DNA of 38,161 bases from Planctomycetota bacterium (GTDB lineage: Bacteria > Planctomycetota > Phycisphaerae > UBA1845). The notes under the pieces are model-generated. The model saw nothing but the letters and a program-made list of their open reading frames with translations. It had not been told where the DNA came from and did not search any database. The stretch is taken from the NCBI GenBank assembly GCA_024280855.1, contig JAJRPG010000014.1:1-38161 (forward strand), in the 5' to 3' direction. Position numbers and translations under genes: made by a program. Below are positions 1-38,161 of the stretch, piece by piece (position 1 is the first letter of the stretch; each line of letters begins with the position of its first letter).

Positions 1-144
1 CGAATCAAGGTATTAGACAAACCTCTCGCGACGACGTGAGCGGATCAGAAAATGTGCAGGAAAATTCTGTCAGGAAAACACTTGAAAGAAAAACTCTTTC
101 AGGTATGGGCCACCCGACCATGTTTCAATGTGGCATCGCGTTTT

Positions 145-1278
145 TCATGGACACACCAACGGTCCTGGTAAAGTTAGAAGCTCGCCCGACGAGTCCGCCA
201 AAGCATTGCTGACATTGATCGTATATGTATCGCATCCTGACAGTGGAGGAATAAAATTGTAAATTGCCGAGTTACCGAAACCAGATTGCACGCCAGACGC
301 GGGAACCACGATGATTCCGCTTTCATTCACGAGGAAGCAGGATCGCTCGTCAATCGTCGAACCAGAGACTATCTCGCTAAAGGCAACAATCATGCTGATA
401 ACAAATCCCTGTTGATCGGTCGTCGGCTCACGGATTCTGACGACAATTGGTGGCGTACCATCCGTGGCGGGGAGTAGGTTACCCAATGCTGCCGTTACTA
501 TACTGGCATCCGTGGCGTCCACGCAGCCGTCCGAGTCTAGGTCGGCCATTGCGTCAAATCCGGGAGCGCCTTCGCATAAGTTCCGCGAGTTGTCTACGAG
601 GGTCTCATCCGCTGCGTCCACAACGCCATCGCGGTTAGCGTCGCCTTGCAGCACGCGAATCCTAAACACGCCTTGACCACCGTTGATGCTATTGCCCGAT
701 GGCAGTGCTGCGTTTTTGGGGGCAAGAATCTCGCCGTCTAGCGGATTACCGGCTACATCCTCGATGGTGTAGTCCACAACTACAGTCACTTGATCGTCAT
801 GCAACGGCGACGCAAACATGACCGACAGCATGAACGTAGTTGGATCGTAAGTCATAGTGAATCCGCTAACCGTACCGCCACTGAGTAGCCAAACATCCAC
901 GGCATCAGTTGGAACTGTAACCGGCTCACTGAAACCAATCTTCACTTCTGTTAGGCCGATGTCATCCACTACCCAGTCACCCGGCGTGGGTGAAAAACTA
1001 ATGATTTGCGGTGGCCCCTGACCAAAACCAAATCTAGCCTGAAAACCAGCGAAGTCGCGCAGGTCGATGTCTGTATCAGGATCGAAGTTTCCGGGATCAC
1101 AATTGGAACTGATGAAGCCGCCAGCGGGGCCGTTAATACAATTGACAAACGCTACCAGATCAATAAGGTTGACCTCGCCGTCAAAGTCGAAATCATCGGG
1201 AAGTTGTGCATAGGCCATTGAGCTAAAGAATACGCTCGCGACTATAGTTACTAAACTACTGGCTAATATATGTCTCAT
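145..1278 (-). CDS. Secreted dockerin-repeat / bacterial Ig-like protein
   Basis: 377 residues with a clear signal peptide (hydrophobic stretch ending in AYAQ near residue 25). Directly after it come Asp/Asn-rich calcium-loop-like repeats (DFDFDGEVNLIDLVAF, then FDPDTDIDLRDFAGF), of the dockerin-like type common in planctomycete exported proteins. Residues about 90-205 resemble a bacterial Ig-like (Big_5/SbsA-type) domain with a SFSPTPGD start. A second dockerin-like pair follows (GDANRDGVVDAADE and DLDSDGCVDATDAS), then a second Ig-like domain to the C-terminus. A GGGGA stretch lies just upstream of the ATG, and a candidate promoter lies at 1322-1351. The likely location is the cell surface or extracellular. 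The specific partner is unknown: no cohesin gene is visible here. The domain calls are family knowledge applied by eye. Confidence 0.75.
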   Translation of the reverse strand: MRHILASSLVTIVASVFFSSMAYAQLPDDFDFDGEVNLIDLVAFVNCINGPAGGFISSNCDPGNFDPDTDIDLRDFAGFQARFGFGQGPPQIISFSPTPGDWVVDDIGLTEVKIGFSEPVTVPTDAVDVWLLSGGTVSGFTMTYDPTTFMLSVMFASPLHDDQVTVVVDYTIEDVAGNPLDGEILAPKNAALPSGNSINGGQGVFRIRVLQGDANRDGVVDAADETLVDNSRNLCEGAPGFDAMADLDSDGCVDATDASIVTAALGNLLPATDGTPPIVVRIREPTTDQQGFVISMIVAFSEIVSGSTIDERSCFLVNESGIIVVPASGVQSGFGNSAIYNFIPPLSGCDTYTINVSNALADSSGELLTLPGPLVCP

Positions 1279-1321
1279 ATTTCCCCGCTATGGCATTATG
1301 CCCCTGCATTTGATATGGCCA

Positions 1322-1351
1322 ATGCTAGCACAATGGCCAGTATTAAGTCAA
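1322..1351 (-). promoter_or_regulatory. Candidate sigma70 promoter for the dockerin/Ig-like gene
   Basis: On the minus strand TTGACT (1346-1351) is followed after 18 nt by TAGCAT (1322-1327), which predicts a transcript start about 37 nt before the ATG at 1278. Two TGGCCA palindromes and a central TGCTAGCA lie within and beside it, which could be an operator. The -10 box matches the consensus only moderately. Confidence 0.4.
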
Positions 1352-1503
1352 TCAAAATTTAGGCTTATGGCTCAATTGTTTCCAGTCACATTGGACAAAC
1401 GCTTAGTCGAACACTGGTTTGGAGGACGTGGGAGGCGCGTAGGGTATCAGGATTGCCTGCCATCTTCGAAAACCAACATCTCCCAGCAGGTCATCGAATA
1501 TTC

Positions 1504-1543
1504 GTGCCCCACCCTTCGGGAGTACCCGAAGAATAGGGCACCC
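1504..1543 (+). repeat. Nested-hairpin intergenic repeat, copy 1
   Basis: The inner stem is CTTCGGG / CCCGAAG around the loop AGTA, and the outer arms GTGCCC and GGGCAC enclose it. The same unit recurs at 12110-12146, 36347-36384 (reverse) and 36496-36532. This copy lies just past the 3' end of the amidohydrolase gene. The rest of the 1279-1574 gap holds only the promoter listed separately, and no gene was seen in it. The unit is REP-like; no transposase is present nearby. Confidence 0.8.
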
Positions 1544-1574
1544 ACGCGATACTGGTTGCTTTTAAGATCGTAGA

Positions 1575-3338
1575 TTAAGGACGCATGATTGCCTTCAAAA
1601 AACCATCCTTTGAAGGATGCTTCTTTTTATCATTTTCATAAACTACTTTTCCTCCTACAACCGTATAGGCGACATAACTCTCCGATAGTTTTTTCGTGTG
1701 CCTACCAGTCGATAATATGTCACGACCAAGAATCACGAGGTCTGCTAACTTGCCCACTTCGATTGTACCAAGTTCTTTATCCCGCCCTACTACGATTTGC
1801 GGTGTCACCGTATAGGCTCGCAAAGCTTCTTCGACGGTTAGCGCGTGAGATGGTAGCCAAACTTTTCCTTCCAGCGTGCGGGAATTTACAGCTGAATCGA
1901 TGCCGAGAAAAGGATTCAGACTCACCACCGGCCAATCGCTCCCGAAGCAAAGCAAAGCGCCGGAGTCCAGCAACTGACGAAAAGCGTAGGAACCTGCAAG
2001 CCGTTCTTTGCCAATGGCTTTCTCAGCGTATCGACCATCATCTGCTTTATGCAACGGCTGCATTGAGGCCACCACGCCGAGTTTGGCGAAGCGAGCCACG
2101 TCGGATGGCAACAGATGTTGGGCATGTTCGATACGATGACGCACAGGCCCATCACCGCGACGACCGGCCACTCGTTCATATTCGTCAAGCAGCATGTGAT
2201 TGCTCTGGTCGCCAATCGCATGAACGGCTAATTGCAAACCCTTTTCGTACACGGCTTCTACCGTCTGAGTTAGACGTTTCTTATCCGCTGCGAAGGCGGT
2301 CAATTGGCCATGCGGGTAATGCGAATCGTGCGTCGCGTCCGCGAAGGGTTCGTGCATGTAAGCTGTTCGGCTGCCGAGTGATCCATCCATATATTTTTTG
2401 AAACCAGCGACACGATAAAACGGATGATTGGCATCGCTCGAAACTGCGAAGTCTAAATGCTTAAATACATCGTCTGATTGAATATAACTTGTGATGCGTA
2501 GTGACAACTTGCCGTCATGATAAGCTCGCTTGAAAGCTTCGTCATCGCCCACACTGCTCATGTCATGAACCGATGTAATGCCATGCTTGTTGGCATGTTT
2601 CACGGCTCGAAGCAGCGCTTGATATTTGTCCTCGGCTGATGTCGCAGGAATAAATTGGCGCACCAGGCCCATAGCTGACTCTTTGAGAATGCCCGTTGGC
2701 TGATGCGTCTTGGGGTCGCGCACAATCTCTCCCCCTGTGGGGTCAGGCGGGCCGTTTTCGTCGATGCCCGCGAGACGAAGCGCAGCGGAATTTACTAACG
2801 CGGAATGACCGTCCATGCGACTCAACAAAACGGGTATGTCTTCGGTTACAGGGTCGAGCCAATATCGCGTGGGAGACTCCGGCGACGACCAACTATCGAC
2901 CGACCAGCGTCCGCCCAAAATCCATGAACCGGGGTTGGTCGTTTTCGCCTTCGCCTCGACGGCTGCGATAAACTCTTGGCGATTATTAACTGAACGCAGT
3001 TTCAAGCGAGCAAGATGTAACCCGCCTCCGATGACGTGCGTGTGACTATCGGTGATGCCAGGAATGAGCCTGCGCCGTCGAGCATCAATGACTTTGGTGT
3101 TAGGCCCAATCCATTTGCGGATGGCAGGTTCGTCGCCAAGGGCAGCGATTTTGTCTCCAACCATAGCCAGGGAATTAGCGTAAGGCCCCTCCACGCCCCG
3201 CCATATTTTCGCATCCATTATCACAAGGTCCGCGACACCTATCTGGTCAGTGGCGGGTTGCGCAATAATGAGGGCAGGGAATACTAGCCATGCGATGATG
3301 AGCGTTATGTGATTCGTGAAGCGATAATCCATTCTCAT
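1575..3338 (-). CDS. Secreted amidohydrolase family 3 (YtcJ-like) protein
   Basis: 587 residues with an N-terminal signal peptide (hydrophobic stretch ending IIAQP). The metal-dependent hydrolase core is recognisable: TDSHTHVIGGG gives the HxH metal ligands near residue 100, HAIGDQSN and HRIEHAQHL give later metal/active-site histidines, and FGSDWPV gives the terminal Asp. The C-terminal ADLVILGRD strand belongs to the composite beta-sandwich typical of the family. Family members hydrolyse amide or related C-N bonds, but the substrates are generally unknown. A good Shine-Dalgarno (AGAGGAGT) precedes the ATG at 3338. It is a stand-alone gene. The export signal suggests a periplasmic or surface location. 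Confidence 0.85.
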   Translation of the reverse strand: MRMDYRFTNHITLIIAWLVFPALIIAQPATDQIGVADLVIMDAKIWRGVEGPYANSLAMVGDKIAALGDEPAIRKWIGPNTKVIDARRRRLIPGITDSHTHVIGGGLHLARLKLRSVNNRQEFIAAVEAKAKTTNPGSWILGGRWSVDSWSSPESPTRYWLDPVTEDIPVLLSRMDGHSALVNSAALRLAGIDENGPPDPTGGEIVRDPKTHQPTGILKESAMGLVRQFIPATSAEDKYQALLRAVKHANKHGITSVHDMSSVGDDEAFKRAYHDGKLSLRITSYIQSDDVFKHLDFAVSSDANHPFYRVAGFKKYMDGSLGSRTAYMHEPFADATHDSHYPHGQLTAFAADKKRLTQTVEAVYEKGLQLAVHAIGDQSNHMLLDEYERVAGRRGDGPVRHRIEHAQHLLPSDVARFAKLGVVASMQPLHKADDGRYAEKAIGKERLAGSYAFRQLLDSGALLCFGSDWPVVSLNPFLGIDSAVNSRTLEGKVWLPSHALTVEEALRAYTVTPQIVVGRDKELGTIEVGKLADLVILGRDILSTGRHTKKLSESYVAYTVVGGKVVYENDKKKHPSKDGFLKAIMRP

Positions 3339-3451
3339 TACGGGGACTCCTCTAGTTTAATCCGAGCCAGTGCGAATCCGGTAGTCACAACTAAGCTAGT
3401 GGACCATGTCGCATGTAAGCTTATACTGGAGCAGTTTGAATAAGGAAAATG

Positions 3452-3544
3452 CGTCGTTCCCGTCCCGATGTACTTCGGGAGGGGAATCCAGAGCGACCCC
3501 ATGAACTACTCAAAACTGGATTCCCGCCTGCGCGGGAATGACGG
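3452..3544. repeat. Composite palindromic repeat (two opposed hairpins)
   Basis: Two hairpin units face each other. The left one (3452-3491) runs from CGTCGTTCCC through an inner TCCCGA/TTCGGGA stem to GGGAATCCAG. The right one (3516-3544) runs from CTGGATTCCC through a short GC-rich turn to GGGAATGACG. The outer ends are therefore near-identical inverted copies about 90 nt apart. Read on the minus strand the right unit encodes HSRAGGNP, a peptide that commonly appears in spurious ORFs over REP-like elements in many bacteria. No transposase is present. The remainder of the 3339-3608 gap shows no gene. Confidence 0.75.
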
Positions 3545-3608
3545 AGCGCGAGATAGTGGGCATGACGGAATGCGAAATGATACCTATTGAGCAAGGAGGC
3601 TCTTATAG

Positions 3609-3782
3609 ATGAATACAAGAACACCCGACCATCCTGAGTTGTACGAGGCTAACGAATCGGTAACTTGTCCTCAATGTCAGCGGCATGAATTAGAATCGAG
3701 GCATTGTAAATTGATCTGTCAAGCGTGTGGCTATGTAGAAAGCTGCGAAGATAATTTTCCTGCTTCGCCGGAAAAACATTAA
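3609..3782 (+). CDS. 57-residue zinc-ribbon microprotein
   Basis: A short ORF starting at ATG 3609 with a strong Shine-Dalgarno (AAGGAGG, 3593-3599, about 9 nt upstream). It encodes an acidic 57-residue protein with CPQC at residues 20-23 and CQAC at 37-40, plus extra cysteines at 33 and 46. The motifs VTCPQCQ and LICQACGYVE are typical of a rubredoxin-like or TFIIB-like zinc ribbon. It ends 29 nt before pyrC on the same strand, so the two may be co-transcribed. Function is unknown. The strong ribosome binding site and the paired CxxC motifs argue that it is real. Confidence 0.65.
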   Translation: MNTRTPDHPELYEANESVTCPQCQRHELESRHCKLICQACGYVESCEDNFPASPEKH

Positions 3783-3811
3783 ATTAATCGTAGAAAAGAG
3801 GACTAGCCCAA

Positions 3812-5098
3812 ATGCAAATCTCCCAAGAGTCAGCCATCATGTTTCAAGGCGGTCGCATCATCGACCCATACTGCGATCGAGACGAAGTGGCTGACGTTAT
3901 TGTGGTTGACGGAAAATTTGCCGCCCAGGCTCCGGCGAATATAAAAGTTGTAGACGCGACTGGCTGGATTATCGCGCCTGGTTTTTTAGACATGCACGTT
4001 CATTTGCGCGAACCGGGCCATACGCATAAGGAAACGATTGAGACTGGTACAAGAGCCGCAGCGGCGGGCGGATTCACGGCTGTCGCGTGCATGCCTAATA
4101 CTGATCCATGCATGGACACGCCCAATCTCATTGTCCAGGTCATTGATCGAGCACGCGCCGCAAACCATGCTCAAGTTTATCCCATCGCAGCGATCACTGA
4201 AAAACGTGCGGGGCGAAAGCTGGTAGATTTTCGCGCGCTTAAAGATGCCGGCGCCATAGCCTTTAGTGATGACGGGGTAGGGCTGGAAGATGACAGCGTG
4301 ATGCGCAGTGCGTTCGAACGAGCCAGGCAAGTCGATGCACCGATCATTCAACACTGCGAGTACAAACACATTTCCGACGGCGGCATCATGCACCTTGGTG
4401 AAGTATCGAAAAAATTGGAATTTCCCGGATTGGACCCGCTGTCTGAAGAAGCCATGATCGAAAGGGATATCGATTTGTGTCGTCAGATCGGCGGCCATTA
4501 TCATGTAGCCCACATTTCCACCGCGAAAGCGATCGACATGGTCAGAAAAGCCAAAGCTGAGGGCGTGTGGGTCACGGCTGAGGTTTGCACGCACCACCTC
4601 GTCCTAACAGACGAGGCCTGTTTGAGCGCATTGCCTAATACGAAAATGCACCCCCCGCTTCGACCCAAACGAGATGTATTAGCCTGTTGCGAGGGCCTGC
4701 TGGATGGCACCATTGATTGCATTGTAACCGATCACGCACCGCATACGGAAGAAGAAAAAAGCGTGGGCTTTCTCAAAGCCCCCCCTGGCATTGTCGGCCT
4801 CGAAACAGCCATTTCGCTGGCTGCCTGGGCCATGATTAAATCCGGGATGGCTGAGTGGAAGCATGTGATAAAATGGTTTACGGCTTCACCAAACGCCGTC
4901 CTGAATATCGCAGACCGATCGATTGAGGTTGGCAAGACAGCCGATTTGACGCTGATCGACCCCAACGCTGCCTGGAAAGTTGATAAAGAGGCATTTCAAT
5001 CTATGGGCCGAAATACGCCTTTTCATGGCTGGGAGTTAGTCGGCAGACCCATCGGGACTGTGCGTGGCATTCAATTGACACTTTCATCCGCAGGCTAG
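3812..5098 (+). CDS. pyrC: Dihydroorotase (class I, PyrC)
   Basis: 428 residues, usual length for class I dihydroorotase, which cyclises N-carbamoyl-aspartate to dihydroorotate in cytosolic pyrimidine synthesis. Visible motifs: DMHVHLREPGH (HxH zinc ligands and substrate-binding Arg) near residue 57, MPNTDP, QHCEY and HVAHIST with metal-binding His residues, and TDHAPHTEEEK with the catalytic Asp. The C-terminal ADLTLIDP strand is typical. A GAAAAGAGGA ribosome site precedes the ATG; an in-frame ATG ten codons in (MFQGGRIIDP) is an alternative. The usual neighbour pyrB is absent. The lone context leaves a small chance of a related hydantoinase-type enzyme, but the motifs fit dihydroorotase best. 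Confidence 0.9.
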   Translation: MQISQESAIMFQGGRIIDPYCDRDEVADVIVVDGKFAAQAPANIKVVDATGWIIAPGFLDMHVHLREPGHTHKETIETGTRAAAAGGFTAVACMPNTDPCMDTPNLIVQVIDRARAANHAQVYPIAAITEKRAGRKLVDFRALKDAGAIAFSDDGVGLEDDSVMRSAFERARQVDAPIIQHCEYKHISDGGIMHLGEVSKKLEFPGLDPLSEEAMIERDIDLCRQIGGHYHVAHISTAKAIDMVRKAKAEGVWVTAEVCTHHLVLTDEACLSALPNTKMHPPLRPKRDVLACCEGLLDGTIDCIVTDHAPHTEEEKSVGFLKAPPGIVGLETAISLAAWAMIKSGMAEWKHVIKWFTASPNAVLNIADRSIEVGKTADLTLIDPNAAWKVDKEAFQSMGRNTPFHGWELVGRPIGTVRGIQLTLSSAG

Positions 5099-5189
5099 AC
5101 TCATGCTCGTTAAGCTATCTTTGCTGCGCAGATAATTAACTACACAACGTAACCTTTTTGTACTACACAACTTATCACATTCTTTTTTA

Positions 5190-5217
5190 TTGACGATGTG
5201 GCCTGTGGTAGTATACT
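5190..5217 (+). promoter_or_regulatory. Sigma70-like promoter for the PilZ gene
   Basis: TTGACG (5190-5195), a 16-nt spacer, then TATACT (5212-5217). The predicted start is near 5224, about 38 nt before the ATG at 5262. Confidence 0.6.
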
Positions 5218-5261
5218 AAGTTGTTCGCACAGCGTTTTGCTTCTATATTATTTTGCACATA

Positions 5262-5714
5262 ATGTGGCGGCTGGCTGTGTGGTTTGATTATTGGAAACAT
5301 CATCGAGGGCTGCCGAACGTGACTGCGTCTCTTAACACTGCTCAACCGCTGGAGCTGGACCAAGCCCAGTCTTCGCCGGTTGCACCCGCGACGGTGCCAA
5401 ATAGGCGCAATGCAATACGATCAGCTAGGTTAGTAGACGCACAACTCACAAGCATGGGGTCTACGACTTCTATTGGCTGCCGCATGGTCGATATTTCCGA
5501 AAACGGTGCTTACGTCTCAGCCTTCACCTCTGCGAATCTGCATGTTGGCCAGCGATTTCAGATTGAACTGTCCAAGGAATCAGACGCACCAGACTTAGCC
5601 TCGGCGCTCTGCCAGGGATGCTACGCCACTGTCGTCCGCACTGAACGCCGGTCATCCGAAGAAGGATTAGCCATTGGCGCAGGCTTGCGTTTTGATCGCC
5701 CTATTTTTCTATAA
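5262..5714 (+). CDS. PilZ-domain protein (putative c-di-GMP binder)
   Basis: 150 residues from ATG 5262; a TTG three codons earlier (5253) is also possible, and neither has a clear ribosome site. The C-terminal half has the PilZ signature: a basic RRNAIR segment (RxxxR), then VDISENGAYV (D/NxSxxG) and a closing GLRFDRP strand. PilZ domains bind the second messenger cyclic di-GMP. The N-terminal 45 residues (Trp/Tyr-rich, then Pro/Ala-rich) look like a linker and resemble nothing I recognise. It stands alone between pyrC and the LysM gene with its own promoter. A role in motility, adhesion or envelope control is inference from the domain. Confidence 0.7.
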   Translation: MWRLAVWFDYWKHHRGLPNVTASLNTAQPLELDQAQSSPVAPATVPNRRNAIRSARLVDAQLTSMGSTTSIGCRMVDISENGAYVSAFTSANLHVGQRFQIELSKESDAPDLASALCQGCYATVVRTERRSSEEGLAIGAGLRFDRPIFL

Positions 5715-5775
5715 CAATCTCCCCCTCCTCTCTTTTTTAATCACACCTTCTGACAATCTGCTTTGATATTTTGCA

Positions 5776-5803
5776 TTGCAACGTGCGCAAGCTTAGCTAT
5801 ACT
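5776..5803 (+). promoter_or_regulatory. Sigma70-like promoter for the LysM lipoprotein gene
   Basis: TTGCAA (5776-5781), 16-nt spacer, TATACT (5798-5803). The same box pair with the same spacing occurs upstream of the ACT-domain gene on the minus strand at 37433-37460. Confidence 0.55.
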
Positions 5804-5853
5804 ACCATGCAGATAGGATTGCACGTTCCCAATTTGACAGGAGGTCTAGAAAA

Positions 5854-6297
5854 ATGCGCAGGATCGCAACAGCAGTAAACATCGTAGCGGCTATTGGTTT
5901 AATTGGTCTTAGTGGCTGTAGCATGTTTGATAAGAAACCGGCTAAGAATCAGGCCGCTTCGACTTATCAAGACCCTTACACCGCCGCGGCGATGAACACA
6001 TCGTACAACGAACGTCCGGTAGATAATATGCTGTCTAGTCAAACGACTATGCAAACCATGCCGCAAACCATTGACTACGGCAACACAGATTACCAAGCCG
6101 CTGAGACCTATCCGGTTGAAAGCGCCACGAACTATGGCTCACGGATTCATACTATCGCAAAAGGTGATACGCTATATTCATTAGCCCGCCGGTATTACAA
6201 CGACCAGGCTCGATGGAAAGAAATTTATAGCGCCAACCGAGATAATATCTCTAACCCAAATATGGTCCGCGTTGGTCAGCAAGTCGTTATTCCATAG
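5854..6297 (+). CDS. LysM-domain lipoprotein
   Basis: 147 residues. The N-terminus is a lipoprotein signal: a hydrophobic run followed by the lipobox LSGC, with acylated Cys near residue 22. Residues about 30-95 are a Gln/Thr/Tyr-rich, probably disordered linker. Residues about 98-147 form a LysM domain (HTIAKGDTLYSLARRYY ... NPNMVRVGQQVVIP), which binds N-acetylglucosamine in peptidoglycan or related glycans. A strong Shine-Dalgarno (AGGAGGT) precedes the ATG. It probably links a membrane to the cell wall. The nearby PilZ gene is on the same strand but has a separate promoter. Confidence 0.85.
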   Translation: MRRIATAVNIVAAIGLIGLSGCSMFDKKPAKNQAASTYQDPYTAAAMNTSYNERPVDNMLSSQTTMQTMPQTIDYGNTDYQAAETYPVESATNYGSRIHTIAKGDTLYSLARRYYNDQARWKEIYSANRDNISNPNMVRVGQQVVIP

Positions 6298-6357
6298 GGA
6301 TTCGATATTTTCGTGATGGACGTGGCGTGCTTGCGAACTACGCTAAATAGATACTGA

Positions 6358-7182
6358 TCACGAACATAACCAATCGTTGTATAGCTCTGGTCTGCGATCG
6401 CGCCAGAATAATCGACGGGCGGTTGAAGTAGCGCAAGCGTTAAGGCCGCAATCGGTTAATAATAGATGCGGCGATCCTTGCGGCGCTCGGGCGACGACTA
6501 TTCCTTCTGGATCAACAACGAACGACTCGCCTGCAAAAGTTAATTTAGATTCAGCGCCCACGCGATTGCACAGGGCTATGTAATATCCGTTTTGAAAAGC
6601 TGCGGTGCGCACCTCGGCTTCGTATAGTCCTTCGGGCCACTCCCCTACCGCGCCAGCTTGGGGAATGATAACCAGCTCTGCCCCAGCTACGCCTAACGCG
6701 CGCATGTATTCCGGGTAATGGCGATCGTAACAAATAGCTACGCCGACTTTTCCCACGCTTGTATTATAAACAGGAGCGCCTCGATCGCCGGGATGATAAT
6801 ACTCAGTCTCATGAAAGCAGGGAAAATCGGTGATATGCACCATGCGTGTCACGCCAAGTAGCATGCCATCCGCATCAATCACGGGCGAGCTATCGAAGTA
6901 GCGGCCCTTCTCGTCCACTTCATAAAAATTACACACGACTACCAGGCCCAGCGATTTCGCTTTATCGGCTAACAACTGTGTCGTCGGGCCGGGAATCGTT
7001 TCTGCCAAACTCTTGGCACTGTCATCTCCTTTTTCCTGGGGGAAAAATAGTGACATAGCCAATTCCGGAAAGGCGATTAAATCAGCTCCACCCGCCTTCG
7101 CCTGCTCCATCAGCGTCAAGGCAGCGTTGCGGTTTTCTTCTAGATGTGGACTTGGCTGAATTTGTGCTAGTGCGATACGCAT
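6358..7182 (-). CDS. Carbon-nitrogen hydrolase (nitrilase superfamily), catalytic Lys not evident
   Basis: 274 residues from ATG 7182, chosen because GAAAGGA lies 9 nt upstream and MRIALAQIQPSPH is a typical family start; a TTG at 7200 would add six residues. Nitrilase-superfamily motifs: LIAFPELAMS (catalytic Glu), VGVAICYDRHYPE (nucleophilic Cys) and YEAEVRTAAFQNG (second Glu). Where N-carbamoylputrescine amidases read RKMHIP, with the catalytic Lys, this protein reads TRMVHIT, placing Met at the Lys position. The surrounding GFHETEYY-type stretch is kept (CFHETEYYHPGD). The reaction is therefore uncertain: an atypical amidase is most likely, possibly inactive on usual substrates. It ends 60 nt from the LysM gene and is read toward it. 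Confidence 0.8.
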   Translation of the reverse strand: MRIALAQIQPSPHLEENRNAALTLMEQAKAGGADLIAFPELAMSLFFPQEKGDDSAKSLAETIPGPTTQLLADKAKSLGLVVVCNFYEVDEKGRYFDSSPVIDADGMLLGVTRMVHITDFPCFHETEYYHPGDRGAPVYNTSVGKVGVAICYDRHYPEYMRALGVAGAELVIIPQAGAVGEWPEGLYEAEVRTAAFQNGYYIALCNRVGAESKLTFAGESFVVDPEGIVVARAPQGSPHLLLTDCGLNACATSTARRLFWRDRRPELYNDWLCS

Positions 7183-7225
7183 GAACGACATTCCTTTCAA
7201 TCAAAGGCGCGGGGCATCACCCTAG

Positions 7226-8746
7226 TTAAGTATTTTTCTGCCAGGCGTTGGCTAGGTTGAGAGCGCTGAGCATACCCTGAGCCTTGTTGAGCGTCTCCTG
7301 GTACTCCGTAGCCGGTTCGGAGTCGGCTACGATACCGGCGCCAACTTGGGCATCCACGCGGTAATCGCCATTCTCGCCGGGCGTAATCACCAAAGTTCGC
7401 AAGGTGATGCAGGTATCCAAATTCCCCGCGAAATCAATGTACCCCACTGCGCCGGCATATGGCCCGCGTTTCACCGTTTCCAATTCGTCAATAATTTGCA
7501 TAGCCCGAATTTTTGGCGCGCCGCTGACAGTGCCCACAGGAAGCACCGCACGAAGGGCATCGAGGCTGGTCATATTTTCCGCAAGCGTGCCGGATACATG
7601 ACTACAAATGTGCATGACATGGCTATATCTTTCAATGGACATCAAATCGTCGATGTTCACGCTGCCTTGTTTGCATACGCGGCCAAGATCATTTCGCCCT
7701 AAGTCTACGAGCATTACATGTTCGGCTCGCTCCTTGGGGTCGGCGAGTAATTCCTTCTCCAATCCCAAATCCTCGGCTTCGGAACGACCGCGAGGACGGG
7801 TTCCGGCAAGCGGCCTGGTTGAGACGGTATCACCTTCGATGCGGCACAAAATCTCTGGTGACGCGCCAACCAGCGAGACCTTGGGGGATTTGAGGTAGAA
7901 CATAAACGGTGACGGATTAATGACACGCAGCGCCCGGTATATGTCGAATGGCCTAGCCTTGGTTGTGGTTGAGAGTCGCTGCGAAATCACGACCTGAAAA
8001 ATATCACCGGCGCGGATATAACTTTTACAGGTATCAACAGCCTGCTCAAAGGTCTCGCGGGACATGTTACTCGTGTATTCGTTCGCGTCGTCCATGTTCT
8101 CCACCAAGGGGCGAACGGGTTCCGGCGTATCAGCGGTTAGCTTGGCTATGATAGCTTTGATTTTGTCGCAGGCCTTGTCGTAGGCGGCGTCGAGGTTGCC
8201 TTCTTTTTCGCAGTGCGCGTGCGCGACGACGATCATAAGCTTGCGCACATGATCGAAAATTACCATCTGGTCATAAATGCCAAAAAGTACATCTGGTAAA
8301 TGCCTGTCGTCCGGCGGCCCGTTGTCTAATTTGTTGGAAGCGTAGGCTCGCGCAAGATCGTAGGTCGCATAGCCTACCCCCCCACCGAGGAAACGCGGCA
8401 GCGCCGATGGTTGAGCAACGCGATATTCAGACATGACGCGCTGCAGCTCTGCTAGCGGGTCGGCGCTCTGAATGGTTTCTTCTTTCCCATCTCGAATAAT
8501 GGTCGTCTGGCTGCTGCTGGATTCGACGACGGCGATGGGGTCGATCCCCAAAAATGAATACCGCGCAATTTTTTCGCCACCCACCACACTTTCTAAAAGG
8601 AAGGCATGGTCCTCACCGCCACTGAGTCGCTCGAAAGCTGAAACAGGTGTAAGCTGGTCGCTGAGCAATTGGCAATACACGGGCACGGTATTAGCCTTGG
8701 CGGCGAGCTGATCGAAAATATGACGCTGCGGTAAGAATTCCAACAT
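7226..8746 (-). CDS. trpE: Anthranilate synthase component I (TrpE)
   Basis: 506 residues from ATG 8746, chosen because AGAGGT lies 9 nt upstream; an upstream TTG (8770) would add eight residues. It converts chorismate plus ammonia to anthranilate, the first committed step of tryptophan synthesis, in complex with a glutamine amidotransferase (TrpG) not encoded here. Motifs: the N-terminal AFLLESV element typical of the tryptophan feedback site, SPEILCRIEGD with STRPLAGTRPRG, and the C-terminal GAVGYIDFAGNLDTCITLRT chorismate-binding signature. Aminodeoxychorismate synthase PabB is the main alternative, but length and the LLES element favour TrpE. No trpG/trpD neighbour is present. The gene is read from a good promoter at 8819-8847 with about 65 nt of leader. 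Confidence 0.9.
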   Translation of the reverse strand: MLEFLPQRHIFDQLAAKANTVPVYCQLLSDQLTPVSAFERLSGGEDHAFLLESVVGGEKIARYSFLGIDPIAVVESSSSQTTIIRDGKEETIQSADPLAELQRVMSEYRVAQPSALPRFLGGGVGYATYDLARAYASNKLDNGPPDDRHLPDVLFGIYDQMVIFDHVRKLMIVVAHAHCEKEGNLDAAYDKACDKIKAIIAKLTADTPEPVRPLVENMDDANEYTSNMSRETFEQAVDTCKSYIRAGDIFQVVISQRLSTTTKARPFDIYRALRVINPSPFMFYLKSPKVSLVGASPEILCRIEGDTVSTRPLAGTRPRGRSEAEDLGLEKELLADPKERAEHVMLVDLGRNDLGRVCKQGSVNIDDLMSIERYSHVMHICSHVSGTLAENMTSLDALRAVLPVGTVSGAPKIRAMQIIDELETVKRGPYAGAVGYIDFAGNLDTCITLRTLVITPGENGDYRVDAQVGAGIVADSEPATEYQETLNKAQGMLSALNLANAWQKNT

Positions 8747-8818
8747 GGACGTAACCTCTTGCAAATACAACTTGCGAAAACAACGATTAGGGGGTGGGAT
8801 CGGTTCGCCTTGCAGGCT

Positions 8819-8847
8819 AGAATAGTATCGATGTTATCGAATGGCAA
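8819..8847 (-). promoter_or_regulatory. Sigma70-like promoter for trpE
   Basis: On the minus strand TTGCCA (8842-8847) is separated by exactly 17 nt from TATTCT (8819-8824). The predicted start is near 8812. The leader is too short to hold an obvious attenuator, and none was seen. Confidence 0.6.
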
Positions 8848-8905
8848 ATGAACGGTCTCATGCGATGACTGGTATCATATATATCTAAATCGGCGGCTAA
8901 CTTAT

Positions 8906-9277
8906 ATGTTTCAAATCTGTATCCATGATGGATTCCATGCTTCGCACTATGTAAAGCTACCTGATGGGAGCATAGAGGAGCCTCACGCCCACGATTGGCT
9001 GGTTCGCGTCTACCTTTGTCGAGAAAAGCTCGACAAGCTGGGGATGGTCGCAGATTTCCACGAAGCTCAGAAGGCGCTTTCTGATATACTCAAGCCGCTG
9101 AACAACAACGACCTCAACCAGCATGAGGCCTTGCTAACCCCGTATCCCACGGCTGAGATCGTGGCTAAATTTGTGGCGGATGCGATGGACGATAAGGATA
9201 TCGCCCCGGTACGGCGTGTTGAAGTTACGGAGGCCAAGGATTGTATCGCCATTTTCGAGCCGCCTGGAGAGGCATAA
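8906..9277 (+). CDS. 6-pyruvoyltetrahydropterin synthase-like protein with Glu in place of Cys (PTPS-III-like)
   Basis: 123 residues, the normal length for the PTPS/QueD fold. Zinc-binding histidines are visible: H14 in FHASH and H27/H29 in PHAHDW. The later PTAEIVAKFV and VTEAKDCIAIFE segments match the family's substrate-binding Glu regions. PTPS-I and QueD enzymes have a catalytic Cys a few residues before the HxH. Here that stretch reads SIEEPHAHDW, with Glu24 three residues before H27 and no Cys. An ExxHGH-type motif marks PTPS-III proteins, reported to make 6-hydroxymethyl-dihydropterin and bypass FolB in folate synthesis. Assignment to PTPS-III is inference from that motif. No folate or queuosine gene is adjacent. 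Confidence 0.7.
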   Translation: MFQICIHDGFHASHYVKLPDGSIEEPHAHDWLVRVYLCREKLDKLGMVADFHEAQKALSDILKPLNNNDLNQHEALLTPYPTAEIVAKFVADAMDDKDIAPVRRVEVTEAKDCIAIFEPPGEA

Positions 9278-9297
9278 CTGTAGCATGAGGCCTTAAT

Positions 9298-9326
9298 TTG
9301 ACGATGGATAAGCAGGTTCCTAAAAT
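9298..9326 (+). promoter_or_regulatory. Sigma70-like promoter for mcsA-mcsB
   Basis: TTGACG (9298-9303), a spacer of exactly 17 nt, TAAAAT (9321-9326). The predicted start is near 9333, about 35 nt before mcsA. Confidence 0.65.
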
Positions 9327-9367
9327 TATTCTAGGGGAACTCAGTACCTGATTAAGGTAGCCCGTTC

Positions 9368-9865
9368 ATGGACGTTGAATGCGAACATTGTAAAAAAGCC
9401 AAGGCTACCGTGCATATCACGGATGTGCCCGAAAAGCGCGAACGCCATCTTTGTGAAGCCTGCGCTCAGACCGAGGGCATCATCATCAAGCAAACTCAGC
9501 AGACGACCACAGCTATTCTTCAGGAATTTATTAAACAAAAAACCGGCATCGAAACGTCTGATGAACTGACGTGCCCTCATTGTAAGATAACCTTCCGCGA
9601 GTTTCGCGCCAAAGGCCAGCTTGGCTGTCCGCATGATTATGAAGTATTTCGTGAAGCGCTTATCCCTTTGATTCAACGCGCTCACGGTAGCGCCACGCAT
9701 CACATCGGCAAAGTACCCGCTACCGCAGATGAAGTCGTGCGTCGTCAAGCGGGAACACTTAAATTACGTCGTGAATTGGATCAAGCCTTGCAAGACGAGA
9801 ACTATGAACTCGCCGCGACGGTGAGAGACCAACTCAAAGATATGGACGTTTCCGAATCATCATGA
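9368..9865 (+). CDS. mcsA: McsA, zinc-binding activator of the McsB arginine kinase
   Basis: 165 residues. The N-terminal zinc finger has C5xxC8 and C29xxC32, and a second has CPHC at 69-72 and Cys87. A UVR-type helix hairpin lies at about 130-160 (LKLRRELDQALQDENYELAA). This is the McsA architecture: in Bacillus, McsA binds and stimulates McsB, which phosphorylates arginines and marks proteins for ClpCP. The fourth motif reads GCPHDYEVF, so the last Cys of a CxxC pair is Asp here. Its stop overlaps the mcsB start by 4 nt (ATGA), implying translational coupling. AAGGT lies 9 nt upstream of the ATG. The ctsR and clpC genes usual in Firmicutes are absent. Confidence 0.88.
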   Translation: MDVECEHCKKAKATVHITDVPEKRERHLCEACAQTEGIIIKQTQQTTTAILQEFIKQKTGIETSDELTCPHCKITFREFRAKGQLGCPHDYEVFREALIPLIQRAHGSATHHIGKVPATADEVVRRQAGTLKLRRELDQALQDENYELAATVRDQLKDMDVSESS

Positions 9866-10914
9866 ACATTGATGACTTAATACCAAACATGGGAGCGTGG
9901 CTAGGTGGACAAGGGCCTCATGCTAACGTCGTGATTTCATCACGCATTCGACTCGCTCGAAATGTGGCCCAACAACCATTTTTGTCTACGGCTAGCCCGT
10001 CGCAACGACAAGACATTTATGATTCGTTAAGCAACGAGGTTAATCGTTTATTCCCTATCAACACCGCACTTTTTATCGACGTGGACAATGCTTCGTCACT
10101 CGATCGACAACTGTTAGTCGAGCGCCATCTGATTAGCCATCATCATGCGGTGAGTGAGGGGAGCCGGGGCGTCAGCGTTTCCCATGACGAGTCTGCGGCA
10201 CTGATGATAAACGAAGAAGACCATTTGCGCGTACAGGTTCTTAGCGACGGGCTACAACTTGAACAGCTTTGGACTAAGATCAATGACATCGATGATAAGC
10301 TTAGCGAGCGAATTGCTTTCGCATTCGATGAGCAGCTTGGCTACCTGACTGTTTGCCCAACTAACGTGGGCACGGGCATTCGCGTTTCGGTGATGATGCA
10401 CTTACCTGCGTTAAAATGGACGAAGGAAATTGAACGAGTAGAACGGGCGACGCGCGATATGCGATTGGCTGTCCGTGGTCAGTATGGCGAAGGGACTGAC
10501 GTGGTTGGTGATTTATATCAAATTTCCAACCAAACCACGCTAGGCTCTTCAGAAGAAGAAATTGTCGACGTCTTCAGTAATAAAATAATTCCGCACATCG
10601 TCGAATATGAATATGCTGCCCGCGAGACGCTCATCAAACATAGCTTAGCTCAGTTTGAAGACAAAGTCTGGCGTGCGTATGGCCTGCTATCCAACGCCCG
10701 CTGTATTAGCACGCAGGAAACACAGACTTTACTCTCCCCCCTACGCATGGCTATTCAAATGGATCGATTTGATGTGATCAATATCCAAACGCTCAACGAC
10801 ATTTTTCTGCATACGCAATCTGCCCATCTGCAAAAACAAGCTGGCACGACCATGAACGGCAGCGAACGAGCCGTCGCCCGAGCGAATTACATCCGGCAAA
10901 AACTTTCGAGCTAG
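9862..10914 (+). CDS. mcsB: McsB, protein arginine kinase
   Basis: 350 residues, the normal length. It transfers phosphate from ATP to protein arginines in the cytosol. Phosphagen-kinase-type motifs: VVISSRIRLARN near residue 25, the NEEDHLR loop near 118 with the catalytic Glu, CPTNVGTGIRVSV near 165, and RGQYGEGT near 206. In Bacillus McsB an RDxxRA motif near the C-terminus forms a phospho-arginine pocket for allosteric control. The corresponding stretch here reads RAVARA, so its Asp is replaced by Ala. The kinase core looks intact. mcsA lies immediately upstream and overlaps by 4 nt. Confidence 0.9.
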   Translation: MNIDDLIPNMGAWLGGQGPHANVVISSRIRLARNVAQQPFLSTASPSQRQDIYDSLSNEVNRLFPINTALFIDVDNASSLDRQLLVERHLISHHHAVSEGSRGVSVSHDESAALMINEEDHLRVQVLSDGLQLEQLWTKINDIDDKLSERIAFAFDEQLGYLTVCPTNVGTGIRVSVMMHLPALKWTKEIERVERATRDMRLAVRGQYGEGTDVVGDLYQISNQTTLGSSEEEIVDVFSNKIIPHIVEYEYAARETLIKHSLAQFEDKVWRAYGLLSNARCISTQETQTLLSPLRMAIQMDRFDVINIQTLNDIFLHTQSAHLQKQAGTTMNGSERAVARANYIRQKLSS

Positions 10915-10944
10915 TTCCTTCGGACCATATACGCCAACTAGCTC
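10908..10944 (+). terminator. Hairpin over the mcsB stop codon (possible terminator)
   Basis: A perfect 9-bp inverted repeat, GAGCTAGTT (10908-10916) and AACTAGCTC (10936-10944), encloses a 19-nt loop and overlaps the mcsB stop. No T-run follows, so it may be a weak terminator or an mRNA-stabilising hairpin. Confidence 0.35.
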
Positions 10945-10987
10945 TAACATAACCAAGCCCCCTACTCTTTACATAGATTACAGCATC

Positions 10988-11983
10988 CTAGCCCCAGTCC
11001 CAGGCGAATTTGTTTTTGAAATGTCGGTAGTAAAGGCCGATGATGCGAAGCACAACGATATCGATATATAAATTCACGCCAGCTCTAGCTAAATTTCCAA
11101 TGATTTTATCGCTAAATGAGCCACCAGCGCCCGTGCCGGAATTGGCTAGCGCAGACCCAATAGCCCATTCGATACCTATAGCGCAACCTAAGAAACAAAG
11201 AGTAAACACATACCCATGAAGCGACCTGATTACAGTCAAAGCCATCAAGTCAATCCTAATAAGTGAGCCTATGCCGCCGAGCGTCATACACAAAATCGAT
11301 ATTGGCCAACAAACCAAGCCAAAGATAACCAAGGCCGGAATGTATGGGTCGCTCCCCATCTGTAAGAGAGCGCCAGCACCGCCGAACAAGATAGGCCCCA
11401 TGATTTGGGGGCTGATAGAACCATTAACTACGTTGACGATCAAATATACCACCAGCGGCATCATCACAAATAGCCAACTCATAAACCACTTAAATACGGG
11501 AAGTAGAAATTCATTCGACATATCTCCCGAATAGCCTACATCCGGAATATCATCATCTCCCGCAGCACTATTTAGAATAACTTCAAAACTAAATGCCGCG
11601 AACCAAAGGCTCAAAAATATGGAAACAATCATAAAAAAAAACGGAGCGACAAAAAACAAAAACCATAGCACAAGAAAAGTGGCGAGGTTGCTGGGCTTTG
11701 ATAGAAACAAAAAAGTCCATAGCACATTCTGCATGTAGCCCTTCGCCGCACGAGGCTCGGCTGGCGTTGGTGCTGGGCTAGGAATGTGACCATCTGGCGA
11801 GGGTTGAAACTGTGGCGCGTACGTGCCCGTATCTTCTAGTGGCGCTAGCGTAAGAGGGACGATTTCCGGTTCTGCTTTTGGCACGGTGAACGAGTGATCG
11901 CATTTCTTACAACGCACGCGCCGACCGGCTGCGGATTCCGGTAACTTATATTTCGCGCCACATTTACATTTATAGACTGGCAT
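10988..11983 (-). CDS. Zinc-ribbon integral membrane protein of unknown function
   Basis: 331 residues. The N-terminus is a zinc ribbon of the MJ0042 type (KCKCGAKYKLPESAAGRRVRC ... C), with C6, C8, C25 and C28. Residues about 40-85 are a Pro/Ala-rich linker. The remainder holds several hydrophobic membrane spans (for example VLWFLFFVAPFFFMIVSIF, the FVMMPLVVYLIVNVV stretch and LVIFGLVCWPISILCMTL). The C-terminal segment ends in a basic/Trp-rich tail. GAGGTGA lies just upstream of the ATG. Similar zinc-ribbon membrane proteins are common in Planctomycetota, with no established role. No functional partner is evident: the minus-strand gene upstream is mqnD, separated by a structured repeat. Confidence 0.75.
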   Translation of the reverse strand: MPVYKCKCGAKYKLPESAAGRRVRCKKCDHSFTVPKAEPEIVPLTLAPLEDTGTYAPQFQPSPDGHIPSPAPTPAEPRAAKGYMQNVLWTFLFLSKPSNLATFLVLWFLFFVAPFFFMIVSIFLSLWFAAFSFEVILNSAAGDDDIPDVGYSGDMSNEFLLPVFKWFMSWLFVMMPLVVYLIVNVVNGSISPQIMGPILFGGAGALLQMGSDPYIPALVIFGLVCWPISILCMTLGGIGSLIRIDLMALTVIRSLHGYVFTLCFLGCAIGIEWAIGSALANSGTGAGGSFSDKIIGNLARAGVNLYIDIVVLRIIGLYYRHFKNKFAWDWG

Positions 11984-12044
11984 AAATGGTCACCTCAACC
12001 AAGCCCATTGTAGCCAATATCAATATGTGTGAAAGATGTCAGTC

Positions 12045-12174
12045 GTGTGCATGAATGATTCGACGTACTCGAATCCAGGGCTGGGTGTCCCATTTTTCGA
12101 ATGTCCGTCCCCCACCCTTCGGGAGTACCCGAAGAATGGGGCACCCGACACCCCGCCAAAGCTGTCATGCACAC
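12045..12174. repeat. 130-nt nested palindrome containing hairpin repeat copy 2
   Basis: Outer arms GTGTGCATGA (12045-12054) and TCATGCACAC (12165-12174) are perfect inverse copies. Inside, GGC-GGGTGTC (12079-12089) pairs with GACACCC-GCC (12147-12157) with one mismatch. A side hairpin ATTCGA/TCGAAT sits at 12058-12074. The shared repeat core is at 12110-12146 (CTTCGGG-AGTA-CCCGAAG inside CCCCA/TGGGG). The element fills the gap between mqnD and the zinc-ribbon membrane protein gene and could act as a transcription stop after mqnD. No T-run is present. Confidence 0.7.
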
Positions 12175-12177
12175 ATG

Positions 12178-13020
12178 TCAGCCAATGAAGTCTATGGTGT
12201 CAACGGCTGGCACGATTCCGGCGTCGGCTCCTCGTTGAAGAATTTCGCGCACCGCCTCTCGGCCTTCATCGCCATAATCCACCGTTCGATCATTTACATA
12301 CATACCCACGAATGTGTCCGCTAATTTTGTATCCAAGTCGCGCGCATATTGAAGTGAATGTTTAACAGCTGCGTCTCGGTTAGCCAGGCTAAACTGAATG
12401 CTCCCTTTGAGAACACCAGCAACTTCCGTCATGGCTTCTTTGCCAAGCTCTCGGCGAATGCAATTACCTCCGAGCGGTAGTGGCAGGTTTGTTAGCTCTT
12501 TCCACCACACGCCAAGATCAACCACAAGTGCCAAGCCATGTCGGGCGTAGGTTAGCTGGCCTTCATGAATAATTAAACCCGCATCCGCTTTGCCAGCTTC
12601 GACATGTTGAAGAATTTCATCGAACATCACAACTTCGTGCGTAAACTCACCTTTGCCCAGAAGTAAGTTCAGCCCCAGAAACGCCGTGGTCATCTCACCG
12701 GGGATCGCTATCTTTTTTCCGCGTAGGTCTTCAATCGTCATGGCTTCCCGCGCGACCACCATAGGCCCGTACCCTTCGCCCATGCTCGCGCCACAATTGG
12801 TGAGCGCATACTTATCAGATACATAGGGATAAGCGTGGATACTGATAGCTGTGATGTCTAATTCGCCGCGCGTGGCTCGGTCATTGAGCGTTTGAATGTC
12901 TTGTAAAATATGCTCAAAAGACCAGCCTTTGGTTTCAAGCTGATCGGTAGCTAATCCATAAAACATAAAGGCATCGTCAGGGTCCGGGCTATGTCCAAGT
13001 GTTAAATGTCGAGGCGTCAT
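12178..13020 (-). CDS. mqnD: 1,4-dihydroxy-6-naphthoate synthase (MqnD)
   Basis: 280 residues, normal length. It converts cyclic dehypoxanthine futalosine to 1,4-dihydroxy-6-naphthoate in the futalosine route to menaquinone. Motifs: GHSPDPDDAFMFYGL at the N-terminus, then TAISIHAYPYV, SMGEGYGPMVV and GKKIAIPGEMTTAFL (substrate-binding loops of the periplasmic-binding-protein-like fold), and GLIIHEGQLTY. No signal peptide is present, as expected for a cytosolic enzyme. Other mqn genes are not in the window. It is read from a strong promoter at 13078-13106. The fold is shared with MqnA, but the SPDPDDAF start favours MqnD. Confidence 0.92.
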   Translation of the reverse strand: MTPRHLTLGHSPDPDDAFMFYGLATDQLETKGWSFEHILQDIQTLNDRATRGELDITAISIHAYPYVSDKYALTNCGASMGEGYGPMVVAREAMTIEDLRGKKIAIPGEMTTAFLGLNLLLGKGEFTHEVVMFDEILQHVEAGKADAGLIIHEGQLTYARHGLALVVDLGVWWKELTNLPLPLGGNCIRRELGKEAMTEVAGVLKGSIQFSLANRDAAVKHSLQYARDLDTKLADTFVGMYVNDRTVDYGDEGREAVREILQRGADAGIVPAVDTIDFIG

Positions 13021-13077
13021 ACGGTCATCACTTTCCAGCTAGTTATTACACGTTTCGTAAGCACTACAAGGTTCGGC

Positions 13078-13106
13078 ATTAGAGCATTTGAATCGTGGTC
13101 TGACAA
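13078..13106 (-). promoter_or_regulatory. Sigma70-like promoter for mqnD
   Basis: On the minus strand TTGTCA (13101-13106), a spacer of exactly 17 nt, TCTAAT (13078-13083). Both boxes match the consensus at 5 of 6 positions. Confidence 0.7.
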
Positions 13107-13136
13107 CCTTCTTTGTAGACGGGGCCGGTAAAGCTT

Positions 13137-13165
13137 TTGAAATGAGTAAAAAATGAGCAGATAAT
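13137..13165 (+). promoter_or_regulatory. Sigma70-like promoter for the AAA ATPase gene
   Basis: TTGAAA (13137-13142), a spacer of exactly 17 nt, GATAAT (13160-13165). It is divergent from the mqnD promoter, with about 30 nt between the two. It predicts a leader of about 80 nt before ATG 13251. Confidence 0.65.
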
Positions 13166-13250
13166 GCGGACCAAGCCCAAAATTGCTCCGAGCCGCGACG
13201 TATTGAATAGTTCAGTGGTCTCTTTTTCAAGATGTTAGGAAGATTTTGTT

Positions 13251-14687
13251 ATGACAATGCTGGATGGACAACCGCCGTTGACGCCTGTGCAAAAGCCCCG
13301 GTCACTAGGCCTACACTCAAATGTGCAGCCAGAAGCCCAGCCCATTGTCGATGCGCCCGCAACGATCATAACCGCCAACGATGCTCCGCCAGCGCCGATC
13401 GAAAATACGCCTCAAGAGCCAATGGAAAACACCATTTTTAGCCCGAAAGAATGCGAAACGAACGAAGAAGCAGGCCTGCCAGATACATACGTCGAGGCGC
13501 TGATTTTTAAGCACTTACTGTCAATCGGCGCATGTACCGGACGAAGCATAGCCAGGGATTTGTGCCTGCCAGGTAAGGCGACTATCAATATCTTGGTCGA
13601 TCTGAAAAACCGTCAATACGTCGTGTACAAAGGGCAAGCGTCGTTGGGCGACTTCGAGTATATGCTGACAGAATCAGGGCGTGTGCTTGCGAATCGCTAT
13701 TTGGAAGAATGCGCCTATTGCGGGCCTGCGCCAGTTCCTTTCACTCAATATGTAGAATCTGTTCACGCACAAACCATTCAGGCGGAAAATCCACATCGTC
13801 AACAACTTAAAGAAGCCTTCTCGGATCTTTTGATTAGCGATTTCATGTTGGACCGACTTGGGCCGGCCATCAACTCCGGTCGTGGGCTGTTCCTATACGG
13901 CGAACCCGGAAACGGAAAAACAAGTATAGCCGAGCGCATTACGCAATGCTTTGGTACTGAAATATGGATTCCCTTCGCCATTTACGCCGACGGTGAAACG
14001 ATCCAACTGTACGACCCGCAGTGCCATATAACGACAGGCACTGCTATGCCGTCCATCGTAAAAGGGCAGGGACATGATCCCAGATGGACTAGAATAAAAC
14101 GACCGACGATTATCGTCGGTGGCGAACTGACCATGCCTAGCCTGGAGCTTCAGTATGATCCTGAAACAAAAATGACGGAAGCGCCGTTTCAACTCAAGAG
14201 CAATTGCGGCACATTAGTCATCGACGACTTCGGACGACAACGGATGAATCCGATCGAATTGCTCAATCGTTGGATTGTCCCTCTGGAAAAGCGATATGAC
14301 TACCTGACGTTGTTCAATGGTAAAAAACTGCAAGTTCCCTTCGATCAGCTCATTGTATTTTCGACAAACTTAGAGCCACGAGATTTGGTTGACGATGCTT
14401 TTCTCCGCCGCATTCCATACAAAATTAATGTACCCGATCCTACGGAAAGCGAATATCGTGAACTATTCAAAATGATGAGCGACCAATTTGGCGTCCCGTT
14501 CGACGAAGAAATACTGGATCATCTGATTAAAAAGCACTACCAGGAAGCCGGTCGCCCGTTCCGAAGCTGTCACCCGCGTGACCTTATTACGCAAATTATT
14601 AATCGAGCCAAGTACGACGGAGAGGAAGCAACACCGACCAATGAACACTTTGACTTCGCCTGCGAAAGCTACTTCGCGCTACTATAG
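13251..14687 (+). CDS. AAA ATPase with N-terminal winged-helix-like domain
   Basis: 478 residues. Residues 1-75 are Pro/Ala/Glu-rich and probably disordered. Residues about 80-150 look like a winged helix (KHLLSIGACTGRSIARDLCL ... NRQYVVYKG). The ATPase core has Walker A GEPGNGKT (217-224), a Walker-B-like LVIDDFGRQ, a sensor segment LIVFSTNLEPRDLVDDAFLRRI, and a C-terminal lid helix region. AGGAAG lies 8 nt upstream of the ATG. The ordering resembles Cdc48/MoxR-like remodelling ATPases with a DNA- or partner-binding N-domain. I do not recognise a named family with certainty. The divergent neighbour mqnD gives no clue. It may remodel a protein complex; that is inference. Confidence 0.75.
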   Translation: MTMLDGQPPLTPVQKPRSLGLHSNVQPEAQPIVDAPATIITANDAPPAPIENTPQEPMENTIFSPKECETNEEAGLPDTYVEALIFKHLLSIGACTGRSIARDLCLPGKATINILVDLKNRQYVVYKGQASLGDFEYMLTESGRVLANRYLEECAYCGPAPVPFTQYVESVHAQTIQAENPHRQQLKEAFSDLLISDFMLDRLGPAINSGRGLFLYGEPGNGKTSIAERITQCFGTEIWIPFAIYADGETIQLYDPQCHITTGTAMPSIVKGQGHDPRWTRIKRPTIIVGGELTMPSLELQYDPETKMTEAPFQLKSNCGTLVIDDFGRQRMNPIELLNRWIVPLEKRYDYLTLFNGKKLQVPFDQLIVFSTNLEPRDLVDDAFLRRIPYKINVPDPTESEYRELFKMMSDQFGVPFDEEILDHLIKKHYQEAGRPFRSCHPRDLITQIINRAKYDGEEATPTNEHFDFACESYFALL

Positions 14688-14958
14688 CCCTGCTGCGACC
14701 GACGAAGGCTAACGACAACTGCATCTATTTCCTGTCATTTTGTCGCGCGAGCAGACGTCGCACCGACAACCCTGTACAACTCACGCCTAAGCTGTAATTA
14801 CTTGTTACGGCTAGCAAATTTTCCACACTTTATGCCGAATATACGGGTAGACTGTAGGTAGCGAGTCTGTATGATCGCGCCTGTTTTGAGCGTCAAAGGT
14901 TCTGTTATCCTCCGTAGGAGGGTAAGTTTTTGCGTCGAAAGCGAGAAGGATAAAAGAA

Positions 14959-17214
14959 ATGATTAGTAACATGAGAAAAATGCGTAGCGTGATTTTATCG
15001 TTAGGATTATTCGGCTGCCTCATGCCGAGTGCCACGCTTGGGTCTACAAACCCCGGGCTAATAAAATATGTACCTGCGGACGTGTTCTTGTGCGAACAAG
15101 AAAAAACCAATCCCGAACGGCAGTTTGTAGACGACTATTGGAAAGAAGTCTGCGACGCATTTAAGGCAACAGGCCTATCAGAAGAATTTATGTCCTTTGT
15201 CGGCGGCTTTCTCAGTGATGGCCAAGGCGAACAGGTCGTCCAGTTGAAGGATAAAGTGACGATGCTTATCGACGGCGTTGACTGGAAATCTTTGGCCGCC
15301 AAGGAAACGCTTTTTGCACAGCGCATGGCTAACCCCAATATCAATGGCAGCTCGATCAACATGGGGCCTCCCGATATGGTTTGGCTGCTTAGAGGTGACG
15401 CCAATGGCGCCGCGAAAAACTTCAAAGGCCTTTCCTCGATATTCCACGCTGCAGCAGAAGAAATCAACGGCGCAGTTGGCCAAAAAGTAGTCGTCGTAGC
15501 CAAGCCAGACGGATTTGGTGACAACGTATTGACCCTCGCGCCGGCCATGATGCCTTTAGATCAAGCCCCGGCTAGCCTGTCTCTGGCACTCCGTAATGAC
15601 ATCATCATTATCGCCGTAGGGCGTGACATGCTGAAAGAAACGCTTGATCTGATACAAGGTCGAAGTGAAGCTAAATCTCTGGCAGATAGTCCACGATTTA
15701 AGATGGCGCTAGCAGGTCTGCCTGTCGCAGAAGATGGCCTATCATTTTTCGATATGCAAGCCATGCTCAAGCCTGTCAAAAAATTAGCGACCGCAGCCAT
15801 GGCTTCAGGCTCAAGCGATAAACTCGGTAAAACAAACGAAGCCGCGACAGCTCTAAATGGTAAAGCGCTGAAGGCATATAATGAAAAGGACATAGCCAAG
15901 GCTCTAGCGATCATTACAGAAGCACATGACGCAGACCCAAATAGTGGTCTGGTCATGTATAACCTAGCCTGTTTCTCTGCACTATCAGACAAAAACGAAG
16001 AGGCGCTGAATTGGTTGACTAAAGCAGTGGACGCCGGTTTTCATAATTTCGAGCTAATGAGTAGCGACGAAGACCTAAAGGCACTACGTAACGATGCCAA
16101 GTTCAAATCAGCTATTGCCAAAGCTAAAATGACCAGAAAAGGTAGCGGCGCAGCCAAGGTTGATCCAGCTAAGATGGCTATTGTTAATCGCATATTTAAT
16201 ACCGTAGGTATCATGGATTATACCGCTAGCGTATCTTTCACCGAAGGTCGTGCGACACATTCCGCATCCAAAATGGCCTTGGTCAAAGATGCTGCGAGCA
16301 ATCCGTTCTATCCAGTCATCGCCAGCAACAAATCGTTGAAGCAATACAGCCGACACTTGCCTAAGGAAACGGAATCGTTCTCCGTAAGCAGCAGCATCGA
16401 TCCTGTTGAGCTTTATCATTTCATTCTCGATACCGTAAAGATGATTGGCCCAGATGGCGAAGCAGGCTTGCAGCAATGGACGATGATTCAAGAGCAAAAC
16501 GGTTTTAATTTGGAACGTGATCTACTTTCACTTTTCGAGGGTGAATTTGTGAGCATGTCTATCGCTGGCGATATGGGCTTATCTTCTGTAAGCATGATTA
16601 AAGTGGCCAACGAAGATTCTGCCAGAGAAAAAATGATCATGGCCCTGAATCATCTGAGCGCAGCTATGCAACAAGCTGCAACACAGCAACCTATGATGGC
16701 GATGTTTGCTCTGCGGACTTCCGATTCTACCGACGAGCGACTTCCAGGATTTCAAGCAGTGTCCATTGGAGGCACAACCATGTATCTTGGCGTCGTCGAT
16801 GGCTACTTGATGATGGGTGACTCGGCCGACGCGATCGCATTATGTCGCGATACCGCAGCGGGTAAGCATCCCAATATCACGAAAAACCAGCGAATTATGA
16901 ATATGGCCTCCATCCCCCAGGGCAGCTTCACTGGCGTCGAATTTACCGATAAACGCAACACGGGCAAAACACTGGCTGGTCTGATTAGCGGTATTTCGAT
17001 GGGTGGAAGCATGGCTATGATGGCGATACCTGATCCTCAGCAGCAAAAAATGCTCGTCAAAGTTTTGGGCATGATCGCCAAGTTGGCTCCTGTAGCTCAG
17101 AAAATCAACTTCTACGAATCCTCGTCGTCGTATACAACTTTCGACGGGATGGTTTGGATGACCAAAGAAGTCACGAACTACCGCGAAAAAGAACATCGAG
17201 CATCGGCTAACTAG
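14959..17214 (+). CDS. Exported DUF3352-like protein with an internal TPR segment
   Basis: 751 residues with a signal peptide (hydrophobic run ending ATLGS near residue 29). Residues about 30-280 and 395-740 resemble the repeated alpha/beta pattern of planctomycete DUF3352-type proteins (KYVPADVFL start, GVDWKSLAA, later a mirrored LFEGEFVSMSIAG and MYLGVVDGYLMMGDS). Residues about 297-390 are a TPR insertion ending DEDLKALRNDAKFKSAI. Ala/Met-rich composition is notable throughout. A GAAGGA site lies 8 nt before the ATG. It probably works in the periplasm-like space or at the surface. Function is unknown. A terminator at 17303-17343 ends the transcript. The 270-nt gap before it (14688-14958) shows no gene. 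Confidence 0.75.
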   Translation: MISNMRKMRSVILSLGLFGCLMPSATLGSTNPGLIKYVPADVFLCEQEKTNPERQFVDDYWKEVCDAFKATGLSEEFMSFVGGFLSDGQGEQVVQLKDKVTMLIDGVDWKSLAAKETLFAQRMANPNINGSSINMGPPDMVWLLRGDANGAAKNFKGLSSIFHAAAEEINGAVGQKVVVVAKPDGFGDNVLTLAPAMMPLDQAPASLSLALRNDIIIIAVGRDMLKETLDLIQGRSEAKSLADSPRFKMALAGLPVAEDGLSFFDMQAMLKPVKKLATAAMASGSSDKLGKTNEAATALNGKALKAYNEKDIAKALAIITEAHDADPNSGLVMYNLACFSALSDKNEEALNWLTKAVDAGFHNFELMSSDEDLKALRNDAKFKSAIAKAKMTRKGSGAAKVDPAKMAIVNRIFNTVGIMDYTASVSFTEGRATHSASKMALVKDAASNPFYPVIASNKSLKQYSRHLPKETESFSVSSSIDPVELYHFILDTVKMIGPDGEAGLQQWTMIQEQNGFNLERDLLSLFEGEFVSMSIAGDMGLSSVSMIKVANEDSAREKMIMALNHLSAAMQQAATQQPMMAMFALRTSDSTDERLPGFQAVSIGGTTMYLGVVDGYLMMGDSADAIALCRDTAAGKHPNITKNQRIMNMASIPQGSFTGVEFTDKRNTGKTLAGLISGISMGGSMAMMAIPDPQQQKMLVKVLGMIAKLAPVAQKINFYESSSSYTTFDGMVWMTKEVTNYREKEHRASAN

Positions 17215-17302
17215 AGCATGTTCGATTGTTAAGTAACGGTTAAGAAAATTAAACCTTATCTGTTGCCAGCAGCATGTGACGACGGCTGGCGATAAAAATT
17301 AG

Positions 17303-17343
17303 ACGGCGACTGAGTGTAGATGAAGCTCAGTCGCCGTTTTTTT
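17303..17343 (+). terminator. Intrinsic terminator
   Basis: Perfect 11-bp stem CGGCGACTGAG (17304-17314) / CTCAGTCGCCG (17326-17336), with an extra A-T pair at the base, followed by seven T residues (17337-17343). It closes the transcript of the DUF3352-like gene before pfkA. Confidence 0.9.
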
Positions 17344-17393
17344 GTAAACACCTTGATTGTCAACACGACACAATTCGGGTATCGATTACATGT

Positions 17394-18509
17394 ATGTCAA
17401 CCAATCATAAGATCAAACGAATCGGTATCCTCACTGGCGGTGGAGATTGTCCAGGTCTAAATGCTGTGATCCGGGCTGTCACCAAGACAGCTATCACACA
17501 ATACGAACTGGATGTATTTGGCGTGGAAGACGGATTTCTGGGGCTTATCGAAAACCGTATTAAGCCACTAAAATTTTCGGATGTCTCCAACATTCTCGAT
17601 CAAGGCGGCACGATCCTGGGAACATCCAACAAGGCAGACCCGGCTCGCTTTTGCGTGGATTACGCCTCGGATGGCAAACCCATTTTTGAAAATGTGACGG
17701 ATCGAGTTGTGGAAAACATCAAGCGTGCGCAGCTCGATGTGTTGGTTTGTATCGGTGGCGACGGGACAATGTCAGCGGCGTCGCGCGTTGCGGCTCATGG
17801 CGTTCCTATTATTGGCGTTCCGAAGACCATCGATAATGATCTGCTGCATACCGATGTGACGTTTGGTTTTAACACGGCTGTTTCGATCGCTACGGAAGCG
17901 ATGGATCGTATCCGCACGACAGCGTCTAGCCATTCTCGCGTCATGCTGGTCGAAATGATGGGACGCAACGCTGGGTGGATCACATTATATTCAGGCGCAG
18001 CTAGCGGGGCAGATATTATTCTCATTCCGGAAATTGAATTCGATATCGAGGCGGTTTGTCGGCGGTGTATTGAGCGCAGTCAACATGGCAAAGCCTATAC
18101 CCTGGTAGCGGTGTCAGAAGGCGCAAAACCCAAGGGTGGCCAAGTGGTGGTAGATCGCGTGGTGCAGGAATCGCCCGACCCCATTCGTCTTGGCGGCGTG
18201 AGCGAAGTGCTTAGCCATGAGATTTCGCAGCGAACGAAATTAGAATGTCGTGCAACTATTTTGGGGCATGTTCAGCGCGGCGGCACGCCAACAACTTACG
18301 ACCGCACCATGGCAACTCTGTTTGGCTATCATGCAGTCGGTCTGATGATGAAGGATAAGATGAATCACATGGTGGTGTGGAAAAACGGGGCACTGGGGTC
18401 CGTGCCGATCGACCAGGTCGCTGATAAACAAAAACTCATCCCGCTTGATGATACGCTACTAGCCGCCTGCCGGGCAACGGGAGTTAGTTTCGGAGACGAA
18501 GTTTCATGA
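17394..18509 (+). CDS. pfkA: 6-phosphofructokinase
   Basis: 371 residues. It phosphorylates fructose 6-phosphate in glycolysis. Motifs: GILTGGGDCPGLNAVIRAV (phosphate loop), CIGGDGTMSAA (121-125 region), PKTIDNDL (143-150, catalytic Asp in TIDND) and MGRNAGW (189-195). The phosphoryl donor can often be guessed from two positions. The GGDG glycine suggests ATP, while the Lys of PKTIDND is the residue seen in PPi-dependent enzymes and in some ATP-dependent group III enzymes. The donor is therefore ambiguous here. No Shine-Dalgarno is visible, and a TTGTCA-17-TATCGA pair would start the transcript almost at the ATG, so a leaderless mRNA is possible. It ends one base from the convergent rsmG. Confidence 0.9.
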   Translation: MSTNHKIKRIGILTGGGDCPGLNAVIRAVTKTAITQYELDVFGVEDGFLGLIENRIKPLKFSDVSNILDQGGTILGTSNKADPARFCVDYASDGKPIFENVTDRVVENIKRAQLDVLVCIGGDGTMSAASRVAAHGVPIIGVPKTIDNDLLHTDVTFGFNTAVSIATEAMDRIRTTASSHSRVMLVEMMGRNAGWITLYSGAASGADIILIPEIEFDIEAVCRRCIERSQHGKAYTLVAVSEGAKPKGGQVVVDRVVQESPDPIRLGGVSEVLSHEISQRTKLECRATILGHVQRGGTPTTYDRTMATLFGYHAVGLMMKDKMNHMVVWKNGALGSVPIDQVADKQKLIPLDDTLLAACRATGVSFGDEVS

Positions 18510-18510
18510 G

Positions 18511-19194
18511 CTACTTTCTCTTGTAAACCAGCAAAATACGCTCTAAATCTTCATTCTCGCATGTCAATGTATAAGTGTAGGTTTCCGCAAGTTTTAATCG
18601 ATGTTGATTAGCTGCGCTAGCCGCTTCGGTAAGTTCCGATTTCTCTATCGCAGCAGACTTAAATAAAACCAACACCCCGCCACGCTTCACATGTTGCGCC
18701 GATTTAATAATACAATTAGCCGCAGAGCTAACTGCCCGGGCAGCGACAATGTTAAACTGATCGTCACATGCCCAATGTTCGCTGCGCGCATGTTCGGCGT
18801 GTAAGTTATCAAGCCCAAGTGCGTCAGCAATCCTTGATACGAAGTCGATTTTCTTGCCCGTAGAATCAATCGCAGTGAGTTGCCAATTTGGCGCAGCAAT
18901 CGCTAAGGGGATAGCTGGAAAACCTGCGCCAGTGCCAATGTCAAGACATGTCATATTTTTAGACACCCGATCACCCGCCCACCGCAATAGCACGAGAGAA
19001 TCAACATAATGCCTGATGGCTGATTCTACAGGCCCGGTGATGCGCGTTAAATTGAATGCGCGATTGGTCTCAACGACAGCTTCATAATGACGACACATTA
19101 GTTCAAGCTGCTCATCAGATAATGGCCTCGCCCATTGAGCGGAGGCCTGAGCGAGCGTTTGTTTGAATGTTTCTGAATGGGTTGATGTCATCAT
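18511..19194 (-). CDS. rsmG: 16S rRNA (guanine-527-N7)-methyltransferase RsmG (GidB)
   Basis: 227 residues from ATG 19194 (an ATG one codon later, or 19230, are alternatives; none has a clear ribosome site). It methylates N7 of G527 in 16S rRNA. The N-terminal NLTRITGPVESAIRHYVDSL stretch and the SAM-binding CLDIGTGAGFPAIPLAI motif are characteristic, followed by AIDSTGKKIDFV and AARAVSS. The usual partner gidA/mnmG is absent. The convergent pfkA stop lies one base away, with no terminator between. Confidence 0.88.
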   Translation of the reverse strand: MMTSTHSETFKQTLAQASAQWARPLSDEQLELMCRHYEAVVETNRAFNLTRITGPVESAIRHYVDSLVLLRWAGDRVSKNMTCLDIGTGAGFPAIPLAIAAPNWQLTAIDSTGKKIDFVSRIADALGLDNLHAEHARSEHWACDDQFNIVAARAVSSAANCIIKSAQHVKRGGVLVLFKSAAIEKSELTEAASAANQHRLKLAETYTYTLTCENEDLERILLVYKRK

Positions 19195-19268
19195 TATTTT
19201 ACTGAAAATTTCGTTACAGACCAATCCCATCAGCCTACAACTAGCCTTTAATGTCTACAAATATAGGG

Positions 19269-20420
19269 TCATTGATAACGGATGGCGATTGCGATGCCCG
19301 TATGGTTCCGCGGATTGACGTAAGTTTCAAAGCCTTCGTGAAATGGCATCACGGCATTCCAGACCTCGCCCAAGTACTGATGTTGCGGATGATTAATGTC
19401 ATCAAAAGCAACCATACCGCCGAGGGTTATCCGAGTAGCCACTTGGTCAAGGTCAGCTCGAGCGCCATCCCGCGAATGGTCTCCATCGACAGTAATAAGA
19501 TCAAACGTTTCACCTGGACTACTAAAAAGTTCGGAAAGCGTATCTCTCGTACTGCCACTAACAAAACGAATCGGGCGATCATAACCGACGCGTTTCATTT
19601 GGTCCGCGACAAAATCCGGGCCTGGATTCTCCGTGCCAGCGTAGTTCGCAATCCAAAGATCGCACGACACAACATCCAGTTCTGAGTGCCCCGCAGCTAT
19701 ACATCCCGCGCACACTAAAGCTAGGCTATGTCCTCGGCGCGTGCCGATTTCCAAATACCGCTTCGGCGAGGTTAGCGTCGCATAGGCAAATAGCACCGAC
19801 CACAAATCAATATATTTCCAGCGATCACCAAACCGATTCAGCGCCCGGCGATAACCATCAAGCATACGAGCGACGTATGGGTCAGGCTCAAGCGATTCAA
19901 GCGTGCGAATAATTTCTCGTTTGGTTTCAGACTCCAAAGCCAAACTGACAACCGTATCAAGATTGACCGCTTCGTGCGGTCCAACCAACGTATCTATACC
20001 ATTAGGAAGCTGACCCTGCTTATCGTAAGGTCCGGGCGGCAAGTTATCGTAGAGCCTTACGATGCGCACACCGGGAAATACTTCCCGCGCACGATTAAAC
20101 AATGCCAATTCATTGGCATCAGAAGAAATGACCACAGCTTCAACTTCAAGCTTAGCCAATGACTCCGGCAAAACGACGGGCAAGCCTTTTACCTCGCGGA
20201 TTTTCTCCGCGTCGTCATCAATAAGCGCAACAACAGTTGCCCCACCGCTTGGACGAACAACGTCCAGCAGCCAGCTTGAATGTTCGCCAGCACCAAATAG
20301 CGCCACCCGCGAAACGCCCTTGAGGCGATGCGTCCAAACTTCGCGGATATAAGCCCCCCAAAAATTTATCATGTCAAAGCTCTCGGCTGATATTCCATAT
20401 ACTAAATCCGATTCTTCCAC
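19269..20420 (-). CDS. Rossmann-module / class I methyltransferase fusion
   Basis: 383 residues from GTG 20420 with TTAGG just upstream; start uncertain (ATG 20372 also possible). Residues about 36-122 are an accessory Rossmann-like module (VALFGAGEHSSWLL, ALIDDD, GLPVVLP, AVVISSDAN). Residues about 205-380 are a methyltransferase of the Methyltransf_24/CmcI type: YLEIGTRRGHS (SAM loop, 222-231), CDLWIANYAG, ITVDGDHSRDGARADL (about 309-324) and GGMVAFDDINHP. It probably methylates a sugar or peptide hydroxyl or amine. The same module is at the C-terminus of the methyltransferase encoded at 24241-25380. It lies just left of the plus-strand glycan operon and is divergent from it. Confidence 0.78.
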   Translation of the reverse strand: MEESDLVYGISAESFDMINFWGAYIREVWTHRLKGVSRVALFGAGEHSSWLLDVVRPSGGATVVALIDDDAEKIREVKGLPVVLPESLAKLEVEAVVISSDANELALFNRAREVFPGVRIVRLYDNLPPGPYDKQGQLPNGIDTLVGPHEAVNLDTVVSLALESETKREIIRTLESLEPDPYVARMLDGYRRALNRFGDRWKYIDLWSVLFAYATLTSPKRYLEIGTRRGHSLALVCAGCIAAGHSELDVVSCDLWIANYAGTENPGPDFVADQMKRVGYDRPIRFVSGSTRDTLSELFSSPGETFDLITVDGDHSRDGARADLDQVATRITLGGMVAFDDINHPQHQYLGEVWNAVMPFHEGFETYVNPRNHTGIAIAIRYQ

Positions 20421-20577
20421 CTAATATAACAGCCCTTAACCATGATGCACAAATCTGATATGTCGTAACATTGGGCATTCTGGGAAGTCTTGTAGCTTTA
20501 CCCCCCATTTGACCGATGAAGAGCCTATGCGCTCAGCATCGAACAGCGAAGCGTTTGCGCCTGGCGTACATGGAGAA

Positions 20578-21825
20578 ATGACTAAGTTGCGAATCGGCAT
20601 CCATCCCAATTTGAAGCCCCACGATGGCGGGGTCTATCAATACTCGCTAACCATGCTGGAATCGCTCCATGTGTGGAGTCAAAGCGAGGCCGGCGCATTT
20701 TCGCACGAATTTGTCGTTTTCGCACACGATGGCCAGCACCCTGCCTTGGCGAAATTGACCGAGCCGAGTTGGTCCATCCAAACCTTTCGCCCGCCTTGGT
20801 CGCCAGAGGGTTCTCCTTCATCAAAATGCTTACCCGACCCATCTAATCCACAAAGCCAGCCCGATATGCACCGCTGGCTAATCGAATGCGGAATAGAATT
20901 GATGATTTACCCGTCGCCTCACCGACTCTCGTTTGAGACTGACGTCCCGTTCATCATGTCGATACACGATCTACAGCACAGACTTCAGCCGGAATTTCCG
21001 GAGGTTTCTGCTGACGGCGAGTTTGAGCGGCGAGAATATCTTTTCCTTAATGCGACGAAAACCGCCACGCTGCTCATCGCTGATTCGGAAGTTGGCTGTG
21101 AGGATATTATTGACTGCTACGATGTTGATCCAGCTATCGTAAAACCGCTTCCGTTTTTGCCAAAGTCTCACCCTTCCGAAAATGTTAGTGTCGAAGGTAC
21201 TGATTTCGTGAAAATGAAATATAGCTTACCGGAAGATTTTCTGTTTTATCCCGCTCAGTTCTGGTCCCACAAAAATCATGTGCGCCTGATAGAAGCTTTA
21301 GGCATACTCAAACAGCAAAGCGATTTGCGAATTCCGCTAGTACTAAGCGGCTCATGGTCTGGGACATTACGCGAGCAAGTTCGGGCCGATGTGATCTCGC
21401 GGGCGAAGGAGATGGGCATTGAAAACCAACTTCATCTTCTGGGCTATGTGCCAGACGAAGATATTAAGAATTTATACATGAGCGCGAAGTCGCTGGTTAT
21501 GCCAACTTTCTTTGGTCCCACCAACATACCCGTTTTAGAGGCCTGGTCGCATTCTTGCCCGGTACTGTGTTCTGACATTCGAGGCATTAGTGAGCAATGC
21601 GGCGACGCAGCTGTGTTGGTCAACCCAACAGATGTTAAGAGCATAGCCGAGGGTATCCGCCGCCATTGGACGGATGACAAATTACGAATGAATCTAATAG
21701 CCAAGGGTCTAAAACGTCTCGCCTCGTATACACCAAAAGATTATAACACGAGGCTTCAAGCGATTATTCATGACGCTTGCGCAAACGTACAGGCTAAGCA
21801 GCTAAACAATGTGAGTGCCCTATGA
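20578..21825 (+). CDS. GT4-type glycosyltransferase
   Basis: 415 residues from ATG 20578, chosen because the family normally begins at a KLRIGIHPNL-type first strand; TTG 20509 and ATG 20527 are alternatives, and no start has an ideal ribosome site. The GT-B fold C-terminal half is clear: FLFYPAQFWSHKNHVRLIEAL, HLLGYVPDEDIKNLYMSAK, PTFFGPTNIPVLEAW (ExxxxxxxE-type donor site) and VLVNPTDVKSIAEGI. It transfers an activated sugar, retaining configuration, in the cytosol. It is the first gene of a tight operon; its stop overlaps the next start by 4 nt (ATGA). Confidence 0.85.
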   Translation: MTKLRIGIHPNLKPHDGGVYQYSLTMLESLHVWSQSEAGAFSHEFVVFAHDGQHPALAKLTEPSWSIQTFRPPWSPEGSPSSKCLPDPSNPQSQPDMHRWLIECGIELMIYPSPHRLSFETDVPFIMSIHDLQHRLQPEFPEVSADGEFERREYLFLNATKTATLLIADSEVGCEDIIDCYDVDPAIVKPLPFLPKSHPSENVSVEGTDFVKMKYSLPEDFLFYPAQFWSHKNHVRLIEALGILKQQSDLRIPLVLSGSWSGTLREQVRADVISRAKEMGIENQLHLLGYVPDEDIKNLYMSAKSLVMPTFFGPTNIPVLEAWSHSCPVLCSDIRGISEQCGDAAVLVNPTDVKSIAEGIRRHWTDDKLRMNLIAKGLKRLASYTPKDYNTRLQAIIHDACANVQAKQLNNVSAL

Positions 21826-22235
21826 ATGTTGCCTTAGAACCTATTGAGCAGATTTCATCAGAAGGCATTACTTTGGTACAAATAATTCGTGCGTCGATGG
21901 CTCCGACCAAAACACAGTTCGTCACGCCCCACGAGTCCAATCATCAGGTCGGATTTATCGTCTACCCCAAAGGTGGAGAAATCGCCCGCCACATTCACCG
22001 ACCTATTTCTAGAAACATAACCGGCACTTCCGAAGTGCTGCTCGTCCGCCAAGGCCGATGCGAAATAGACATCTACGACGACAACCGAAAACTAATAGCC
22101 ACACGAGAGCTGCGCACGGGCGACGTGGTGATAATGCCACGCGGGGGACACGGATTTCGAATGTTGGAAGACACAATCCTTTTGGAAGTCAAACAAGGCC
22201 CATACACTGGACAAGATGAGAAAGAATGCTTTTAG
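21822..22235 (+). CDS. Cupin-fold protein of a sugar-modification cluster
   Basis: 137 residues with a single beta-barrel cupin. Putative metal ligands are in RHIHRP (HxH), TSEVLLVRQG (Glu) and GGHGFRM (His), followed by LLEVKQGPYTG. Small cupins of this kind often sit beside DegT-type aminotransferases in glycan gene clusters and may isomerise or epimerise keto-sugars; that role is inference. It overlaps the preceding glycosyltransferase stop by 4 nt, and its own 3' end overlaps the aminotransferase start by 10 nt. Confidence 0.72.
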   Translation: MNVALEPIEQISSEGITLVQIIRASMAPTKTQFVTPHESNHQVGFIVYPKGGEIARHIHRPISRNITGTSEVLLVRQGRCEIDIYDDNRKLIATRELRTGDVVIMPRGGHGFRMLEDTILLEVKQGPYTGQDEKECF

Positions 22236-23389
22236 AAAAACCTACAACATTAATCCCCGTTTGTGAGCCTTGGCTAGGTGAGCGCGAAGAGGCCTATGCC
22301 CTCGAATGCGTCCGCAGCGGCTGGGTTTCCTCCTCAGGCAAGTTCGTGGACGATTTTGAACAGCGCTGGGCTGCGTATTGCCACCGTGCCTATGGCGTGT
22401 CAGTCAGCAACGGAACTAGCGCACTACAAGCCGCTATCGAAGCACTAGATTTATCACCCGGCGACGAAGTCATTCTTCCCTCACTAACCATTATCTCCTG
22501 CGCCCAGTGCATAATTCGCGTAGGCGCAAAGCCGGTGCTGGTCGATTGCGACCACAATACCTGGACCATGAACACCCAACAAGTCGCCGACTGCGTCACA
22601 AGTCGCACGCGAGCGATCTTAGCGGTGCATATGTATGGCCATCCTGTTGACATGCAGCCAATTTTGGACGTCTGCGAGCAACACGGTATAGCTTTAATAG
22701 AAGACGCCGCCCAGGCTCACGGGTCGGAGTGCCTCGTTGATGACACCAACGGCAGTGAAAATAAATCCTGGCAACGATGCGGCAGCTTTGGCACGATGAG
22801 CTGCTTCAGCTTTTACGCCAACAAAATAATCACCACTGGCGAAGGCGGCATGGTACTAACCAACGACAAAACGCTCGACAAACGACTCAGAAGCATTCGC
22901 AATCTGTGCTTCGGCGAAGATCAACGGTTTCGTCACGAAACATTAGGGCACAATTTCCGCCTAACCAACCTACAAGCAGCTGTCGGCGTCGCCCAGCTGG
23001 AACGGATCGAGGAAATTCTCCAACGAAAACGACATATAGGCCAGCGATATACGCACAACCTAAAAGACCTGACCAATATCTCCACTCAGGAAAATCAGAC
23101 GTGGGCTAAGAACGTGTACTGGATGAATGGAATCGTCATCAACGAAAAACTAGGCATAAATGCCGCATCTTTCGCAAAATCGCTTCGCGCTCGCGGCATC
23201 GATTCACGCCCATTTTTCTTAGGCATGCACGATCAACCTGTGCTTATAAATCATGGACTATTTTCTGGCGAATCGTATCCCGTAACAACTAGACTATCGC
23301 AACAAGGCCTGTACCTTCCTTCAGGCGCTAATCTTAGCGACGACCAAATAGATACAGTCTGCCAAGTTGTCCAGGAGTTAGCCTCGTGA
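22226..23389 (+). CDS. DegT/DnrJ/EryC1/StrS-family PLP aminotransferase
   Basis: 387 residues, typical length. It makes amino sugars by transferring an amino group to a keto-sugar nucleotide using PLP. Motifs: SNGTSALQAAIEAL (PLP phosphate site), PSLTIISCAQCIIRVGAKPVLVD, IEDAAQAHGS (Asp that contacts the PLP nitrogen) and FYANKIITTGEGG, with the PLP lysine at residue 200. It resembles perosamine-synthase-like enzymes; the exact sugar cannot be told. The gene overlaps the cupin gene by 10 nt, and its TGA shares bases with the GTG start of the next methyltransferase. Confidence 0.9.
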   Translation: MLLEKPTTLIPVCEPWLGEREEAYALECVRSGWVSSSGKFVDDFEQRWAAYCHRAYGVSVSNGTSALQAAIEALDLSPGDEVILPSLTIISCAQCIIRVGAKPVLVDCDHNTWTMNTQQVADCVTSRTRAILAVHMYGHPVDMQPILDVCEQHGIALIEDAAQAHGSECLVDDTNGSENKSWQRCGSFGTMSCFSFYANKIITTGEGGMVLTNDKTLDKRLRSIRNLCFGEDQRFRHETLGHNFRLTNLQAAVGVAQLERIEEILQRKRHIGQRYTHNLKDLTNISTQENQTWAKNVYWMNGIVINEKLGINAASFAKSLRARGIDSRPFFLGMHDQPVLINHGLFSGESYPVTTRLSQQGLYLPSGANLSDDQIDTVCQVVQELAS

Positions 23390-24159
23390 AAGAAGTGTTT
23401 GGTCCATCATACGCCAGTGTCTACGACAGCTTATACGAAGCTAAAGATTACGAAGCCGAGTGCGATCTTTTAGAACGTATTTTTAATAAGCATAGTCAAA
23501 AACCCGTGCGCAGCATTCTCGATATGGGCTGCGGCACAGGTAATCACGCGTTCCCCCTGGCTAGGCGAGGCTATGACGTCGTGGGCGTGGACCGTTCTGC
23601 GGATATGATCGAATTAGCCCGAAAAAAATCATCGAACTATACCGGCGACCATCAACCTCGATTTGAAGTTTCCGATGTAACGACTCTAAACATCGATGAC
23701 CGATTCGACGTAGCTATGATGATGTTCGCCGTGTTAGGATATCAACACGACAACGAAAGCGTCATCGCAGCCCTAACCAACATGCGTTTACACCTTCACC
23801 ATGGCGGGTTAGCCATCTTCGACGTGTGGTATGGACCAGTCGTTTTAGGCGAGCGTCCTTCCGATCGAAAGCGAGAAATTTCCCATCCCAATGGCAAAAT
23901 CATTCGCTCAGCATCATCCACTTTGGACATCCACAAGCATCTGTGTCACGTTTCGTTTGATGCTCAAGATATTTCAAACGAAGGTAAGCCTACGCAAATA
24001 TCTGAATCGCACACCATGAGATATTTCTTCCCCCGCGAATTAGACCTATTTCTACATGTAGCCGGGTTTTCTCTTATTCGGATTGGGCAATTCCCTGATT
24101 TTGATCGTGAGCCTGACGACGCAAGCTGGAACGTCATGATAGTCGCTCGCGCGGTATAG
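23386..24159 (+). CDS. Class I SAM-dependent methyltransferase (glycan cluster)
   Basis: 257 residues from GTG 23386, which overlaps the stop of the aminotransferase by 4 nt. The SAM motif is ILDMGCGTGNHAFPLARRG, with GVDRSADMIELARK as motif II and RFDVAMMMFAVLGY as motif III. It resembles Methyltransf_25/11-type small-molecule methyltransferases, often N,N-dimethylating amino sugars in such clusters. The sugar target is inference from its place beside DegT. An 81-nt gap, with no gene seen, separates it from the next methyltransferase. Confidence 0.85.
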   Translation: MKEVFGPSYASVYDSLYEAKDYEAECDLLERIFNKHSQKPVRSILDMGCGTGNHAFPLARRGYDVVGVDRSADMIELARKKSSNYTGDHQPRFEVSDVTTLNIDDRFDVAMMMFAVLGYQHDNESVIAALTNMRLHLHHGGLAIFDVWYGPVVLGERPSDRKREISHPNGKIIRSASSTLDIHKHLCHVSFDAQDISNEGKPTQISESHTMRYFFPRELDLFLHVAGFSLIRIGQFPDFDREPDDASWNVMIVARAV

Positions 24160-24240
24160 CCTCTCCGCGAAAACATGCCCTGGAACCTGATTAATGCCCA
24201 TAAATTGTAGCCTCGAACAGTAGATACCGATAATAAAGTC

Positions 24241-25380
24241 ATGTGCGCGACCTACGTTTCTACACCTCAGTCTCAGTCAATGCAGTTGGATAAATCCGAG
24301 CTGCTCGCCCAGGTTTCCAAGTGCAGGCTCTGGTATCACAACATCGAATTGATTGATGGCATGCGCACGCGCTTCGAGCAGGACTACGAAGTCAATCCCG
24401 TATTACGTCGTATTGACGACTACACCCAGGAACTCGTTGATCGCCTGGAAGGCATATTTCCCGATTCGTTTTCCGGGCAAAATGTTTTGGACCTGGGATG
24501 TGCAGATGGCCTGCTTAGCGTCTGGGCCGCCCGCCGCGGTGCGTCACGCGTAGTGGGCATCGAACGCAATAAATACAATTTTGATCACGCCGTGCTGGTG
24601 CGCGATATACTCGACCTGAACCAAATCGAATTCCATCAAGGCAGTATCGAAAAACGATGCCCGCAGGAAAATTTCGACGTCGTGCTTTGTTGCGGATTGC
24701 TTTATCACCTGCTTGACCCGCTCGGCACTTTACATCTGCTACGACAACGATGCAGCGGCCAGCTTATTATCACCAGTGCGATCGACCTTGACGACGACAG
24801 CTCTGAACCGATGAGCAGACTCGACCGTTATGCCACCGGCGCTCATGGCATGTGGTCGTTCAACACCGCGATGATTCGTCAATTGCTTTCGACAGCAGGA
24901 TTTTCTATTGAACACGAAATGATCGAAACGAGAACCGGAGGCCGGCATTACTTTGCGGTCGCTGCGCCGGGAGATTTTTCCGATCACCACATTTTCGAAG
25001 AAACCTTAAACCAGGAATTTCCAATCAACGTCAATAGACGCCGTCAATTGGTTCGTGACATTTGGACAAGCAAGCTTTGCAACATTGAAAAGCCTGTAGC
25101 CTTGTTTGGCGCGGGCACGCACACACCTTGGCTATTACAACAAATCGAGGACATCGAAGGCGCAAAAGTCACTTGCGTGTTGGATGACCGGGTTTCACTT
25201 AGCCAACAGATTGCAGGGCTTCCCGTTCGCCGCCCCACCGAAATCGACCCCACACAATTCGGCGCGATTGTTATATCATCCTGGCATCAGGCATCAGTGA
25301 TACTTCGTCGTGCAAAAAGCGTATTCGCCGCGAAGGTTCCGATCATCTCAATAGGCCATGACGCAGAGAGCGAAACATGA
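24241..25380 (+). CDS. CmoB-like methyltransferase with C-terminal Rossmann module
   Basis: 379 residues. Residues about 28-240 are a methyltransferase resembling the DUF1698/CmoB type: CRLWYHNIELIDGMRTR, VLDLGCADGLLSVWAARRG (82-100), GIERNKYNFDHA and VVLCCGLLYHLLDP. Residues about 284-372 are the accessory module also found in the protein encoded at 19269-20420: VALFGAGTHTPWLL, CVLDD, IAGLPVRRP and AIVISSWHQ. The downstream radical SAM gene starts inside its stop (ATGA). It is probably a methyltransferase in glycan or peptide modification; substrate unknown. Confidence 0.8.
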   Translation: MCATYVSTPQSQSMQLDKSELLAQVSKCRLWYHNIELIDGMRTRFEQDYEVNPVLRRIDDYTQELVDRLEGIFPDSFSGQNVLDLGCADGLLSVWAARRGASRVVGIERNKYNFDHAVLVRDILDLNQIEFHQGSIEKRCPQENFDVVLCCGLLYHLLDPLGTLHLLRQRCSGQLIITSAIDLDDDSSEPMSRLDRYATGAHGMWSFNTAMIRQLLSTAGFSIEHEMIETRTGGRHYFAVAAPGDFSDHHIFEETLNQEFPINVNRRRQLVRDIWTSKLCNIEKPVALFGAGTHTPWLLQQIEDIEGAKVTCVLDDRVSLSQQIAGLPVRRPTEIDPTQFGAIVISSWHQASVILRRAKSVFAAKVPIISIGHDAESET

Positions 25381-26747
25381 AACTCCCCATACTTGATTCG
25401 CCAACAGCTTCGCCCCCATCATCATCCAGAGATAGAGCAACCGAATTGACCTGGTCACAAAGTTTGCTTGAGCGGTCAGTGCTCACCTTGCCAGAAGATG
25501 CACGAATCCTGGTCGCACCTGGCGGAAGAAATGCCCAATTAGCCGTGGCTGACCTGCTCAAAAAGAATTTGCTCGGCAATCGCACCTTTGTCGGTTTTGC
25601 CGACGACGCGCCTGATCCGTCCCTGGCAGAATGTCGAAAGTTTGAAGAGGCTGTTTCTCACGGAAAACCCACGCATGTCCTGCTTTGTTCTCGTCGGCCT
25701 GAGCTGGAAGACAAAATTCATGGGCGTATTCAAAAACAATTTCCACATTTAGATATTCGATCCGCCCGCAGCGAAATCGTGCGCCAGTTCTCTGAGAACA
25801 TAACTCCTTCTCGCACGCGCCAGCTTGAAGACATTGACAGCGTCGTGATCGTGATGTGCAAGACTTGCAATCTGCGATGCAACTTTTGCTATCAATCAGA
25901 ATTTGAATCGCGCATGGATCCAGCTATATTCACGCAGCAACTTGCCTCGGTGTATCCGCACGCACGCATACTTTCGTTGGTAGGCGGAGAAGTGACTTTC
26001 TACCGCCATGCGCTTCCCTTCGCGCAAACAATTCCAGACCAATACCCTCATTTGCAAATGGAACTCACCACCAACGGCGTAGGCTTTAATCACGACTGGG
26101 CTGAGGTCTTTTGCAAAACGGGTGGACGAATCGGTTTTTCCGTCATCGCTGGCACGGGCAATACCTACGAAGCCATCGCCGGCAAGGATTGCCTATCGCA
26201 GGTAGCTGACAATATACGCCGCGTCGTAGCTCTGCGTGACAAGGTGAAATCAAACCTAGCCCTGACCATCTCAGCTGTCATCACGCCTCAAAACCAACAC
26301 GAATTGATTGACATGGTTCAACTTGGCTATGATCTTGGCGTTGATAGCGTCGGCTTCGGGGCTGACTCTATATCAGATCATCAACTCGATCGAAAAATTA
26401 TCGAGAAGCAGATTCAGCAAATCCGCTCTGAAAATAAAATCAAAGTTTACGTCGATAGAATTGGCATGGTCTTTCCCGACCTTGTCCCACAGTTAGACAA
26501 TACCACGCCATGCACCAGCGCCGCAGACAGCATCTTCGTGGAGGTCAACGGCGATGTATTCGTCTGCTGCCAATCACATATGCGTATAGGGTCGCTGCAG
26601 GATCAGGATATCGAATCCATCTGGTGTTCTGATGAAGGATATGCGGTAGAAGCAGATGTCACCTCAGGCCAATGCGCTACCTGTCCACAGGACTGCGTTT
26701 TTCGCCCCCCCACCGTCCGACCACAAGCCACGAACTGCTCGATATAG
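25377..26747 (+). CDS. Radical SAM enzyme with diverged N-terminal Rossmann-like module
   Basis: 456 residues. Residues about 40-135 look like a diverged version of the cluster's Rossmann module (ARILVAPGGRNAQLA, FVGFADDAPD, THVLLCSRR). Residues about 155-370 are the radical SAM barrel: CKTCNLRCNFC carries the CxxxCxxC at 164-171 that binds the 4Fe-4S cluster, with GGE at 203-205. The C-terminus has a SPASM-like Cys-rich part (CTSAADSIFVEVNGDVFVCC, then CATCPQDC), probably for auxiliary clusters. Such enzymes modify peptides or sugars by radical chemistry; the substrate here is unknown. Last gene of the plus-strand operon. Confidence 0.82.
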   Translation: MKLPILDSPTASPPSSSRDRATELTWSQSLLERSVLTLPEDARILVAPGGRNAQLAVADLLKKNLLGNRTFVGFADDAPDPSLAECRKFEEAVSHGKPTHVLLCSRRPELEDKIHGRIQKQFPHLDIRSARSEIVRQFSENITPSRTRQLEDIDSVVIVMCKTCNLRCNFCYQSEFESRMDPAIFTQQLASVYPHARILSLVGGEVTFYRHALPFAQTIPDQYPHLQMELTTNGVGFNHDWAEVFCKTGGRIGFSVIAGTGNTYEAIAGKDCLSQVADNIRRVVALRDKVKSNLALTISAVITPQNQHELIDMVQLGYDLGVDSVGFGADSISDHQLDRKIIEKQIQQIRSENKIKVYVDRIGMVFPDLVPQLDNTTPCTSAADSIFVEVNGDVFVCCQSHMRIGSLQDQDIESIWCSDEGYAVEADVTSGQCATCPQDCVFRPPTVRPQATNCSI

Positions 26748-26934
26748 TCATAGCTTTGTGTTGTTATCGCTAATCCTTCACACTTGTGATTTGTTATCAT
26801 CTGAACCTTGCCAATAAAGCACAAAGGCTATTTCACAGGCTTAGTGCCCGATAATGCATGCGCTTTGGTGCGTTAGTTATCGGAAGCGCCATCGATAAAA
26901 TCGGACGTTGCGCGATATCGAGCGCAAAGCATTG

Positions 26935-28053
26935 TTAGACGGCGTAGCCACGACCTGACAAACTCAAATGATGCGTAAGACGTTCTGTGAGTTCAGCCAT
27001 GCGCAGCGTGTAAGTATGCTCCCGCAAAGTGCGAACCTGCCCCGCTAGAGCAATGCCTGCACGCTGCACCGGGTGATCCAAATAATAACGAATTTTCTCC
27101 AGGCACTCCTGCTGCGAAGTATACGTTACGACTTCAACATCAGGCTCGAACATCGTCGTAAGATTACTCCGCATTTCGGTCAGCAGGCAGGTTCCCACAC
27201 CCGTCGCTTCGAACAGACGCATGTTATTCGCAAACTCGTGAGACACATGGCCACGGACATCGTTACGGGCATGTCGGTTTAGCGTGATGCGCGATCGTTG
27301 CAATACCTCGTACATCCCCCAACCCCAAACTTCACCATGATGGTGCGATCGGATGGATGAGTTCTCAGCTGTCACGTCAGCACCATAACCAAATATGTCT
27401 ACGTCCACTTCTTGTAGCAAGCCTTCCAGCCAACCCATCCGATCGGGGTGCGACGGTGCAAAGCCTCCCACGAACGTAACGTCATAAGCTGGCGCTTGTT
27501 TGGTGATGCCATGTAACACGCGCTCATCGAATGCGAGCATAGCAAACTCAGACTGAATGCCCTCTTGCCGAAAAAAGTCTACGATCGGAGGCCAAGATGA
27601 AAACATCACGTCATAAGATTTGAAAGTACGATTCGCGGGAATCGGAGAAGCAATTTGCCCGGCGACCAAACCGACTTCCTGTCGCATCTCAGATAGAAAA
27701 GCATCCCCCAGCGGACACCATTCAAAAACGAACAACACATCAGGCTGAGCATGGCTAATCTGAGCCGCAACAATCTGCCGCCTTATATCGTGTATGTTAC
27801 TGCTAGTGAAAGACACATTATGCTCAGTCGCCCACTGAAGCTGCATGACATCTGCGTTGCAAATAATTTCCTGCACACGGCAACCCGCAGACCGCAATCC
27901 CCTGGCATACGCATCGCCCGCGCCAAAAGCCTGCTCGGATATGTATTGATGCTGATCGTCAAACAGCTTATCCGCCAGTCCAGCACACTGCGTATATAAC
28001 GATTCCAGGAATTGCGGATAGTATGTATTTATTAACAGAACATGCGGCTGCAT
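26935..28053 (-). CDS. CgeB-like glycosyltransferase
   Basis: 372 residues. The N-terminus (HVLLINTYYPQFLESLY) and the C-terminal part (RSRITLNRHARNDVRGHVSHEFANNMRLFEATGVGTCLLTE) match the CgeB/YkvP group of GT-B glycosyltransferases. It probably adds a sugar to a surface glycan or spore-coat-like polymer; the acceptor is unknown. It is the second gene of a two-gene minus-strand unit, 17 nt after the epimerase gene, and converges with the radical SAM gene across a 187-nt gap that holds short inverted repeats and no gene. Confidence 0.78.
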   Translation of the reverse strand: MQPHVLLINTYYPQFLESLYTQCAGLADKLFDDQHQYISEQAFGAGDAYARGLRSAGCRVQEIICNADVMQLQWATEHNVSFTSSNIHDIRRQIVAAQISHAQPDVLFVFEWCPLGDAFLSEMRQEVGLVAGQIASPIPANRTFKSYDVMFSSWPPIVDFFRQEGIQSEFAMLAFDERVLHGITKQAPAYDVTFVGGFAPSHPDRMGWLEGLLQEVDVDIFGYGADVTAENSSIRSHHHGEVWGWGMYEVLQRSRITLNRHARNDVRGHVSHEFANNMRLFEATGVGTCLLTEMRSNLTTMFEPDVEVVTYTSQQECLEKIRYYLDHPVQRAGIALAGQVRTLREHTYTLRMAELTERLTHHLSLSGRGYAV

Positions 28054-28070
28054 CGTAAAACATCACCCCA

Positions 28071-29108
28071 TCACAAGCACAAAGCGTGCGCGTTTTGCAG
28101 GGCACTCAGATTCATCGCCCCTCGCTCCAGCAAACTGCGCAGCCACATGACCCGGCGGTAACGATCAGACCGCCATTCGGCGCTAGTCACGCCCGCCCCT
28201 TGCAGCGCAGCAGCTAACTGTCTTATGCCCTCTGCTAATTTCCAATTGAACCGAAACCCCGGCAAAAGATGGGCGAGCTGCTCACCGCATACATGGTAGG
28301 ACTTCGTATCCGCGACATCGAACGCACCCGTCCACTGACTATCAGGAATCGCCTCTGTCACGGCTTCCGCGACTTGGGCGATTCGATAATTTTCATGACG
28401 CTGCACGATATTAATAGCCCGATCGTGAATCCGTTGTGGCGATAACGACAGCAAAGCTGAGAAGGTTCGGGCTACGTCTTCCACATGAATAAAAGGCCGC
28501 CAAGCCAGTCCAGCGGTTTTCATGGCGATGCGACCCGCCGTCGTGGCAGCCCCGACAAAATCGTTGACCACTGTATCAAGACGAAGTTTCGGCGAGACGC
28601 CATAAACCGTACCCAACCTCAAATATACTGGAGAAAAACCATCTCCAGCTAACCTCGACAATTCCTGCTCGCACAAAATCTTGGACTTGTCATAATTAGA
28701 TAACGGACACACCGGGCTATTTTCAGTCAATAACTCTTGAGCGCCTTTGCCATACACACTGCAACTTGAAGCGAAGAAAAACCGCCCCACCCCAGCCGCC
28801 TTCGCCATTTGAGCGACGCGCATCGTGCCAGCGAAATTAATATCTTCAGTAAGCTGCGCACTAAGATCACCAGAGGCGTCGTCTGCAATACCTGCAAGAT
28901 GAATGACAACATCCACTCCGCTAAAGTGATGCGCCTCCACGACGCGAATATCTATAGATAAGGAAGTACCAGGCTCACGCACACGACCGAACGCACAGTC
29001 GCTATATAAATCTGCGTCCAGGCCGATGACCTCAATGCCGCGATAGAGCAGCACTTGCGTCAGAACAGAACCAATATACCCGCGATGACCTGTGATTAAG
29101 ACTTTCAC
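28071..29108 (-). CDS. NAD-dependent nucleotide-sugar epimerase/dehydratase
   Basis: 345 residues from GTG 29108, chosen because AGAGGA lies 6 nt upstream and the protein then begins MKVLITGHRGYIGS; an ATG at 29123 or 29153 would add 5 or 15 residues. This is an extended short-chain dehydrogenase: the GHRGYIGS glycine motif binds NAD, followed by HLAGIADDAS, SSCSVYG and the catalytic YDKSK. It converts a nucleotide sugar (UDP-glucose or GDP-mannose type) to an epimer or keto-sugar and could feed the DegT aminotransferase. First gene of the minus-strand unit, divergent from the transporter gene. Confidence 0.85.
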   Translation of the reverse strand: MKVLITGHRGYIGSVLTQVLLYRGIEVIGLDADLYSDCAFGRVREPGTSLSIDIRVVEAHHFSGVDVVIHLAGIADDASGDLSAQLTEDINFAGTMRVAQMAKAAGVGRFFFASSCSVYGKGAQELLTENSPVCPLSNYDKSKILCEQELSRLAGDGFSPVYLRLGTVYGVSPKLRLDTVVNDFVGAATTAGRIAMKTAGLAWRPFIHVEDVARTFSALLSLSPQRIHDRAINIVQRHENYRIAQVAEAVTEAIPDSQWTGAFDVADTKSYHVCGEQLAHLLPGFRFNWKLAEGIRQLAAALQGAGVTSAEWRSDRYRRVMWLRSLLERGAMNLSALQNAHALCL

Positions 29109-29268
29109 TCGTGGTCCTCTCATGTAGTTAAGACAGCTAACAAATCGTGACACCGCGCGACTTGCTCCGTCATACCTATGCTAAGATATCGGATGCCCGT
29201 TCGGTTTGGCTTGATAGCGAAAACACTTCACAATCAATTCACAAAATGGCTGAAACCTGCGCATGATG

Positions 29269-29423
29269 CAAGACCGATTATGCGGGATGCACACAACGAG
29301 TCGGAGTCAGAGCCGCACGGCGCAAGCCTGCGGGCAAGTCTTGTCAAGGATTGGCGTAGTGAAGACGTGCCACCAGGCTCGCGCCAGGTGCTCTGACAGG
29401 ACTCGCTGACAATTCTGTCTTGC
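29269..29423 (+). other. Rod-like 155-nt palindrome, candidate structured RNA
   Basis: Seven perfect helices nest in order: GCAAGAC 29269/GTCTTGC 29417; CGAGTC 29297/GACTCG 29400; GTCAGAGC 29306/GCTCTGAC 29390; GGCGC 29319/GCGCC 29381; GCCTG 29326/CAGGC 29374; GGCA 29333/TGCC 29368; GTCTT 29338/AAGAC 29362. That gives 40 base pairs around a 19-nt loop, with one large asymmetric bubble (29276-29296 against 29406-29416). It sits in the 384-nt gap between the divergent epimerase and the transporter gene, where no protein-coding gene is convincing. It could be a small RNA, a transporter leader or a mobile palindrome. The strand is unknown; plus is used because a transporter follows. Confidence 0.55.
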
Positions 29424-29492
29424 ACCCCCTTCGATATAACTCGCGCGTGTTAAGTCGCCAAACAAAGACTTTATCAGTAGTATAAAGACGCT

Positions 29493-30680
29493 TTGACAAC
29501 AACTAGCAACCAATCTGTGAATTCTCAACCGTTACCCGAAAAAGATTTTCGTTTCAGCCTAAAAGAATTTGCAGGATCATTAGGCGACCTTGGAACCTTC
29601 ATTCCTTTGTTGGTCGGCATGGTCAGAAATTGCGGTTTGCAACTTTGCCCTGTCCTGCTGCTATCCGGCATAGCCAACATTCTCACGGGATTTCTTTTTC
29701 GCATTCCCATGCCCATCCAACCGATGAAAGCCATCGCCGCCGTAGCCATCGCCGAAGGATTAACCGAGTCACAAATTCTTTCGGCTGGCATACTCACCGC
29801 GGGGGCAGTTCTCTTTTTCGGCATCAGCGGACTAATAGGTTGGCTAAACCGAACCATTCCCAAAAGCGTCGTACGTGGTTTGCAACTAGCACTAGGCCTC
29901 AAGCTTTTCATCGCGGGCATGAAAATGATTGCAGACACGCACGCATGGGTCGGATGGGACAGCGCGATCATCGCGGCTATTTGCGGCGTCGTCATATTAA
30001 CAGGAAAGCCATCGTCACGAATTCCGCGCGTGTTGGCGGTCTTTGCCTTCGGCCTATGTCTGCTGCTTTTTTCAAACCCGCAGCTACTGACATTTCACCC
30101 AATCGGTTTTTCGTGGCATTGGCCTGACTTATCTCATAAAAGTGATTGGCTAAAAGGACTATGGGCCGGCGCGCTGCCACAAATTCCTCTGACCACTCTC
30201 AACTCTGTCATCTCCGTCTGCGCATTGTCCACAGACCTCTTCCCGCATAAACCTGCACATCCCAAACGCGTCGCTATTTCCGTAGGCTTATTGAATTTAT
30301 TGACATGCCCCTTTGGCGGCATGCCTATTTGCCACGGAGCCGGTGGGTTAGCCGCTCAATATCGCTTCGGTGCGCGAAGTGGTGGAAGTATCATCATGCT
30401 CGGCGTCATCAAAGTTCTATTGGTCCTCTTATTCGGCGGCTCATTATTAGCCTGGCTATTGCATTTTCCGTCATCAATCCTTGGCGTGATGTTGATGTTT
30501 TCAGGCGTGGAGTTAGCTAAGGTTTGCCGGGATCAACGAAAGAAAGTAGAAATCGTCGTAATGGTCATAACGGCCGGTGCGTGTCTAATTCTAAACACCG
30601 CCGCAGGGTTCGCCATTGGTTTTTTGTTCGCATGGCTACTTATATCGAACAAGATATTGCCTCATAAACAATCTGGCTAA
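29493..30680 (+). CDS. MOT1-type sulfate/molybdate transporter
   Basis: 395 residues from TTG 29493 (a GTG at 29517 is an alternative; no ribosome site is clear). A hydrophobic protein with about ten membrane spans. FAGSLGDLGTFIPLL and RIPMPIQPMKAIAAVAIAEG match the two conserved segments of MOT1 family transporters, distant relatives of SulP. FGGMPICHGAGGLAAQYRFGARSGG matches the second repeat. The family imports molybdate, sulfate or similar oxyanions; specificity cannot be fixed. No molybdenum cofactor genes are adjacent. Confidence 0.8.
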   Translation: MTTTSNQSVNSQPLPEKDFRFSLKEFAGSLGDLGTFIPLLVGMVRNCGLQLCPVLLLSGIANILTGFLFRIPMPIQPMKAIAAVAIAEGLTESQILSAGILTAGAVLFFGISGLIGWLNRTIPKSVVRGLQLALGLKLFIAGMKMIADTHAWVGWDSAIIAAICGVVILTGKPSSRIPRVLAVFAFGLCLLLFSNPQLLTFHPIGFSWHWPDLSHKSDWLKGLWAGALPQIPLTTLNSVISVCALSTDLFPHKPAHPKRVAISVGLLNLLTCPFGGMPICHGAGGLAAQYRFGARSGGSIIMLGVIKVLLVLLFGGSLLAWLLHFPSSILGVMLMFSGVELAKVCRDQRKKVEIVVMVITAGACLILNTAAGFAIGFLFAWLLISNKILPHKQSG

Positions 30681-30813
30681 AACGAACCGCTTTTGCCCTG
30701 TTCTACAAGCATTTTATTGGCTACCCACTATTTGGCATCACAATCACCCTACATTGGCCTTGCTAACTATACTGGACGATGAATAGGTGTCAGTTCTACG
30801 ACAGAGGCATTGC

Positions 30814-31314
30814 ATGGAAAGTATGAAAGTCCGAAAACCTGGCTTCTCGTTAATCGAGTTGGTGATCGTTGTGGTCATCATCGCGGTCATCGCCGCCGTA
30901 GCTATTCCTCGCGTCAGCCGAGGTTCGAGCGGCGTGTCTGAAACGGCATTACGCGCCAACCTTAAAGCCCTTCGCACTGCCATCGACATGTACAGAGCGG
31001 AACATGATAACTATCCAGCACAAGACAAGAAAATGAAAACTTTTCTTAACCAAATGACAAAAAAAACTAACTATGCGGGCAAGAAAGGAAATGTGGCAGG
31101 TGAACACATATTCGGCCCATACTTAAGAAACATCCCCCCCGTTCCTGTTGGAAATAATACCGGAGCGACTAAAATAAAATTTAACCATGATGGGGATGTG
31201 TTTACCGATGGGAAAGACAGTGATATTGGCTGGGTATATAACCGCGACATTGGCGTCATCTATGCGAATAGCGACTCATTAGATGATGTTGGTGTAGCGT
31301 TCAATACCTATTAG
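30814..31314 (+). CDS. Type II secretion-like pseudopilin
   Basis: 166 residues from ATG 30814, chosen because AGAGG lies about 6 nt upstream and an earlier GTG (30787) would add an odd extension. The prepilin signal is KPGFSLIELVIVVVIIAVIAAVAIP: cleavage after Gly, then Phe1 and Glu5 of the mature form. The rest (ALRANLKALRTAIDMYRAEHDNYP, then an Asn/Gly-rich tail) resembles GspG-type pseudopilins or the DUF1559 neighbours common in Planctomycetota. No other secretion gene is adjacent, so it looks like an orphan. A TATACT at 30768-30773 may be the -10 box. Probably part of a pseudopilus or a secreted minor pilin. Confidence 0.78.
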   Translation: MESMKVRKPGFSLIELVIVVVIIAVIAAVAIPRVSRGSSGVSETALRANLKALRTAIDMYRAEHDNYPAQDKKMKTFLNQMTKKTNYAGKKGNVAGEHIFGPYLRNIPPVPVGNNTGATKIKFNHDGDVFTDGKDSDIGWVYNRDIGVIYANSDSLDDVGVAFNTY

Positions 31315-31331
31315 ACACACGAACTCTTGAC

Positions 31332-31814
31332 TCACCCCGGCAAGCCAAACGCACCAGCAAGCAACAGCAACACACCCAACAACACCGCAGCCCAGGCACT
31401 TGTCGTAAACGAATTCGTGGCAATCTTCTCTCGCGCCCACTTGGGCAATTGATACGCTCGAAAATATCCACAGCCAAGAAAAAAAGATATGAATCCAGCC
31501 CCCACCGAGATGCACCGCCCGACGCACAATCCGTGTTGCCCCGATAGCATCAAAAGTACGCTCACACACAAGCCCACCAAACCCACACGCCATCCCAGGC
31601 CAACCATCTCCAAAGAGTTCTCAATCTCAGCTAATTTATCCTGCGTCTGAGCGACTTCTCTTTCCCAGGCCAAACGATCAAAAGCTTGGCCACACTCTGG
31701 ACAAACCTGTGTCACACTGCCTCTGAGGTCATAGCCACAGGTCATGCAAACAGGCTCGGCATCACCCTTGCCGGTAATCCCAGCCATACGTTCGAGATCA
31801 CGAATTTCCATCAT
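31332..31814 (-). CDS. Zinc-ribbon membrane protein (CGYDLRG type)
   Basis: 160 residues. Residues about 23-44 form a zinc ribbon (CMTCGYDLRG ... CPECGQAF), a motif that recurs widely in Planctomycetota proteins. Residues about 48-68 form a short helical/charged segment. Three hydrophobic stretches follow (about 72-90, 97-115, 138-157), so it is probably an inner-membrane protein. The start may be one codon later (the second Met). Function is unknown. It converges with the pseudopilin gene across only 17 nt. Confidence 0.65.
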   Translation of the reverse strand: MMEIRDLERMAGITGKGDAEPVCMTCGYDLRGSVTQVCPECGQAFDRLAWEREVAQTQDKLAEIENSLEMVGLGWRVGLVGLCVSVLLMLSGQHGLCVGRCISVGAGFISFFLGCGYFRAYQLPKWAREKIATNSFTTSAWAAVLLGVLLLLAGAFGLPG

Positions 31815-31944
31815 GGTTTATGGTTCAAAGTTGATCGACAAAGTCAGCACAGTCTACTGTCATTCCTCGTTCTAATTACCGTGGCTAGCTGAATAACCAT
31901 CTCAACTCCGCGCAAGCTGATGCATGCGACTCGAAGAACGTATA

Positions 31945-32973
31945 TTATAGCGCATCTAGTCGATCTGATGCACCTACCGGACCGACAAAAATCAAACAAT
32001 CACCAGATTCAAATTGTGCATCTGCCGCAGGATTGTATATCGTTTTACCACTGCTTCGCACAATAGCCACTACCGTCGCCCCCACCTCCTGCCGCAGCGG
32101 AACATCTCTTAGCGACTTACCGCATAACATCGAATCAGAGCCTATCAAATACTCACTCATCTCAAGGTCCACGCCGCGATGAGCCATGTCAATAAAATCC
32201 GCGACATTAGGACGAAGCAAAACACTCGCAATACGATTCGCCCCAATTTGCTGCGGACACACTACCCGCGTCGCACCTGCCTTAAGTAATTTACCTTCCG
32301 TCGAAGGCTGTTCCGCTCTCGTGATAATTTGTATATCCGGCTGCAACGCACGGGCGGTCAACGTAATGAAAACATTGTCTGCATCGTGAGGCAACATAGC
32401 CACTAACGCGGTAGCATGGATTAGACCGGCTTCAAGTAAAGTAGTATCTGCCGTCGCGTCCCCTATCACATAATGATGCCCTTCCATTTTGAGATCATCA
32501 GCAGACTCGGCGCGAGATTCGATAATGACGACTGATTTACCAGCCGCGTCAAGGTCTTCTGCAACCATCGCCCCCATGCGGCCATATCCACAAAGAATTG
32601 TATGCTCTCGAAGCTTACCGATTGAATGATGCATTCTCTTTTTCTCCCGCGCGTGCCGTAAGTCTCCGCTGATAAATAATGCGATGAGTGACGTCACTGC
32701 GACTGATACCGTCGCAATGCCAAAAGTAATGACGCCGATGGTCCAAAGCTTACCCGGCGGACTCTGAGGCCACACCTCGCCATACCCCACGGTAGAAAGC
32801 GTGATAACCGTCATGTAAGCCGCATCTAAAAAACTAGGGTGATGCTCGACCTCAATAATCATATAACCCACCGAGCCAACTAAAAAAACCGTCAGCACCG
32901 ACAGGATAGCCAGCGTTAAGCGCATTCCGGGCGTCATGCGATACATCCCTGATGATCTGGATGAAATGCCCAT
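31945..32973 (-). CDS. Potassium channel with RCK (TrkA-N/TrkA-C) domains
   Basis: 342 residues. Two membrane helices (about 19-40 and 76-101) flank the pore loop with the potassium selectivity filter TLSTVGYGE (residues 59-66). A cytosolic RCK N-lobe follows with ILCGYGRMGAMVAEDL, and a TrkA-C lobe near the end (about 265-340). This is the MthK-type architecture. It gates potassium flow, with nucleotide or calcium likely sensed by the RCK domain. The N-terminal start is uncertain: MGISS at 32973 has no clear ribosome site. No transporter partner is adjacent. Confidence 0.88.
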   Translation of the reverse strand: MGISSRSSGMYRMTPGMRLTLAILSVLTVFLVGSVGYMIIEVEHHPSFLDAAYMTVITLSTVGYGEVWPQSPPGKLWTIGVITFGIATVSVAVTSLIALFISGDLRHAREKKRMHHSIGKLREHTILCGYGRMGAMVAEDLDAAGKSVVIIESRAESADDLKMEGHHYVIGDATADTTLLEAGLIHATALVAMLPHDADNVFITLTARALQPDIQIITRAEQPSTEGKLLKAGATRVVCPQQIGANRIASVLLRPNVADFIDMAHRGVDLEMSEYLIGSDSMLCGKSLRDVPLRQEVGATVVAIVRSSGKTIYNPAADAQFESGDCLIFVGPVGASDRLDAL

Positions 32974-33263
32974 ATGCCAAAACGCCTTATCGAATCACAA
33001 TAGCTAAGTCCTAACTCCCTATAATCATCGTCGGCATGATGAGGCCTTTACCTGAAAACGCCTTCGTTCTGGGAGAGATAAATACGGTCTATCCAGGGGA
33101 ATCCAAATACCCGCCATCCATACTGTTAAGCCCCTTCTTACATCTAAGAGGCAACAAGAAAACAAAAAGTTCCCTATGAGTACCTACATGCTATACTTAA
33201 CCCGGTGTGAAAGGCTCGGGATGTATCCGGGCGCGCATTCTCTAATTCGAGGACCGGTAAGAA

Positions 33264-33476
33264 ATGTCTAATAGCCACGACCCACAAAATGATCGTTTTC
33301 ACTCAAGGGAAGATCGGGAAAAAGATTACAAGAAGCAGCTACCCGGCGAAGATGATGAACCGCTTCCCCCGCCGGTAGAACCTGTTCACGTTGATGAAAA
33401 ACCTGAGCGAAACGACCCATGCCCCTGCGGCAGTGGAAAAAAATACAAAAAGTGTTGTGGAAAACCAGGCGAGTAA
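33264..33476 (+). CDS. Small SEC-C motif protein
   Basis: 70 residues. The N-terminus is acidic/basic and probably disordered. The C-terminus has a SEC-C zinc motif: [18 protein letters not shown] (CxC and CC ligands), as at the end of SecA, where it binds zinc and assists SecB or ribosome contact. As a stand-alone protein its role is unknown; protein binding is inference. A GAGGACCGG sequence precedes the ATG, and a TATACT -10 lies at 33192-33197. The 290-nt gap to its left (32974-33263) shows no other gene. Confidence 0.75.
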
Positions 33477-33568
33477 TTTCGCGCGGCAAAACTAACAATC
33501 GAGCACCCGTAGTTTAATTTTCAGGCTCGAATTTTAAGAGTTTTTAGCTCAACAAGACTACGGCTGGA

Positions 33569-34126
33569 TCAATGCCCAACGTCTTTCGCCGGCGACTTGG
33601 GCTTGCTATCAATCGGCGCTTTACCGTCAATAATGTTTTGCAATACATCCTCGGTAATGCGCCTCGGATAGAAAAACCCGACGAGCTTACCATCCTTACC
33701 AATTATTGCCGTATGGGGAATAGCACTTGCTCCATAGGCAGAAGAGGTTTTGTCATTCTCGTCAAGCGCGACCCACCCCTTCATTGGCTTGCGTTTTAAT
33801 GACCTCTTGACATTGGCAAGGCTGTCCCGCTTCGCGATCGAAATAAACTGAATCGGCTTGCCCTCAAAATGGTCAGCCAATTCATTGAGATGAGGAATAG
33901 CTTCGATACACGGAGCGCACCAGGTCGCCCAAAATTCCAATACCACGACCTTACCCTTGAGCGATTCCCAATTGATTCCGCTCATTTCAGGCCCTTGAAC
34001 AACATTGGCTAAATGAAGCGCGGGGGCGGCCTCGCCAATCTTGGGACGCGCCGACCCTTTTAGTGGCCTAAACTGCCCCATAGAAAACACAGCTAGCATA
34101 ATCACAATTGCGGTCATTCGATTCAT
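33569..34126 (-). CDS. TlpA/ResA-like exported thioredoxin-fold protein
   Basis: 185 residues. An N-terminal hydrophobic segment (IVIMLAVFSMGQF) directs export. A thioredoxin fold follows with EFWATWCAPCIEAIP; the CxxC is C70-A-P-C73. Later AYGASAIPHTAIIG carries the cis-Pro. Such proteins reduce or exchange disulfides in the periplasm, often for cytochrome c maturation, but no cytochrome gene is nearby. The C-terminus is a Lys/Pro-rich tail. It is read after uvrB on the same strand, 92 nt from its 3' end. Confidence 0.82.
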   Translation of the reverse strand: MNRMTAIVIMLAVFSMGQFRPLKGSARPKIGEAAPALHLANVVQGPEMSGINWESLKGKVVVLEFWATWCAPCIEAIPHLNELADHFEGKPIQFISIAKRDSLANVKRSLKRKPMKGWVALDENDKTSSAYGASAIPHTAIIGKDGKLVGFFYPRRITEDVLQNIIDGKAPIDSKPKSPAKDVGH

Positions 34127-34218
34127 AACAGGTCATTCTCCAATGCAAAATCGCACACTACCGGTCCTACGCCTATTATATCAGCGAAAAGCGATCTTGG
34201 CTGCACTTTTTTATAGAT

Positions 34219-36279
34219 TCAGCGTCCTCGACGTGTGCGTTTAGCCTTGCCTTTACCATTTGCCGCCCCAGCTCCATCTTTATCGCCTTTTTCGGACGAT
34301 GCCCCCGTGTCTGGCAATTGCCGAATCTCAGCAATCTGGTCTCGTAGGCGGGCTGCTTTCTCAAATTCCAGCGACTCAGCCGCATCCAACATATCCTTTT
34401 CCATCGCGGATATCATCTCCATACGGTCCATCTCGCCCATAGAAACTTCAATCGCATCAGCCGCCACCTTGTGTGCCCTCGCCGCCGACTCCAAGCTAAC
34501 ACGAATTTCCTTCTTAATACTCTGCGGCGTGATACCATGTTTTTCGTTATAAGCTGACTGCGCTTCCCGACGGCGATCGGTCTCATCCATCGCCCGCTGC
34601 ATGCTCTTAGTAATTTTATCCGCATACAACACAACCTGCGCATTCACATTCCTAGCCGTGCGACCAATCATCTGAATCAACGACGTCGCGCTACGCAGAA
34701 ATCCCTCTTTATCCGCATCCAAAATAGCCACCAACGAAACTTCCGGAAGATCAAGACCCTCCCTCAGCAGGTTCACGCCCACCAGCACATGAAACTTCCC
34801 CTCGCGCAACTCTTTTAAGATGACTACCCGTTCCAACGTTAGAATATCAGCGTGCATATAACGACAACGTACGCCTTCTTGCTCGATGTAACTCGATAAA
34901 TCCTCAGCCAATCTTTTCGTCAACGTCGTTACAAGTACACGCTCTTTCAAGGCTACCCGTTCATGAATTCGCTTCAACAAATCGGGCACTTGGCCACGGG
35001 CAGGACTAATCTCAATCGGCGGATCAATCAGACCCGTCGGACGAATGACCTGCTCGACAAATTCGCCACCCGTATCATTTAACTCATACGGACCAGGCGT
35101 CGCAGAGACATACAACACATTGTCCCACATGCCCTTAAATTCTTCAAAACGCATCGGACGATTGTCAAGGCAACTTGGCAACCGAAAACCGTGTTCGACA
35201 AGCGTCGTCTTCCTTGCTTTATCTCCATTAAACATAGCCCCAATCTGCGGAATCGTCGCATGAGACTCGTCAACCAGCAGCAAAAAATCTTTCGGGAAAT
35301 AGTCCACCAGCGTATACGGTTTATCCCCAGGCTCAGCCCCGGTTAAATGCCTGGCATAATTCTCAATCCCAGAGCAGTACCCCACCTCACGCAGCATTTC
35401 CACATCATACTTCGTGCGCGCCGTAATCCGCTGGGCCTCCAACAATTTCCCCAACCGACGAAACTGCTGCACACGCAGCTCTAACTCTTCAAGAATGCTT
35501 TCGGTCGCAGCCGCCATGCGGTCTTCCGGCATCACATAATGCACAGCCGGAAACACATATATTTTTTCCATCCCGCCCGTGGCCTCACCAGTCAGCGGGT
35601 TTATCATCTCAAATTTATCAATCTCATCGCCGAACATTTCTATTCGATAAGCAAACTGCTCCTGCGCAGGATGAAGCTCCACAATATCGCCACGCACCCG
35701 AAACGTGCCTCGCTTTAGCTCCATATCGCTACGAGAATATTGCAAATCGACGAAGCGTTTGAGCAATTCGTCTCGATCAATCTGTTGCCCAACGTCCAGC
35801 ACGATGATGCTGTCACGATAATCCTCCGGCGAGCCTAAGCTAAAAATACACGACACGCTCGATACAATAATCACATCCTCACGAGCCACGAGCGCGCTCG
35901 TCGCACTAAGACGCAATCGGTCAAGATCGTCATTACGCGAAGCATCCTTTTCGATATAAATATCGCGCTGCGGAATGTAAGCTTCAGGCTGATAGTAGTC
36001 GTAATAACTGACAAAATACTCGACAGCATTATTCGGAAAAAGGTCTCGAAATTCCTCGTAGAGTTGAGCCGCGAGGGTCTTATTGTGGGAGATGACCAGC
36101 GTAGGCCGCTTAAGATTCTGGATGACATTAGCCATCGTGAACGTCTTACCAGACCCGGTCACACCAAGCAGGCACTGATGTTTCGTTCCACCCAAAAATC
36201 CGTTCGTAATTTTTTCAATGGCCGCAGGCTGATCGCCCTTAGGTTCAAATTCTGATACAAGCTGAAAATCGCCCACCAT
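34219..36279 (-). CDS. uvrB: Excinuclease ABC subunit B (UvrB)
   Basis: 686 residues, normal length. UvrB is the damage-verifying helicase of nucleotide excision repair, loaded by UvrA and cut with UvrC. Motifs: GVTGSGKTFTMANVIQ (Walker A), VSYYDYYQPEAYIPQRD (beta-hairpin that probes DNA), LLVDESHATIPQ (motif II), GLDLPEVSLVAILDADKEG and QMIGRTARN (helicase motifs V/VI), and a C-terminal UVR helix (MEKDMLDAAESLEFEKAARLRDQI). AGGAGC lies just upstream of the ATG. The last 30 residues form a low-complexity Gly/Lys/Arg tail. No LexA-type box was noticed. Confidence 0.95.
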   Translation of the reverse strand: MVGDFQLVSEFEPKGDQPAAIEKITNGFLGGTKHQCLLGVTGSGKTFTMANVIQNLKRPTLVISHNKTLAAQLYEEFRDLFPNNAVEYFVSYYDYYQPEAYIPQRDIYIEKDASRNDDLDRLRLSATSALVAREDVIIVSSVSCIFSLGSPEDYRDSIIVLDVGQQIDRDELLKRFVDLQYSRSDMELKRGTFRVRGDIVELHPAQEQFAYRIEMFGDEIDKFEMINPLTGEATGGMEKIYVFPAVHYVMPEDRMAAATESILEELELRVQQFRRLGKLLEAQRITARTKYDVEMLREVGYCSGIENYARHLTGAEPGDKPYTLVDYFPKDFLLLVDESHATIPQIGAMFNGDKARKTTLVEHGFRLPSCLDNRPMRFEEFKGMWDNVLYVSATPGPYELNDTGGEFVEQVIRPTGLIDPPIEISPARGQVPDLLKRIHERVALKERVLVTTLTKRLAEDLSSYIEQEGVRCRYMHADILTLERVVILKELREGKFHVLVGVNLLREGLDLPEVSLVAILDADKEGFLRSATSLIQMIGRTARNVNAQVVLYADKITKSMQRAMDETDRRREAQSAYNEKHGITPQSIKKEIRVSLESAARAHKVAADAIEVSMGEMDRMEMISAMEKDMLDAAESLEFEKAARLRDQIAEIRQLPDTGASSEKGDKDGAGAANGKGKAKRTRRGR

Positions 36280-36346
36280 CTGCTCCTACATCCGAGACTC
36301 TACCCCTCATCGTAGCAGGTTCACGAACGTCCGGCGATATCGAGCC

Positions 36347-36384
36347 GGGTGCCCCATTCTTTGGGTACTCCCGAAGGGTGGGGG
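36347..36384 (-). repeat. Nested-hairpin intergenic repeat, copy 3
   Basis: Reverse orientation relative to copies 1 and 2. The minus strand reads CTTCGGG-AGTA-CCCAAAG within CCCCA/TGGGG; one stem base differs, giving a C-A mismatch. It sits about 70 nt upstream of uvrB, in a 323-nt gap (36280-36602) that also holds copy 4 and the tRNA promoter and no gene. Confidence 0.8.
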
Positions 36385-36495
36385 AAGGATCGGTCATTCA
36401 TTTAGCCATCAAACTTTCAGGTAGATGACCAATCGCCGTAAACGAATTACTGTGCTGGTATTGTTTTCTCAACTTCTAATCAGTTCTATCCGTCC

Positions 36496-36532
36496 CCCCA
36501 CCCTTTGCCAGTAGGCAAAAAATGGGGCACCC
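36496..36532 (+). repeat. Nested-hairpin intergenic repeat, copy 4 (compensated stem)
   Basis: The outer CCCCA/TGGGG arms, the ACCC end and the AGTA loop are kept, but the inner stem is TTTGCC/GGCAAA instead of CTTCGGG/CCCGAAG. Both arms changed together so that pairing is preserved. It lies opposite in orientation to copy 3, about 110 nt away. Confidence 0.75.
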
Positions 36533-36557
36533 ACTCCACGGCCGCGCTCTTGGCGAC

Positions 36558-36587
36558 TTGACGACCCCGCATCCAGGCCCGTATTCT
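36558..36587 (+). promoter_or_regulatory. Sigma70-like promoter for tRNA-Glu
   Basis: TTGACG (36558-36563), an 18-nt spacer, TATTCT (36582-36587). The predicted start is about 9 nt before the tRNA. Confidence 0.65.
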
Positions 36588-36602
36588 ATTCCCACCATAG
36601 AT

Positions 36603-36675
36603 GCCCCCATCGTCTAGTGGCCTAGGATATCAGGTTCTCATCCTGGAGACAGGGGTTCGACTCCCCTTGGGGGTG
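36603..36675 (+). tRNA. tRNA-Glu (anticodon CTC)
   Basis: A full cloverleaf is visible. Acceptor GCCCCCA pairs with TGGGGGT, leaving a G-U pair at the end, as in many chloroplast-type tRNA-Glu. The D-arm includes CGTCTAGTGGCCTAGGA. The anticodon stem TCAGG/CCTGG closes the loop TTCTCAT with anticodon CTC. The T-arm is AGGGG-TTCGACT-CCCCT. The discriminator base is G36675, and CCA is not encoded. CTC reads GAG. Confidence 0.93.
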
Positions 36676-36700
36676 GTTGTTGACAAACGATGTCAATAAT

Positions 36701-36748
36701 GCCTTACCCTTGTCAGTCTAATCACTGAGCAAGGGTAAGGCTTTCTTT
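36701..36748 (+). terminator. Intrinsic terminator after tRNA-Glu
   Basis: Perfect 12-bp stem GCCTTACCCTTG (36701-36712) / CAAGGGTAAGGC (36730-36741) with a 17-nt loop, followed by TTTCTTT. Confidence 0.88.
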
Positions 36749-36859
36749 ATGCGCGAAAATTATACTCCGAAAATGAGCCGCATGCTTCAGCTTGCGCGGT
36801 GTCAATACGTATTTGAGCGTACAATTACGAAAACGCTAACCAGGAAATTAATATCTATC

Positions 36860-37321
36860 CTAGCCTCGCTTCTTCTTGCGAGTCGTCGGGCGGCGAAGTT
36901 TGATCTTCATATCCCGGCGAGGCGCCCGATTTCCATCTATGGCTTTAATAGCCTTCTTAATATCTGGAACCCGAAGCATGACCACGGTGTTTCGACCTCG
37001 CACGCCACCTGTACAATACATGTAGGCAATGTTGATTTTCTTTTTTGACAATCGGTCGCACAAATCGGCAGCAGCTCCAGGCTTATTCGGCAACGTGACA
37101 GCTAAGACTTCCGCCTCAGTAACCGGAATATTAAGCTGCTTAAACACCGAACGAGCCTGCTTCGGGTCGCTCACTATCATCCGCAGCACGCCATGCTCCA
37201 CAGAATCCATCATCGTCAAAGCCGTCACATTGACCTTGGCTTTAGCCAATTCGCTAAACACCTGAGAAAAAACGCCTGGCTTATTGGCAAGAAATACGGA
37301 AAACTGAATACAAGATTCCAT
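36860..37321 (-). CDS. Tandem ACT-domain protein
   Basis: 153 residues with two ACT domains: about 5-60 (FSVFLANKPGVFSQVFSELAKAKVNVTAL) and about 72-135 (VLAVTLPNKPGAAADLCDRLSKKKINIAYMY). These bind amino acids and often regulate metabolism. There is no catalytic domain, so it is a stand-alone sensor. The last 20 residues are strongly basic (RPTTRKKKRG). AAGGAGT lies 7 nt before the ATG. It is transcribed from a good promoter at 37433-37460. The ligand is unknown; amino acid is inferred from the family. Confidence 0.85.
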   Translation of the reverse strand: MESCIQFSVFLANKPGVFSQVFSELAKAKVNVTALTMMDSVEHGVLRMIVSDPKQARSVFKQLNIPVTEAEVLAVTLPNKPGAAADLCDRLSKKKINIAYMYCTGGVRGRNTVVMLRVPDIKKAIKAIDGNRAPRRDMKIKLRRPTTRKKKRG

Positions 37322-37432
37322 GTAAAACTCCTTAATATATAGAAACAGTCGCCAGCGATCGCACGGAGAAACCTGTCATAAGTTGTCCCTTCAACATCCG
37401 CGTCCTGACGCTAAATTCCAGACACCGACTTA

Positions 37433-37460
37433 AGTATAATTGACGCCGCCATTGTTGCAA
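37433..37460 (-). promoter_or_regulatory. Sigma70-like promoter for the ACT-domain gene
   Basis: On the minus strand TTGCAA (37455-37460), 16-nt spacer, TATACT (37433-37438), identical in boxes and spacing to the LysM-gene promoter at 5776-5803. It predicts a leader of about 105 nt. The 37322-37640 gap holds this, the terminator at 37539-37574 and no gene. Confidence 0.6.
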
Positions 37461-37538
37461 TGACGATTGTAGCGAACATAACTATGCCATCGGTGATATG
37501 GTTTCTCGGCACCAAGTAGGCGCGAGACGTGCTTACCC

Positions 37539-37574
37539 AAAAAAACCGACGACTGGTGATATACCAGCCGCCGG
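37539..37574 (-). terminator. Intrinsic terminator of the right-edge dockerin gene
   Basis: On the minus strand CCGGCGGCTGGT (37574-37563) pairs with ACCAGTCGTCGG (37557-37546), with two G-U pairs and a 5-nt loop, followed by seven T. The G-U pairs make the stem valid only on the minus strand, which fits the gene ending at 37641. Confidence 0.85.
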
Positions 37575-37640
37575 TTCGTTTTCGTTCTAAAATTCAACAT
37601 CCTTCAGAACACTATGATTCCAGAGCACGTTTCGTTAAAC

Positions 37641-38161
37641 TTACGGACACATACCACTAGGCTGTGTAACCGAGTCACGAGCCAGGCGAACCAAACCAAG
37701 ATCGGTGTTGCTGACCGTATTGTCGTTATTAATGTCAGCCCGAATTTCAAACACGCCAGTCGCGCTGTTCGGGTCAACAACCTGCAGCCCGGCTGCTCTT
37801 CCTAGAATAATATCGCGAGCCTGACGCACGAAGCCCAGGTCGCCATTGTTCACGATAATCGGTGAAGAATTCGCATCGCCAAAGATCGCCCACGCCTCAC
37901 GAGTTTCATCAGCAATTAACGCGCCACCAGCCGCACAGTCAACACCGGAAATCGTAATGTCATACTTAACCGGAGTCTCACCAGCCTGAGCATTGTTACC
38001 AGGAAGCGATGGGCTAAACGTAAGCACGGCTTCGTTAGGATTCGCACCCGCAACTACCGACATGGTAATGCCAGCTAAGTTCTGAGCAGTACCATCAACA
38101 GCACAACCCACAGCTGATACTGTCGCACCGGCTACATCAACGTCTACGTCATAGGCGACGA
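37641..38161 (-). CDS. Dockerin-repeat secreted protein, partial (5' end beyond window)
   Basis: The reading frame stays open to the window edge (VAYDVDVDVAGATVSAVGC precedes the first in-window GTG at 38111), so the true start lies outside. The visible C-terminal part has two dockerin-like Asp/Asn repeats: FGDANSSPIIVNNGDLGFVRQARD and RADINNDNTVSNTDLGLVRLARD. The stretch before it (NPNEAVLTFSPSLPGN ... VKYDITISGVDCAAGGAL) resembles an Ig-like or cohesin-like beta fold. It ends in SGMCP, similar to the PLVCP end of the left-edge dockerin protein. Probably a surface or extracellular protein; the partner is unknown. Confidence 0.7.
   Translation of the reverse strand, partial: VAYDVDVDVAGATVSAVGCAVDGTAQNLAGITMSVVAGANPNEAVLTFSPSLPGNNAQAGETPVKYDITISGVDCAAGGALIADETREAWAIFGDANSSPIIVNNGDLGFVRQARDIILGRAAGLQVVDPNSATGVFEIRADINNDNTVSNTDLGLVRLARDSVTQPSGMCP

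Follow-up and report, generated by a model that had tools for sequence, protein, structure and literature searches.

A palindrome upstream of a MOT1-type transporter gene in a planctomycete is very probably a mobile element with a REPIN nested in a MITE-like shell

The stretch of DNA analysed here (the window, 38,161 nucleotides) comes from contig C38 of the 4.56-Mb draft genome of a Planctomycetota bacterium (G000, 112 contigs), which we compared with two congeneric genomes (G001 and G002). The gap between an epimerase gene and a MOT1 transporter gene in this window is occupied by a long palindrome (Table 1). The called MOT1 start lies about 66 nt past the element, and the true start of the epimerase gene is, judging from its sequence, probably near 29120. 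Between 29080 and 29560 we found no terminator-like sites and one promoter-like match. The sole Rfam match at gathering score in the window was a tRNA gene at 36603-36675 (+ strand).

A first-pass annotation had described a rod-like palindrome beyond chance expectation, with 40 bp in seven nested perfect helices and one asymmetric bubble (21 nt against 11 nt). Folding of 29240-29440 bore this out, as the predicted structures reached -81.9 kcal/mol on the + strand (z -4.13) and -90.2 kcal/mol on the - strand (z -5.48), and 0 of 200 dinucleotide shuffles were as stable on either strand. A fold without G-U pairs contained the seven helices (those of at least 4 bp; 42 bp, 4-8 bp per helix), a few additional pairings of 1-3 bp, and the bubble, which measured 22 nt against 11 nt between helices 1 and 2. 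The ends of the element as defined by its dispersed copies lay 4-5 bases further out on each side than the 29269-29423 initially annotated.

Table 1. Coordinates of the element, its parts and the neighbouring genes in the window.
Feature	Position	Strand	Description	Basis
Upstream neighbour	28074..29153	-	NAD-dependent epimerase/dehydratase, Pfam PF01370	syntenic in G001 and G002
Left target-site duplication position	29255..29263	+	ACCTGCGCA; 3/9 match right flank	
Whole element	29264..29427		TIR-bounded, about 164 bp, MITE-like shell enclosing REPIN	alignment of 15 dispersed copies (11 with both ends) and flank test
Left TIR	29264..29277	+	TGATGCAAGACCGA; 3 mismatches to 11-copy consensus GGGTGCAAGACAGA	
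Left outer arm	29278..29306	+	consensus ..GGCGGGATGGGCACACCGAGCCGGGG; longer bubble side	fold, copy alignment
Inner REPIN (REP doublet)	29307..29396	+	also found solo elsewhere in genome	repeat matches, copy comparison
REP unit A	29307..29336	+	TCAGAG head and hairpin CCGCAcGGC-GCAA-GCCTGCGG	
Variable spacer	29337..29367	+	separates the two REPs, tail-to-tail layout	
REP unit B (read on -)	29368..29396	-	TCAGAG head and hairpin CACCtGGC-GCGA-GCCtGGTG	
Right outer arm	29397..29413	+	CAGGACTCGCTGACAAT; shorter bubble side	fold, copy alignment
Right TIR	29414..29427	-	exact consensus GGGTGCAAGACAGA	
Right target-site duplication position	29428..29436	+	CCTTCGATA	
Downstream neighbour	29493..30680	+	molybdate transporter MFS_MOT1, Pfam PF16983	syntenic in G001 and G002
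Helix 1	29267-29274/29417-29424		8 bp	G-U-free fold
Helix 2	29297-29302/29400-29405		6 bp	G-U-free fold
Helix 3	29306-29313/29390-29397		8 bp	G-U-free fold
Helix 4	29319-29323/29381-29385		5 bp	G-U-free fold
Helix 5	29325-29330/29374-29379		6 bp	G-U-free fold
Helix 6	29333-29336/29368-29371		4 bp	G-U-free fold
Helix 7	29338-29342/29362-29366		5 bp	G-U-free fold

Sequences related to the palindrome were dispersed through the genome. A BLAST search of the organism's own genome with a 281-bp query gave at least 44 matches, the window copy included; 40 of 93 first-look candidates were scored in this search, and the BLAST copy counts are lower bounds. Among the matches listed, seven besides the window copy were 85-88% identical to the query, six of them spanning most of the element, and many matches spanned only about 90 bp in its middle (29307-29396). 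The copies with outer arms lost alignment at one pair of points and the solo copies at an inner pair, indicating that the element consists of two nested units. A recount by plain scan yielded 42 copies from 37 sources, which are part of the total: 21 solo copies of the inner unit, 15 with outer sequence and 6 without a recognisable second unit. By approximate ORF calls (at least 90 aa), 39 of the 42 lay outside genes and 3 inside.

Among 40 related genomes, seven (the present one included) contained a match to the 164-bp consensus, in a search that scored the best 21 of 98 candidates in the own genome; beyond the genus the matches were short and confined to four genomes (E 1e-6 to 1e-3). Among the GTDB genomes scanned, a set that may not include the organism's own record, an exact 24-mer of the repeat had 16 matching stretches, all confined to a single MAG (Planctomycetota bacterium Dive96_bin2.90, JAJRWX). 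The 24-mer had no match in IMG/VR, and plasmid and phage records gave no match at E 1e-5. G002 contained relatives of the outer arms with an altered tip (for example GGTCYGTGACAGTATCGGCG), and at L091, L093, L096 and L099 of that genome the shell has relatives whose terminal repeat differs at its tip.

The epimerase and MOT1 genes were also adjacent in G001 and G002, with identities of 86% and 76% for the epimerase and 83% and 74% for MOT1, respectively. The same conserved anchors spanned 265 bp in G000, 93 bp in G001 and 96 bp in G002, and the element was absent from both congeners; the difference of 169-172 bp approximates the 164-bp element plus a short duplication. Both flanks aligned well in G001, and the left flank near the insertion was poorly conserved in G002. 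Because the gap is free of the element in both congeners, this comparison, which covers one locus, points to a lineage-specific insertion. The MOT1-proximal sequence downstream of the insertion was conserved in all three genomes, suggesting that the control region of MOT1 is probably independent of the element.

These observations bear on the possibility that the palindrome is a functional structured RNA or regulator. Its very stable fold, which is seen on both strands, and its position shortly before the called MOT1 start would suit such a role, and the first-pass annotation had proposed a 6S-like rod, a new small RNA or an oxyanion-responsive leader of MOT1. The leader was rejected on account of the orthologous gap, where the congeners keep the gene pair and the MOT1-proximal sequence without the element. 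As for 6S RNA, the covariance model RF00013 had no match in the whole genome, which is weak evidence because this model gave a match in no more than 5 of its 14 control genomes. No Rfam family matched the palindrome at gathering score, and at E values up to 10 the interval 29150-29500 gave two miRNA-model matches only (E 0.19 and 2.6). The small RNA likewise drew no support from covariation: the RNAalifold consensus of 15 copies placed its 24 pairs in the inner unit and none in the outer arms, with a covariation term of about zero and a compensatory change in 0 of the 24 pairs, a null result of little bearing on RNA function in general because the copies are similar. Given also the many dispersed copies in unrelated contexts and the fact that both congeners lack the element in the corresponding gap, we consider any of these RNA readings highly improbable, and we infer that the element has no cellular function at the epimerase/MOT1 locus. 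Another initial suggestion, that of a non-autonomous mobile palindrome, is supported by the dispersed copies and the empty orthologous sites, as well as by the terminal inverted repeats (TIRs) and the 9-bp duplications across copies that are described below.

The inner unit has the structure of a REPIN. REP unit A (TCAGAGCCGCACGGCGCAAGCCTGCGG) and, on the opposite strand, unit B (TCAGAGCACCTGGCGCGAGCCTGGTGG) are related hairpins in inverted orientation, each with a four-base loop of GNRA type whose third base is variable among the REPs. A pattern made from unit A, allowing at most 3 mismatches, occurred 82 times in G000, 88 times in G002 and 5 times in G001, whereas its reversed control occurred in none of the three genomes. 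Doublets made up 36 of the 42 copies examined, and the window copy folds as one hairpin. The heads face outward and the spacers differ between copies, which fits the tail-to-tail REP dimers in the account given by Di Nocera et al. (PMC3733652). The TCAGAG head was conserved about as well as the stem in the REPs of G000 and G002, and this conserved head is neither of the tags, GTAG or CGTC, of the two described REP super-families. In the literature searched, no title concerned a TCAGAG-headed REP or the REPs of this genus. REP clusters of three or more units, resembling BIME arrays, were seen in G002 (L090:1-1240 and L102:1170-1560).

The outer unit is bounded by a 14-bp TIR, the consensus of which is the same at both ends (GGGTGCAAGACAGA; 11 copies). 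A 13-base TIR pattern with at most 2 mismatches matched 87 times, against 43 for its reversed control, and ten inward-facing pairs of 150-169 bp, end to end, were the nested elements themselves. Target-site duplications were evaluated in the 11 copies that have both TIRs; the other four of the 15 copies with outer sequence (C86, C57, C26 and C4b) have no left end. When flank lengths of 6-15 were scanned, identity peaked at a length of 11 bases, counted outward from GGTGC, where it reached 0.66 (mismatched flanks, 0.26); at the other lengths it was 0.23-0.35, the next highest being 0.35 at 6. In the 9-bp frame outside GGGTGC, which was set after this length scan, 72 of 99 positions matched, against a permutation mean of 30.7, and 0 of 200,000 permutations scored as high. 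The duplication was perfect in three copies and weak in two (5/9 in L009 and 2/9 in L011), and that of the window copy is not recognisable (3/9), having decayed or been lost. In the solo REPINs (n = 21), all lengths between 2 and 13 were examined and none showed a duplication. As the outer shell is a mobile unit with duplications of its own, the REPIN sits inside a second mobile unit.

Known IS200/IS605 elements are described as having neither TIRs nor larger duplications (PMC2817692), and the shell, which has both, therefore points to a different enzyme, most likely of DDE type; it is the length of the duplication that suggests a DDE parent. No autonomous transposon with GGGTGCAAGACAGA TIRs was recognised in the draft genomes G000, G001 and G002, and 0 of their 10 DDE_Tnp_1 loci were bounded by these TIRs; at one of them (L128) a weak TIR pair starts inside the transposase match. 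Inverted ends of other kinds were looked for at 9 of the 10 loci (L120-L128). Inspection by eye of the listed ORFs revealed no transposase at six loci around unpaired TIR matches with 1 mismatch (L054, L055, L056, L057, L065 and L066). Allowing 3 mismatches produced odd TIR pairs at L006/L013/L060 (a second right partner, 179 bp), L014, L019, L044, L057, L067/L068, L072/L128, L077 and L103, and the ORFs of L077 included no transposase by eye.

The failure to find a DDE parent in the three congeneric genomes would also be expected if the outer arms were an extended, REP-linked palindrome that is itself spread by a RAYT, with the 9-bp repeats arising by a route other than that of a DDE enzyme. 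REP dimers within longer palindromes are known from A. variabilis and H. neapolitanus, as described in PMC3733652, and among the matches listed (21 candidates scored per genome) the outer arms always accompanied REP sequence, save for one TIR self-match. Such spread is nevertheless difficult to reconcile with what is described of IS200/IS605 elements, and the fixed-length duplication tracks the copies with outer TIRs and not the solo REPINs. We regard this explanation as unlikely, and retain the view of the arms and TIRs as the shell of a separate mobile unit.

The nested and the solo copies also differed in where they lie. Solo REPINs were at a median distance of 7 bp from the nearest gene end, and 13 of 21 were within 30 bp of the 3' end of a gene; of the 15 copies that have outer sequence, 1 was so placed (Fisher p = 0.0013, with crude ORF calls; the 6 copies without a recognisable second unit were left out of the test). 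The contrast was weaker when we asked whether the nearest gene end was a 3' end (16 of 21 solo copies and 6 of 15 with outer sequence; p = 0.041). Positions downstream of genes are the usual location of REPs, according to PMC3733652. That the nested copies are placed differently would follow if a different enzyme had put them there; selection is a possible alternative cause.

This difference in placement argues against there being one mobile family instead of two, in which the solo REPINs would be truncated copies of the outer MITE. In favour of truncation, nested and solo copies agree well in REP units A and B, and the small copies of QMITE2 were read in this way by their authors, in the account of PMC5896051. 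The solo copies, however, stop at the TCAGAG heads and not at random points, have many different spacers, lack duplications, and are the commoner form (21, against 15 with outer sequence, among the 42 copies examined). Furthermore, the same REPs flank two RAYT-type genes of G002, at loci where the TIR scan showed no TIR pair. Truncation thus seems to us improbable as the origin of the solo form, which we interpret as a REPIN family in its own right.

The association with RAYT-type genes was found in G002, where two of the seven Y1_Tnp matches were flanked by TCAGAG REPs (in G001, 0 of 3). One gene (G002:C15:358-918) has REP doublets on both sides and the other (G002:C3:32618-33235) has a REPIN on either side, the two REPINs being nearly identical and in the same orientation; both genes match Y1_Tnp, and the REPs counted there are a lower bound since the scan can skip weaker copies. 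No TIR pair was detected at either locus in the TIR scan. The C15 and C3 proteins are 22% identical. An H-x-H pair and a downstream tyrosine, which we take to be the HUH motif and the catalytic tyrosine, are invariant across the five proteins aligned. Relatives of the C3 protein (G001:C100, 59% identical; G002:C30, 59%; G001:C19, 48%) adjoin GTAG-headed palindromes, the arrangement given as the classical RAYT signature in PMC2817692 and PMC3733652.

In the organism's own genome (a 112-contig draft), we found no close intact match to the C15 or C3 protein and RAYT fragments only, such as C18:3091-3240 (64% identity over 50 aa), and the Y1 genes at C35 and C5 carry other repeats. At C35 (L078:2680-3470) a Y1 transposase gene with a 248-aa open frame has inverted AGGGGACAGTCACCTATT repeats at its ends and is of TIRtron type. 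Another REP-like family (GGCATGCCCAAGCC..GGCGCGGGCATG) forms inverted doublets by Y1 transposase fragments at C5 (L079:2660-3540) and C18 (L153:1648-1766), and two doublets of a GTAG-headed repeat (GTAGGTCATGCTATTGCATGACGAA) lie near a 50-aa RAYT fragment at C18 (L153:947-1295). The RAYTs at L152, L154 and L155 (G001 and G002), 48-59% identical to the TCAGAG-flanked one, accompany GTAG repeats with different stem sequences; together with the latter they form a natural series for the study of transposase-repeat coevolution.

In the interpretation that we hold to be very probably correct, the palindrome arose by insertion of a mobile element that is non-autonomous and built of two nested layers, a REPIN in a MITE-like shell. 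The inner layer would be a REPIN of two inverted TCAGAG/GNRA-hairpin REP units joined tail to tail; a RAYT (Y1 tyrosine transposase) presumably copies it in the form of a folded, single-stranded hairpin. The outer layer would be a MITE-like shell of 14-bp TIRs and arms, with 9-bp duplications such as a DDE-type transposase produces. The REPIN may have been captured inside this second mobile unit and carried with the shell into the promoter gap between the epimerase and MOT1 genes. It is from these features that we infer which enzyme moves which layer. The first-pass idea of a folded single-stranded recombination site was half right in spirit, in that RAYTs are thought to handle REPs in the form of single-stranded hairpins.

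With moderate confidence we further propose that the element is dually mobile. A REPIN built for a RAYT (single-stranded DNA, Y1 chemistry, no duplication, sites beside gene 3' ends) would have been captured in the shell of an unrelated transposase (9-bp duplication, sites elsewhere between genes), providing two transposition routes with different landing sites for a REP whose TCAGAG head falls outside the GTAG and CGTC super-families. The palindrome is struck from the list of candidate RNA genes, and it illustrates that a nested mobile palindrome can mimic a designed RNA rod in a single sequence. A further REP family, whose head belongs to neither of the two described super-families, comes to light together with the RAYT-type genes that accompany it. 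That a single genome contains both nested and solo copies, which differ in duplication and in landing site, is relevant to the question of whether the small, REP-like form of a REP-bearing MITE derives from it by truncation or is an independent REPIN population.

Several known systems share parts of this organisation. REPINs with RAYTs, as characterised in PMC3116915 and PMC2817692, are likewise inverted REP doublets that form a hairpin, are extragenic, reach high copy number, lie beside RAYT genes and, like the solo copies here, lack a target duplication; the present family differs from that description in having no GTAG or GTGG head and in that some copies lie within a shell with TIRs and target-site duplications. 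The A. variabilis and H. neapolitanus REP dimers within longer palindromes, which according to PMC3733652 were not found without REPs, resemble the present element in that a REP dimer is embedded in a longer palindrome. Target-site duplications do not figure in that source's account of them, whereas here such duplications mark the outer palindrome as mobile. The same source describes TIRtrons (TIRYT), in which TIRs enclose a Y1 transposase gene. One such element, with GGGGACAG ends, is present at C35 of the own genome, and the TIRs of TIRtrons, that one included, as far as they are given there, do not resemble those of the present element.

The closest precedent, by analogy of architecture, is QMITE2 of Coxiella burnetii. 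As presented in PMC5896051 and PMC10969869, full-size QMITE2 copies measure 150-190 bp, have TIRs and direct repeats that are mostly 9 bp (table rows), contain a GTAG REP, and number 10 and 12 in two strains; the small copies are more numerous, have neither TIRs nor direct repeats, and are described as REPs in essence. The QMITE2 sites are mainly intergenic and 3' regions (PMC5896051). The two families are thus alike, so far as QMITE2 is described in these sources, in being REP-bearing MITEs with TIRs, 9-bp repeats and small copies without TIRs. They differ in that the present REP head is TCAGAG and not GTAG, in that the insert is an inverted REP doublet, and in that the small copies here have RAYT-type genes associated with them in a congener, for which reason they look like an independent REPIN family. 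Taken as an analogy, the present family shows the QMITE2 architecture again in a different phylum, where the REP head differs and the small form is linked to RAYT-type genes.
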